36,956 nucleotides of DNA from Betaproteobacteria bacterium (lineage in GTDB: Bacteria > Pseudomonadota > Gammaproteobacteria > Burkholderiales > Rhodocyclaceae): positions 1 to 36,956 of the forward strand of contig CANJXH010000007.1 in the NCBI GenBank assembly GCA_947478755.1. The letters are read 5' to 3'. Position numbers and translations under genes: made by a program. This document shows, piece after piece, positions 1-36,956 of the stretch (its first letter is position 1; each line of letters starts with the position of its first letter). The notes under the pieces were generated by a model, which saw only the letters and a list, made by a program, of their open reading frames with translations, made no database searches and was not told where the DNA came from.

Positions 1-1257
1 AATCCAACCGCCACGGTTGACCAGCGAGACATGGAGGCGCTGGCGCTGCAACTGCAGCAGACGCAGACAATTCGCAACGCAAGGACGCAGGCCGCACAAA
101 GATTCAGGGTCCTCGCCGGCCGTGACGTGCCGGTGGAAGCCATGGCGAACTTCGATGCCATGATGGACGCCTGGGCCTACCACTACACCCTGATCGCGAT
201 GAATTCCGACCCCGCCCATCCAAAGGTGCTGTGCGGCCTGTTCGGCCCGGCGCACGAATGGTTTGGCATGAAGCTGCCGGCGAGCCACGGCCCGGCGACG
301 GCCGAGAACGTTGACGTCAGTTACTGTTTCATTCCGGTTGACGGGCAGTCCCGTTACGAGTTGCACGGGCAGCGTTTCAACCCGGCCAGTGGTGATTGTC
401 CGATCTATGTAGCCAGCAATCTTTCGATGACCACCAATGTGGATAGCATCAGCCTGCACGATACTCAGATAAATGCCGATGGCAGTTTTATCATCACCAT
501 CGGTCCGGAACCAGCCAATGGAAGGCGCAACCACCTTCAGACCACTGCTGACACGCGCTATGTGTATACGCGCGACGCGCGGATGGATTGGCGACAGGTT
601 CCGAACGGTTATCTTGTCCGGCGTCTTGATCCGCCGTCGACGCCTCCGATGAGCATCGAGGCCAAGGCTGCCCTCGCAGCGCGATTCATCATCGATGATG
701 TCGGGATCGCCCTCATGTACCGGGGCCTGTTTGCCTCACAGGAGGTCAATACGACCACCTCGCCCGAGGTCAGTACCGCCTTTGGCGGGCAGTCTTCGCA
801 AAAGCTTTGCCGTGCCCACATCAAGCTCGCTGATGATGAAGCCTATGTCATCACGCTGGATCCCGGTGGCGCCGGCTATCACGTGGTGACGGCCAACAAC
901 ATGTGGCTCGAAGTACTGGATTACCGGGACCGCACGAGCAGCTTGAACAATCTGCAAAGTGCCGCCAACGCCGATGGCAGCTACACCTATGTCGTCTCGA
1001 TCCGGGATCCCGGCTTTCACAACTGGATCGACAGCGGCGGCCTGCACCAACTCCTGATCATCATGCGTTGCCAGTTGCTGCCGCGTAACGCTGATGGCAG
1101 TTATGGCGGGCGGGTTCAGGCCCGCGGGCAACTGCTGAAGCTGGCAGATATCGATGCTGCCTTGCCGCAGGACATGAAACGCATGACGCCAGCTGAACGT
1201 CAACAACAGATAGCAGAACGACAGAAAACTTTCGATCTCCGGTTTGTCGATCGCTGA
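1..1257 (+). CDS. DUF1214-like protein, probably 5'-partial
   Basis: The reading frame is open from the first base of the window, so the true start may lie outside; the first ATG is at 31 and would give 408 residues. The middle of the protein (about residues 95-200 from that ATG) has the DUF1214 pattern: a phrase like ENVDVSYCFIPVDGQSRYEL, followed by DGSFIITIGPEP and a tract ending in a DW pair. No signal peptide or membrane segment is visible in the part seen. DUF1214 proteins have no well-defined activity; they often occur in lipid or steroid catabolic gene sets, which fits the neighbours. The gene converges on the sulfotransferase gene with only nine bases between the stops. The family call rests on remembered motif similarity; function is unknown. 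Confidence 0.6.
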   Translation, partial: NPTATVDQRDMEALALQLQQTQTIRNARTQAAQRFRVLAGRDVPVEAMANFDAMMDAWAYHYTLIAMNSDPAHPKVLCGLFGPAHEWFGMKLPASHGPATAENVDVSYCFIPVDGQSRYELHGQRFNPASGDCPIYVASNLSMTTNVDSISLHDTQINADGSFIITIGPEPANGRRNHLQTTADTRYVYTRDARMDWRQVPNGYLVRRLDPPSTPPMSIEAKAALAARFIIDDVGIALMYRGLFASQEVNTTTSPEVSTAFGGQSSQKLCRAHIKLADDEAYVITLDPGGAGYHVVTANNMWLEVLDYRDRTSSLNNLQSAANADGSYTYVVSIRDPGFHNWIDSGGLHQLLIIMRCQLLPRNADGSYGGRVQARGQLLKLADIDAALPQDMKRMTPAERQQQIAERQKTFDLRFVDR

Positions 1258-1266
1258 ACGTCGCGG

Positions 1267-2550
1267 TCAGATTTCGTCGGGTACCTGAAAGTATTCCTGG
1301 TATTTGCGAAATGCTTTCCTTTCGCTGTCGATGATTGCCTTTTCGCCGACCGTGTAGTTTTGCGGGCGGCGCTTTTCGCGCGGATTGTTCGCCACGAAGT
1401 CGCCGATGATCTGCCTTGCCTCGACACCGAACTCAAGACCGAAACAATCGTAGATGCGCGCAAGCGTTGCCACCGGGTCTGCGACCAGATCAAGGTACTG
1501 CACGTTGCACAGCTGATCCGCTTTCAGTGCGCCATTCTCGATCCACTCGATGGGCTTGCTCATCTGGGCAGCCATTTGTGTTGCATCGGTGAGATTGTCA
1601 TAGGCACCTTCGGGCAGCAGGCGGTCGCTCTTGATCCACAGCATGTTGCCGATCAGGTTGACCATTGACGCCAGCGCCTTGACCGGATCCCGATGCATCC
1701 AGATAAAGCCCATGTCGGGGTAGACCTTGAGTACTTGTGGCAGATCGCGCAAATGATCGGGGGACTTGAGTACCCAGCGTCGCTTTCGTCCCTGGCCGCG
1801 TTCGCGCCATTGCATGGCTTGCAGCACGCGTTTTTCATAGCGCAAGCCGGGTTCCATGCCCAGTTTTGCCATGTAGGCGTTGTAGCTGGGGGCTTGCCCC
1901 AGCGTCCCCATCGACACCGCACACTGAAAACTCGGTACCTGCGTATAGATGGTCTCGCACGGTTGTTCGCCAATGAAACGGTGACAGGCTTCGAATTCCG
2001 GTGTGACGCGATTCCACAGGGTGATGCGGCGATCGGCGATCTTTCTTTTTTCGGCTTCGAATGCCGGGTCGGCATTTTCGGGCAACAGCGGAAACAGCCA
2101 TTCCCATGTCATCGGTGACCGATTCGCCGGATCCATTGCCATCAGTTCATACAGGTAGGTGGTGCCGCTGCGCCCCTGGCCCACGATCAACAGCGGGTTG
2201 GTGATTTCCTCGGCAGCGATCTCGGGATGTCTGCGAAAGGCATCCTCGATTCTCAACCGACCTTCCAGATACATCAGGATTTCACCACGCGTCATCATCC
2301 TGCCGATGGGTGACAGGTCGGCTTCTTCATCCAGCGACTTGATGAGAACCTTGAAGGGCTCGTGCCAGTCATCGGCGCCGAAATCATTCAGGCCGGTGTT
2401 CTTGCGGGCGGTGTCCAGCAGCGATTGCTCGTCAAGTGGCACGATGCCGGCAAGGTCGAGCCATGCGCCTTCTTCGTTGAATTTCCTTACCCATTCCGGT
2501 CGTGCCGGTGGTGTCCAGCGCGTGCGCCGGCTGTTCCCCTCATCGGTCAT
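1267..2550 (-). CDS. Sulfotransferase family protein (PAPS-dependent type)
   Basis: A 427-residue protein of the Sulfotransfer_3 type. The 5'-phosphosulfate loop is GQGRSGTTYL near residues 124-133. LKSPDHL follows at about 261-267, and the 3'-phosphate-binding motif HRDP is at about 286-289. Such enzymes move a sulfuryl group from PAPS to a hydroxyl or amine of a small molecule or glycan; the acceptor cannot be read from sequence. The frame is open far upstream into the neighbouring gene, but the ATG at 2550 is chosen because AGGAGAG precedes it and MTDEGN starts the conserved part. It is cytoplasmic, with no signal peptide. It is divergent from a Rieske oxygenase gene, and the two share a 113-bp control region with palindromes. 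A link to hydroxylated lipid or steroid substrates is inference. Confidence 0.85.
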   Translation of the reverse strand: MTDEGNSRRTRWTPPARPEWVRKFNEEGAWLDLAGIVPLDEQSLLDTARKNTGLNDFGADDWHEPFKVLIKSLDEEADLSPIGRMMTRGEILMYLEGRLRIEDAFRRHPEIAAEEITNPLLIVGQGRSGTTYLYELMAMDPANRSPMTWEWLFPLLPENADPAFEAEKRKIADRRITLWNRVTPEFEACHRFIGEQPCETIYTQVPSFQCAVSMGTLGQAPSYNAYMAKLGMEPGLRYEKRVLQAMQWRERGQGRKRRWVLKSPDHLRDLPQVLKVYPDMGFIWMHRDPVKALASMVNLIGNMLWIKSDRLLPEGAYDNLTDATQMAAQMSKPIEWIENGALKADQLCNVQYLDLVADPVATLARIYDCFGLEFGVEARQIIGDFVANNPREKRRPQNYTVGEKAIIDSERKAFRKYQEYFQVPDEI

Positions 2551-2576
2551 TCTTCTCTCTCCTTGAAATCTTGACC

Positions 2577-2617
2577 CTGCATGATCACCCATGCAGAATG
2601 CCTGCAGATTGATGCAG
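2577..2617. promoter_or_regulatory. Two tandem palindromes between divergent genes
   Basis: CTGCATG and CATGCAG form a perfect inverted repeat with a 6-bp spacer at 2577-2596. A second dyad, CTGCA and TGCAG with a 6-bp spacer, is at 2602-2617. Both share the CTGCA/TGCAG half-site. The pair lies between the starts of the sulfotransferase (2550) and Rieske oxygenase (2664) genes, where an operator for both would be expected. No regulator gene is adjacent. The protein that binds is unknown. Confidence 0.45.
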
Positions 2618-2663
2618 CTGGCGAAGCATAATCCAGAGTGCACAAAATAAAGGGGAGAAACCA

Positions 2664-3911
2664 GTGCGTACTGCAACAAGCAAGATTGATCGGCATGGCG
2701 CCGAGAGCCTCCGTGATGAAGGTTCCGAATTGCGATTTCCGCCGTTGCCGGAAATACCGCGTGCGCGCTATCTGGATGCGTCGCTGTTTGATGCCGAGAT
2801 AGACAAGGTATTCCGCCGCTCGTGGCTGGCGGTTGGCCATGTGTCGGAATACAAGTCCGAAGGGAGCTATCGCCTGCTGGATATTCCCTTTGCACCGGTT
2901 GTCGTTGTCAAAGGCAAGGATGGCAAGTTGCGGGCTTTCCTCAATACCTGTCGTCATCGCGCTGCGACGGTACTGAAGGAAAAGGAGGGTTGCGTCAAGA
3001 CGCTGAGTTGCCAGTATCACGGCTGGACCTATGATCTTGCCGGCAAGCTCATCGGCGTCACCAGCCCTGAAAGCTTTGCCGACCTGGACTTTGAAGCGCA
3101 TTCGCTGGTGAGTTTGCGGTGCGAACTTTGGGGTGGCTTTGTCTTCATCAACTTTGATCCCGAGGCACTGCCCCTGCTCGACTGGCTGGCACCGCTGGCG
3201 GATCGCTATGCCTCGATGGTGGTGCCCGACCCCGACAAGCCGTTGCGCATTGCCGCGAAGATGTCGTGGGAGGTCAACTGCAACTGGAAGGCGATGGCCG
3301 AGAATTTTGCCGAGAGCTATCACGTCGAGTACATCCACAGCGAAACCGTGACCAAAATGGTTGATGCGTCGCGTGGCGACTATCACCTGTATCCCGGTGC
3401 GCACGGAACTTTCGTCAATTACTACATTCCGAAGGACGAAATTGCATGGGAGGGATCCACCGCAACCGTCGCTGACAGGCTGCCCGAAATGCCGGGTATG
3501 ACAGATCCGAAGTTTGATGCCGCAGCCTATTCGAATCTCTGCTTTCCCAACAGTTTTTTCAACTTCCTGAAGTCCGGACACAACCTCATACAGATATGGC
3601 CGCATGACGTTGATCATTGCCGGCTTGATCTCACCTTGTTCGGTGTGGACTGGGGTGATGGCCCGCGTCCTGCAGAGTGGGAAGCGATTTGCGCGGGGTA
3701 TGAGGTGGTTGAGCTGGAAGACATCAGTTGCATGTCATCCATCCAGCAGTCTCTGAGGGCCGACCCGGATCGTGGCGTTCCGTTCGGTGCGCGCGAAGCC
3801 CTGCTTTACCAAATGCACGCCGAGATCGACAGGCTTGTGGGCAGCAAGAACATTGCGTCTCGACTTCGCGTGCCGGATATCGACTTGCTCAACAAGTTCA
3901 TCGTCGATTGA
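2664..3911 (+). CDS. Rieske [2Fe-2S] ring-hydroxylating oxygenase, alpha subunit
   Basis: A 415-residue oxygenase with a GTG start preceded by AAGGGGAG. The N-terminal Rieske domain ligates the 2Fe-2S cluster with C96-x-H98 and C116-x2-H119. The C-terminal catalytic domain carries the mononuclear iron ligands in AENFAESYHVEYIH (H220 and H225); an acidic ligand is probably D353 or its neighbour in LEDISC. Length and layout match single-component-type alpha subunits such as those acting on quaternary amines, aromatics or steroid side chains. The substrate cannot be assigned. No small beta subunit or reductase gene is next to it, so electrons must come from elsewhere; the Rieske ferredoxin at 24120-24485 is a candidate partner only by inference. 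It is divergent from the sulfotransferase gene. Confidence 0.88.
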   Translation: MRTATSKIDRHGAESLRDEGSELRFPPLPEIPRARYLDASLFDAEIDKVFRRSWLAVGHVSEYKSEGSYRLLDIPFAPVVVVKGKDGKLRAFLNTCRHRAATVLKEKEGCVKTLSCQYHGWTYDLAGKLIGVTSPESFADLDFEAHSLVSLRCELWGGFVFINFDPEALPLLDWLAPLADRYASMVVPDPDKPLRIAAKMSWEVNCNWKAMAENFAESYHVEYIHSETVTKMVDASRGDYHLYPGAHGTFVNYYIPKDEIAWEGSTATVADRLPEMPGMTDPKFDAAAYSNLCFPNSFFNFLKSGHNLIQIWPHDVDHCRLDLTLFGVDWGDGPRPAEWEAICAGYEVVELEDISCMSSIQQSLRADPDRGVPFGAREALLYQMHAEIDRLVGSKNIASRLRVPDIDLLNKFIVD

Positions 3912-3950
3912 TCGATGGTTTCGGAATCGGATTTGATCAGGGATGGAAAA

Positions 3951-4016
3951 ATGGGAAGGCAGGAAGAGCTGAACATGGACATCATCCGCAAGAACCTGTT
4001 TTGGCCTGACGACTGA
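3951..4016 (+). CDS. Possible 21-residue small ORF after the oxygenase gene
   Basis: An ATG at 3951 opens a 21-codon frame ending in IIRKNLFWPDD and a TGA at 4014-4016, 40 bases past the oxygenase stop. A second ATG inside, at 3975, would give 13 residues and has a GGAAGAG a little upstream. The peptide resembles no family I know. It could be translated from the oxygenase mRNA, or it could be chance. The evidence is weak. Confidence 0.15.
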   Translation: MGRQEELNMDIIRKNLFWPDD

Positions 4017-4030
4017 GCTGCGGGTTTCCG

Positions 4031-4056
4031 GGCTGCGGTTGCCCGCTGCCGCAGCC
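4031..4056 (+). terminator. Hairpin between oxygenase gene and imuA promoter
   Basis: GGCTGCGG (4031-4038) and CCGCAGCC (4049-4056) form a perfect 8-bp stem with a 10-base loop. No run of T follows, so it is a poor intrinsic terminator. Its place between the oxygenase gene and the imuA promoter suggests it separates the two units. Confidence 0.35.
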
Positions 4057-4070
4057 TTGCACCATACAAG

Positions 4071-4099
4071 TTGACAGGTTACCGTTCGATAACTATCAT
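4071..4099 (+). promoter_or_regulatory. Sigma70-type promoter of imuA-imuB-dnaE2
   Basis: A perfect -35 box TTGACA lies at 4071-4076. After exactly 17 bases comes TATCAT at 4094-4099, five of six matches to the -10 consensus. Transcription would start near 4106 and leave a leader of about 98 bases before the imuA ATG. The strong core promoter overlaps two operator-like dyads, as expected for a tightly repressed damage-inducible promoter. Confidence 0.7.
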
Positions 4100-4117
4100 G
4101 GTTATCCATCGGTAACC
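4077..4117. promoter_or_regulatory. Two LexA-like operators in the imuA promoter
   Basis: Two 18-bp imperfect palindromes sit 23 bp apart, at 4077-4094 and 4100-4117. Both begin GGTTA and carry TAAC in the second half. The second fits GGTTN2CN4GN3ACC exactly; the first differs only in its last base. I remember that pattern as the LexA site of Geobacter sulfurreducens. The usual betaproteobacterial LexA box, CTGT-N8-ACAG, was not seen here. Operator 1 fills the spacer between the -35 and -10 boxes and operator 2 covers the likely transcription start. Both positions would block RNA polymerase. No lexA gene lies in the window, so identity of the repressor is inference. Confidence 0.65.
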
Positions 4118-4203
4118 AAAGGCGTGCAAAGATGTTTTCCCCCTGCTGTGACGAAGCATCCGCTTCCCGCTTGCCGCATTGATCGCGTATTGATCTGGAC
4201 ACC

Positions 4204-4941
4204 ATGGAATCGGTTGTGCTCAGTGACGTGCTGGCCCGTCCCGACATCCGCCGTGGCGGATGTTTTGTCGATGCTGCGTTGCCGGCCATCGGCAGCGGCT
4301 TTGCGGCACTGGATGCCGAACTGCCAGGCCGCGGCTGGCCGCGCGGCGCGCTCACCGAACTGCTGTGCGATGGCATCGGCCTCGGCGAAGTCAGCCTGCT
4401 ACAGCCGGCTCTCAAACAGCTTTGCGCGAACGATGGCTGGCTGGTGCTGATTGCACCGCCGCATGGCCTGCAGGCAAGTGCGTGGCGCGCTGCGGGCATC
4501 CCGCTGGAACGCCTGCTGATCGTGAATGCAGTCTCAGGCAGGCAGGGAACACGCGACGTCTTGTGGGCAGCCGAACAGGCTTTCAACAGCGATGCGCCGG
4601 CAGCAGTGGTGTGCTGGAGCAGCATGGCCAATGCCAGGGCGGTACACCGTCTGCAGTTGGCCGCCACGGCAAGCCATGCAGCGGGTTTTCTGTTCCGCCC
4701 GTCACGCGCCGCCAGCGATTCTTCGGCCGCGCCGCTGCGCCTGCAACTGGGCAATGCAAACAACATGCTCGGCATCCGCATCCTCAAACGGCGAGGCCCG
4801 CCGGCAACGCAGGCCTTGCACCTCGCCGTGTCGCGTCCCGCGCCCTGGCGCACCCATGTCAAACACGATGCCGACGCTCTGGCTCGCCCTTTGCCTGCCG
4901 CAACTGCCGCTCGACGCCTCCCCGCATCCGTCAACGAGTAG
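4204..4941 (+). CDS. imuA: ImuA, translesion mutagenesis accessory protein
   Basis: A 245-residue RecA/SulA-like protein, first gene of an imuA-imuB-dnaE2 cassette. The segment GSGFAALDAELPGRGWPRGA followed by TELL is the typical ImuA opening. At the place where RecA has its Walker A loop the sequence reads CDGIGLGEVSLL, with no lysine-threonine pair, so ATP binding in the RecA manner is doubtful; this is usual for ImuA. In characterised cassettes ImuA supports ImuB and DnaE2 in damage-induced mutagenesis in the cytoplasm. No clear Shine-Dalgarno sequence precedes the ATG. The 3' end overlaps imuB by about 74 bases, which suggests coupled translation. Expression is probably SOS-controlled from the promoter at 4071. 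Confidence 0.85.
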   Translation: MESVVLSDVLARPDIRRGGCFVDAALPAIGSGFAALDAELPGRGWPRGALTELLCDGIGLGEVSLLQPALKQLCANDGWLVLIAPPHGLQASAWRAAGIPLERLLIVNAVSGRQGTRDVLWAAEQAFNSDAPAAVVCWSSMANARAVHRLQLAATASHAAGFLFRPSRAASDSSAAPLRLQLGNANNMLGIRILKRRGPPATQALHLAVSRPAPWRTHVKHDADALARPLPAATAARRLPASVNE

Positions 4942-6325
4942 CGTTGTCGTGGAGCAGGGCAGGGTGATTGCCTGTGATACGCAGGCAACCGAGGCCGGAG
5001 TGCGGGGGGGGATGAAACCCTCGCTGGTACGTTCGTTGGCAGCAGACGCCGTGATATTGCAGCGCGATGTCGCTGCCGAAGCCGCCGCACTCGATGCGCT
5101 GGCCTGCTGGGCGGGCGCCTTCACGCCGCGCGTCTGCGTGGTGCCGCAGAAGGGTCTGCTGCTGGAAGTGGGGAGCTGCCTCACCTTGTTTGGCGGTCTC
5201 GATTCGCTGTGGGGCAAGGTACTCGCCGGTATCCGGGCACAGGGCTTTGTCGTGCGCAGCGCGGTGGCGCCCGTTGCACAAGGCGCGTTATGGCTGGCAC
5301 TGGTGCGTGATGACATGCCCCGTGTCGATGGCCCACGCCTGCGGCCCGCGCTGGATGCCCTTCCGCTCTGCGATCTGGCAACGGTGCTGACAGCGAACGT
5401 CGTTGAACGGCTTGAAAGCTTCGGCTTGCAGACGCTCGGCGAAGCGCGCCGCCAACCCTCCGCGGCACTGACACGACGCATCGGCAGTCTGGCGATGACA
5501 AGAATGGCGCGTGCTTACGGCGAGTTGGCCGAGGCGCAGCAGGAGTTCGTGTTTCCGCAGCAGTTCGTTCACGGCGTCGAGTTGCCCGCACCGATCGAGA
5601 ATGCCGAGGCGCTGCTGTTTGTTGCTCATCGACTGGTGCAGGCCATGACCGGATGGCTTGGCGCACGGCAATGCGGCATACAGGAGTGCAGCCTGCTGCT
5701 GCTCCACCACCACCGATCGCCGACCGCTGTCGTCTTGCGCTTCGGTGAAACCCAGCGCGATCCGGTTCGCATTGAATGGGTGTTGCGCGAACGCCTGCAG
5801 CAGCTGGACTTGCCGGCACCGGTCGAGGCAGTCAGGCTGGAGGCGAAGCGGGTGCAGCCCTTGCCCGGTCGAAGCGCGGCCTTGCTGCCCGGCGGGGCGG
5901 CGCAACATGACGGCATGCCCGCGCTCATCGAACGCCTGCGCGCCAGGATGGGCGAAGCCAATGTCCATGGCCTGATGCTGGAAGCGGACCATCGTCCTGA
6001 GCGCAATGGCCGCGCGGCGGGCAGCGGCAAAAGCGGCGCAGCCTTTGCGCATGTACCACGACCGCTTTTCCTGCTGGCAACACCGCAGCTGCTGGGCGAG
6101 TACGACGGCAGGCCGCAATACGATGGCCCCCTGCTCCTGCTCTCGGATCGGGAGCGCATCGAATCCGGTTGGTGGGATGGCGGCGAGCGGGATGCGGAAA
6201 AGACCTGCAGTGGAGACATCCGTCGCGATTATTTTGTCGCGCTGTCGCCGTCACAACGCTGGCTCTGGATCTATCGCGAGTGCGCTGTTCCGGGCGGCTG
6301 GTATCTGCATGGTTATTTTTCGTGA
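4868..6325 (+). CDS. imuB: ImuB, inactive Y-family polymerase homologue
   Basis: A 485-residue protein of the Y-family DNA polymerase fold. It opens with TLWLALCLPQLPLDA, the hallmark ImuB start; an active Y polymerase would have an aspartate in this strand, so the first metal ligand is missing. The middle KGLLLEVGSCLTLFGG replaces the SxDE region of active enzymes. The segment RPLFLLATPQLL and the ending GWYLHGYFS are typical of the ImuB tail. In the mutasome ImuB is thought to link the beta clamp, ImuA and DnaE2 at lesions. The ATG at 4868 is preferred; 4856 is a possible alternative. It starts inside imuA, and its stop overlaps the GTG start of dnaE2. Confidence 0.87.
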   Translation: MPTLWLALCLPQLPLDASPHPSTSSVVVEQGRVIACDTQATEAGVRGGMKPSLVRSLAADAVILQRDVAAEAAALDALACWAGAFTPRVCVVPQKGLLLEVGSCLTLFGGLDSLWGKVLAGIRAQGFVVRSAVAPVAQGALWLALVRDDMPRVDGPRLRPALDALPLCDLATVLTANVVERLESFGLQTLGEARRQPSAALTRRIGSLAMTRMARAYGELAEAQQEFVFPQQFVHGVELPAPIENAEALLFVAHRLVQAMTGWLGARQCGIQECSLLLLHHHRSPTAVVLRFGETQRDPVRIEWVLRERLQQLDLPAPVEAVRLEAKRVQPLPGRSAALLPGGAAQHDGMPALIERLRARMGEANVHGLMLEADHRPERNGRAAGSGKSGAAFAHVPRPLFLLATPQLLGEYDGRPQYDGPLLLLSDRERIESGWWDGGERDAEKTCSGDIRRDYFVALSPSQRWLWIYRECAVPGGWYLHGYFS

Positions 6326-9300
6326 TCAACGATGCTGCCAAGGGCGCTGGCGAGCTGCCGGATTATGCCGAGCTGCACTGCCTTTCCAACTTCAGTTTTT
6401 TGCGCGGCGCATCGCATGCCGAAGAGCTGGTGAAACGTGCGGCCGAACTGAAGTACCGCGCAATCGCCATTACTGACGAATGTTCGTTTGCCGGCATCGT
6501 TCGTGCGCATGGCGCCGCCAAAGAACACTGCATCAAGCTGCTGATCGGTACAGAGCTGAGTCTGACATGCGGCATGAAGCTGGTGCTGCTGGCAAAGAAT
6601 CGCGCCGGCTACGGCAACCTGTCGGCCATCATCACGCTCGGCCGGCAACGCGCCGACAAGGGCGAGTATCAATTGAGTCGGGGCGACCTCGCCAATGGCA
6701 TGCCCGATTGCCTGGCCTTGTGGTTGGCGCCAGCCGATGCGCAGGAAAGCGACGGTCTCTGGTTGCACGGCTGCTTTGTTGACCGTGCCTGGATTGGCTT
6801 CGAGCGTCACCTGTTGCCGGATGACAGGCAACGCCTTGCCCATCTGCGCGCGATCGGTCGGGCGACCGGCCTGCCGCTGGTGGCGAGCAGCGATGTGCAT
6901 ATGCATGTCCGCGCCCGCCGCCCTTTGCAGGACATGGTCACCGCCTTGCGCCTCAACAACAGCATCGACCAGGCCGGTTATGCCTTGTTTGCCAATGGCG
7001 AGCGCCATCTGCGTTCGCGTTTGCGTCTGGCGCAGTTGTATCCGGCGGACCTGCTAGCCGAGACCTTGCGCGTGGCGGACCTGTGCGAGTTTTCCCTTGA
7101 TGAATTGAAGTACGAATATCCCGACGAGGTAGTCCCGCACGGCGAAACGCCGACCAGCTATCTGCGCCATGAAACGGAGAAGGGACTGTGCATCCGCTAT
7201 CCTTCTGGAATACCGCAAGGGGTGCGCGAACAGGTCGAGCACGAGCTGGCGCTGATCCGCAAGCTTGGGTATGAACCCTACTTTCTTACCGTGTACGACA
7301 TCGTCACGTTCGCGCGCAGCCATAACATTCTTTGTCAGGGGCGCGGCTCGGCGGCGAATTCGGTGGTGTGCTATGCCTTGCGGATCACGGCGGTGGACCC
7401 CAATCGTGCCAACCTCCTGTTTGGGCGATTCATCTCCGAAGAACGCAATGAGCCGCCTGACATTGATGTCGACTTCGAACATCAACGCCGCGAAGAAGTG
7501 ATCCAGTACATCTATCAAAAATACGGCCGCGACCGCGCCGCGCTGACAGCGACGGTGATCTGCTATCGCACCCGGTCTGCACTGCGCGACACTGGCCGTG
7601 CGCTTGGAATCGACCGCGACAAGCTGGACGCACTGACCTCGTCGCTTGCGTGGTGGGACAAGCCCGAAGAGTGGCCGCAGCGCTTTGCCGAGGTTGGCCT
7701 CGATCCCAAGAGCCCTCGCGTCACAAAATGGCTGAAGCTGGCGCAGCAGATCAAGGGCTTCCCGCGACACTTGTCGCAGCATGTCGGCGGCTTTGTCATC
7801 AGCCGTGGGCGGCTCGATCGACTGGTGCCGATCGAGAACGCCGCCATGCAAGATCGAAGCGTGATCCAGTGGGACAAGGATGACATCGACGCGCTGGGCC
7901 TGATGAAGGTCGATGTGCTGGCACTGGGCATGCTGAGCGCCATTCGTCGCAGCTTGTCGCTGGTCTCGCTGCAACGGGGACAGTCGTTCGCGATGGAAGA
8001 CATTCCGCCCAAGGATGAACAGGTGTTCGCCATGATTTCGGCTGCCGATACCGTCGGCGTATTCCAGATCGAATCACGGGCGCAGATGTCGATGCTGCCG
8101 CGTTTGCGCCCAAGGAATTTCTACGACCTGGTGATCGAGGTTGCCCTGGTTCGGCCCGGCCCGATCCAGGGCGACATGGTGCATCCCTATTTGCGTCGCC
8201 GGCAGGGACTAGAGCCGGTCAGCTATCCGACCAAGGCAGTGGAGAGAGTACTGGAGCGTACCTTGGGAGTGCCCATCTTCCAGGAGCAGGCAATGGAGCT
8301 ATCGATGGTCGCTGCCGGTTTCACTCCCGGCGAGGCCGACCAGTTGCGGCGCGCCATGGCCGCATGGAAGCGCAAGGGCGGGCTGGGCCCGTTTCGCGAC
8401 AAGCTGATCAATGGCATGACGCAGCGTGGCTATGACATCGAATTTGCCGAAGCCCTGTATCGCCAGTTGCAGGGGTTTGCCGACTATGGCTTTCCCGAAT
8501 CGCATGCGGCCAGCTTTGCCTTGCTGGTCTATGTGTCGGCTTGGCTGAAGCGCCATTACCCGGCAGCATTCCTGACGGGCATGTTGAACTCGTTGCCGAT
8601 GGGCTTCTATTCGGCGTCGCAGCTGATACAGGATGCACGGCGACATGGTGTCGAGGTGCGCCCGGTCGATGTCATGTCGAGCGGATGGGAATGCGCGCTG
8701 GAAGACATTGGCTCGCGCCATCCCGCGGTACGCCTCGGCATGAACCGGGTCAGCGGCATGGCGGCGGATGCGGCGGCGCGCATTGAGGCAGCGCGGGCCT
8801 GCCACCCGTTCGTGAGCGTGGCGGATATGGCGACAAGGGCCGGCTTGCAGAAGCGCGAACTGGAACTGCTGGCCAATGCCAATGCCCTGAGCAGCCTCAG
8901 TGGCCATCGCCGTGCGGCGGCCTGGGCAGCATCTGCGGTATCGGTGCAGGGCGATCTGCTGCAGGGGATCGAGGTGGAAGAGTCCTTGCCGCAATTGCCG
9001 GTGCCGACCGAACCGCAAAACCTGATGGCCGACTATGCCAGCCTCGGCTTCACGTTGGGGCGACATCCCTTGCACCTGCTGCGTCCGTACCTGGAAAAAT
9101 TCCGCTACATCCGTGCTGTGGACCTGCGCGCCATGGCGACGCGACAACTGGCGCGTTGCGTCGGCCTGGTGACCTGCCGGCAACGGCCGGGCACCGCGAC
9201 CGGCGTGATTTTTGTGACACTCGAAGACGAGACCGGCATGGTGAATGTCATCGTGCACAGCCGGCTGGCTGTGCACCAGCGCAAGGAGTTGCTCGGGTCG

Positions 9301-9426
9301 CAGTTGCTGGGCGTGCTGGGCGTGGTGCAGCGCGAGGGCGAAGTGATTCACCTGATCGCCAAGCGTCTGGTGGATCACGACAGCCTGATGGGTGGGTTCA
9401 GCGTGCAGAGCCGGGACTTCTGCTAG
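6322..9426 (+). CDS. dnaE2: DnaE2, error-prone DNA polymerase III alpha subunit
   Basis: A 1034-residue C-family polymerase, the usual DnaE2 length. The GTG start at 6322 overlaps the imuB TGA. The N-terminal PHP domain begins ELHCLSNFSFLRGASH, a DnaE2 signature. The catalytic aspartates are present in PDIDVDFEH (around residues 380-382) and in LMKVDVLALG (around 531), and GRGSAANSVVCYAL lies near 340. A C-terminal OB-fold region includes GVIFVTLEDETGMVNVIV. It copies past DNA lesions at low fidelity together with ImuA and ImuB. As the last gene of the cassette it should be induced with them by DNA damage. The following gene has its own Shine-Dalgarno site and is unrelated in function. Confidence 0.95.
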   Translation: MINDAAKGAGELPDYAELHCLSNFSFLRGASHAEELVKRAAELKYRAIAITDECSFAGIVRAHGAAKEHCIKLLIGTELSLTCGMKLVLLAKNRAGYGNLSAIITLGRQRADKGEYQLSRGDLANGMPDCLALWLAPADAQESDGLWLHGCFVDRAWIGFERHLLPDDRQRLAHLRAIGRATGLPLVASSDVHMHVRARRPLQDMVTALRLNNSIDQAGYALFANGERHLRSRLRLAQLYPADLLAETLRVADLCEFSLDELKYEYPDEVVPHGETPTSYLRHETEKGLCIRYPSGIPQGVREQVEHELALIRKLGYEPYFLTVYDIVTFARSHNILCQGRGSAANSVVCYALRITAVDPNRANLLFGRFISEERNEPPDIDVDFEHQRREEVIQYIYQKYGRDRAALTATVICYRTRSALRDTGRALGIDRDKLDALTSSLAWWDKPEEWPQRFAEVGLDPKSPRVTKWLKLAQQIKGFPRHLSQHVGGFVISRGRLDRLVPIENAAMQDRSVIQWDKDDIDALGLMKVDVLALGMLSAIRRSLSLVSLQRGQSFAMEDIPPKDEQVFAMISAADTVGVFQIESRAQMSMLPRLRPRNFYDLVIEVALVRPGPIQGDMVHPYLRRRQGLEPVSYPTKAVERVLERTLGVPIFQEQAMELSMVAAGFTPGEADQLRRAMAAWKRKGGLGPFRDKLINGMTQRGYDIEFAEALYRQLQGFADYGFPESHAASFALLVYVSAWLKRHYPAAFLTGMLNSLPMGFYSASQLIQDARRHGVEVRPVDVMSSGWECALEDIGSRHPAVRLGMNRVSGMAADAAARIEAARACHPFVSVADMATRAGLQKRELELLANANALSSLSGHRRAAAWAASAVSVQGDLLQGIEVEESLPQLPVPTEPQNLMADYASLGFTLGRHPLHLLRPYLEKFRYIRAVDLRAMATRQLARCVGLVTCRQRPGTATGVIFVTLEDETGMVNVIVHSRLAVHQRKELLGSQLLGVLGVVQREGEVIHLIAKRLVDHDSLMGGFSVQSRDFC

Positions 9427-9483
9427 CCCGCTGGCAGCTGTTAATATCTGGCGACCAAAAACATATTCCAAAGAGGAGAAATC

Positions 9484-10578
9484 ATGCGTAAGCCTTATCG
9501 CGTCATCATCTGGGGGCCCGGTGGCCTGGGCTCGGTCTGCATGTGGGAAGTGCTGCAGTCGCCGGCCTTCGAGCTGGTGGGCGTGCGTTGCTACGGCGAG
9601 GGCAAGAACGGCGTCGACGCCGGTACGCTGCTCGGCATCGAGCCAGTCGGCATCAAGGCCAGCAACGACATCGAAGCCATGCTCAAAATCGATTGCGACT
9701 GCGTCATCTTCACCGCGCGTGATATGGGCAACTTCAACACCGACGAAGAAATCCTTCGCATCCTCGCTGCCGGCCGCAACATCGTCACGCCCCTGCCGTA
9801 CCACAACGTGCACCTGTTCCGCGATGCCGAATTCAACGCAAAGATCAATGCCGCCTGCGCCAAGGGCGGCTCCGTGTTCCACGCCACGGGCATCGACCCC
9901 GACCTGATCAGCGACCGCGTGCTGATGGGCCTCACCGGCTTGTGCACCGACATCACCTCGATCAAACTGCAGGAGAACTGGGACAGCAGCTACACCGAAC
10001 CCGAGCTGCTGGCGATCGCCGGCTTCGGCAAGACGCTGGAAGAGGCACAGGCCGTGCCGCTCGCGGCGGCCGTGTCGACCAACTTCCTCAAGGCGATTTC
10101 CTATACCGTGGAAAACCTGCTGGGCGTCAAATACGTGCGCGTTGATGAAACCCACGACTACATTCCCGCGCCACACGATATCGTCAGCCACTACATCACC
10201 GTCAAGGCCGGTACCGTCGGCCGGCTCACCCACCGTTTCCGTTGCTGGGTCGAGGGACAGGAAGAGCCCTTCTTCACCATGGAATACAACTGGGTCATGG
10301 GTGACGAGATGCTGCCCGAGGGCGTCAAGCCCAAGCAGTACTGGGTGGCCGAGATCGAGGGGCGTCCGTCGCTCAAGATGGCGATCGACCTCACCGCCTC
10401 ACGCAAGCACAACGACCGCTTTTACAACATCGGCAAGTTGCGCACCGAGCCCGGCTACCACGGCACCATGGCGCCCTGCATGCAGGCCATCCCGCATATC
10501 TGTGCGGCGAAGCCCGGCGTGCTGACATCCTTCGGCACCGGCCTGCATTGGATGAAGGACCTGCGCCAGAGCGTATAG
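9484..10578 (+). CDS. Dihydrodipicolinate-reductase-like NAD(P) dehydrogenase
   Basis: A 364-residue protein with an N-terminal Rossmann fold; the dinucleotide loop is WGPGGLGSVCMW at residues 10-21. The pattern of the N-terminal half recalls DapB and 2,4-diaminopentanoate dehydrogenase, and ATGIDPDLISDRVL matches the catalytic-domain entry of that group. The protein is longer than DapB (about 270), so it is not the lysine enzyme. Members of this broad family occur in catabolic clusters of actinobacteria and proteobacteria, mostly without known substrate. AGAGGAG lies 5 bases before the ATG. It is followed 67 bases later by a SnoaL-like gene and may be cotranscribed with it. Substrate unknown. 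Confidence 0.75.
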   Translation: MRKPYRVIIWGPGGLGSVCMWEVLQSPAFELVGVRCYGEGKNGVDAGTLLGIEPVGIKASNDIEAMLKIDCDCVIFTARDMGNFNTDEEILRILAAGRNIVTPLPYHNVHLFRDAEFNAKINAACAKGGSVFHATGIDPDLISDRVLMGLTGLCTDITSIKLQENWDSSYTEPELLAIAGFGKTLEEAQAVPLAAAVSTNFLKAISYTVENLLGVKYVRVDETHDYIPAPHDIVSHYITVKAGTVGRLTHRFRCWVEGQEEPFFTMEYNWVMGDEMLPEGVKPKQYWVAEIEGRPSLKMAIDLTASRKHNDRFYNIGKLRTEPGYHGTMAPCMQAIPHICAAKPGVLTSFGTGLHWMKDLRQSV

Positions 10579-10591
10579 CAGGGTTGAGGGT

Positions 10592-10620
10592 TGCAGCGCG
10601 TCGCTCGGCACGCTGCATTT
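10592..10620 (+). terminator. Weak hairpin between dehydrogenase and SnoaL-like genes
   Basis: TGCAGCG (10592-10598) and CGCTGCA (10611-10617) can pair in a 7-bp stem with a 12-base loop, followed by only a short TTT. It may cause partial termination or serve as an mRNA processing barrier. The evidence is modest. Confidence 0.25.
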
Positions 10621-10645
10621 TCAGTACGGACAAGGAGGAGTCAAC

Positions 10646-11053
10646 ATGAACGTCGACAACAAGGCAACAGCCACACGGTTCCTGCAGGCATTCGGCGCTG
10701 GTGATGCCGCTGCGCTCAAGACATTGGTCACCGCAGACATCAAGGTCGTCACCAAGGGCAGCGCCGACATTTCGATGACGCACGACTACGATACGATCAT
10801 GCGCCTGTGCGCGGCGTTTCCGCAGATCACCTCATCAGGGGGCATCAGGTTCGAGTTTCTCAACCTGACGGCGGAAGACGACCGGGTGGCGGTGGAAGCC
10901 AAGGGTTTTTCAACCGAAATCACCGGCAAGCAATACAACAACGAATATCACTTCCTGATTTTCTTCCGCGATGGCAAGGTTTGCCTGATGCACGAATATC
11001 TGGATACCAAGCTCGCCGACGCAGTGCTCGGCAAGTATCTGACGGCGGCCTGA
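10646..11053 (+). CDS. SnoaL-like / NTF2-fold small protein
   Basis: A 135-residue protein with the pattern of the SnoaL or ketosteroid-isomerase-like cone fold: an N-terminal helix ATRFLQAFGAGDAAALKTLV, then strands including NEYHFLIFFRDGKVCLMHEYLDT near the C-terminus. This last strand is characteristic of the family, which includes isomerases, cyclases, dehydratases and non-catalytic binders. A near-perfect AAGGAGGAG lies before the ATG. It follows the dehydrogenase-like gene in the same direction. A direct repeat (CTGACCCCTTTGA) begins 12 bases after its stop, so the original downstream context may have been altered. Catalytic role not assignable. Confidence 0.75.
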   Translation: MNVDNKATATRFLQAFGAGDAAALKTLVTADIKVVTKGSADISMTHDYDTIMRLCAAFPQITSSGGIRFEFLNLTAEDDRVAVEAKGFSTEITGKQYNNEYHFLIFFRDGKVCLMHEYLDTKLADAVLGKYLTAA

Positions 11054-11065
11054 CCATTATTGTTT

Positions 11066-11078
11066 CTGACCCCTTTGA
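11066..11078 (+). repeat. 13-bp direct repeat, left copy
   Basis: CTGACCCCTTTGA occurs here and again in the same orientation at 12070-12082, about 1.0 kb apart. The two copies bracket the diguanylate cyclase gene. The reverse complement contains GGGGTCAG, a core I remember from short intergenic repeats in proteobacteria, often near REP-associated transposases. Confidence 0.6.
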
Positions 11079-11094
11079 AACTCAGCGCCAGCCA

Positions 11095-11895
11095 TTAATG
11101 CAGCGTGTGATCCCGGCTGAATGGGGGCGGCATATCTGTTGAGGACTCGATTGCTCGGTCACGGTCGGCAACGAATACGCGATCTCGACCGGAATTTTTG
11201 GCGGCATAGAGTGCTTGATCGGAGATCTGCATCAGTTCCTCCAGCTTGACATTTGCGTCGTGGTCCGTGTGGGCAACGCCAACGCTCACGGTATACCTAA
11301 TGGCGTTTTCGCCGTGATGAATGACAGCAGTTTTGGCGGCCAATCGTATTTTGTTGGCAATATAAATTGAACCAGCCAGATCGGTGTCGGGCAGTATCAA
11401 GGCGAACTCTTCGCCGCCGATGCGGCCAGACAAGTCACTTCGTCGCGTGTTTTGACGAATGACGTCCCCGAAGTGCTTGAGCACCTCGTCACCCGCCGGG
11501 TGACCAAAGGCGTCGTTGATTTTCTTGAATGAATCGATATCGATCGACAGCAATGAAAGCGATGTCTTGTTGCGCATTGCCGTATGGTGAGCGGAGGTGC
11601 TGCTCGCAATGAACATCGGTCGGGTAAAAAGTCCCGTCAGCATGTCGAAGGTGGCCATGCTCCTCATAACCCCTTCCAGTTCGTGAATTTGAAACAGGGT
11701 ATGCACAACGAAGCCGCTGGATATCGGCGCAACCACCAGTGGAACGATAATCGAGACAGACATGCCGACCCAGGTCACCGGCAAATTCGCCAAGTGCAAT
11801 GCAACAATAGTCACGACTACTGAAAGGACCAGTGAGACAAAGGTAATGACCGATACGGAGCCAAAGAAACCTAATCGAATAATCAAGTTGCGCAT
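11095..11895 (-). CDS. Membrane-anchored GGDEF diguanylate cyclase
   Basis: From the ATG at 11895 this is a 266-residue protein with two N-terminal membrane segments (about residues 12-34 and 44-66) and a complete GGDEF domain. The active-site motif is GGEEF at 160-164. An inhibitory I-site RRSD lies at 151-154, five residues upstream as in feedback-controlled enzymes. FDMLTGLFTR opens the domain. It should make cyclic di-GMP from two GTP at the inner membrane; no sensory domain is visible beyond the short membrane part. An alternative ATG at 11967 would add 24 residues; neither start has a good Shine-Dalgarno sequence. The gene lies alone between two 13-bp direct repeats and beside a broken cupin gene, which suggests insertion of the segment. 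Confidence 0.88.
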   Translation of the reverse strand: MRNLIIRLGFFGSVSVITFVSLVLSVVVTIVALHLANLPVTWVGMSVSIIVPLVVAPISSGFVVHTLFQIHELEGVMRSMATFDMLTGLFTRPMFIASSTSAHHTAMRNKTSLSLLSIDIDSFKKINDAFGHPAGDEVLKHFGDVIRQNTRRSDLSGRIGGEEFALILPDTDLAGSIYIANKIRLAAKTAVIHHGENAIRYTVSVGVAHTDHDANVKLEELMQISDQALYAAKNSGRDRVFVADRDRAIESSTDMPPPFSRDHTLH

Positions 11896-12069
11896 GCAGG
11901 GTTCTGGGGAATTGGAGTATTTGGTGGCGTGGAATGGTAACAACAATGACACAGGACATGAAAACAAATAAATGAGTCAGAGACATCGGGATTTCTTGCC
12001 GATCGACGTGTTGTGCCATTGTCGCAGGGAGAGGTAACAACGAATGCCAGATACAAAGCCAAAATGGCA

Positions 12070-12082
12070 CTGACCCCTTTGA
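12070..12082 (+). repeat. 13-bp direct repeat, right copy
   Basis: This is the second copy of CTGACCCCTTTGA. The open frame of the truncated cupin gene begins to match the family immediately after it. The 102 bases between the longer diguanylate cyclase frame and this repeat contain no gene I can recognise. Confidence 0.6.
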
Positions 12083-12320
12083 CACCTCGCATTCGCATAC
12101 GGCAGAAGAAGTCGTCCTGTTCCTGTCGGGAAGCGGGCGGGCCACGGTTGGTGACCGTGAAGTCAGATATAAAGCGGGTGACACCTTGATATTGCCACCG
12201 GATCAGGTCCATCAGATATTCGCAGAGACCGACAGCGAGTTTGTGTCGGCGACGTCATTCGGATGTGCTGTCAGCCTTCCGGATGGCGTCGTGATGGAGC
12301 TTCCGTGGCGTAAGAAGTGT
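12081..12320 (+). pseudogene. Cupin-domain protein remnant lacking its 5' end
   Basis: Reading codons from 12081 gives an uninterrupted frame with both cupin motifs. Motif 1 is HSHTAEEVVLFLSGSG at about 12090-12137. Motif 2 is GDTLILPPDQVHQI at about 12177-12218. The ending VVMELPWRKK is where small cupins often stop, but here the frame runs on into sequence antisense to the enoyl-CoA hydratase gene. There is no start codon or ribosome site upstream, and the roughly 40-50 residues that normally precede HxH are missing. They end exactly at the 13-bp repeat. I infer that a rearrangement at the repeat removed the start of a small cupin gene that once followed the SnoaL-like gene. Confidence 0.6.
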
Positions 12321-12378
12321 CGTTGCTCTGCAACGGGCTACATCTGCACACCCGCTAAGCCGCGCTCACGTTGGCGAA

Positions 12379-13185
12379 TCAGCCTTTTGTTGCGCCTCTG
12401 CTGTCCGACTTCGATAGCGAGTCGGCTGCGGCTTCCCAGTGTGCTTCGTCAATCCAGGTGCTGACAAAGGACTGGAATTCGATCGGTTCCAGTGCATCGC
12501 GCAGTTTTGCCTTGGCGGCGTGGGTGACGCGAGCGAAGGCCTGCACGACGTGGGCGGGTTTTGCCAGGTACGGTGCGGCATGCAGGCGCACTGCGGCGAC
12601 CAGGTCTTCGCCTTCAGGCACGATCTGGTCGATCAGGCCCTGTGACCGGGCTTCGTTCATGTCGAGCATGCGACTGGAGAGCAACAGTGCCAGCGCGCGA
12701 TTGGCACCCACGACACCAATCAGGTCGCTGCCGCCACCCCAGGAGGTGGTGATGTTCAGCTTGCCCTGGATGAAGCCGAGCGTGGCGGTGGCCGAGGCGA
12801 TGCGGAAGTCACACGCCATGGCGAGTTCGGCACCACCCCCAAGGGCATGGCCGTTGATGGCGGCGTAGACGGGGGCAGGGCAATGACGAATGGCGTCCAG
12901 CGCCCGGCGCCCCATCGACGACACCTGCGCAGCCTGTTCGGCGGAGCGGAAGCTTGCGAGTTCCTTTAGGTCGCCGCCGGCCGCGAAGCTGCGATCGCCG
13001 GCACCGGTGAGGATGACGCACTTCATGAACTGATTGCCTTGCAGCGCAATGAAGGTATCGCGCAGCCGGTCCAGCGCGGCAAGGCTCAGCGCATTGCGTG
13101 CCTGCGGGCGATTGATGGTGACGATGACGACGCCGTCATCATCGATGCGCGTGACAATGGCGTCGTGATTGGTCGGCGATTTCAT
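12379..13185 (-). CDS. Enoyl-CoA hydratase/isomerase family protein
   Basis: A 268-residue crotonase-fold protein. The oxyanion-hole segments are SFAAGGDLKEL near residues 67-77 and GHALGGGAELAMACD near 113-126, with a glutamate at E120. Where classical hydratases have a second catalytic glutamate, this protein reads GKLNITTSWGGG (about 141-152) and seems to lack it. The SWGGG form is more like ethylmalonyl- or methylmalonyl-CoA decarboxylase relatives. It therefore acts on an acyl-CoA but the reaction is uncertain. Its ATG overlaps the stop of the FMN reductase gene by four bases, so the two are translationally coupled, downstream of ribBX. Confidence 0.85.
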   Translation of the reverse strand: MKSPTNHDAIVTRIDDDGVVIVTINRPQARNALSLAALDRLRDTFIALQGNQFMKCVILTGAGDRSFAAGGDLKELASFRSAEQAAQVSSMGRRALDAIRHCPAPVYAAINGHALGGGAELAMACDFRIASATATLGFIQGKLNITTSWGGGSDLIGVVGANRALALLLSSRMLDMNEARSQGLIDQIVPEGEDLVAAVRLHAAPYLAKPAHVVQAFARVTHAAKAKLRDALEPIEFQSFVSTWIDEAHWEAAADSLSKSDSRGATKG

Positions 13186-13778
13186 GCCGACGCATTGGCC
13201 TTGCTGGCGGCCCGCATGCGCGAGAAATCGACGACCTGGCTGGCCATCAGCTCAAGCTGTTTGGCCACGCCGGCATCCAGGCAGTTGCCTTCGCCGTCGA
13301 ATATCCTTTGGCTGGTGTTGATGGCAACGCCGATCGGCGTTGGCCAGCCGCGCAAGGCGTGCACGATCGAGCGCAGCGCTGCCAGTGTCGAGCCGGTTGC
13401 CTGCCAGCCATAGGCGCAGGCAACGCAGCCGACGGCACGGCCTTCGAAGTAGGCATCGCCGTCTTCGCGCATGTCTTCGACGTAATCGAGCGCGTTCTTG
13501 ATCAGGCCCGAGATCGAGCCGTGATAGCCGGGCGAGGTGATGATGACACCGTGGCTGCGGCGCAGGAGGCTCACCAACTGCTCGGCACCGGGTGAACGCT
13601 CCGGCTTCTCTGGCGCATACATCGGCAGATCAAGATCAGCACCCGCCAGCAGCGCCGTTTCGGCACCTGCTTTTTCTGCGGCCTTCAACGCGAAGCGCAA
13701 CGCGACTTCTGACGACGAACCATCGCGGGTGGTGCCACCCAGGCCGACGATCAGGGGGACGAATTTCGCGGCTGGCAT
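13182..13778 (-). CDS. NADPH-dependent FMN reductase family protein
   Basis: A 198-residue flavodoxin-fold protein. It begins KFVPLIVGLGGTTRDGSSSE, the phosphate-binding loop of the family. The later segment GVIITSPGYHGSISGLIKNALDYVE matches the flavin-ring-binding loop of FMN_red proteins. It would reduce free FMN with NAD(P)H, or reduce quinones or other acceptors. The ATG at 13778 is chosen; a TTG at 13796 would overlap ribBX. It sits directly after a riboflavin-synthesis-type gene and is coupled to the enoyl-CoA hydratase gene. The arrangement suggests flavin supply to a flavin-dependent step, but no flavin-dependent oxygenase is next to it. Confidence 0.85.
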   Translation of the reverse strand: MPAAKFVPLIVGLGGTTRDGSSSEVALRFALKAAEKAGAETALLAGADLDLPMYAPEKPERSPGAEQLVSLLRRSHGVIITSPGYHGSISGLIKNALDYVEDMREDGDAYFEGRAVGCVACAYGWQATGSTLAALRSIVHALRGWPTPIGVAINTSQRIFDGEGNCLDAGVAKQLELMASQVVDFSRMRAASKANASA

Positions 13779-13782
13779 GCCG

Positions 13783-14898
13783 TCAGCCTGCGGCAATCGG
13801 GCGTTGCGCCGTGATCTTCAATCCGTATCCGGCCAGCGCGACCAGGGTGAGCTGGCTGTTGGTGAGCAATACCAGATCATGTACACCAAGGTCGGCGAGG
13901 ATCTGGGCACCAATACCGTAGTCGCGCAGGCCACCGGCCGCGTCACCACCACCGGCATTGGGCTTCGGGGTGTTGTTGACGAAGTCGCTGTACTTGGTGG
14001 GCGAAGGGCCGTGAACAAAGACCACCACCCCCGTGCCTTCTTCGCCAATCATCTGCATGGCCCTGCGCAGCAGATCCTTGCGCGGTGAAATCTCGGCGAA
14101 CGAATCGGCCAGCACACTCGGCGCGTGCATGCGCACCAGCGTTGATTTCTTCGGGTCGATGGTGCCCTTGATCAGCACCAGATGCTCGGTGCCGGCCACC
14201 TTGTTGAGATAGACCCTGAGCGTCCAGCTGCCGCCCCACTCGCTGACAAAGGGGCGCTCGCCAACACATTGCACCAGGTGGTCGTTGCGGCGACGGTAGG
14301 CGATCAGGTCGCGGATGGTGCCGATTTTCATCCTGTGCTGCTGGGCGAATTCGAGCAGGTCATCCAGCCGCGCCATGGTGCCATCGTCCTTCATGATCTC
14401 GCAGATCACACCGGAAGGATTGAGCCCGGCAAGCCGTGATACATCGACAGCCGCCTCGGTATGCCCGGCGCGGACCAGCACCCCGCCATCCTTGGCGACC
14501 AGCGGGAATACATGCCCCGGCGATACGATGTCTTCACGCGAGATGGACGCATCAATGGCGACGGCGATGGTGCGGGCGCGATCGGAGGCGGAGATGCCGG
14601 TGGTCACGCCATGACGTGCTTCGATGGAAACGGTGAACGCGGTTTCGTGGCGGGTGCCATTGACGCGGGCCATCGGTTCCAGCCCGAGCTGGTCGACACG
14701 CTGTTTCGACAGCGCCAGGCAGATCAGGCCGCGGCCATGAGTGGCCATGAAGGTGATCGCATCCGGCGTGGCCATTTGCGCGGGGATGACCAGATCGCCT
14801 TCATTCTCGCGATCTTCGTCGTCGACGAGGATGAACATGCGCCCGTTGCGGGCTTCATTGATGATTTCTTCTACGGTGGAAAGGCTGGGCAGCGACAT
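13783..14898 (-). CDS. ribBA: RibB with degenerate GTP cyclohydrolase II domain (RibBX type)
   Basis: A 371-residue fusion. The N-terminal half is a full 3,4-dihydroxy-2-butanone-4-phosphate synthase: DDEDRENEGDLVIPA, HGRGLICLAL and GHVFPLVAKDGGVLVRAGHT contain the active-site residues. It makes the four-carbon riboflavin precursor from ribulose 5-phosphate. The C-terminal half resembles RibA (for example LRDYGIGAQIL), but the zinc-binding cysteine cluster is absent; the matching region reads VRMHAPSVLADSFAEISPRK. GTP cyclohydrolase II activity is therefore unlikely. This matches the RibBX variant described for proteobacteria. The start is well fixed by the conserved N-terminus, though no Shine-Dalgarno sequence is seen; instead a hairpin ends just before the ATG. 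The FMN reductase gene follows. Confidence 0.9.
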   Translation of the reverse strand: MSLPSLSTVEEIINEARNGRMFILVDDEDRENEGDLVIPAQMATPDAITFMATHGRGLICLALSKQRVDQLGLEPMARVNGTRHETAFTVSIEARHGVTTGISASDRARTIAVAIDASISREDIVSPGHVFPLVAKDGGVLVRAGHTEAAVDVSRLAGLNPSGVICEIMKDDGTMARLDDLLEFAQQHRMKIGTIRDLIAYRRRNDHLVQCVGERPFVSEWGGSWTLRVYLNKVAGTEHLVLIKGTIDPKKSTLVRMHAPSVLADSFAEISPRKDLLRRAMQMIGEEGTGVVVFVHGPSPTKYSDFVNNTPKPNAGGGDAAGGLRDYGIGAQILADLGVHDLVLLTNSQLTLVALAGYGLKITAQRPIAAG

Positions 14899-14899
14899 G

Positions 14900-14938
14900 A
14901 GCGTGAAAGTGTATGGCCAGCCCGAATTGTCTCACGCT
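14900..14938 (-). promoter_or_regulatory. Possible leader hairpin just before ribBX
   Basis: AGCGTGA (14900-14906) and TCACGCT (14932-14938) are inverted repeats with a 25-base spacer. In the minus-strand mRNA the second arm ends one base before the ribBX ATG and could hide the initiation region. No FMN riboswitch (RFN element) fits into the 89-base gap. A chance 7-bp repeat is possible. Confidence 0.25.
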
Positions 14939-14987
14939 GGCAGGCCCTCATGGCCCATTGCGACATTGCCGCGTTCTTCGTTCGTGC

Positions 14988-15464
14988 TCAAGTCACCCGA
15001 TGGCCATCCGTCACCCGGCATATGTTCGACACCATGGTGGCGATCAGGGCATGCAGGGCGAAACGGACGAGTGGCGAGACAAGCCGCAGGGACGGAGCAA
15101 GTCGGTAATGCACTGACCATGTGAGGCGGTGGCGGTTCTCGCCGACAGGTTCGAGGACGGTGACGCCTTCGTAATCGAGCAGCCAGTTCCTGAACACGAC
15201 GCCACCCATTTTTCCGATGGTGTAGTTGAGCTTGTAGGGTGCTTCGAGAAAGACGATGTGCTCGTCGGCCTTGACGCCGATCTTCAGGGTCACATGCCGA
15301 ACCGAGCCGACGGCGAGCACGCCGTGCGGATGAACAAATTTGACCGAACGACAAATGGGCACCCAATGCTCCATGCCCGGGCCGGTCGTCATCAGTTCAT
15401 TGAGCGTATCGATGTTTCCACCGAGTTCGGCAACGACGGAAAATTGCAAAGGTGCGTTTGGCAT
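14988..15464 (-). CDS. SRPBCC-family (START-like) protein
   Basis: A 158-residue protein of the polyketide-cyclase/SRPBCC type. It starts LQFSVVAELGGNIDTLNELM, has a central strand pair around GSVRHVTLKIGVKADEHIVF, and a long C-terminal helix, SPLVRFALHALIATMVSNIC. This layout forms a hydrophobic ligand cavity in the family. Such proteins bind lipids, steroids or polyketides, or act as cyclases. AGGGAAACCC precedes the ATG closely. It begins 17 bases after the DUF748 gene, so the two are probably cotranscribed. Ligand unknown. Confidence 0.7.
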   Translation of the reverse strand: MPNAPLQFSVVAELGGNIDTLNELMTTGPGMEHWVPICRSVKFVHPHGVLAVGSVRHVTLKIGVKADEHIVFLEAPYKLNYTIGKMGGVVFRNWLLDYEGVTVLEPVGENRHRLTWSVHYRLAPSLRLVSPLVRFALHALIATMVSNICRVTDGHRVT

Positions 15465-15481
15465 GGGTTTCCCTCCGGGGT

Positions 15482-18400
15482 TCAGTGCAATGCGAAGTCG
15501 GCGCGATTGGCTTTGGCCTTGTCACTGCCCTCGCCACTTTTTGCCGCGATGATGAAGATGCGTTCGGCCGGCACCTGGCCATTCTTGACCAGCCAGTCCT
15601 TGACGGCCTGTGCGCGATGGTTGCCGAGCGTAATCAGGTTGTCGTCGCTGATGGTGGTATTGGCCATCATCAGTTTTTCCATTTCCTCGACCGGCAGGTC
15701 CTTTTGCAGCCCGACCAGATTGCGCGGTTTGGAGAAGTCTTCGTCCTTGTACACCTTGTCCAGCAGCACCGGGTATTCCTCGGGCGTGATCACCAGGGTA
15801 TTGATGTCGACGCTTTGCCCCTTGTCGAGCAGCTGTTTCAGTTTCAGCTTGCGTACCTTGCGCTCGATGCCAGCGCGGCGCAGGCCGTCGCGGTCTGCAT
15901 TGGGATCAAATCGGCCGGTGATGTCGAGCTTCAGGCCCGGGCGATCAACCAGTGCCTTGGCCAGCGTATTGAGCTTGGCTTCGCCGGCAGGGCTTACCGT
16001 GCTGCGACCGGGGTCGAACTCCAGCAGTGAAAGCTCTTCGCCGCCGCCAAACAGCGAACCGAGCAGGGCGAATGGCGACGTGACCGCCTTGGTGATCAGA
16101 TTGCCGATGACCTGGAAAATGATGCCGGTAACGGAGAACTGCGGGTCGTCGAGAGAGCCACCTATCGGCAGGTTGATGTCGATCACACCATTGCGATCGC
16201 GCAGCAGTGCAACGGCGAGCTGCACCGGCAAGGTGGTGGCCGTCGGGCTGTCGATTTTTTCGCCGAATGTCAGCTGGTCGAGGACTACCCGGTTCTGCGC
16301 CTCCAGTTTGCGATTTTCCAGGTGATAGGCGAGGTCGAAGGAAAGCTTTCCTTTTTCGATGCCATAGCCGACGTACTTGGCCGAGTACGGCGTGAAGGGA
16401 GCGAGTTCCATTCCCTTGACGTCTGCCTTCACATCAAGAAACAGATTGCCGCTCAATGGATTGACACGGCCGACAATGTTCAACGGTGCGCTGTTGACGT
16501 TGCCGTGCAGATCAACATCGGCATTGGTCTTTGCGTCCGACGACAGGTTGCTGACGGTGCCGCCCATGTCCTTCAGGTTTGCGGCGTAGTTGGGTTTGAT
16601 GAAGTTGTCACTGAAGCGGACGCTGCCGCGTTTCAACGCAATCTGGCGAATCCTGACGGGCGGCATTGGCGATGCCTGCACAGGTTCCGTTGCCTTGCTT
16701 GCAGGTGCAGGTACCGGTGCTTGTGCCGGTGTGGCGGCGGGTGTCGTAACAGCGCTTTCTTCGGTCAGGCTCTTTTGTTCCGCGCCGTCCTGTACGGCGA
16801 CATCCTGCAGGTTGATGCGGCCGTTGGGATCGACGATGACCCGGGCAAAAAAATCATCCAATGCGACCTGATTGATATTCACGGCCAGGGGAGAGAGCTG
16901 CACCTTGACGCCGCGAAAGGCGAGCAGTTTCCAGCGCACAAAGTCGTTGCTGGACAGCTTGTCGACAGTCGCCAGATTGCCAATGCCGAGATCGCCATCG
17001 AATCCGCCGGTGAGCGTTCCATCGTTTGCCTGATCAAGCTTGAGTGCGGCCTTGCTCGTTACCGTGGCACTGGTAACGACAAGATTGAGCCGGTTGGTGA
17101 CATAGGGCTGCAGCGGCATCAGGTCGACGCCGTCGAGGTTGAGGGCAAGGTCGGCATGCAGCGGCGCAAGCCCGACGTCGCCATTGATGCCAACATTCCC
17201 TTTCTGGTTGACCTGTGCGGCGATGTCCAGTTTTCCGGTTTTGCCCGGCGAGTTGGAGAGGTTCTGCAAACGGATGGCAAGATTTGAAATCCTGGTGATG
17301 GCCGGCTTGGTGAGCCCTTGATCTTCCATTCGCGACGTCCAGCCTTTGATGTCGACATCGGTCACGTTGATGCCAAACCCCGGAGAACCCTTGTTGGAGA
17401 CCTGCGCAGCGGCCGGGCCGGGCTTGTCGGCATGATCCTTTACCGCTGCCGTATTGGGCTTGCCATTGACCAGTGCGAAATCGGCGCTGGATGAGTTGAC
17501 TGAATCGATGTTGATCGTCTGCGTGGCCAGATCGACGCTGATCTTGCTGACGGTGAGATCCAGCTTGTCGACGCCTGCACCCAGTGGCCGTTCCATGACG
17601 TCATTGCGGTAGTCGATTTTGGCGCCGTGAATGCCCAGCTTGCCCAGCGCCAGCTTCAGATTGCTGGGCTTTGGTGGCGCTGTGGGTTCGGCCTTGCTGG
17701 CCGCGCCGCCTGATACCAGATGGGCGAGATTGACGCTGCCATCAGGGTTGGTGGAAACATGAAGCTCGGGTTGTTCGAGGTCCAGGCGCGCGATCGACAG
17801 CGTGTTTGACAATACATTCAGCTTGTCGAGTGTCACCTGAAGCTGCTTCAGCTTTGCCAGCGGCTTGCCGCTCAGCGCATCCATTTTCAGTTCGTTGAGT
17901 GCGGCGGTGCCTGTCAACGCGACAATGGAGCTTCCTTCCTTGGCACGTTGGAACGCGACAGACAGGTGGAGGTCAAGCCTTGCGCTTGGCAGCTTGAATT
18001 GCGGTTTGAGCGGGAGGTAGCCGACATACCTTGTCAGGTCGACGGCATCGACGTCGAGCTTGAGGTTGGCTTCCCGGCTTTCGGCAAAGGGGGTGGCCTT
18101 GCCCGTGAGCTGCAACGGTGCGCCATCGACCCGCGCGCTGAACAGGGGTTCGGTCACGACGTCAATCTGCGACGTCAGCGAGGACAGGAACGGCACGCCC
18201 AGTCGCAACTCGTCAATCACGTGTTGCATCTTCATCGGTTGATCGTCAAACGCTATGCGACCGCCCTCCACCTGTATGTTGTGGAGTGCAAACCGCGCCG
18301 GCTCCGTATCCTTTGACGGGGGCTGGCTGGCAATCAGCGCAATCAGATCGTCAAAGTTGTAGTGGTTTTCGCCGGTACGAATCAGGTGGACATCGGGTTT

Positions 18401-18739
18401 GTCCAGCCTGATCTCCTTGATTACCGGTGCCAGACGGAGCAGGGATTGCAGTTCGGCATTGACATGCAGGTTCTCAAAGGAGATGAACGCCGTTTTCCCA
18501 TCCGGCTCCATGAGCTTGAGGCCGTGAACATCAAGCGACAGCGTGTAGGGACTGATCTCGATGCGTTCGATGCTGAGCTGCCTGTGCAGCTTTTCGGCAA
18601 CCAGCTTTTCGGCCTGGGATTTGAGGATGCCAGGCAGCGCGAAATAGGCGAACAGTCCGAATATCGCCAGAAAAACAAGCGTTGCGGCAGCTGCGCGTGT
18701 GATCCAGGGTTTGTTCATCATGGTCGATATGCTGTTCAT
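15482..18739 (-). CDS. DUF748 (AsmA-like) envelope protein
   Basis: A 1085-residue protein with one N-terminal membrane segment (about residues 14-36, ATLVFLAIFGLFAYFALPGI), followed by a large periplasmic part. EKLHRQLSIERIEISPYTLS and the repeated beta-rich segments are typical of DUF748. These are relatives of AsmA and TamB, which are thought to bridge inner and outer membranes and carry lipids. A proline- and alanine-rich linker lies near the middle (TPAATPAQAPVPAPASKATE). The C-terminal part (LGNHRAQAVKDWLVKNGQVP) resembles an OmpA-like fold fragment, as in other members. It follows modC on the same strand after 48 bases. Role in lipid transport is inferred from family resemblance only. 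Confidence 0.82.
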   Translation of the reverse strand: MNSISTMMNKPWITRAAAATLVFLAIFGLFAYFALPGILKSQAEKLVAEKLHRQLSIERIEISPYTLSLDVHGLKLMEPDGKTAFISFENLHVNAELQSLLRLAPVIKEIRLDKPDVHLIRTGENHYNFDDLIALIASQPPSKDTEPARFALHNIQVEGGRIAFDDQPMKMQHVIDELRLGVPFLSSLTSQIDVVTEPLFSARVDGAPLQLTGKATPFAESREANLKLDVDAVDLTRYVGYLPLKPQFKLPSARLDLHLSVAFQRAKEGSSIVALTGTAALNELKMDALSGKPLAKLKQLQVTLDKLNVLSNTLSIARLDLEQPELHVSTNPDGSVNLAHLVSGGAASKAEPTAPPKPSNLKLALGKLGIHGAKIDYRNDVMERPLGAGVDKLDLTVSKISVDLATQTINIDSVNSSSADFALVNGKPNTAAVKDHADKPGPAAAQVSNKGSPGFGINVTDVDIKGWTSRMEDQGLTKPAITRISNLAIRLQNLSNSPGKTGKLDIAAQVNQKGNVGINGDVGLAPLHADLALNLDGVDLMPLQPYVTNRLNLVVTSATVTSKAALKLDQANDGTLTGGFDGDLGIGNLATVDKLSSNDFVRWKLLAFRGVKVQLSPLAVNINQVALDDFFARVIVDPNGRINLQDVAVQDGAEQKSLTEESAVTTPAATPAQAPVPAPASKATEPVQASPMPPVRIRQIALKRGSVRFSDNFIKPNYAANLKDMGGTVSNLSSDAKTNADVDLHGNVNSAPLNIVGRVNPLSGNLFLDVKADVKGMELAPFTPYSAKYVGYGIEKGKLSFDLAYHLENRKLEAQNRVVLDQLTFGEKIDSPTATTLPVQLAVALLRDRNGVIDINLPIGGSLDDPQFSVTGIIFQVIGNLITKAVTSPFALLGSLFGGGEELSLLEFDPGRSTVSPAGEAKLNTLAKALVDRPGLKLDITGRFDPNADRDGLRRAGIERKVRKLKLKQLLDKGQSVDINTLVITPEEYPVLLDKVYKDEDFSKPRNLVGLQKDLPVEEMEKLMMANTTISDDNLITLGNHRAQAVKDWLVKNGQVPAERIFIIAAKSGEGSDKAKANRADFALH

Positions 18740-18787
18740 GTACTGATGGGGCCGGCGACGATGTTACCAGCGCGTTGTCTTGTGGCG

Positions 18788-19855
18788 TCAGCCCACGAGC
18801 GCGACGGACTTTATTTGTGCCCAGACCTGTTGGCCAACGTTCAAGCCGAGCTGATCGCGCGAGCGGCGAGTGATTCTTGCCAGAAGGATTGTTCCGGCGA
18901 CATCCAGTCGGGTGAGGAGCTGCGACGGGTGATGCGTCTCGGTGAAGTCCACGATGGTCGCACAGAGGCGGTTGTTGATACTGCTGTCAGTGGGACAGGA
19001 GAGGGCAAGGCTGACATCACGCGCCTGGATGGAGACGCGTGTCCTGCTTCCGAGCGGGAGGTCTTTCAATCCTGCATGCAGGCTGCCGCCGGCAAAGTCG
19101 AGGCGCATCAAGTGGTACTCACGGTCATGTGCGCTGACGACCGCATCAATCACCACGCCAGCATCATCGCGCTGCGCCAGGGGGAGATCGAGCCGCGTGC
19201 ATACTTCATCAAGCGGCCCAGCCCCAATGGCTTTGCCCTGATCAAGCAAGACCAGGTGATCGGCCAGACGCGCGACTTCGTCGAAGGCGTGGCTGACGTA
19301 AAGAATCGGTATATCCAGTTCGGTATGCAGCCGCTCAAGGAAAGGCATGATGTCGCTTTTGCGCGCGGCATCCAGCGAAGCAAGAGGTTCGTCCATCATC
19401 AGGAGCTGTGGCGAAGAGAGCAGGGCGCGTGCGATCGCAACACGCTGGCGTTCTCCTCCGGACAGTTTTTCCACGCCACGGGTGAGCAGATGGCCGATTG
19501 CCAGCAACTCGATCACGCCCGCCCTGTTACGGCTGTCCGCGGTCTGCGAGCGCCGCGCGGCGAAATCCAGGTTGCCGGCAACGTCAAGGTGAGGGAAAAG
19601 GTTGGCCTCCTGAAAGACATATCCGATGCGCCTTTGGTGGGTGGGCAGGAATCGCCCTTCGTCTTGCCATGTCTCGTCCTTGACCTGCAGGGTGCCCCGG
19701 CACTCCCGTTCCAGCCCCGCGATACAACGCAGCAGGGTTGTCTTTCCCGACCCGGAGGCGCCGTACAGGGCGGTGACGCCGGACGAGGGAAGATTCAGAT
19801 CAACATTCAGCACAAATTCAGGGCGCGTGAGTTGAAGGCAGGCCGAGATGGTCAT
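18788..19855 (-). CDS. modC: Molybdate ABC transporter ATP-binding protein ModC
   Basis: A 355-residue ABC ATPase. Walker A is GASGSGKTT at residues 32-40, the signature motif [16 protein letters not shown] lies near 130, and Walker B is [12 protein letters not shown] near 150. A C-terminal TOBE/Mop domain ([20 protein letters not shown]) follows, as in ModC and not in most importers. It powers uptake of molybdate, or tungstate, with ModB at the inner membrane. Its ATG overlaps the modB stop by four bases. The window's moaC gene shows that the cell makes molybdopterin, which fits. Confidence 0.93.
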
Positions 19856-20526
19856 GACGATGAGTCGCGCTTCATCAGGTTCAACAGCACGAGGACAAGG
19901 AAGCTGAACAACAGCAGGGCCCCCGCCAGCCAGTGACTCTGCCCGTATTCAAGGGCCTCGACATGATCGTATATCTGCACCGACAGAACGCGCGTCGCGC
20001 CCGGGATATTCCCGCCAATCATCAGCACCACGCCAAACTCTCCAACCGTGTGGGCAAAACTCATTACCGCGGCGGTGATCAGCCCTGGCCTCGCCAGCGG
20101 CAGCGCAACGGTAAAAAAAACGTTCAGTGGCGATGCGCGAAGCGTTGCTGCCGCTTCCAGCGGCCCGCGGCCGATGGCTTCAAACGCCTGTTGCAGCGGC
20201 TGAACGGCAAAGGGCAGCGAGTAGATCATCGACCCCAGGACCAAACCGGCAAAAGTGAAAGGCAACAAACCGATGCCTGCCGCCAGCGTGAGTTGACCGA
20301 TGGGACCGTTCGGCCCGAGGGTGATCAGCAGATAGAAGCCAAGCACCGTGGGGGGCAACACCAATGGCAGGGTGACGATGGCCGAGATCGGTTTTTTCAG
20401 CCACGAGCCGGTACCGGTCAGCCACCAGGCGATGGGTGTGCCGACCAACAATAGCAGCAAGGTGACAACGGTTGCCAGTTTAAGTGTCAGCCAGATGGCC
20501 AACCAATCATCGGGGGACAGGATCAT
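19852..20526 (-). CDS. modB: Molybdate ABC transporter permease ModB
   Basis: A 224-residue permease starting [20 protein letters not shown], close to the usual ModB opening. Several membrane helices are visible, and the EAA loop [20 protein letters not shown], which contacts ModC, lies near residue 140. The frame is open further upstream to a TTG at 20547, but the ATG at 20526 fits the family. The start overlaps the stop of a small upstream ORF, and the stop overlaps the modC start, so translation is coupled along the unit. No periplasmic ModA gene is in the window. Confidence 0.92.
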
Positions 20527-20702
20527 CGGGGTTGAACGCAATGGCAAAGCCTCACGGGCATACCGCTTAAGCGTTTGCAGGTGACCCGGACGGCCTCGGC
20601 CGGAAAGGCAATTTCAAAAATGTTTTCGAATGACGGAACGGTGACGTAGCCATGTCTCAATCGTGCTGCGATGAACCGGATCATCAGGTCTCCCGACGTC
20701 AT
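20523..20702 (-). CDS. Small ORF of unknown function coupled to modB
   Basis: An ATG at 20702 gives 59 residues; an internal ATG at 20684, with GGGAGA just before it, gives 53 residues beginning [15 protein letters not shown]. The TGA overlaps the modB ATG by four bases, the same coupling seen between modB and modC. This is the main reason to list it. The protein has two cysteines near the end and no membrane segment. It resembles no family I can name, and could be a leader peptide, a small protein, or the remnant of a larger gene where modA would be expected. Confidence 0.35.
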
Positions 20703-20951
20703 GTTTGCCTTGTCACGATTATACGGATCACAAATTGCAGAGGTTTCAGGTCTTTCAATTGATTGCTATTGCCGATTTTGTCTTGTTCTGGCGAAAACCC
20801 GATCAGGCACTGGATGCTTCCTACGATGTTGAGTTGTTCTGATTCGGAACTAACGTGGCAATATTCTGTCTTCATGCTAAGGATTACGGACTGTCTACAA
20901 AAAACCAATCCTTCATGTCTTCAAAAGCCTTCAATAACAAGGAGAGTCGAA

Positions 20952-22337
20952 ATGAACAGAAAAACCGAAGCAATTTTGGTATTGGCAGCTGTTGCATTTG
21001 CCGGTTCGGCATTTGCTGCAGTCAGCGCCGAGGAAGCAAAGCAACTGGGCACCACCTTGACGGCGATTGGCGCCGAAAAGGCCGGCAACAAGGAGGGAAC
21101 CATCCCCGCGTACACCGGCGAAGGCGTCAAGGCGCCGGCCAGTTATGAAGCATCAAAGGAACCGGAACCACGCGGTCGCCCGGATCCGTTCGCCAACGAA
21201 AAGCCCTTGTTTTCGATTACTGCCCAGAACGCCGCGCAATATGCAGACAAGCTGGATGGCATGGTCGAGATGTTCAAGAAATTCCCGAATTTCCGCATGG
21301 ACATCTATCCCACGCACCGTACCTCGACAGTACCGAAATGGGTAGCAGACAACACATTCAAGAATGCGACTGCATGCAAGGGCATCGACAATGATTTGAA
21401 GCTCGATGGCTGCTATGGCGGTTATGCTTTCCCCATTCCCAAGAACGGAACGCAGGCCATGTGGAACCACCTGACCGCGTACGAAGCCAGTGCATGGCAG
21501 GGCATGTCGCATAGCTTCGTTGTTTCAAACAACGGCAATGTGACGCTCGTTGATGGCGCCGATTATTGGCAGCAATCCTGGTACTACGATCCCGAGCGTA
21601 CGACTCCGGCCAAACCGGAAACGATCTACTGGACCGTTCGCGTAGACAGCTTGCTGCCGGCGCGACGCAATGGCGAGAAACTGGTGCTGCTTGATCCGGT
21701 CGATACGCTTGGCGTTGGTCGCCGCGCGTTCCAATATGTTCCAGGTCAGCGCCGCGTCAAACTGGCACCCGATCTGGCCTACGATACGCCTGCACCAACG
21801 GGTGGCGGCATCATAACGATGGACGATGCCAAGGTTTTCCTTGGTGCATTGGATCGATATGAATGGAAGCTGATGGGCAAGAAGGAAAAGTACATCATTG
21901 CCAACAATTTCCGTCTGGCCGATCATGTCACATGCGACGACAACAAGTCACTCACCAAGAATTTCATCAATCCGGATTGTGTGCGCTGGGAACTGCATCG
22001 TGTCTGGGCGATTGAGGGCAAGTTGAAAGCCGGTTACCGTCACATCTATCCGCGCCGCATCTTCTATTGGGATGAGGACAACTATGCGGGTGGAAGTTCG
22101 GATGAGTTTGATGCGTCGGGCAAGATCTATCGCATCAGCCATTCGCTGGCCTTCCCGTTCTATGCAAGTGAAGGCGCTGGTACTGCGGGCGATGGAACGG
22201 TTACCTATGATCTTTTCACTGGCAACTATGCCTTGCAGGGTTCCGATGCAACCAAAGGTCAAGGCAAGTGGATGATTCCGCGCAAACGCGATCTGTTCTT
22301 TACGCCGGAAGCGCTGGCAAGCGAAGGCATTCGCTAA
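20952..22337 (+). CDS. DUF1329 outer-membrane-associated protein
   Basis: A 461-residue exported protein. The N-terminus MNRKTEAILVLAAVAFAGSA with FA at the cleavage site is a signal peptide; it has no lipobox cysteine. The mature part starts AVSAEEAKQLGTTLTAIGAE, typical of DUF1329. RRIFYWDEDNY and the ending RDLFFTPEALASEG fit too. DUF1329 proteins are periplasmic or outer-membrane proteins with a fold related to LolB-type lipid carriers. They are common in bacteria that degrade steroids, terpenes and other hydrophobic compounds, often with RND exporters; a role in substrate passage is inferred. AAGGAGAG precedes the ATG. A strong terminator follows, so it is probably a single-gene unit. 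The 249 bases upstream hold no recognisable gene. Confidence 0.85.
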   Translation: MNRKTEAILVLAAVAFAGSAFAAVSAEEAKQLGTTLTAIGAEKAGNKEGTIPAYTGEGVKAPASYEASKEPEPRGRPDPFANEKPLFSITAQNAAQYADKLDGMVEMFKKFPNFRMDIYPTHRTSTVPKWVADNTFKNATACKGIDNDLKLDGCYGGYAFPIPKNGTQAMWNHLTAYEASAWQGMSHSFVVSNNGNVTLVDGADYWQQSWYYDPERTTPAKPETIYWTVRVDSLLPARRNGEKLVLLDPVDTLGVGRRAFQYVPGQRRVKLAPDLAYDTPAPTGGGIITMDDAKVFLGALDRYEWKLMGKKEKYIIANNFRLADHVTCDDNKSLTKNFINPDCVRWELHRVWAIEGKLKAGYRHIYPRRIFYWDEDNYAGGSSDEFDASGKIYRISHSLAFPFYASEGAGTAGDGTVTYDLFTGNYALQGSDATKGQGKWMIPRKRDLFFTPEALASEGIR

Positions 22338-22364
22338 AAGGCAACAAGATTTTGTCGAAATCGA

Positions 22365-22396
22365 CCCCATCTGCTGCATCGGCGGATGGGGTTTTT
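22365..22396 (+). terminator. Rho-independent terminator after the DUF1329 gene
   Basis: CCCCATCTGC (22365-22374) pairs with GCGGATGGGG (22382-22391), a 10-bp stem with one G-T pair and a 7-base loop, followed by TTTTT and more T. This is a textbook intrinsic terminator. Confidence 0.9.
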
Positions 22397-22580
22397 ATTT
22401 GGTGATAGCCCAAAGCGGTTTAAGATGCTGGCCAGCCGAAAATGGCGGCAAGCCGCTTGCCCGATCACCGGGTTTTCCACTTGCGGCCACGACGGGGACG
22501 ATTGAACGCTTGCGACGACCGCCGAGCTCCCGGGTCGGACCGCACCCAATCATTTCAAAAAGACAATTTGGAAACTAACC

Positions 22581-24023
22581 ATGAGCCACAAGATACTTCC
22601 TTACCTGCAATGCCTTCGAAACACATTCACGACACTTAATCCGTCATTGTCCAATGATCCGGGCCTTGCGCTGCAGGGAACCGTTGCCGCCAAGCTTCTT
22701 GATCGCATGATCGTCGATTATTCGCTGGCGATGGATTACCAGGCCGACTATTCCGCTGCACTGCTCAAATTGTTGCCGGAGATCAAGCAGGCGCTGGGTG
22801 GGAACGCCAAGGAAGCCATCGCCGAATTGCAGACCGTTGGTGACGATTTCGAACGCATGTGTTTGCTGGCCGGAGAAGTTCAACGCGCGTTGGTGACTTC
22901 TGCGACCCCGCAGTCGATCCGCTTGACCAAAGCGATGGTGGAGATGGAAGCCGAGTACAGCATCAAGGTTGACAAGGCGACGCTCGACCAGATTGCAAAG
23001 TCGGCGGCCGTCGTGCCGCAATCTTCCGTCATCCGCAATACCCGGGAAATTGATGAAAAGAAGCTGGCTGATTTCATTCGCAAGCTTTATCCGGATGAAA
23101 CCGAACTGACGATCAAGAGCAGCAGTTTCATACCGGGCGGCTTTTCAAAGTTCACGGCAAACGTCACGCTAGAGAATTGCAAATCCCTGCCGCAAAACCT
23201 CGTCATGCGTGGTGACGCGGCAGCCACTTTCGGCGGTGCCTCGGTCGTAGACGAGTATCGCCTGATCAAGGCGATGTACGACAACGGTGCCTGCGTGGCG
23301 CGTCCGCTGGCGGTCGACGAATCGGGCAAGGTGTTCGGTTCGCCCATCATGCTGGTGGAAAAGAAGCCGGGCGGAATCATCGGCCACATGTTCAATTTGC
23401 CCAAGCCGAACACGACAACGGCTATTGATGTCGCGACGCAGTTGGCAGCGATCCATCGCGTGCCGCTGTCGGCGGTAGGAAATCAGGTTGATAGTGCAGA
23501 CATTCCTTCAAGCCAGAAAGCACTGGCATGGCTCGAAGAGGGCCATAAGGCCTGGCTGCCGTTGAATATGCCTTCGCCGGTCTTTGAGACCGCATTCGAT
23601 TGGCTAAGGAAGAACGCGAGCCTGAATGACAAGGCGCCGCGAACTCTGGTGCATGGGGACTATGGGCTCAACAATATCCTGATCGACAACGATCGCGTCA
23701 GCGCGGTTCTTGATTGGGAGTTCGCCCATATTGGAAACCCGGCATACGACCTTGGCTACTTTTATTTCATGGGCGAGGCATTGGCACCATGGGAAGTGTT
23801 TCTGGATGCGTACGGCAAGGCAGGGATGCCAATTCCGGACGAGGACCAGCTGAATTACAACATCCTCTTCGCGGCGACTCGACTGGGCGTGATGGTGGTT
23901 CAAACCAATCACGTCTTTACTTCAGGTGCAGAAATCGCGTTGGCACCGGCATTCAATCTGGCGGGCAGCTTTTATGAAGAGACCATCAGACGGATATCCT
24001 TTGCGCTGGACCGGGTGCTCTGA
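22581..24023 (+). CDS. APH-type phosphotransferase family protein with N-terminal extension
   Basis: A 480-residue protein with two parts. Residues 1 to about 130 are helical and of no family I can name (SLAMDYQADYSAALLKLLPE). Residues from about 160 on form an aminoglycoside-phosphotransferase-like kinase: the nucleotide site lies around FIPGGFSKFTANVTLE, the catalytic loop HGDYGLNNIL starts near 358, and the metal-binding segment DWEFAHIGNPAYDLGY follows. Related kinases in acyl-CoA catabolic gene sets include the ACAD10/11-like group, which phosphorylates hydroxyacyl-CoAs; that role here is inference. No good Shine-Dalgarno sequence is seen. It is followed by a bidirectional terminator and converges on the ferredoxin and acyl-CoA dehydrogenase genes. 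Confidence 0.82.
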   Translation: MSHKILPYLQCLRNTFTTLNPSLSNDPGLALQGTVAAKLLDRMIVDYSLAMDYQADYSAALLKLLPEIKQALGGNAKEAIAELQTVGDDFERMCLLAGEVQRALVTSATPQSIRLTKAMVEMEAEYSIKVDKATLDQIAKSAAVVPQSSVIRNTREIDEKKLADFIRKLYPDETELTIKSSSFIPGGFSKFTANVTLENCKSLPQNLVMRGDAAATFGGASVVDEYRLIKAMYDNGACVARPLAVDESGKVFGSPIMLVEKKPGGIIGHMFNLPKPNTTTAIDVATQLAAIHRVPLSAVGNQVDSADIPSSQKALAWLEEGHKAWLPLNMPSPVFETAFDWLRKNASLNDKAPRTLVHGDYGLNNILIDNDRVSAVLDWEFAHIGNPAYDLGYFYFMGEALAPWEVFLDAYGKAGMPIPDEDQLNYNILFAATRLGVMVVQTNHVFTSGAEIALAPAFNLAGSFYEETIRRISFALDRVL

Positions 24024-24046
24024 GTAGTCCGGCGGTTTCCTGATGC

Positions 24047-24084
24047 AAAGGGGCTCCAGGTTCTTGCAAACCTGGGGCCCCTTT
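24047..24084. terminator. Bidirectional terminator between convergent genes
   Basis: The arm at 24047-24062 and the arm at 24069-24084 form a 16-bp stem with one G-T pair and a 6-base loop. AAA before and TTT after the stem let it act on both strands. It separates the phosphotransferase gene from the convergent Rieske ferredoxin gene. Confidence 0.88.
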
Positions 24085-24119
24085 CATTTCTGCCTCCCGA
24101 CCAAGCGGGCGACCGGAGA

Positions 24120-24485
24120 TTACAGATCGACGAGGACCGCACCGTCCTTTTCGCTTGCCTTGAATGTGGTGATGCCAGCGGGTTTCTTGCCCATTGAAAT
24201 CATGCCGTGCGTCCAGTCAGGCATCGGAATCCCGACAAAGGAATTGACCCAGTCGAGGTTTTTCCCTGAGCACATGTCGAATTTGGAGCCATGCCATGGG
24301 CAGGTTATGGCGGAGCCTTCGATCTTGCCGCGCGACAGGGCCAGACCCAAGTGCGGGCATTTGTTTTCGAAGGCCTGGACCGTGCCCTTGACGCGAGTCA
24401 GGGCAATTGATTTGCCAGCGACGGATGCAACGTGAACTGCGCCTTCGACCACCTGCGCTGACTTTGCTGCTTCGGTTTTGCTCAT
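24120..24485 (-). CDS. Rieske-type [2Fe-2S] ferredoxin
   Basis: A 121-residue soluble Rieske protein. The cluster ligands are C43-x-H45 in NKCPHLGLAL and C62-x2-H65 in TCPWHG. There is no membrane anchor, so it is not the bc1 subunit; it is the size of oxygenase ferredoxins and of the nitrite reductase small subunit. It could pass electrons to a Rieske oxygenase. AAGGAG precedes the ATG. It follows the acyl-CoA dehydrogenase gene after 32 bases on the same strand and is probably in its operon. Confidence 0.88.
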   Translation of the reverse strand: MSKTEAAKSAQVVEGAVHVASVAGKSIALTRVKGTVQAFENKCPHLGLALSRGKIEGSAITCPWHGSKFDMCSGKNLDWVNSFVGIPMPDWTHGMISMGKKPAGITTFKASEKDGAVLVDL

Positions 24486-24517
24486 GCTGATATCTCCTTT
24501 TGGTTGAGCACGTGAAA

Positions 24518-26311
24518 TCAGAAACCTTGATCGGGGAAAGCGGCAACGATCGGACCGCCCTGCGCCACCGTCTTCGCCAGTGAATCAACGCCGCTGGCGA
24601 CATGGCTCATGTAAAAGCGGGCAAGTGAAACCTGGGCTGCGTAGTAGCCGGTGTCGTCCTTTCCGTCCTTGATCTTTTGTGCCGCAACGGTTGCGGCGCG
24701 CCCCCACTGCCACGCACCGCAGCTGATGCCGAGCAGATGCAGAAAGGGCACGGCAACGCCGAGCGCTGCGCCCTGGTTGCCCATGCCGACGATCAGCAGG
24801 GTCTTCCCCGCTTTGCCCAGAGTGTCGATGGTTGCCTTTAGCGGCACCGCCAGTTCCGCTGCTTCAGCGAGCGGTGAAGATGCCAGTGCTGTCAGGTCTC
24901 GGACCATTTCACCGACCAGCAGCTTGAGACTTTCACCCTGATCGCGCGCCAGTTTCCGCCCCAGCAGATCCAGGGACTGGATGCCGGTAGTGCCTTCGTA
25001 GATGGTGAGGATGCGGGCATCGCGCAGATGCTGGGCGGCGCCGGTTTCTTCGATAAAGCCCATGCCGCCGTGGATTTGCACGCCCAGTTGTGCTGCTTCG
25101 TTGCCGATTTCGGTGCTCCAGGCCTTGACGATGGGAATCAGCAGCTCAACCAGGGCATGGCTCTTGTTGCGGATATCGGCATCCGGGTGGCGGTGGCTCT
25201 TGTCGATCGCGGTGGCGACAGCATAGGCGAGCATGCGTGCCGCCTGGATGCGGGACTTGATCAGCAGCAGCATGCGCTTCACATCCGGATGCTGGATGAT
25301 CGCGACGTCATGTGCGCCGGTGACGGCATCGCGCCCCTGCTTGCGGTCGCGCGCATAGGCCAGCGCCTGCTGGTAGGCACGCTCGCCAATGGCAATGCCT
25401 TGCAGGCCAACGCTGTAACGCGCTTCGTTCATCATGACGAACATGTGTTGCAGGCCGTGGTTGGCCTCGCCAACCAGATGGCCGATGGCACCTTCCTTTT
25501 CGCCATAAACCATGACGCAGGTTGGACTGGCATGGATGCCCAGCTTGTGCTCGATGGCGATGCATTTGACGTCGTTGCGGGCGCCAAGCGAACTGTCTTC
25601 ATTGACCAGGAATTTCGGTACGACAAAAAGCGAGATGCCTTTCACGCCCGGTGGCGCATCGGGCAGCCTCGCGAGTACCAGATGAATGATGTTCTCGGTG
25701 CAATCATGTTCGCCGCAGGAAATGAATATCTTCTGGCCGAAGAGGCGATAGCTGCCGTCACTTTGCGGTTCTGCACGTGTGCGTACGGCACCAAGATCAG
25801 AACCGGCCTGGGGCTCGGTCAGGTTCATGGTGCCGCTCCAGGTGCCGTCCACCATCTTCGGCAAGTATTTCTTCTTCAATGCCTCGGAAGCTGTGAGCAC
25901 CATCGCATCAATGGCACCGATACTGAGTAGCGGCAACAGCGAAAATGCAAGATTCGACGATTGCCACATTTCCTGCAGCGGGGCCGACACCAGTCTTGAA
26001 ATTGTCTGGCCACCAAACTCTTCGGGTACTGCAACGGTGGACCAGCCGGCATTGCGATATGCGGTATAGGCATCCTTCCAGCCTTTCGGGGTCGTGACCA
26101 CATTGTCCTTGATGGTGCAGCCTTCGACGTCGCCAACCCGGTTGAGCGGTGCCAGCACTTCGGCGGAGAATTTTCCCGCCTCTTCAAGTATGGCGGCGGT
26201 GATGTCGGCGGTGCTTTCTTCAAGGCCAGGCAGGGCAGCGACCTGTTCGAGATTGCCCATTTCCTCAAGGATGAAGCGCATGTCGCGGATCGGTGGCGTG
26301 TAGGTACTCAT
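24518..26311 (-). CDS. Acyl-CoA dehydrogenase, large DmdC-like type
   Basis: A 597-residue FAD enzyme of the long acyl-CoA dehydrogenase class, with the C-terminal extension found in DmdC-like proteins (3-methylmercaptopropionyl-CoA dehydrogenase and relatives). Visible motifs are MNLTEPQAGSDLGAVRT for FAD and substrate, IHGGMGFIEETGAAQHLRD, and RILTIYEGTTGIQSLDLLGR with the likely catalytic glutamate near residue 440. It introduces a 2,3 double bond into an acyl-CoA. Chain type is unknown, and many such proteins annotated as DmdC-like act on medium- or long-chain acyl-CoAs. GGAGGAG lies well placed before the ATG. It is followed by the Rieske ferredoxin gene; ygiQ lies 61 bases upstream on the same strand. 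Confidence 0.93.
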   Translation of the reverse strand: MSTYTPPIRDMRFILEEMGNLEQVAALPGLEESTADITAAILEEAGKFSAEVLAPLNRVGDVEGCTIKDNVVTTPKGWKDAYTAYRNAGWSTVAVPEEFGGQTISRLVSAPLQEMWQSSNLAFSLLPLLSIGAIDAMVLTASEALKKKYLPKMVDGTWSGTMNLTEPQAGSDLGAVRTRAEPQSDGSYRLFGQKIFISCGEHDCTENIIHLVLARLPDAPPGVKGISLFVVPKFLVNEDSSLGARNDVKCIAIEHKLGIHASPTCVMVYGEKEGAIGHLVGEANHGLQHMFVMMNEARYSVGLQGIAIGERAYQQALAYARDRKQGRDAVTGAHDVAIIQHPDVKRMLLLIKSRIQAARMLAYAVATAIDKSHRHPDADIRNKSHALVELLIPIVKAWSTEIGNEAAQLGVQIHGGMGFIEETGAAQHLRDARILTIYEGTTGIQSLDLLGRKLARDQGESLKLLVGEMVRDLTALASSPLAEAAELAVPLKATIDTLGKAGKTLLIVGMGNQGAALGVAVPFLHLLGISCGAWQWGRAATVAAQKIKDGKDDTGYYAAQVSLARFYMSHVASGVDSLAKTVAQGGPIVAAFPDQGF

Positions 26312-26372
26312 TTGCCTTGTCTCCTCCAGACAGGGCGTCTGCCCCGATGCTTCATTGTAGCCAAGCCTGCTG

Positions 26373-28523
26373 CTATCTGGCGGCGCGCGGGGACTTTGTT
26401 GGTCTCGGCCTGGTTTTGCCGGTGCTGCGGGCTAACCTTGTTGCTGGCGTGTCAGCCGGTTGCCAGGCGGGGATCAGGTGTTTCTTGCCGTTGCCGATCA
26501 GGTCGGTGCGACCCATTTCCTTCAAGGCGTCGCGCAGCATCGGCCAGTTGCTGGCGTCGTGATAACGCAAGAAAGCCTTGTGCAGCCTGCGCTGCCGCCC
26601 GCCACGCACGATGCTTACCTTTTCGGATGTTTCGCTGACTTTGCGCAGCGGGTTCTTTTCGGTGTGCCACATCGCCGTGGCAATGGCCAGCGGCGTCGGC
26701 AAGAATGTCTGTACCTGGTCAAGGCGAAAGCCATTTCGTTTGAGCCACAGCGCCAGGTTGAGCATGTCCTCGTTGGTCGTGCCGGGATGCGCGGCGATGA
26801 AATAGGGGATCAAGTACTGCTCCTTGCCGGCTTCCTTCGAGTATTTGTCGAACAGCTGCTTGAAGCGGTCGTAGTTGCCGATGCCCGGCTTCATCATCTT
26901 CGAGAGCGGTCCTTCTTCAATGTGCTCAGGCGCGATCTTGAGATAGCCACCGACGTGATGGGTGACGAGTTCCTTGACATATTCGGGCGATTTCACCGCA
27001 AGGTCGTAACGCAGGCCCGAACTGATCAAGATTTTCTTGATGCCGGGCAGGGCACGGGCTTTACGGTAGACGTTTATCAGTGGCGCGTGATCGGTGTTGA
27101 GGTTTTCACAGACACCGGGATAGACGCATGACAGACGACGACAGGATGATTCGATTTTCGGATCCTTGCAGGCAAGCCGGTACATGTTGGCCGTTGGTCC
27201 GCCAAGGTCGGAGATGACGCCAGTGAACCCCGGCGTCTTGTCGCGGATTTCTTCTATCTCGTGGATGATCGACTCTTCCGATCGGCTCTGGATGATGCGG
27301 CCCTCGTGCTCGGTGATCGAACAGAACGTACAGCCACCAAAACAGCCGCGCATGATGTTCACGGAAAAACGGATCATCTCCCACGCCGGAATCTTGGCGT
27401 CGCCATAGCGTGGATGTGGCCGCCGCGCGTAAGGCAGGCCATAGACGTGATCCATCTCGGCGGTGGAAAGCGGTATAGGTGGCGGATTCAGCCAGACATC
27501 GCGTTCACCGTGAGCCTGCACCAATGCACGCGCATTGCCGGGGTTTGATTCAAGATGGAAAGTGCGCGAGGCATGAGCGTAGAGAATGTTGTCGCTTTTC
27601 ACGACGTCGTAGGCAGGCAGGCGCACGACCGTGTGGGCTCGTGCGTCGAGCCTGGCATCGAGACGTTCCTGCCTGGTCACCAGGCGAACGGGTACTGCAG
27701 CCGCCGGCTTGTTGGCTGCCGCTGCAGGAATGCTTTGTTTTTCTTCCATTGCATACGGATCGGCGTGCATGACGGGGGCACCCGGTGTATCCACCGTGGT
27801 GGATGACGCTTCCACCCAGTCGGCGGAAGGTTTCCAGCCGTGCGGCACCATGAAAGCCGTGCCACGCAAATCACGTATTGCGTCAATCCGGTTGTCTTTT
27901 GCCAGTCGATGTGCGATCTCGATGATCGCGCGTTCGGCATTGCCGAATACCAGCAGGTCGGCCTTGCTGTCCGGCAGCACCGAACGGCGAACCTTGTCCG
28001 ACCAGTAGTCGTAGTGGGCAATGCGGCGCAGCGAGGCCTCGATGCTGCCGACAACGATGTTGGCATCTGGGTAGGCTTCGCGTGCACGCTGCGCATAGAC
28101 CACCACGGCGCGATCAGGACGTCTGTCGGCTGCGCCGTCCGGTGTGTATGCATCGTCCGAGCGTGGCTTCTTGTCCGATGTGTAGCGATTGACCATCGAG
28201 TCCATGTTGCCGGCGGTGATGCCGAAAAACAGGTTTGGCTTTCCCAACTCGCGAAAGTCGCTGGCTGAATGCCAGTCGGGCTGGCTGATGATGCCAACGC
28301 GGAAACCTTGCGCCTCCAGCAATCTGCCAATCAGGGCCATGCCGAAACTGGGGTGGTCGATGTAGGCATCGCCGGTGACGATGATGACGTCGCAGGAATC
28401 CCATCCAAGTTGTTCCATTTCCACCCGGGTTGTCGGCAGGAAGGGGGCAACGCCATAGCGCTTTGCCCAGTAGGGGCGGTAGCTGTCGATCGGCTTTGCG
28501 GAGTTTTGTTTTGCAGTAATCAT
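26373..28523 (-). CDS. ygiQ: YgiQ family radical SAM protein
   Basis: From the ATG at 28523 this is a 716-residue protein. The N-terminal part has the YgiQ block [20 protein letters not shown] followed by [15 protein letters not shown]. The radical SAM cluster motif CFGGCTFC (Cx3Cx2C) lies near residues 391-399. The C-terminal part carries conserved segments such as [15 protein letters not shown]. The family is widespread, and its substrate was unknown to my knowledge. The frame is open up to 28589 with other ATG codons, so the start is uncertain by about 22 residues; a longer start would overlap the divergent TonB-like gene. The protein is cytoplasmic. Confidence 0.93.
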
Positions 28524-28579
28524 TGCAGCCAAGTATATTCGACCAACCCCGCTTTCCATCGGCTTTTCCAGCATTTGCA

Positions 28580-29254
28580 ATGTCCTCAAACCCGCGTTAT
28601 CACCAAGGTTTCATCTGGCGTGCACTGGCGATATCGCTGCTGGTACACGGCTTGATATTGTTGCAGCCGGGTATGGGGAATCAAGGTGCGTCGGGCGTTC
28701 AGCCCACATCACTCGTTGCCATGTTGCGCCCGCAATTGTCGTCGCCCGCTGTCATGAACAATCCGGCTCATCCCGCAGTGGCGCATCCTCCTCGTTCGCA
28801 GCCCGTGCCAAATAAATTCCCCGGCGCCAGCCTGGATGCCGGCGTGCGGGCGGCTACTCAAGTTGCGTCTGACTCGGTGGCAGGCAATCCGACAGGTGTC
28901 GCTGTGGCGAGTACGGCCAGACCCATGATGCAAAACGCGGGCGAACTGGAATTTTCCGAAGGGAAAAAATCCTATTTGTTTGCCATCGCTGCCGAAGCGC
29001 GTCGCGTCAGAAAATATCCGCCGCGGGCGTTTGCTGCGGGGTGGCAGGGTACGGCGGAGATACAGATCAACGTGGCGATCGGCGGCGTGGTTCAGCCGCC
29101 CCGGCTGCACAGATCAAGCGGGTATGCCGATATCGATGAAGCCGCGTTGGCATTCGTCGATATTGCTCAGCAAAGGACCGTGGTGCCGGAAAGCTTGCGC
29201 AATCGCGCTTTTGATGTCGTGGTTCCTGTCAGCTTCACCATCAACAACCGTTAG
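28580..29254 (+). CDS. TonB-like energy transducer protein
   Basis: A 224-residue protein with one N-terminal membrane helix ([19 protein letters not shown], residues 13-31); the SLLVHG pattern is typical of TonB N-termini. A proline-rich middle ([19 protein letters not shown]) follows. The C-terminal domain, [20 protein letters not shown] with V..GGV.. and [15 protein letters not shown], is the TonB_C fold. It would couple the proton motive force to outer-membrane transport. No exbB, exbD or receptor gene is nearby, so it must use partners encoded elsewhere. It is divergent from ygiQ with a 56-base gap and converges on the Nudix gene. Confidence 0.85.
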
Positions 29255-29269
29255 CGTTGCAACGGATTG

Positions 29270-29821
29270 TTATTCGTGCGGCTGCAGTTCCAGCGCACGA
29301 AACTGGAAAGATCCCCCGGCGCGGCGGTCGGCGAAAAAATGCTGCAGCGTCAGTCGCACTGTGCGAAACGCGATCTCGTTCCAGGGGATTTCTTCCTCGT
29401 TGAACAAGCGCAATTCCAGCGTTTCTTCTCCTGCCGCAAAATCCAGATCAAGCAGTTTCGCGTGGTAGATCACGTGTACCTGGCTGATATGGGGCAGGCT
29501 GATCATGGTGGACACATCACCCAGCGCAATTCGTGCGCATGCTTCTTCAAGCGTCTCGCGTATCGCCGCAGCGCCGACAGACTCGTCGTTCTCCATGAAG
29601 CCCGCAGGGAGCGTCCATTTGCCATAGGCCGGTTCAATTGCTCGGCGGCAAAGCAATACCTGATTACCCCACATGGGCATGGTGCCCACCACAAGCTTCG
29701 GGTTCAGGTAGTGAATGGTTTCGCAGGCGTCGCAAACATGCCGCAGCATGCTGTCACCTTGGGGCACTTTGCGAACCACTTTGGCACCGCAAACGCTGCA
29801 AAAATTGACTTCCGGATTCAT
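29270..29821 (-). CDS. Nudix hydrolase with N-terminal zinc ribbon
   Basis: A 183-residue protein. C8-x2-C11 and C30-x2-C33 form a zinc ribbon. The Nudix box starts at G74 (GFMENDESVGAAAIRETLEE) with E80, R88, E89, E92 and E93 in place; the final glycine of the consensus is replaced by cysteine after A95. The family cleaves nucleoside diphosphates linked to another group. The zinc ribbon recalls NudC, but the protein is shorter and lacks the NudC N-terminal domain. Substrate not assigned. It converges on the TonB-like gene with 15 bases between stops. Confidence 0.9.
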   Translation of the reverse strand: MNPEVNFCSVCGAKVVRKVPQGDSMLRHVCDACETIHYLNPKLVVGTMPMWGNQVLLCRRAIEPAYGKWTLPAGFMENDESVGAAAIRETLEEACARIALGDVSTMISLPHISQVHVIYHAKLLDLDFAAGEETLELRLFNEEEIPWNEIAFRTVRLTLQHFFADRRAGGSFQFRALELQPHE

Positions 29822-30054
29822 GCGCCGATTGTAAACCGCATTTTTCCGCCGCCGAATGCGGCATATATGGGCGATCAGGAAACAATGCGCCGAATTACAG
29901 GGCTTCTTGTTGCCTTGCTCGTGGAAACGGAATTTTGTTCAGCGACTAAGATGCTCAAACAGTGGAAAATGCCTCAAGCCAAACGCTTGGGCTAGCTGGT
30001 TCCGGCATCGGTCGAACCTTGGTTATTAAAATAAAATCAATGGAATAGATAGTG

Positions 30055-30077
30055 TTTGTAAGGTTTTATCTTACAAA
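30055..30077. promoter_or_regulatory. Inverted repeat upstream of flhDC
   Basis: TTTGTAAG (30055-30062) and CTTACAAA (30070-30077) form a perfect 8-bp dyad with a 7-base spacer, 115 bases before flhD. The region 29822-30192 is otherwise gene-free and becomes clearly AT-rich from about 30020 to 30085. This is where regulators of flagellar master genes usually act. It could be an operator for a dimeric regulator. It lacks a following T run, so it is not a terminator. Confidence 0.45.
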
Positions 30078-30192
30078 TATTTCCTGTTTACTCTGACGCA
30101 AACTTCCGCTGTCTACCTCTGTTATCAAGTCTGTGGGTAATCAAGAATGTCTCCATCGCCTCAATTGTTTACGGGCGTTTTTTAAGGAGCGC

Positions 30193-30513
30193 ATGATGAG
30201 TCTGGCCGATACCCATAACGACATTAAAGAAGTCAATCTCGCCTACCTGATGCTGGCTCAGAACATGATTCGAGCAGATCGAGCCGGCGCCGTTTTTCGT
30301 CTCGGAATCAGCGATGAAATCGCTGACATTCTGGATCGCCTGACGCCCGGGCAAATCCTCAAGATGGCCGCTTCGGACATGCTGATCTGCAATTTCCGCT
30401 TTGATGACAAGCTGTTACTGAACTTGCTTGCCAATCATGAGCGCGAGCGTGGCGTCGGCCACTTTCATGCCGCCATTCTTGCCGCCGGCAAGCCTGTCGA
30501 AAGCGTTGTCTGA
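30193..30513 (+). CDS. flhD: Flagellar master regulator subunit FlhD
   Basis: A 106-residue protein, the normal FlhD size. DIKEVNLAYLMLAQNMIRAD and the helix-turn region AVFRLGISDEIADILDRLTP are highly typical. With FlhC it forms the FlhD4C2 complex that activates class II flagellar promoters. AAGGAG precedes the ATG pair at 30193 and 30196. Upstream is a 371-base gene-free region with an inverted repeat; downstream, flhC follows after 15 bases. The master-regulator type of control is common in Burkholderiales and enterobacteria. Confidence 0.95.
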   Translation: MMSLADTHNDIKEVNLAYLMLAQNMIRADRAGAVFRLGISDEIADILDRLTPGQILKMAASDMLICNFRFDDKLLLNLLANHERERGVGHFHAAILAAGKPVESVV

Positions 30514-30528
30514 CCGGAGGCGATCGCC

Positions 30529-31074
30529 ATGCGCAATAAATCATTGATTCTGGAAGCACGGGACATCCGTCTTGCCGTTGAACTCATTGAGCTCGGCGCC
30601 CGGCTCCAGTTGCTGGAGGCGGAAACCAAGCTTTCGCGGGAACGTCTGCTCAAGCTCTACAAGGAAGTCCGCGGCGAGTCGCCACCCAAGGGCATGTTGC
30701 CGTTTTCCACCGACTGGTTCATGACCTGGCAGCCCAATATCCACGCTTCATTGTTCATGGCTTACTACCGTTTTTTTGAGAAAAACACCCAGCTGCGTGG
30801 TCTTGAACTGATCATCAAGTCGTACCGGATGTATGTGGAACAGGTGGAGAGAGGGCAGATGGAGCGTGTCCTTTCCCTGACGCGTGCATGGACCATGGTG
30901 CGATTCTTTGATGCCAAGATGTTGCAGATGGCCACATGCAAAGAATGCACGGGACATTTTGTGGCTCATGCCTATGATCCGACAAAAGGCTATGTATGCG
31001 GCCTTTGCCACATGCCTGCCCGTGCCGGCAAGACCCGAAAGGCCATTGCGGCCGCGGCAGCCAGCGCGGCTTGA
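30529..31074 (+). CDS. flhC: Flagellar master regulator subunit FlhC
   Basis: A 181-residue protein. Zinc ligands C137, C140, C157 and C160 (ATCKECTGHF and YVCGLC) match FlhC. The segments LIELGARLQLLEAETKLSRE and GMLPFSTDWFMTWQPNIHAS are conserved. It binds DNA as part of FlhD4C2. The last residues are alanine-rich and basic. It is cotranscribed with flhD; CGGAGG lies before the ATG. A strong terminator follows 16 bases after the stop, which separates flhDC from motAB. Confidence 0.96.
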   Translation: MRNKSLILEARDIRLAVELIELGARLQLLEAETKLSRERLLKLYKEVRGESPPKGMLPFSTDWFMTWQPNIHASLFMAYYRFFEKNTQLRGLELIIKSYRMYVEQVERGQMERVLSLTRAWTMVRFFDAKMLQMATCKECTGHFVAHAYDPTKGYVCGLCHMPARAGKTRKAIAAAAASAA

Positions 31075-31090
31075 CCCCCGGTTTTCGACA

Positions 31091-31121
31091 CCCCCTCAGT
31101 GGCAACACTGAGGGGGTTTTT
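31091..31121 (+). terminator. Rho-independent terminator after flhC
   Basis: CCCCCTCAGTG (31091-31101) and CACTGAGGGGG (31106-31116) form a perfect 11-bp stem with a GCAA tetraloop, followed by TTTTT. It is very strong, so motAB needs its own promoter. Confidence 0.95.
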
Positions 31122-31224
31122 GTTTGTGCGAAAACTCTGTGAGACACTTCAGAGTCGTCAATTGCTGTCGTTAAATGACAGGTGTGCGCCCTCAATGGCC
31201 GGGTGCCCCCTCGAGGGTCTATAA

Positions 31225-32085
31225 ATGTTTGTCATCATTGGATATATCGTCATCGTCGGGTCGGTGCTGGGTGGCTATGTGCTGGCGGGCGGCCATCTTG
31301 CGGGGTTGTTTCAGCCGACCGAGCTTTTGACCATTGCAGGTGCTGCCGGCGGCGCATTTTTTGTCGCCAATTCGCCCAAAGTGGTGAAGGCAACATTGAA
31401 GACGATACCCAAGGTTTTCAAGGGGTCCAAGGTCAACAAAGCCCTGTACATGGATTTGCTGGCCATGATGTACGAGATATTGGGCAAGGTTCGCAAGGAA
31501 GGGTTGATGTCGATCGAAGGCGATATCGAGGATCCTCATGCCAGCCCCATTTTTTCAAAATACCCCACCATCGCCCACGATCATCACTTGATAGAGTTTC
31601 TGACGGATTACCTGCGCATGATGGTGGGCGGCAATCTCAATGCGTTCGAGATTGAAAACCTGATGGATAACGAAATCGAGACCCACCATCAGGAAGGCCA
31701 TATCCCGATTCATGCCATCGCCCGCGTCGCCGACGGTACCCCTGCATTTGGTATCGTTTCCGCCGTCATGGGGGTGGTGCATACGATGGGTTCGGTCGGC
31801 CTGCCGCCAGCAGAGTTGGGCGAATTGATCGGTGCCGCGCTGGTGGGCACTTTTCTCGGCATTTTGATTGCCTATGGTTTCGTCGCACCGTTGGGTAACG
31901 CGCTGGAAGGCAAACTGGAAGAGGAAACCAAAGTCTACCAATGCATGAAAGTCGTTCTGCTCGCCAGCATGAATGGTTACGCACCCCAGGTCGCCGTCGA
32001 GTTCGGGCGGAAAGTGCTGTTCTCTTCCGATCGTCCGTCCTTCCGTGAACTGGAAGATGACCTCAAGTCGCGCAAGAGCAAGTAA
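31225..32085 (+). CDS. motA: Flagellar motor stator protein MotA
   Basis: A 286-residue inner-membrane protein with four expected helices. It opens MFVIIGYIVIVGSVLGGYVL, then LLTIAGAAGGAFFVANSPK; the later helices include FGIVSAVMGVVHTMGSVGLP and LVGTFLGILIAYGFVAPLGN. The cytoplasmic loop between helices 2 and 3 has the usual charged residues that contact FliG. It forms the proton channel of the stator with MotB. The 104 bases after the flhC terminator hold a small dyad (ACTCTG and CAGAGT at 31134 and 31150), but I could not find a convincing sigma28 promoter there. motB follows after 34 bases. Confidence 0.96.
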   Translation: MFVIIGYIVIVGSVLGGYVLAGGHLAGLFQPTELLTIAGAAGGAFFVANSPKVVKATLKTIPKVFKGSKVNKALYMDLLAMMYEILGKVRKEGLMSIEGDIEDPHASPIFSKYPTIAHDHHLIEFLTDYLRMMVGGNLNAFEIENLMDNEIETHHQEGHIPIHAIARVADGTPAFGIVSAVMGVVHTMGSVGLPPAELGELIGAALVGTFLGILIAYGFVAPLGNALEGKLEEETKVYQCMKVVLLASMNGYAPQVAVEFGRKVLFSSDRPSFRELEDDLKSRKSK

Positions 32086-32119
32086 TCCAACCTGAGACAG
32101 CGCAGCAAGAGTCCATATC

Positions 32120-33073
32120 GTGAGCGACAACACCCAGCAACCCATCATCGTCAAGCGCATCAAGAAGGTCGCCGGCGGCCATCATGGTGGTGCGTGGAAG
32201 ATTGCCTATGCGGACTTCATGACGGCAATGATGGCGTTTTTCCTGCTCATGTGGCTGCTCGGGTCGACCACCAAGGGCGATCTCAAGGGCATTGCCGACT
32301 ATTTCAATACGCCGCTCAAAGTTGCCATGGCCGGTGGCTCAGGTTCGGGTGACTCCTCGTCCATCCTCCAGGGGGGAGGGGAAGACCTGACTCGTGCCGC
32401 CGGCCAGGTAAAGCGCGGAGAAACAGAAGCAAAGCGGCGCACTATCAATCTTCAAGCCTTGAAAGCTGACTTTGAGAGAGGTGAGAAAGTAAAGCTTGAG
32501 TCACTCAAGGGGCAACTTGAGACATTGATTGAATCAAGCCCGATGCTGAAGCAGTTCAAGAATCAGATGCTGCTTGATCTGACGACTGAAGGTTTGCGCA
32601 TCCAGATTGTTGACGAAAAAAATCGTCCCATGTTTGATTCGGCGAGTTCGGAACTCAAACCCTACACGCGCGAGATATTGCGCGAGATCGGGCACGAACT
32701 GAACAAGGTGCAAAACCCCATATCACTTGCCGGGCACACTGATGCTGCTGGCTACGGTGGCGGTGGGGTTGGCTTTGGCAATTGGGAGCTATCGACCAAT
32801 CGTGCCAATGCGTCGCGTCGCGAGTTGGTCGCGGGCGGCATGGCCGACTCGAAAATCATGCGGGTAGTGGGCCTTTCGTCTACCGTGCTGTTCGACAAAA
32901 AAGACCCGTATAACCCGATCAATCGCCGTATCAGCATCATCGTGCTCAACCAGCGCACCGTCGACGCCATTCTCAATGACGGACAGGAAAACGATCAGGA
33001 TGGCGGTGGCTTCATTGGTGCCAATGGCCTGCCGGTCGGGTCAGATGCAGCACCGACGCAGCAGCAGCATTAA
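32120..33073 (+). CDS. motB: Flagellar motor stator protein MotB
   Basis: A 317-residue protein with a GTG start. The single membrane helix (about residues 29-48) contains the proton-carrying aspartate D32 in YADFMTAMMAFFLLMWLLG, the same position as in E. coli. The periplasmic part ends in an OmpA-like peptidoglycan-binding domain (SLAGHTDAAGYGGG, STNRANASRRELV, NPINRRISIIVL). It anchors the stator to the cell wall. The tail is glutamine-rich. It converges on, and overlaps by four bases with, the stop of the deazaflavin-family gene on the other strand. Confidence 0.96.
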   Translation: MSDNTQQPIIVKRIKKVAGGHHGGAWKIAYADFMTAMMAFFLLMWLLGSTTKGDLKGIADYFNTPLKVAMAGGSGSGDSSSILQGGGEDLTRAAGQVKRGETEAKRRTINLQALKADFERGEKVKLESLKGQLETLIESSPMLKQFKNQMLLDLTTEGLRIQIVDEKNRPMFDSASSELKPYTREILREIGHELNKVQNPISLAGHTDAAGYGGGGVGFGNWELSTNRANASRRELVAGGMADSKIMRVVGLSSTVLFDKKDPYNPINRRISIIVLNQRTVDAILNDGQENDQDGGGFIGANGLPVGSDAAPTQQQH

Positions 33074-33537
33074 TTGCGCGGCGAACAGACAAACACGGGT
33101 ATTTCACGCGTAGTGAGCTTCTGGTAGGCATCGAAGCTGCCGTAGCTTGCTACTACCTTTGGCCACAGAGTCTGCCGTTCTGCGGAAGAAGCCTCGCGCG
33201 CCAGCATCTTTCGTTTTTGCGCGCCCAGCTGAATTTCGATCTCCGGCTGTGCCTTGAGGTTGTAGTACCACACGGGGTGTTGTGGCGCACCGCCGAGGGA
33301 AGCCACGAGCAGCACATTGTCGCCATCGGCCGTGTACATCAGCGCAATGGTTTTTTGCTTGCCGCTTTTGTGTCCGGTCATCGTGACCAGGCATATATCG
33401 CCGCCTTCGGCCTTGTTGATCAGCCGCCCGCCACTCAGGCGATAGACCACCACGTTGATCCATGTGACAAAACGCACCAGTAGCTTTTTCGTGGCGGCAC
33501 GGCTTTTCAGGCCTTTTTGGGTATTCTCGTTGTTCAT
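33070..33537 (-). CDS. Deazaflavin (F420)-dependent nitroreductase-family protein
   Basis: A 155-residue split-barrel protein of the Ddn/DUF385 type. The pattern GGDICLVTMTGHKSGKQKTI followed by VLLVASLGGAPQHPVWYYNL is the hallmark of this family. In mycobacteria such enzymes use cofactor F420 to reduce quinones or nitro compounds; proteobacterial members may use F420 or another flavin, or act without it. The N-terminus is basic with a hydrophobic stretch (LLVRFVTWINVVVYRL) that may associate with the membrane, as in Ddn. It is divergent from a second split-barrel gene with a palindrome between. No F420 biosynthesis gene is in the window. Confidence 0.8.
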   Translation of the reverse strand: MNNENTQKGLKSRAATKKLLVRFVTWINVVVYRLSGGRLINKAEGGDICLVTMTGHKSGKQKTIALMYTADGDNVLLVASLGGAPQHPVWYYNLKAQPEIEIQLGAQKRKMLAREASSAERQTLWPKVVASYGSFDAYQKLTTREIPVFVCSPRN

Positions 33538-33581
33538 TGAAAGACTCCCTGTAATTGCGTATTGAGTGAAAAATTCATCCG

Positions 33582-33604
33582 GCGAATAGTACGGTACGAT
33601 TCGC
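33582..33604. promoter_or_regulatory. 23-bp palindrome between two split-barrel genes
   Basis: The half GCGAATAGTAC (33582-33592) and the half GTACGATTCGC (33594-33604) are reverse complements except at one position, around a central G. The dyad lies near the middle of the 105-bp gap between the divergent starts at 33537 and 33643. The length and symmetry suit an operator for a dimeric regulator such as a TetR-type repressor. No regulator gene is adjacent, and the binder is unknown. Confidence 0.6.
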
Positions 33605-33642
33605 GCTGACCTGTTTCATCACTGTATTTGGAGGAGTCACAA

Positions 33643-34056
33643 ATGGCAATTGAAATTCCCGCATCCGTCATCGAGCGCATGGCGACCGAACAGAACATCT
33701 GGCTCACCACTACCCGTGCCGACGGGCAACCCCTGCCCAACACGGTATGGTTTCTGTGGCGCAACGGCAGCTTTTTCGTTTCCACCGCTCCCGAGGCCAT
33801 CAAGGCAAAAAACATGCGCCGTAATCCGCTGGTCTCGCTCAACATGAATACCAGCAGCATGGATGGCTCCGACATTGCGATCTTTCATGCCAAGGCCGAC
33901 TTTTCCTCGCCGGCAACGGAGGATGATTTTCAGGCCTACCTGACGAAGTACAAGGAGGGGATCGCCGCGCTCGGCTTTACAGAAGAATACCTTCGTTCCG
34001 ACTTTGTGCTGATCAGGTTGCAGCCCCTCAAATATCGGACTGTGGTCTGGGACTAA
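33643..34056 (+). CDS. PPOX-class split-barrel flavin/F420 family protein
   Basis: A 137-residue protein of the pyridoxamine-phosphate-oxidase-like split barrel. It opens ASVIERMATEQNIWLTTTRA, continues GQPLPNTVWFLWRNGSFFVS and KAKNMRRNPLVSLNMNT, as in PPOX-class enzymes, including a probable F420-dependent subgroup close to mycobacterial Rv3369. It would bind FMN or F420 and reduce a small organic molecule. GGAGGAG precedes the ATG. A TTG at 33628 could extend it by five residues, but it would include the ribosome site. It is divergent from the Ddn-like gene and probably coregulated through the palindrome. The 149 bases after it hold no recognisable gene. Confidence 0.8.
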   Translation: MAIEIPASVIERMATEQNIWLTTTRADGQPLPNTVWFLWRNGSFFVSTAPEAIKAKNMRRNPLVSLNMNTSSMDGSDIAIFHAKADFSSPATEDDFQAYLTKYKEGIAALGFTEEYLRSDFVLIRLQPLKYRTVVWD

Positions 34057-34205
34057 GCCCTTGTCAGTTGCCCGGAGCACGCGATTCCGGTGAACTCAGG
34101 AATGGACGGCGTTGTTATGGGTACAGGCTGAATTGCCGCGTGCAGCTTGCGCGATTTTTCTCAGCTTCGGGATTGTCTGATAGCTGCAGCAGTTTTTTCA
34201 AAATG

Positions 34206-34667
34206 CTATTCCAGCATCGAGGGCAACATGGCGACGCGCAGCATTGCGTGGACGGCACTGTCTTCAGACGTTGAGCGCAACCACCATACCGCCCCCTTCT
34301 TGATTTCCCAGTAATGTGTATGGCCAGCCATCAGCAGGGCGGCAAGTTGCCCCAACGTTGGCTGGTGACCGACGAGCAAGACACAATTGTCATCAGGCCA
34401 GCGTGACGCGCTGAGATAGTCGCTAATGGCCGCATCAGTGAACAACAAGTCGCTGGTTTGGTACTTCCTGCCGAGCGCATCGGCAGTTTGCCGCGTCCGG
34501 ATCGCGGGGCTGACGAGGATGCGGGTGTCGTCCGGTAATTGCGGGTTCAGCCAGCCGGCAATTTTTTGTGCCTGCTTCAGGCCCTTGCCGGTCAGGGCGC
34601 GCTCGGTGTCGCCGATGTCACCGTAGGCATCTTCGGCTTCCGCATGGCGCCACAGAATAAGGTCCAT
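34206..34667 (-). CDS. sixA: Phosphohistidine phosphatase SixA
   Basis: A 153-residue histidine phosphatase of the SixA type. The catalytic motif is LILWRHAEAED with R7 and H8, and the second histidine is H101 in LLVGHQPTLGQLAALL. The short length without a large insertion is typical of SixA, which removes phosphate from histidine on proteins such as phosphotransfer domains or NPr. The ATG at 34667 has GGAG ahead of it and lies one base after the stop of the CYTH-CHAD gene, so the two are coupled. SixA and CHAD genes are often neighbours. Confidence 0.9.
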   Translation of the reverse strand: MDLILWRHAEAEDAYGDIGDTERALTGKGLKQAQKIAGWLNPQLPDDTRILVSPAIRTRQTADALGRKYQTSDLLFTDAAISDYLSASRWPDDNCVLLVGHQPTLGQLAALLMAGHTHYWEIKKGAVWWLRSTSEDSAVHAMLRVAMLPSMLE

Positions 34668-34668
34668 G

Positions 34669-36168
34669 TCATTTCTCCACTTTGGGCAGGCGGGCATTCT
34701 GCAGTTTTTCTACGGCCCCCGGTACGCTGGCAAGCAGTCTTGCATAGCGCTTGCCATGCCAACCGCCGATCAGGCTGACGGCTTCGCGCAACCCCGGGTC
34801 GTCATCGGCGCAGGCCATCAGCAGGGTACCGGCATTGGCGAGATCGTTCAATTGCCCCAGACTGTTCTGCAGTCGTGCAAGTTGTCTGGCCAGTTTTGCC
34901 GTGCGCTGCGCGGGGAGCAGGGGAGAGAGAAAATCCAGCGCATAGCGCAGTCGCTTGGCGCCGATACGAAGCGCGTGTAGTGATGCAGGATCATCCTGTC
35001 GTGCCACCTGCGCCAGATGAAGCATCTTGCGTTGCAAGTGCCTGAGTCGTTGATTGGCGAATTCGGCGAATTGATTTGACGTGACCTCATTGCCGGGCAA
35101 CAGTTGGTTGACTGCCCGCATTGCTTGCAATACGAAATGCCCATACGCCGGATCGTTGAGCGTCTCAATGGCAAGCAGGCGTGCCTTGCGGCGTTGGGCA
35201 GCCACGGCGCCGGCCAAGTCGGCAATGCGGGGTTCAGCGGGAATCGCCACCATCACCGGATCGACGATTTCGTCGGTCAGTACGTCCAGATCCCGGGTGG
35301 TGCCAAGGACCCTCATCAGGTCGTGCAGGGGCGGCAGCAGGTGTTCACAAAAGTTCACCGGCAACAGTGGCTGAAACAGACGGAAAGAAGCCCGCAAACG
35401 GCGCAGGGCAACGCGCATCTGGTGAATGTATTCCGCATTGTCGCTGTGGACCGAGCCGTGGTGGTTCAACTGCAGGTGGTCAAGTCCTGCCAGTGCGATC
35501 TGGCGGAAGGCTTCAATCGGCTTCATTGCGCTGTCCACCATGACTGGAGCAGCATTCACCGGCATTTCCTTCTTGCCAGTGAACAGCGCATAGCCTCGCT
35601 CGGCCTTCGAGCGCGGTGTCGGATTGAGAGAGAAACCTTGTGCCAGCCGATCCGCCAGCAAAAAAATGTCGTCGACACTGCCGCCTGCCAGCTCGATTTC
35701 CACTTCCGAAATTACGCTGGTTCTGCCGCCGGCGGAGATGTCGCCGTGATCAAGCATCAGCAGCAGGTCGGCATTGGTAGCGTGAATGATCCACGTGGTA
35801 CGCATGAAATTGGTTTCGAATACCGGGACGAGGCGTGACTTGAAACGCTCCAGCAGCTTGCGTGTCCGTGCGTCGGTGACGGCATCAAAATCAAAGCTGC
35901 CGCCATATTGGCCTTCCCATTCCGGCCGCGAGGACAGGCCGCCTTGCGACAGGCCCGCGCATTTGATGGTTTGCAGCCATCGCCGTCGGCTACGGCGCAG
36001 GCGCAAGGCGATGCCATTGCAATGCAGGGCCAGGTCAGGTGTGTCGTAATAGATGTTGACCAGCCGCTCATTGCGGCGGGAAGCGGCTTCACGCAGCAGC
36101 GGGCTGCGCAGCAAGCGACGCTGTTCGCCCTCAGGCAATGCCAACTTGAGTTCTACCTCGTGTCCCAT
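34669..36168 (-). CDS. CYTH and CHAD domain protein
   Basis: A 499-residue protein. The CYTH domain (about residues 1-200) opens GHEVELKLAL with the ExExK metal and phosphate motif and goes on with RLVNIYYDTPDLALH and GIALRLRRSRRRWLQTIKCA. The CHAD domain (about 225-495) has two helical repeats with conserved histidines, YIHQMRVALRRLRASFRLF and LHALRIGAKRLRYALDFLSP. CYTH proteins hydrolyse triphosphates such as inorganic triphosphate; CHAD domains bind polyphosphate. The start at 36168 is fixed by the CYTH motif. It lies 10 bases after moaC and one base before sixA, so the three may form an operon concerned with phosphate compounds and cofactor synthesis; that link is inference. Confidence 0.92.
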   Translation of the reverse strand: MGHEVELKLALPEGEQRRLLRSPLLREAASRRNERLVNIYYDTPDLALHCNGIALRLRRSRRRWLQTIKCAGLSQGGLSSRPEWEGQYGGSFDFDAVTDARTRKLLERFKSRLVPVFETNFMRTTWIIHATNADLLLMLDHGDISAGGRTSVISEVEIELAGGSVDDIFLLADRLAQGFSLNPTPRSKAERGYALFTGKKEMPVNAAPVMVDSAMKPIEAFRQIALAGLDHLQLNHHGSVHSDNAEYIHQMRVALRRLRASFRLFQPLLPVNFCEHLLPPLHDLMRVLGTTRDLDVLTDEIVDPVMVAIPAEPRIADLAGAVAAQRRKARLLAIETLNDPAYGHFVLQAMRAVNQLLPGNEVTSNQFAEFANQRLRHLQRKMLHLAQVARQDDPASLHALRIGAKRLRYALDFLSPLLPAQRTAKLARQLARLQNSLGQLNDLANAGTLLMACADDDPGLREAVSLIGGWHGKRYARLLASVPGAVEKLQNARLPKVEK

Positions 36169-36178
36169 CAATACATGT

Positions 36179-36664
36179 TCACGATGATTGGATTTCTGCC
36201 GACCATTTTCCTGATTTGCCGCCGGATTTTTCGAGCAAGCGGATGTTGCCGATGACCATGCCACGATCTACTGCCTTAACCATGTCGTAGATGGTCAGCA
36301 GGGCGACTGACACCGCTGTCATTGCCTCCATTTCGACCCCGGTGCGGCCGAGCGTCTCAGCCACCACTTCGCATTCGATGGCATGCGCATTGGCGTCAGC
36401 GAAAAATTCCACGGCGACATGCGTGAGGCCCAGCGGATGGCATAGGGGAATGAGGTCGCCGGTCTTCTTGGCAGCCTGTATGGCGGCGACGCGGGCGATG
36501 CCGAGGACGTCGCCTTTTTTGGCGGTGCCGTTGACGACCAGGTCGAACGTCGCCGGTTGCATGCAGATGCGACCGCTGGCGCGGGCCAGCCGTCGGGTCT
36601 CGGCCTTGGTGCCGACATCGACCATGTGGGCCTGACCCGAAGCATCAAAATGACTGAGTTTCAT
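36179..36664 (-). CDS. moaC: Cyclic pyranopterin monophosphate synthase MoaC
   Basis: A 161-residue protein, standard for MoaC. It starts [40 protein letters not shown] and [18 protein letters not shown] follow, and [13 protein letters not shown] holds the catalytic aspartate and lysine. It converts the MoaA product into cyclic pyranopterin monophosphate in molybdenum cofactor synthesis. The ATG at 36664 is set by the conserved start; the frame is open further upstream without matching sequence. It is divergent from the protease gene at 36773 and fits the ModBC molybdate transporter elsewhere in the window. Confidence 0.95.
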
Positions 36665-36772
36665 AGGCGTTTCAAGATGTTCCCGAATATTTACCCGCTG
36701 TAACACTTCAGCCTGCCCACCGATTAGAGAGCGATCGCCGAGGCGCAAGTCCGAAACGGTATCATAGGCCGC

Positions 36773-36956
36773 ATGAAAAGAATTCTGATAATTGGCATCG
36801 TCCTTTCATTGATCCTGCCAGCCCCCGTCTTCGCCGAAGGACTGCCTGATCTCGGCGAGTCGGCAGAGAGCGATCTGTCCCCGGCGTCGGAGCGCAAGGT
36901 CGGCGAAGAGGTGATGAATGACATCCGCCTGCACGAAACGACCTATCTGGACGACC
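36773..36956 (+). CDS. BepA-like M48 metalloprotease, 3'-partial
   Basis: The window ends after 61 codons. A signal peptide [20 protein letters not shown] is followed by A and then [10 protein letters not shown]. The segment [20 protein letters not shown] matches the start of mature BepA/YfgC-type proteases, which assist outer-membrane protein assembly in the periplasm. The HExxH site lies outside the window, so the family call rests on the N-terminus only. Confidence 0.75.

Follow-up and report, generated by a model that had tools for sequence, protein, structure and literature searches.

A non-canonical LexA of Sideroxydans lithotrophicus and the Gallionellales was reportedly characterized by Sanchez-Alberola et al. 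in 2015, with the operator GAACGAACGTTC and six target genes. In a more general context, LexA motifs vary widely, the duplication of lexA often accompanies motif divergence, and it was postulated that a diverged LexA retakes the network once the primary LexA has been lost (PMC8565304). According to the same source, the LexA motif of Geobacter is GGTT-N10-AACC, and UmuDAb of Acinetobacter and HdiR of Streptococcaceae are S24 repressors of small SOS networks in LexA-less bacteria, acting at umuDC, umuC or recA loci. In Pseudomonas putida, the mutagenesis operon answers to a dedicated LexA, which has a regulon of its own and is encoded in the lexA2-imuA-imuB-imuC cassette (PMC3901139). In the literature searched, which is thin in subscription journals, no paper among those listed dealt with LexA of Rhodocyclales or Rhodocyclaceae or with the repressor family considered below, and LexA together with Sideroxydans led to a paper on Ferrovum, judging by its entry.

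The locus studied here belongs to contig C7 of a draft genome (G000; 2.63 Mb, 193 contigs, 95.87% complete), and the whole analysed stretch of this contig, 36,956 nucleotides, is referred to as the window. On its forward strand, the window contains imuA (4204..4941, 245 aa; NF033429 ImuA equivalog, 188.3 bits against a cut-off of 150), imuB (4868..6325, 485 aa), overlapping the end of imuA, and the gene of an error-prone DNA polymerase, dnaE2/imuC (6322..9426; NF004225, 1494.8 bits against a cut-off of 939), whose GTG start, as read from the sequence, overlaps the imuB stop. ImuB gives weak matches to Y-family polymerases, and its Pfam score for this family is just under the cut-off (22.9 versus 23.2); its identity is 45–57% in 10 of the 11 examined loci with adjacent imuA and imuB and 32% in the eleventh. 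The closest ImuA and ImuB matches within the family genomes are 62% and 57% identical. The G+C content is 60–66% across the cassette and 52–63% in the surrounding bins, a difference that says little about a foreign origin by composition. The cassette lies between likely catabolic genes, namely a Rieske-type oxygenase (sub-cut-off matches, window 2664-3911) before it and a dehydrogenase (window 9484-10578, with a sub-cut-off match to 2,4-diaminopentanoate dehydrogenase) after it.

All three cassette genes stand together downstream of putative LexA-type operators. The promoter at 4071-4099 consists of the –35 hexamer TTGACA (4071..4076, forward strand), a 17-bp spacer and the –10 hexamer TATCAT (4094..4099, forward strand), and 11 of its 12 hexamer bases are those of the consensus, in agreement with the near-consensus promoter claimed in the preliminary description; one consensus-like promoter was found in 3850-4300, against a shuffle mean of 0.2. 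Operator 1, GGTTACCGTTCGATAACT (4077..4094, forward strand), occupies the spacer, and its final T also opens the –10 hexamer, while operator 2, GGTTATCCATCGGTAACC (4100..4117, forward strand), is placed 23 bp further downstream and covers the expected start site. The two dyads proposed earlier were found again, operator 1 with one mismatch to GGTTN2CN4GN3ACC and operator 2 with none, and the simpler outline GGTT-N10-AACC is likewise exact in operator 2 and has one mismatch in operator 1. The base that operator 1 seems to miss is this T of the –10 hexamer; as 79 of the 83 scored repressor-family promoters likewise have T at the end of dyad 1, it belongs to the design. The canonical box CTGT-N8-ACAG is absent from the window in its exact form, and the nearest one-mismatch form is situated at 5227, 1.1 kb downstream.

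Taken one at a time, such dyads are not above chance. One-mismatch dyads number 9 in the 36,956-nt window versus a shuffle mean of 7.39; a single dyad with no more than two mismatches gives an uninformative 1109 matches per strand in the genome versus 1203 for the control; the strict dyad pattern RGTWNYCNNNNGRNWACY, picked after the four operator sites had been seen, occurs at 7 places in the genome versus 11 for the reversed-pattern control. Four of these seven places form two tandem pairs, one in the window promoter and another on contig C47, and the remaining three include two inside reading frames and one just past a reading frame. A 47-bp tandem pattern, derived from these two promoters with a fixed 23-bp pitch and up to three mismatches allowed, recovered only the same two promoters in this genome, where lone, weaker or differently spaced sites may also exist. 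In 395 family genomes it was found at 24 places in 20 genomes, both design promoters counted, and every one of these places starts with TTGAC; the reversed control gave 0. It is the tandem arrangement, not the individual dyads, that exceeds chance.

The pair on contig C47 precedes the gene of P0001 (G000:C47:14413-15003, forward strand), a protein of 196 aa and the only S24-peptidase protein found in the assembly. Its dyads (C47:14358-14375 and C47:14381-14398) fit the strict pattern and start 55 and 32 bp upstream of the start codon, so that the gene appears to be autoregulated through putative operators in its own promoter. Both promoters have a common layout of TTGAC-N, dyad, 5-base spacer and dyad, with TATCAT in each. 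A genome scan for a site before lexA, as suggested in the preliminary description, ends at this same tandem pair before the sole LexA-like gene, and the proposal that the lineage has a LexA of changed specificity gains support from it, as judged from the operators. The window and C47 promoters are alike in 36 of 47 bases, with flanks alike no more than by chance; recent copying of the promoter between C7 and C47 is therefore unsupported, and the operators look kept by selection. Certain GGTT-class promoters from elsewhere share 28–38 of 47 bases with each of the two, which hence match by operator class and not base for base.

P0001 gave 84.3 bits with PF00717, while the LexA winged helix-turn-helix (wHTH) model PF01726 had no match anywhere in the assembly, P0001 included. 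Nevertheless, a wHTH was predicted in its structure (helices 7-21, 27-34 and 38-50, strands 54-56 and 63-65, mean pLDDT 80.4), the best PDB fold matches of the predicted structure are LexA proteins, and the Ala81-Gly82 cleavage site and the Ser117/Lys154 catalytic pair are invariant in an alignment of 24 sequences. The score with the LexA equivalog TIGR00498 is 92.2 bits, below the cut-off of 110.95, which weakens the view of P0001 as a standard LexA, not the view that it works like LexA. Its best matches, 71% identical, come from records titled Rhodocyclaceae and Sulfurimicrobium. Loci titled Gallionella or Sideroxydans (L113, L119 and L130 among them; strain ES-1 was not among the titles) are 51–55% identical. 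A search of plasmid records gave at least 5000 matches, and among the matches listed all were below 60% identity, the best being 37.7%.

The distribution of the tandem pattern in the 395 family genomes follows that of P0001-type genes. Of its 24 places, 21 precede such a gene (P0001's own included), one is the window promoter before imuA, and two intact-looking ones (L204 = G341:C48 and L213 = G361:C104) stand before apparent broken remnants of P0001-type lexA. ImuA matches were obtained in 221 of the 395 genomes, and the best 30 of these loci, the window included, were examined. With a canonical-type lexA upstream (14 of 30 loci), CTGT-N8-ACAG was present in all 14 and tandem dyads in none; with a P0001-type lexA upstream (6 of 30), tandem dyads were present in all six and CTGT-N8-ACAG in none. 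The ten loci in which no lexA was found within 1.5 kb comprise five with CTGT-N8-ACAG, four with neither operator and the window, alone in having tandem dyads. The statement that lexA2 is not attached here was thus correct: the 1.5 kb preceding imuA contain no lexA-like match, visual inspection of 4118-4203 in all three forward frames revealed no lexA remnant, and the repressor gene lies on C47. The related suggestion that the cassette brought its own regulation along holds for the relatives, in which P0001-type lexA stands upstream at six of the 30 loci, but not of the present cassette, the candidate regulator of which is encoded in trans. Such a detachment of repressor and cassette was encountered once among the best 30 of 221 imuA loci and the 24 tandem places.

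Several relatives of P0001 have a second S24 (UmuD-like) frame and umuC downstream. Four imuA promoters with neither operator (L240, L243, L245 and L246, from G110, G219, G237 and G252, all of genus code g61) have in common, about 85 bp upstream of imuA, the sequence TTGACACCC(A/G)CGCC(T/C)CAGCGACAACAATG. At G017:C53:64135-65520 (L056, L148), imuB and dnaE2 matches occur and imuA was undetected.

Canonical LexA is widespread in the family, PF01726 being matched in 148 of 199 genomes. Among 28 genomes with a P0001-type gene (at least 51% identity over at least 100 residues; G182, whose match spans 59 residues at the end of a contig, was omitted), PF01726 is matched strongly (E below 1e-18) in 11, while 15 lack such a match and two (G137, G158) are unclear. 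The 15 include the single-contig genomes G023, G080 and G083, so the absence of standard LexA is not just a draft artefact. In the genus-mate G068 (2 contigs, 97% complete), no match to PF01726, P0001, ImuA or ImuB was obtained.

As regards the size of the network, a changed regulon reaching recA, which had been considered earlier, was not found. The 5' end of recA in this genome (L049, G000:C72:1-165) has neither the dyad nor CTGT-N8-ACAG, none of the 24 tandem places in the 395 family genomes precedes recA, and CTGT-N8-ACAG is present in 1 of the 26 family recA promoters examined (L049, L166-L188, L190 and L191, 200 bp each), that of G194. Consequently, there is no sign of a broad changed regulon, and RecA itself would not be under P0001-type control. 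Another sequence, CTGTGCCATAAT, is common to many of these 26 promoters. The best reading of the sites is a putative network of the two promoters matching the tandem pattern, devoted to mutagenesis only.

The best 80 loci of the repressor family are titled mostly Rhodocyclaceae (with Sterolibacterium, Sulfuritalea and Propionivibrio), together with Gallionella, Sideroxydans and Nitrosomonadales; a few have other titles, such as Sulfurimicrobium (71% identical), Planctomycetales, Rhodanobacteraceae and Gammaproteobacteria, and some of the off-group titles may belong to loosely titled draft genomes. A TTGAC-headed dyad pair was the best-scoring one in 78 of these 80 loci, a few second dyads being doubtful and the scan favouring a TTGAC start; the exceptions are L064, which has no upstream DNA, and L133, which has another hexamer. 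For the operator table, 131 loci were reduced to 88 by removing those that matched over fewer than 171 residues or repeated a protein already present, and then to 83 by leaving out L044, L046, L047, L064 and L133, in which no TTGAC-headed pair could be scored. Here, a TTGAC start was required, the best-scoring pair was again taken, and there is doubt about certain second dyads (L103, L140) and about the register of L038.

In most of the 83 rows, the operator type tracks the helix region. The helix F-SKxAARK or F-STPAAKK goes with a GGTT-type dyad, FASKTAARK/KK with a GGTG-type dyad, FASKAAAS with a (T/A)GAACG-type dyad and IASKSWVKA, in relatives from Gallionella and Sideroxydans, with the dyad AGAACGTTCGTTCT; rows outside these four classes are, for example, L034, L040, L042, L043, L086 and L109. 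The dyads in the genome of P0001 are GGTTAYC-N4-GRTAACC-like. Of the 17 rows with a one-residue deletion before the helix, all but L074 and L093 (15 rows) have T at position 4 of the dyad, and T at this position occurs in none of the 66 rows without the deletion. In a tree from which the wHTH columns had been omitted, the deletion and T at position 4 each change four times, with one independent pair on well-supported branches, and the link between them is therefore not proven phylogenetically.

Some members of the family deserve separate mention. Two genomes, G056 (L070, L072, L086) and G078 (L087, L093, L109), have three P0001-type paralogues each plus a canonical-type LexA, and the dyads differ among the paralogues, which makes each trio a natural collection of repressors that may be insulated from one another. 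In L019 and L022, P0001-type lexA is located directly before a UvrD/Rep-like helicase frame, named from its translation. In L073, L092, L100, L033 and L098, the second dyad is approximately the reverse complement of the first (fully so in L073), and a long hairpin of DNA or of the transcript is possible.

In our opinion, the promoter of imuA-imuB-dnaE2 is very probably repressed in trans by the non-canonical LexA P0001 and derepressed by DNA damage together with the P0001 gene. The support at the sequence level is formed by the operators, the promoter, the candidate repressor, its LexA-like predicted fold, the catalytic residues and the same promoter design before relatives. It is improbable that the dyads are incidental and that the promoter is controlled by another regulator or by a canonical LexA missed by the assembly. 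The assembly is indeed an incomplete draft (95.87%, 193 contigs), in which another repressor could be missing, and lone one-mismatch dyads are common by chance; however, the window contains no exact CTGT-N8-ACAG, the tandem pattern (24 places versus 0 in 395 genomes) goes with P0001-type genes, and all 14 examined imuA loci next to a canonical-type lexA carry the canonical box instead. The genus-mate G068 also lacks a PF01726 match, but it lacks imuA and imuB too and so says little about the imuA promoter. Even smaller is the chance that a Geobacter-like donor supplied the cassette together with its operators and that the promoter awaits a Geobacter-type LexA. The dyads do fit the motif GGTT-N10-AACC given for Geobacter in PMC8565304, but a repressor gene with the same operators is present in the genome, its best matches (71%) bear the titles Rhodocyclaceae and Sulfurimicrobium, and GGTT operators occur within a family that, inside one and the same promoter frame, also shows the GGTG and AGAAC types. 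The matches of ImuA (62%) and ImuB (57%), which were sought inside the family, are still compatible with a foreign origin of the cassette genes.

A reading to which we assign a low but appreciable probability is that the S24 protein is a repressor derived from UmuD, similar to UmuDAb of Acinetobacter, and not a LexA, the locus then being a UmuDAb-like mutagenesis switch. The NCBIfam scores of P0001 are near equal (UmuD 84.7 versus LexA 92.2 bits), its PDB sequence matches are mixed, several relatives precede the second S24 frame and umuC, and the visible network is limited to a mutagenic polymerase operon. On the other hand, the TIGR00498 LexA match extends over residues 7-194 and takes in the wHTH, whereas that to UmuD is confined to 80-191; LexA proteins head the fold matches over the whole length, and the Gallionella and Sideroxydans relatives carry the motif said to be that of S. 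lithotrophicus LexA. In mechanism, the LexA and UmuD-derived readings nearly coincide.

Returning to the non-canonical LexA repression of imuA-imuB-dnaE2, the LexA of S. lithotrophicus and the Gallionellales belongs to the same protein family (relatives 51–55% identical) and is likewise a betaproteobacterial LexA unlike the standard one; the promoter frame TTGAC-N-dyad-spacer-dyad is also shared with the Gallionella and Sideroxydans relatives. It differs in the dyad, which is GGTTAYC-N4-GRTAACC-like here and neither AGAACGTTCGTTCT nor the reported operator GAACGAACGTTC, in the turn and helix, F-SKPAARKF in P0001 versus IASKSWVKAI, and in the targets, which here are probably two promoters without recA versus a reported six genes. 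The GGTT-N10-AACC outline resembles that of Geobacter sulfurreducens LexA (PMC8565304), a likeness at the level of the motif, but the GGTT form here sits in a betaproteobacterial series of operator classes. As family members have GGTG- or GGTT-type dyads in the same frame, the likeness, compared at the motif level, is probably convergent. The label "Geobacter-type" given to the operators at the outset therefore describes the motif; the repressor belongs to a family, found mostly in records with betaproteobacterial titles, that has GGTG-, GGTT- and AGAACGTTCGTTCT-type dyads. Like the lexA2 cassette of P. putida (PMC3901139), the present system would place a LexA-type repressor over the same mutagenesis operon, but its repressor gene is outside the operon and encodes the sole S24 protein of the assembly. 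With UmuDAb and HdiR, as presented in PMC8565304, it has in common an S24 repressor, a small network of mutagenic polymerase and the absence of any standard LexA found, the target being different, imuA-imuB-dnaE2. Cassette-specific LexA2 and the drift of LexA motifs are already known; what the present case adds is this class of operator, the separation of repressor gene and cassette, and the natural series of specificities.

By analogy with LexA biology, from which we infer P0001 binding, cooperativity, RecA-triggered cleavage and damage induction, positions 4071-4117 would function as a repressible sigma-70-type promoter of the imuA-imuB-dnaE2 mutasome operon. Two P0001 dimers, made from the C47 locus, would occupy both GGTTAYC-N4-GRTAACC-like dyads and block RNA polymerase, and adjacent dimers, set 23 bp or about 2.2 turns apart, might assist one another. 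Upon DNA damage, RecA filaments would cause self-cleavage of P0001, and its own gene and the mutagenesis operon would be derepressed together, resulting in an autoregulated burst of mutagenic polymerase. The whole is best read as a two-promoter, mutagenesis-only SOS unit, which would be run in trans by a LexA of shifted specificity after the loss of the standard LexA.

In a wider picture, for which we see about even chances, a Rhodocyclaceae LexA family heading umuDC, imuAB-dnaE2 and helicase operons radiated into many specificities within a fixed promoter frame, paralogues with their own dyads share cells (G056, G078), and in the present genome one detached sole survivor of the loss of standard LexA runs a two-promoter SOS, that is, mutagenesis without recA; the one-residue deletion before the helix, going with G to T at dyad position 4, would then be a natural specificity switch. 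LexA operators change often, and the joint change of the protein and its sites is hard to follow. The P0001 family is a dense natural series: its operators fall into four or more classes, one cell may contain several paralogues, and the promoter frame is fixed, which lets helix residues be paired with operator bases. The genome itself looks like the stage postulated in PMC8565304, in which the primary LexA has been lost and a diverged LexA retains a tiny network, in this case one for mutagenesis only.
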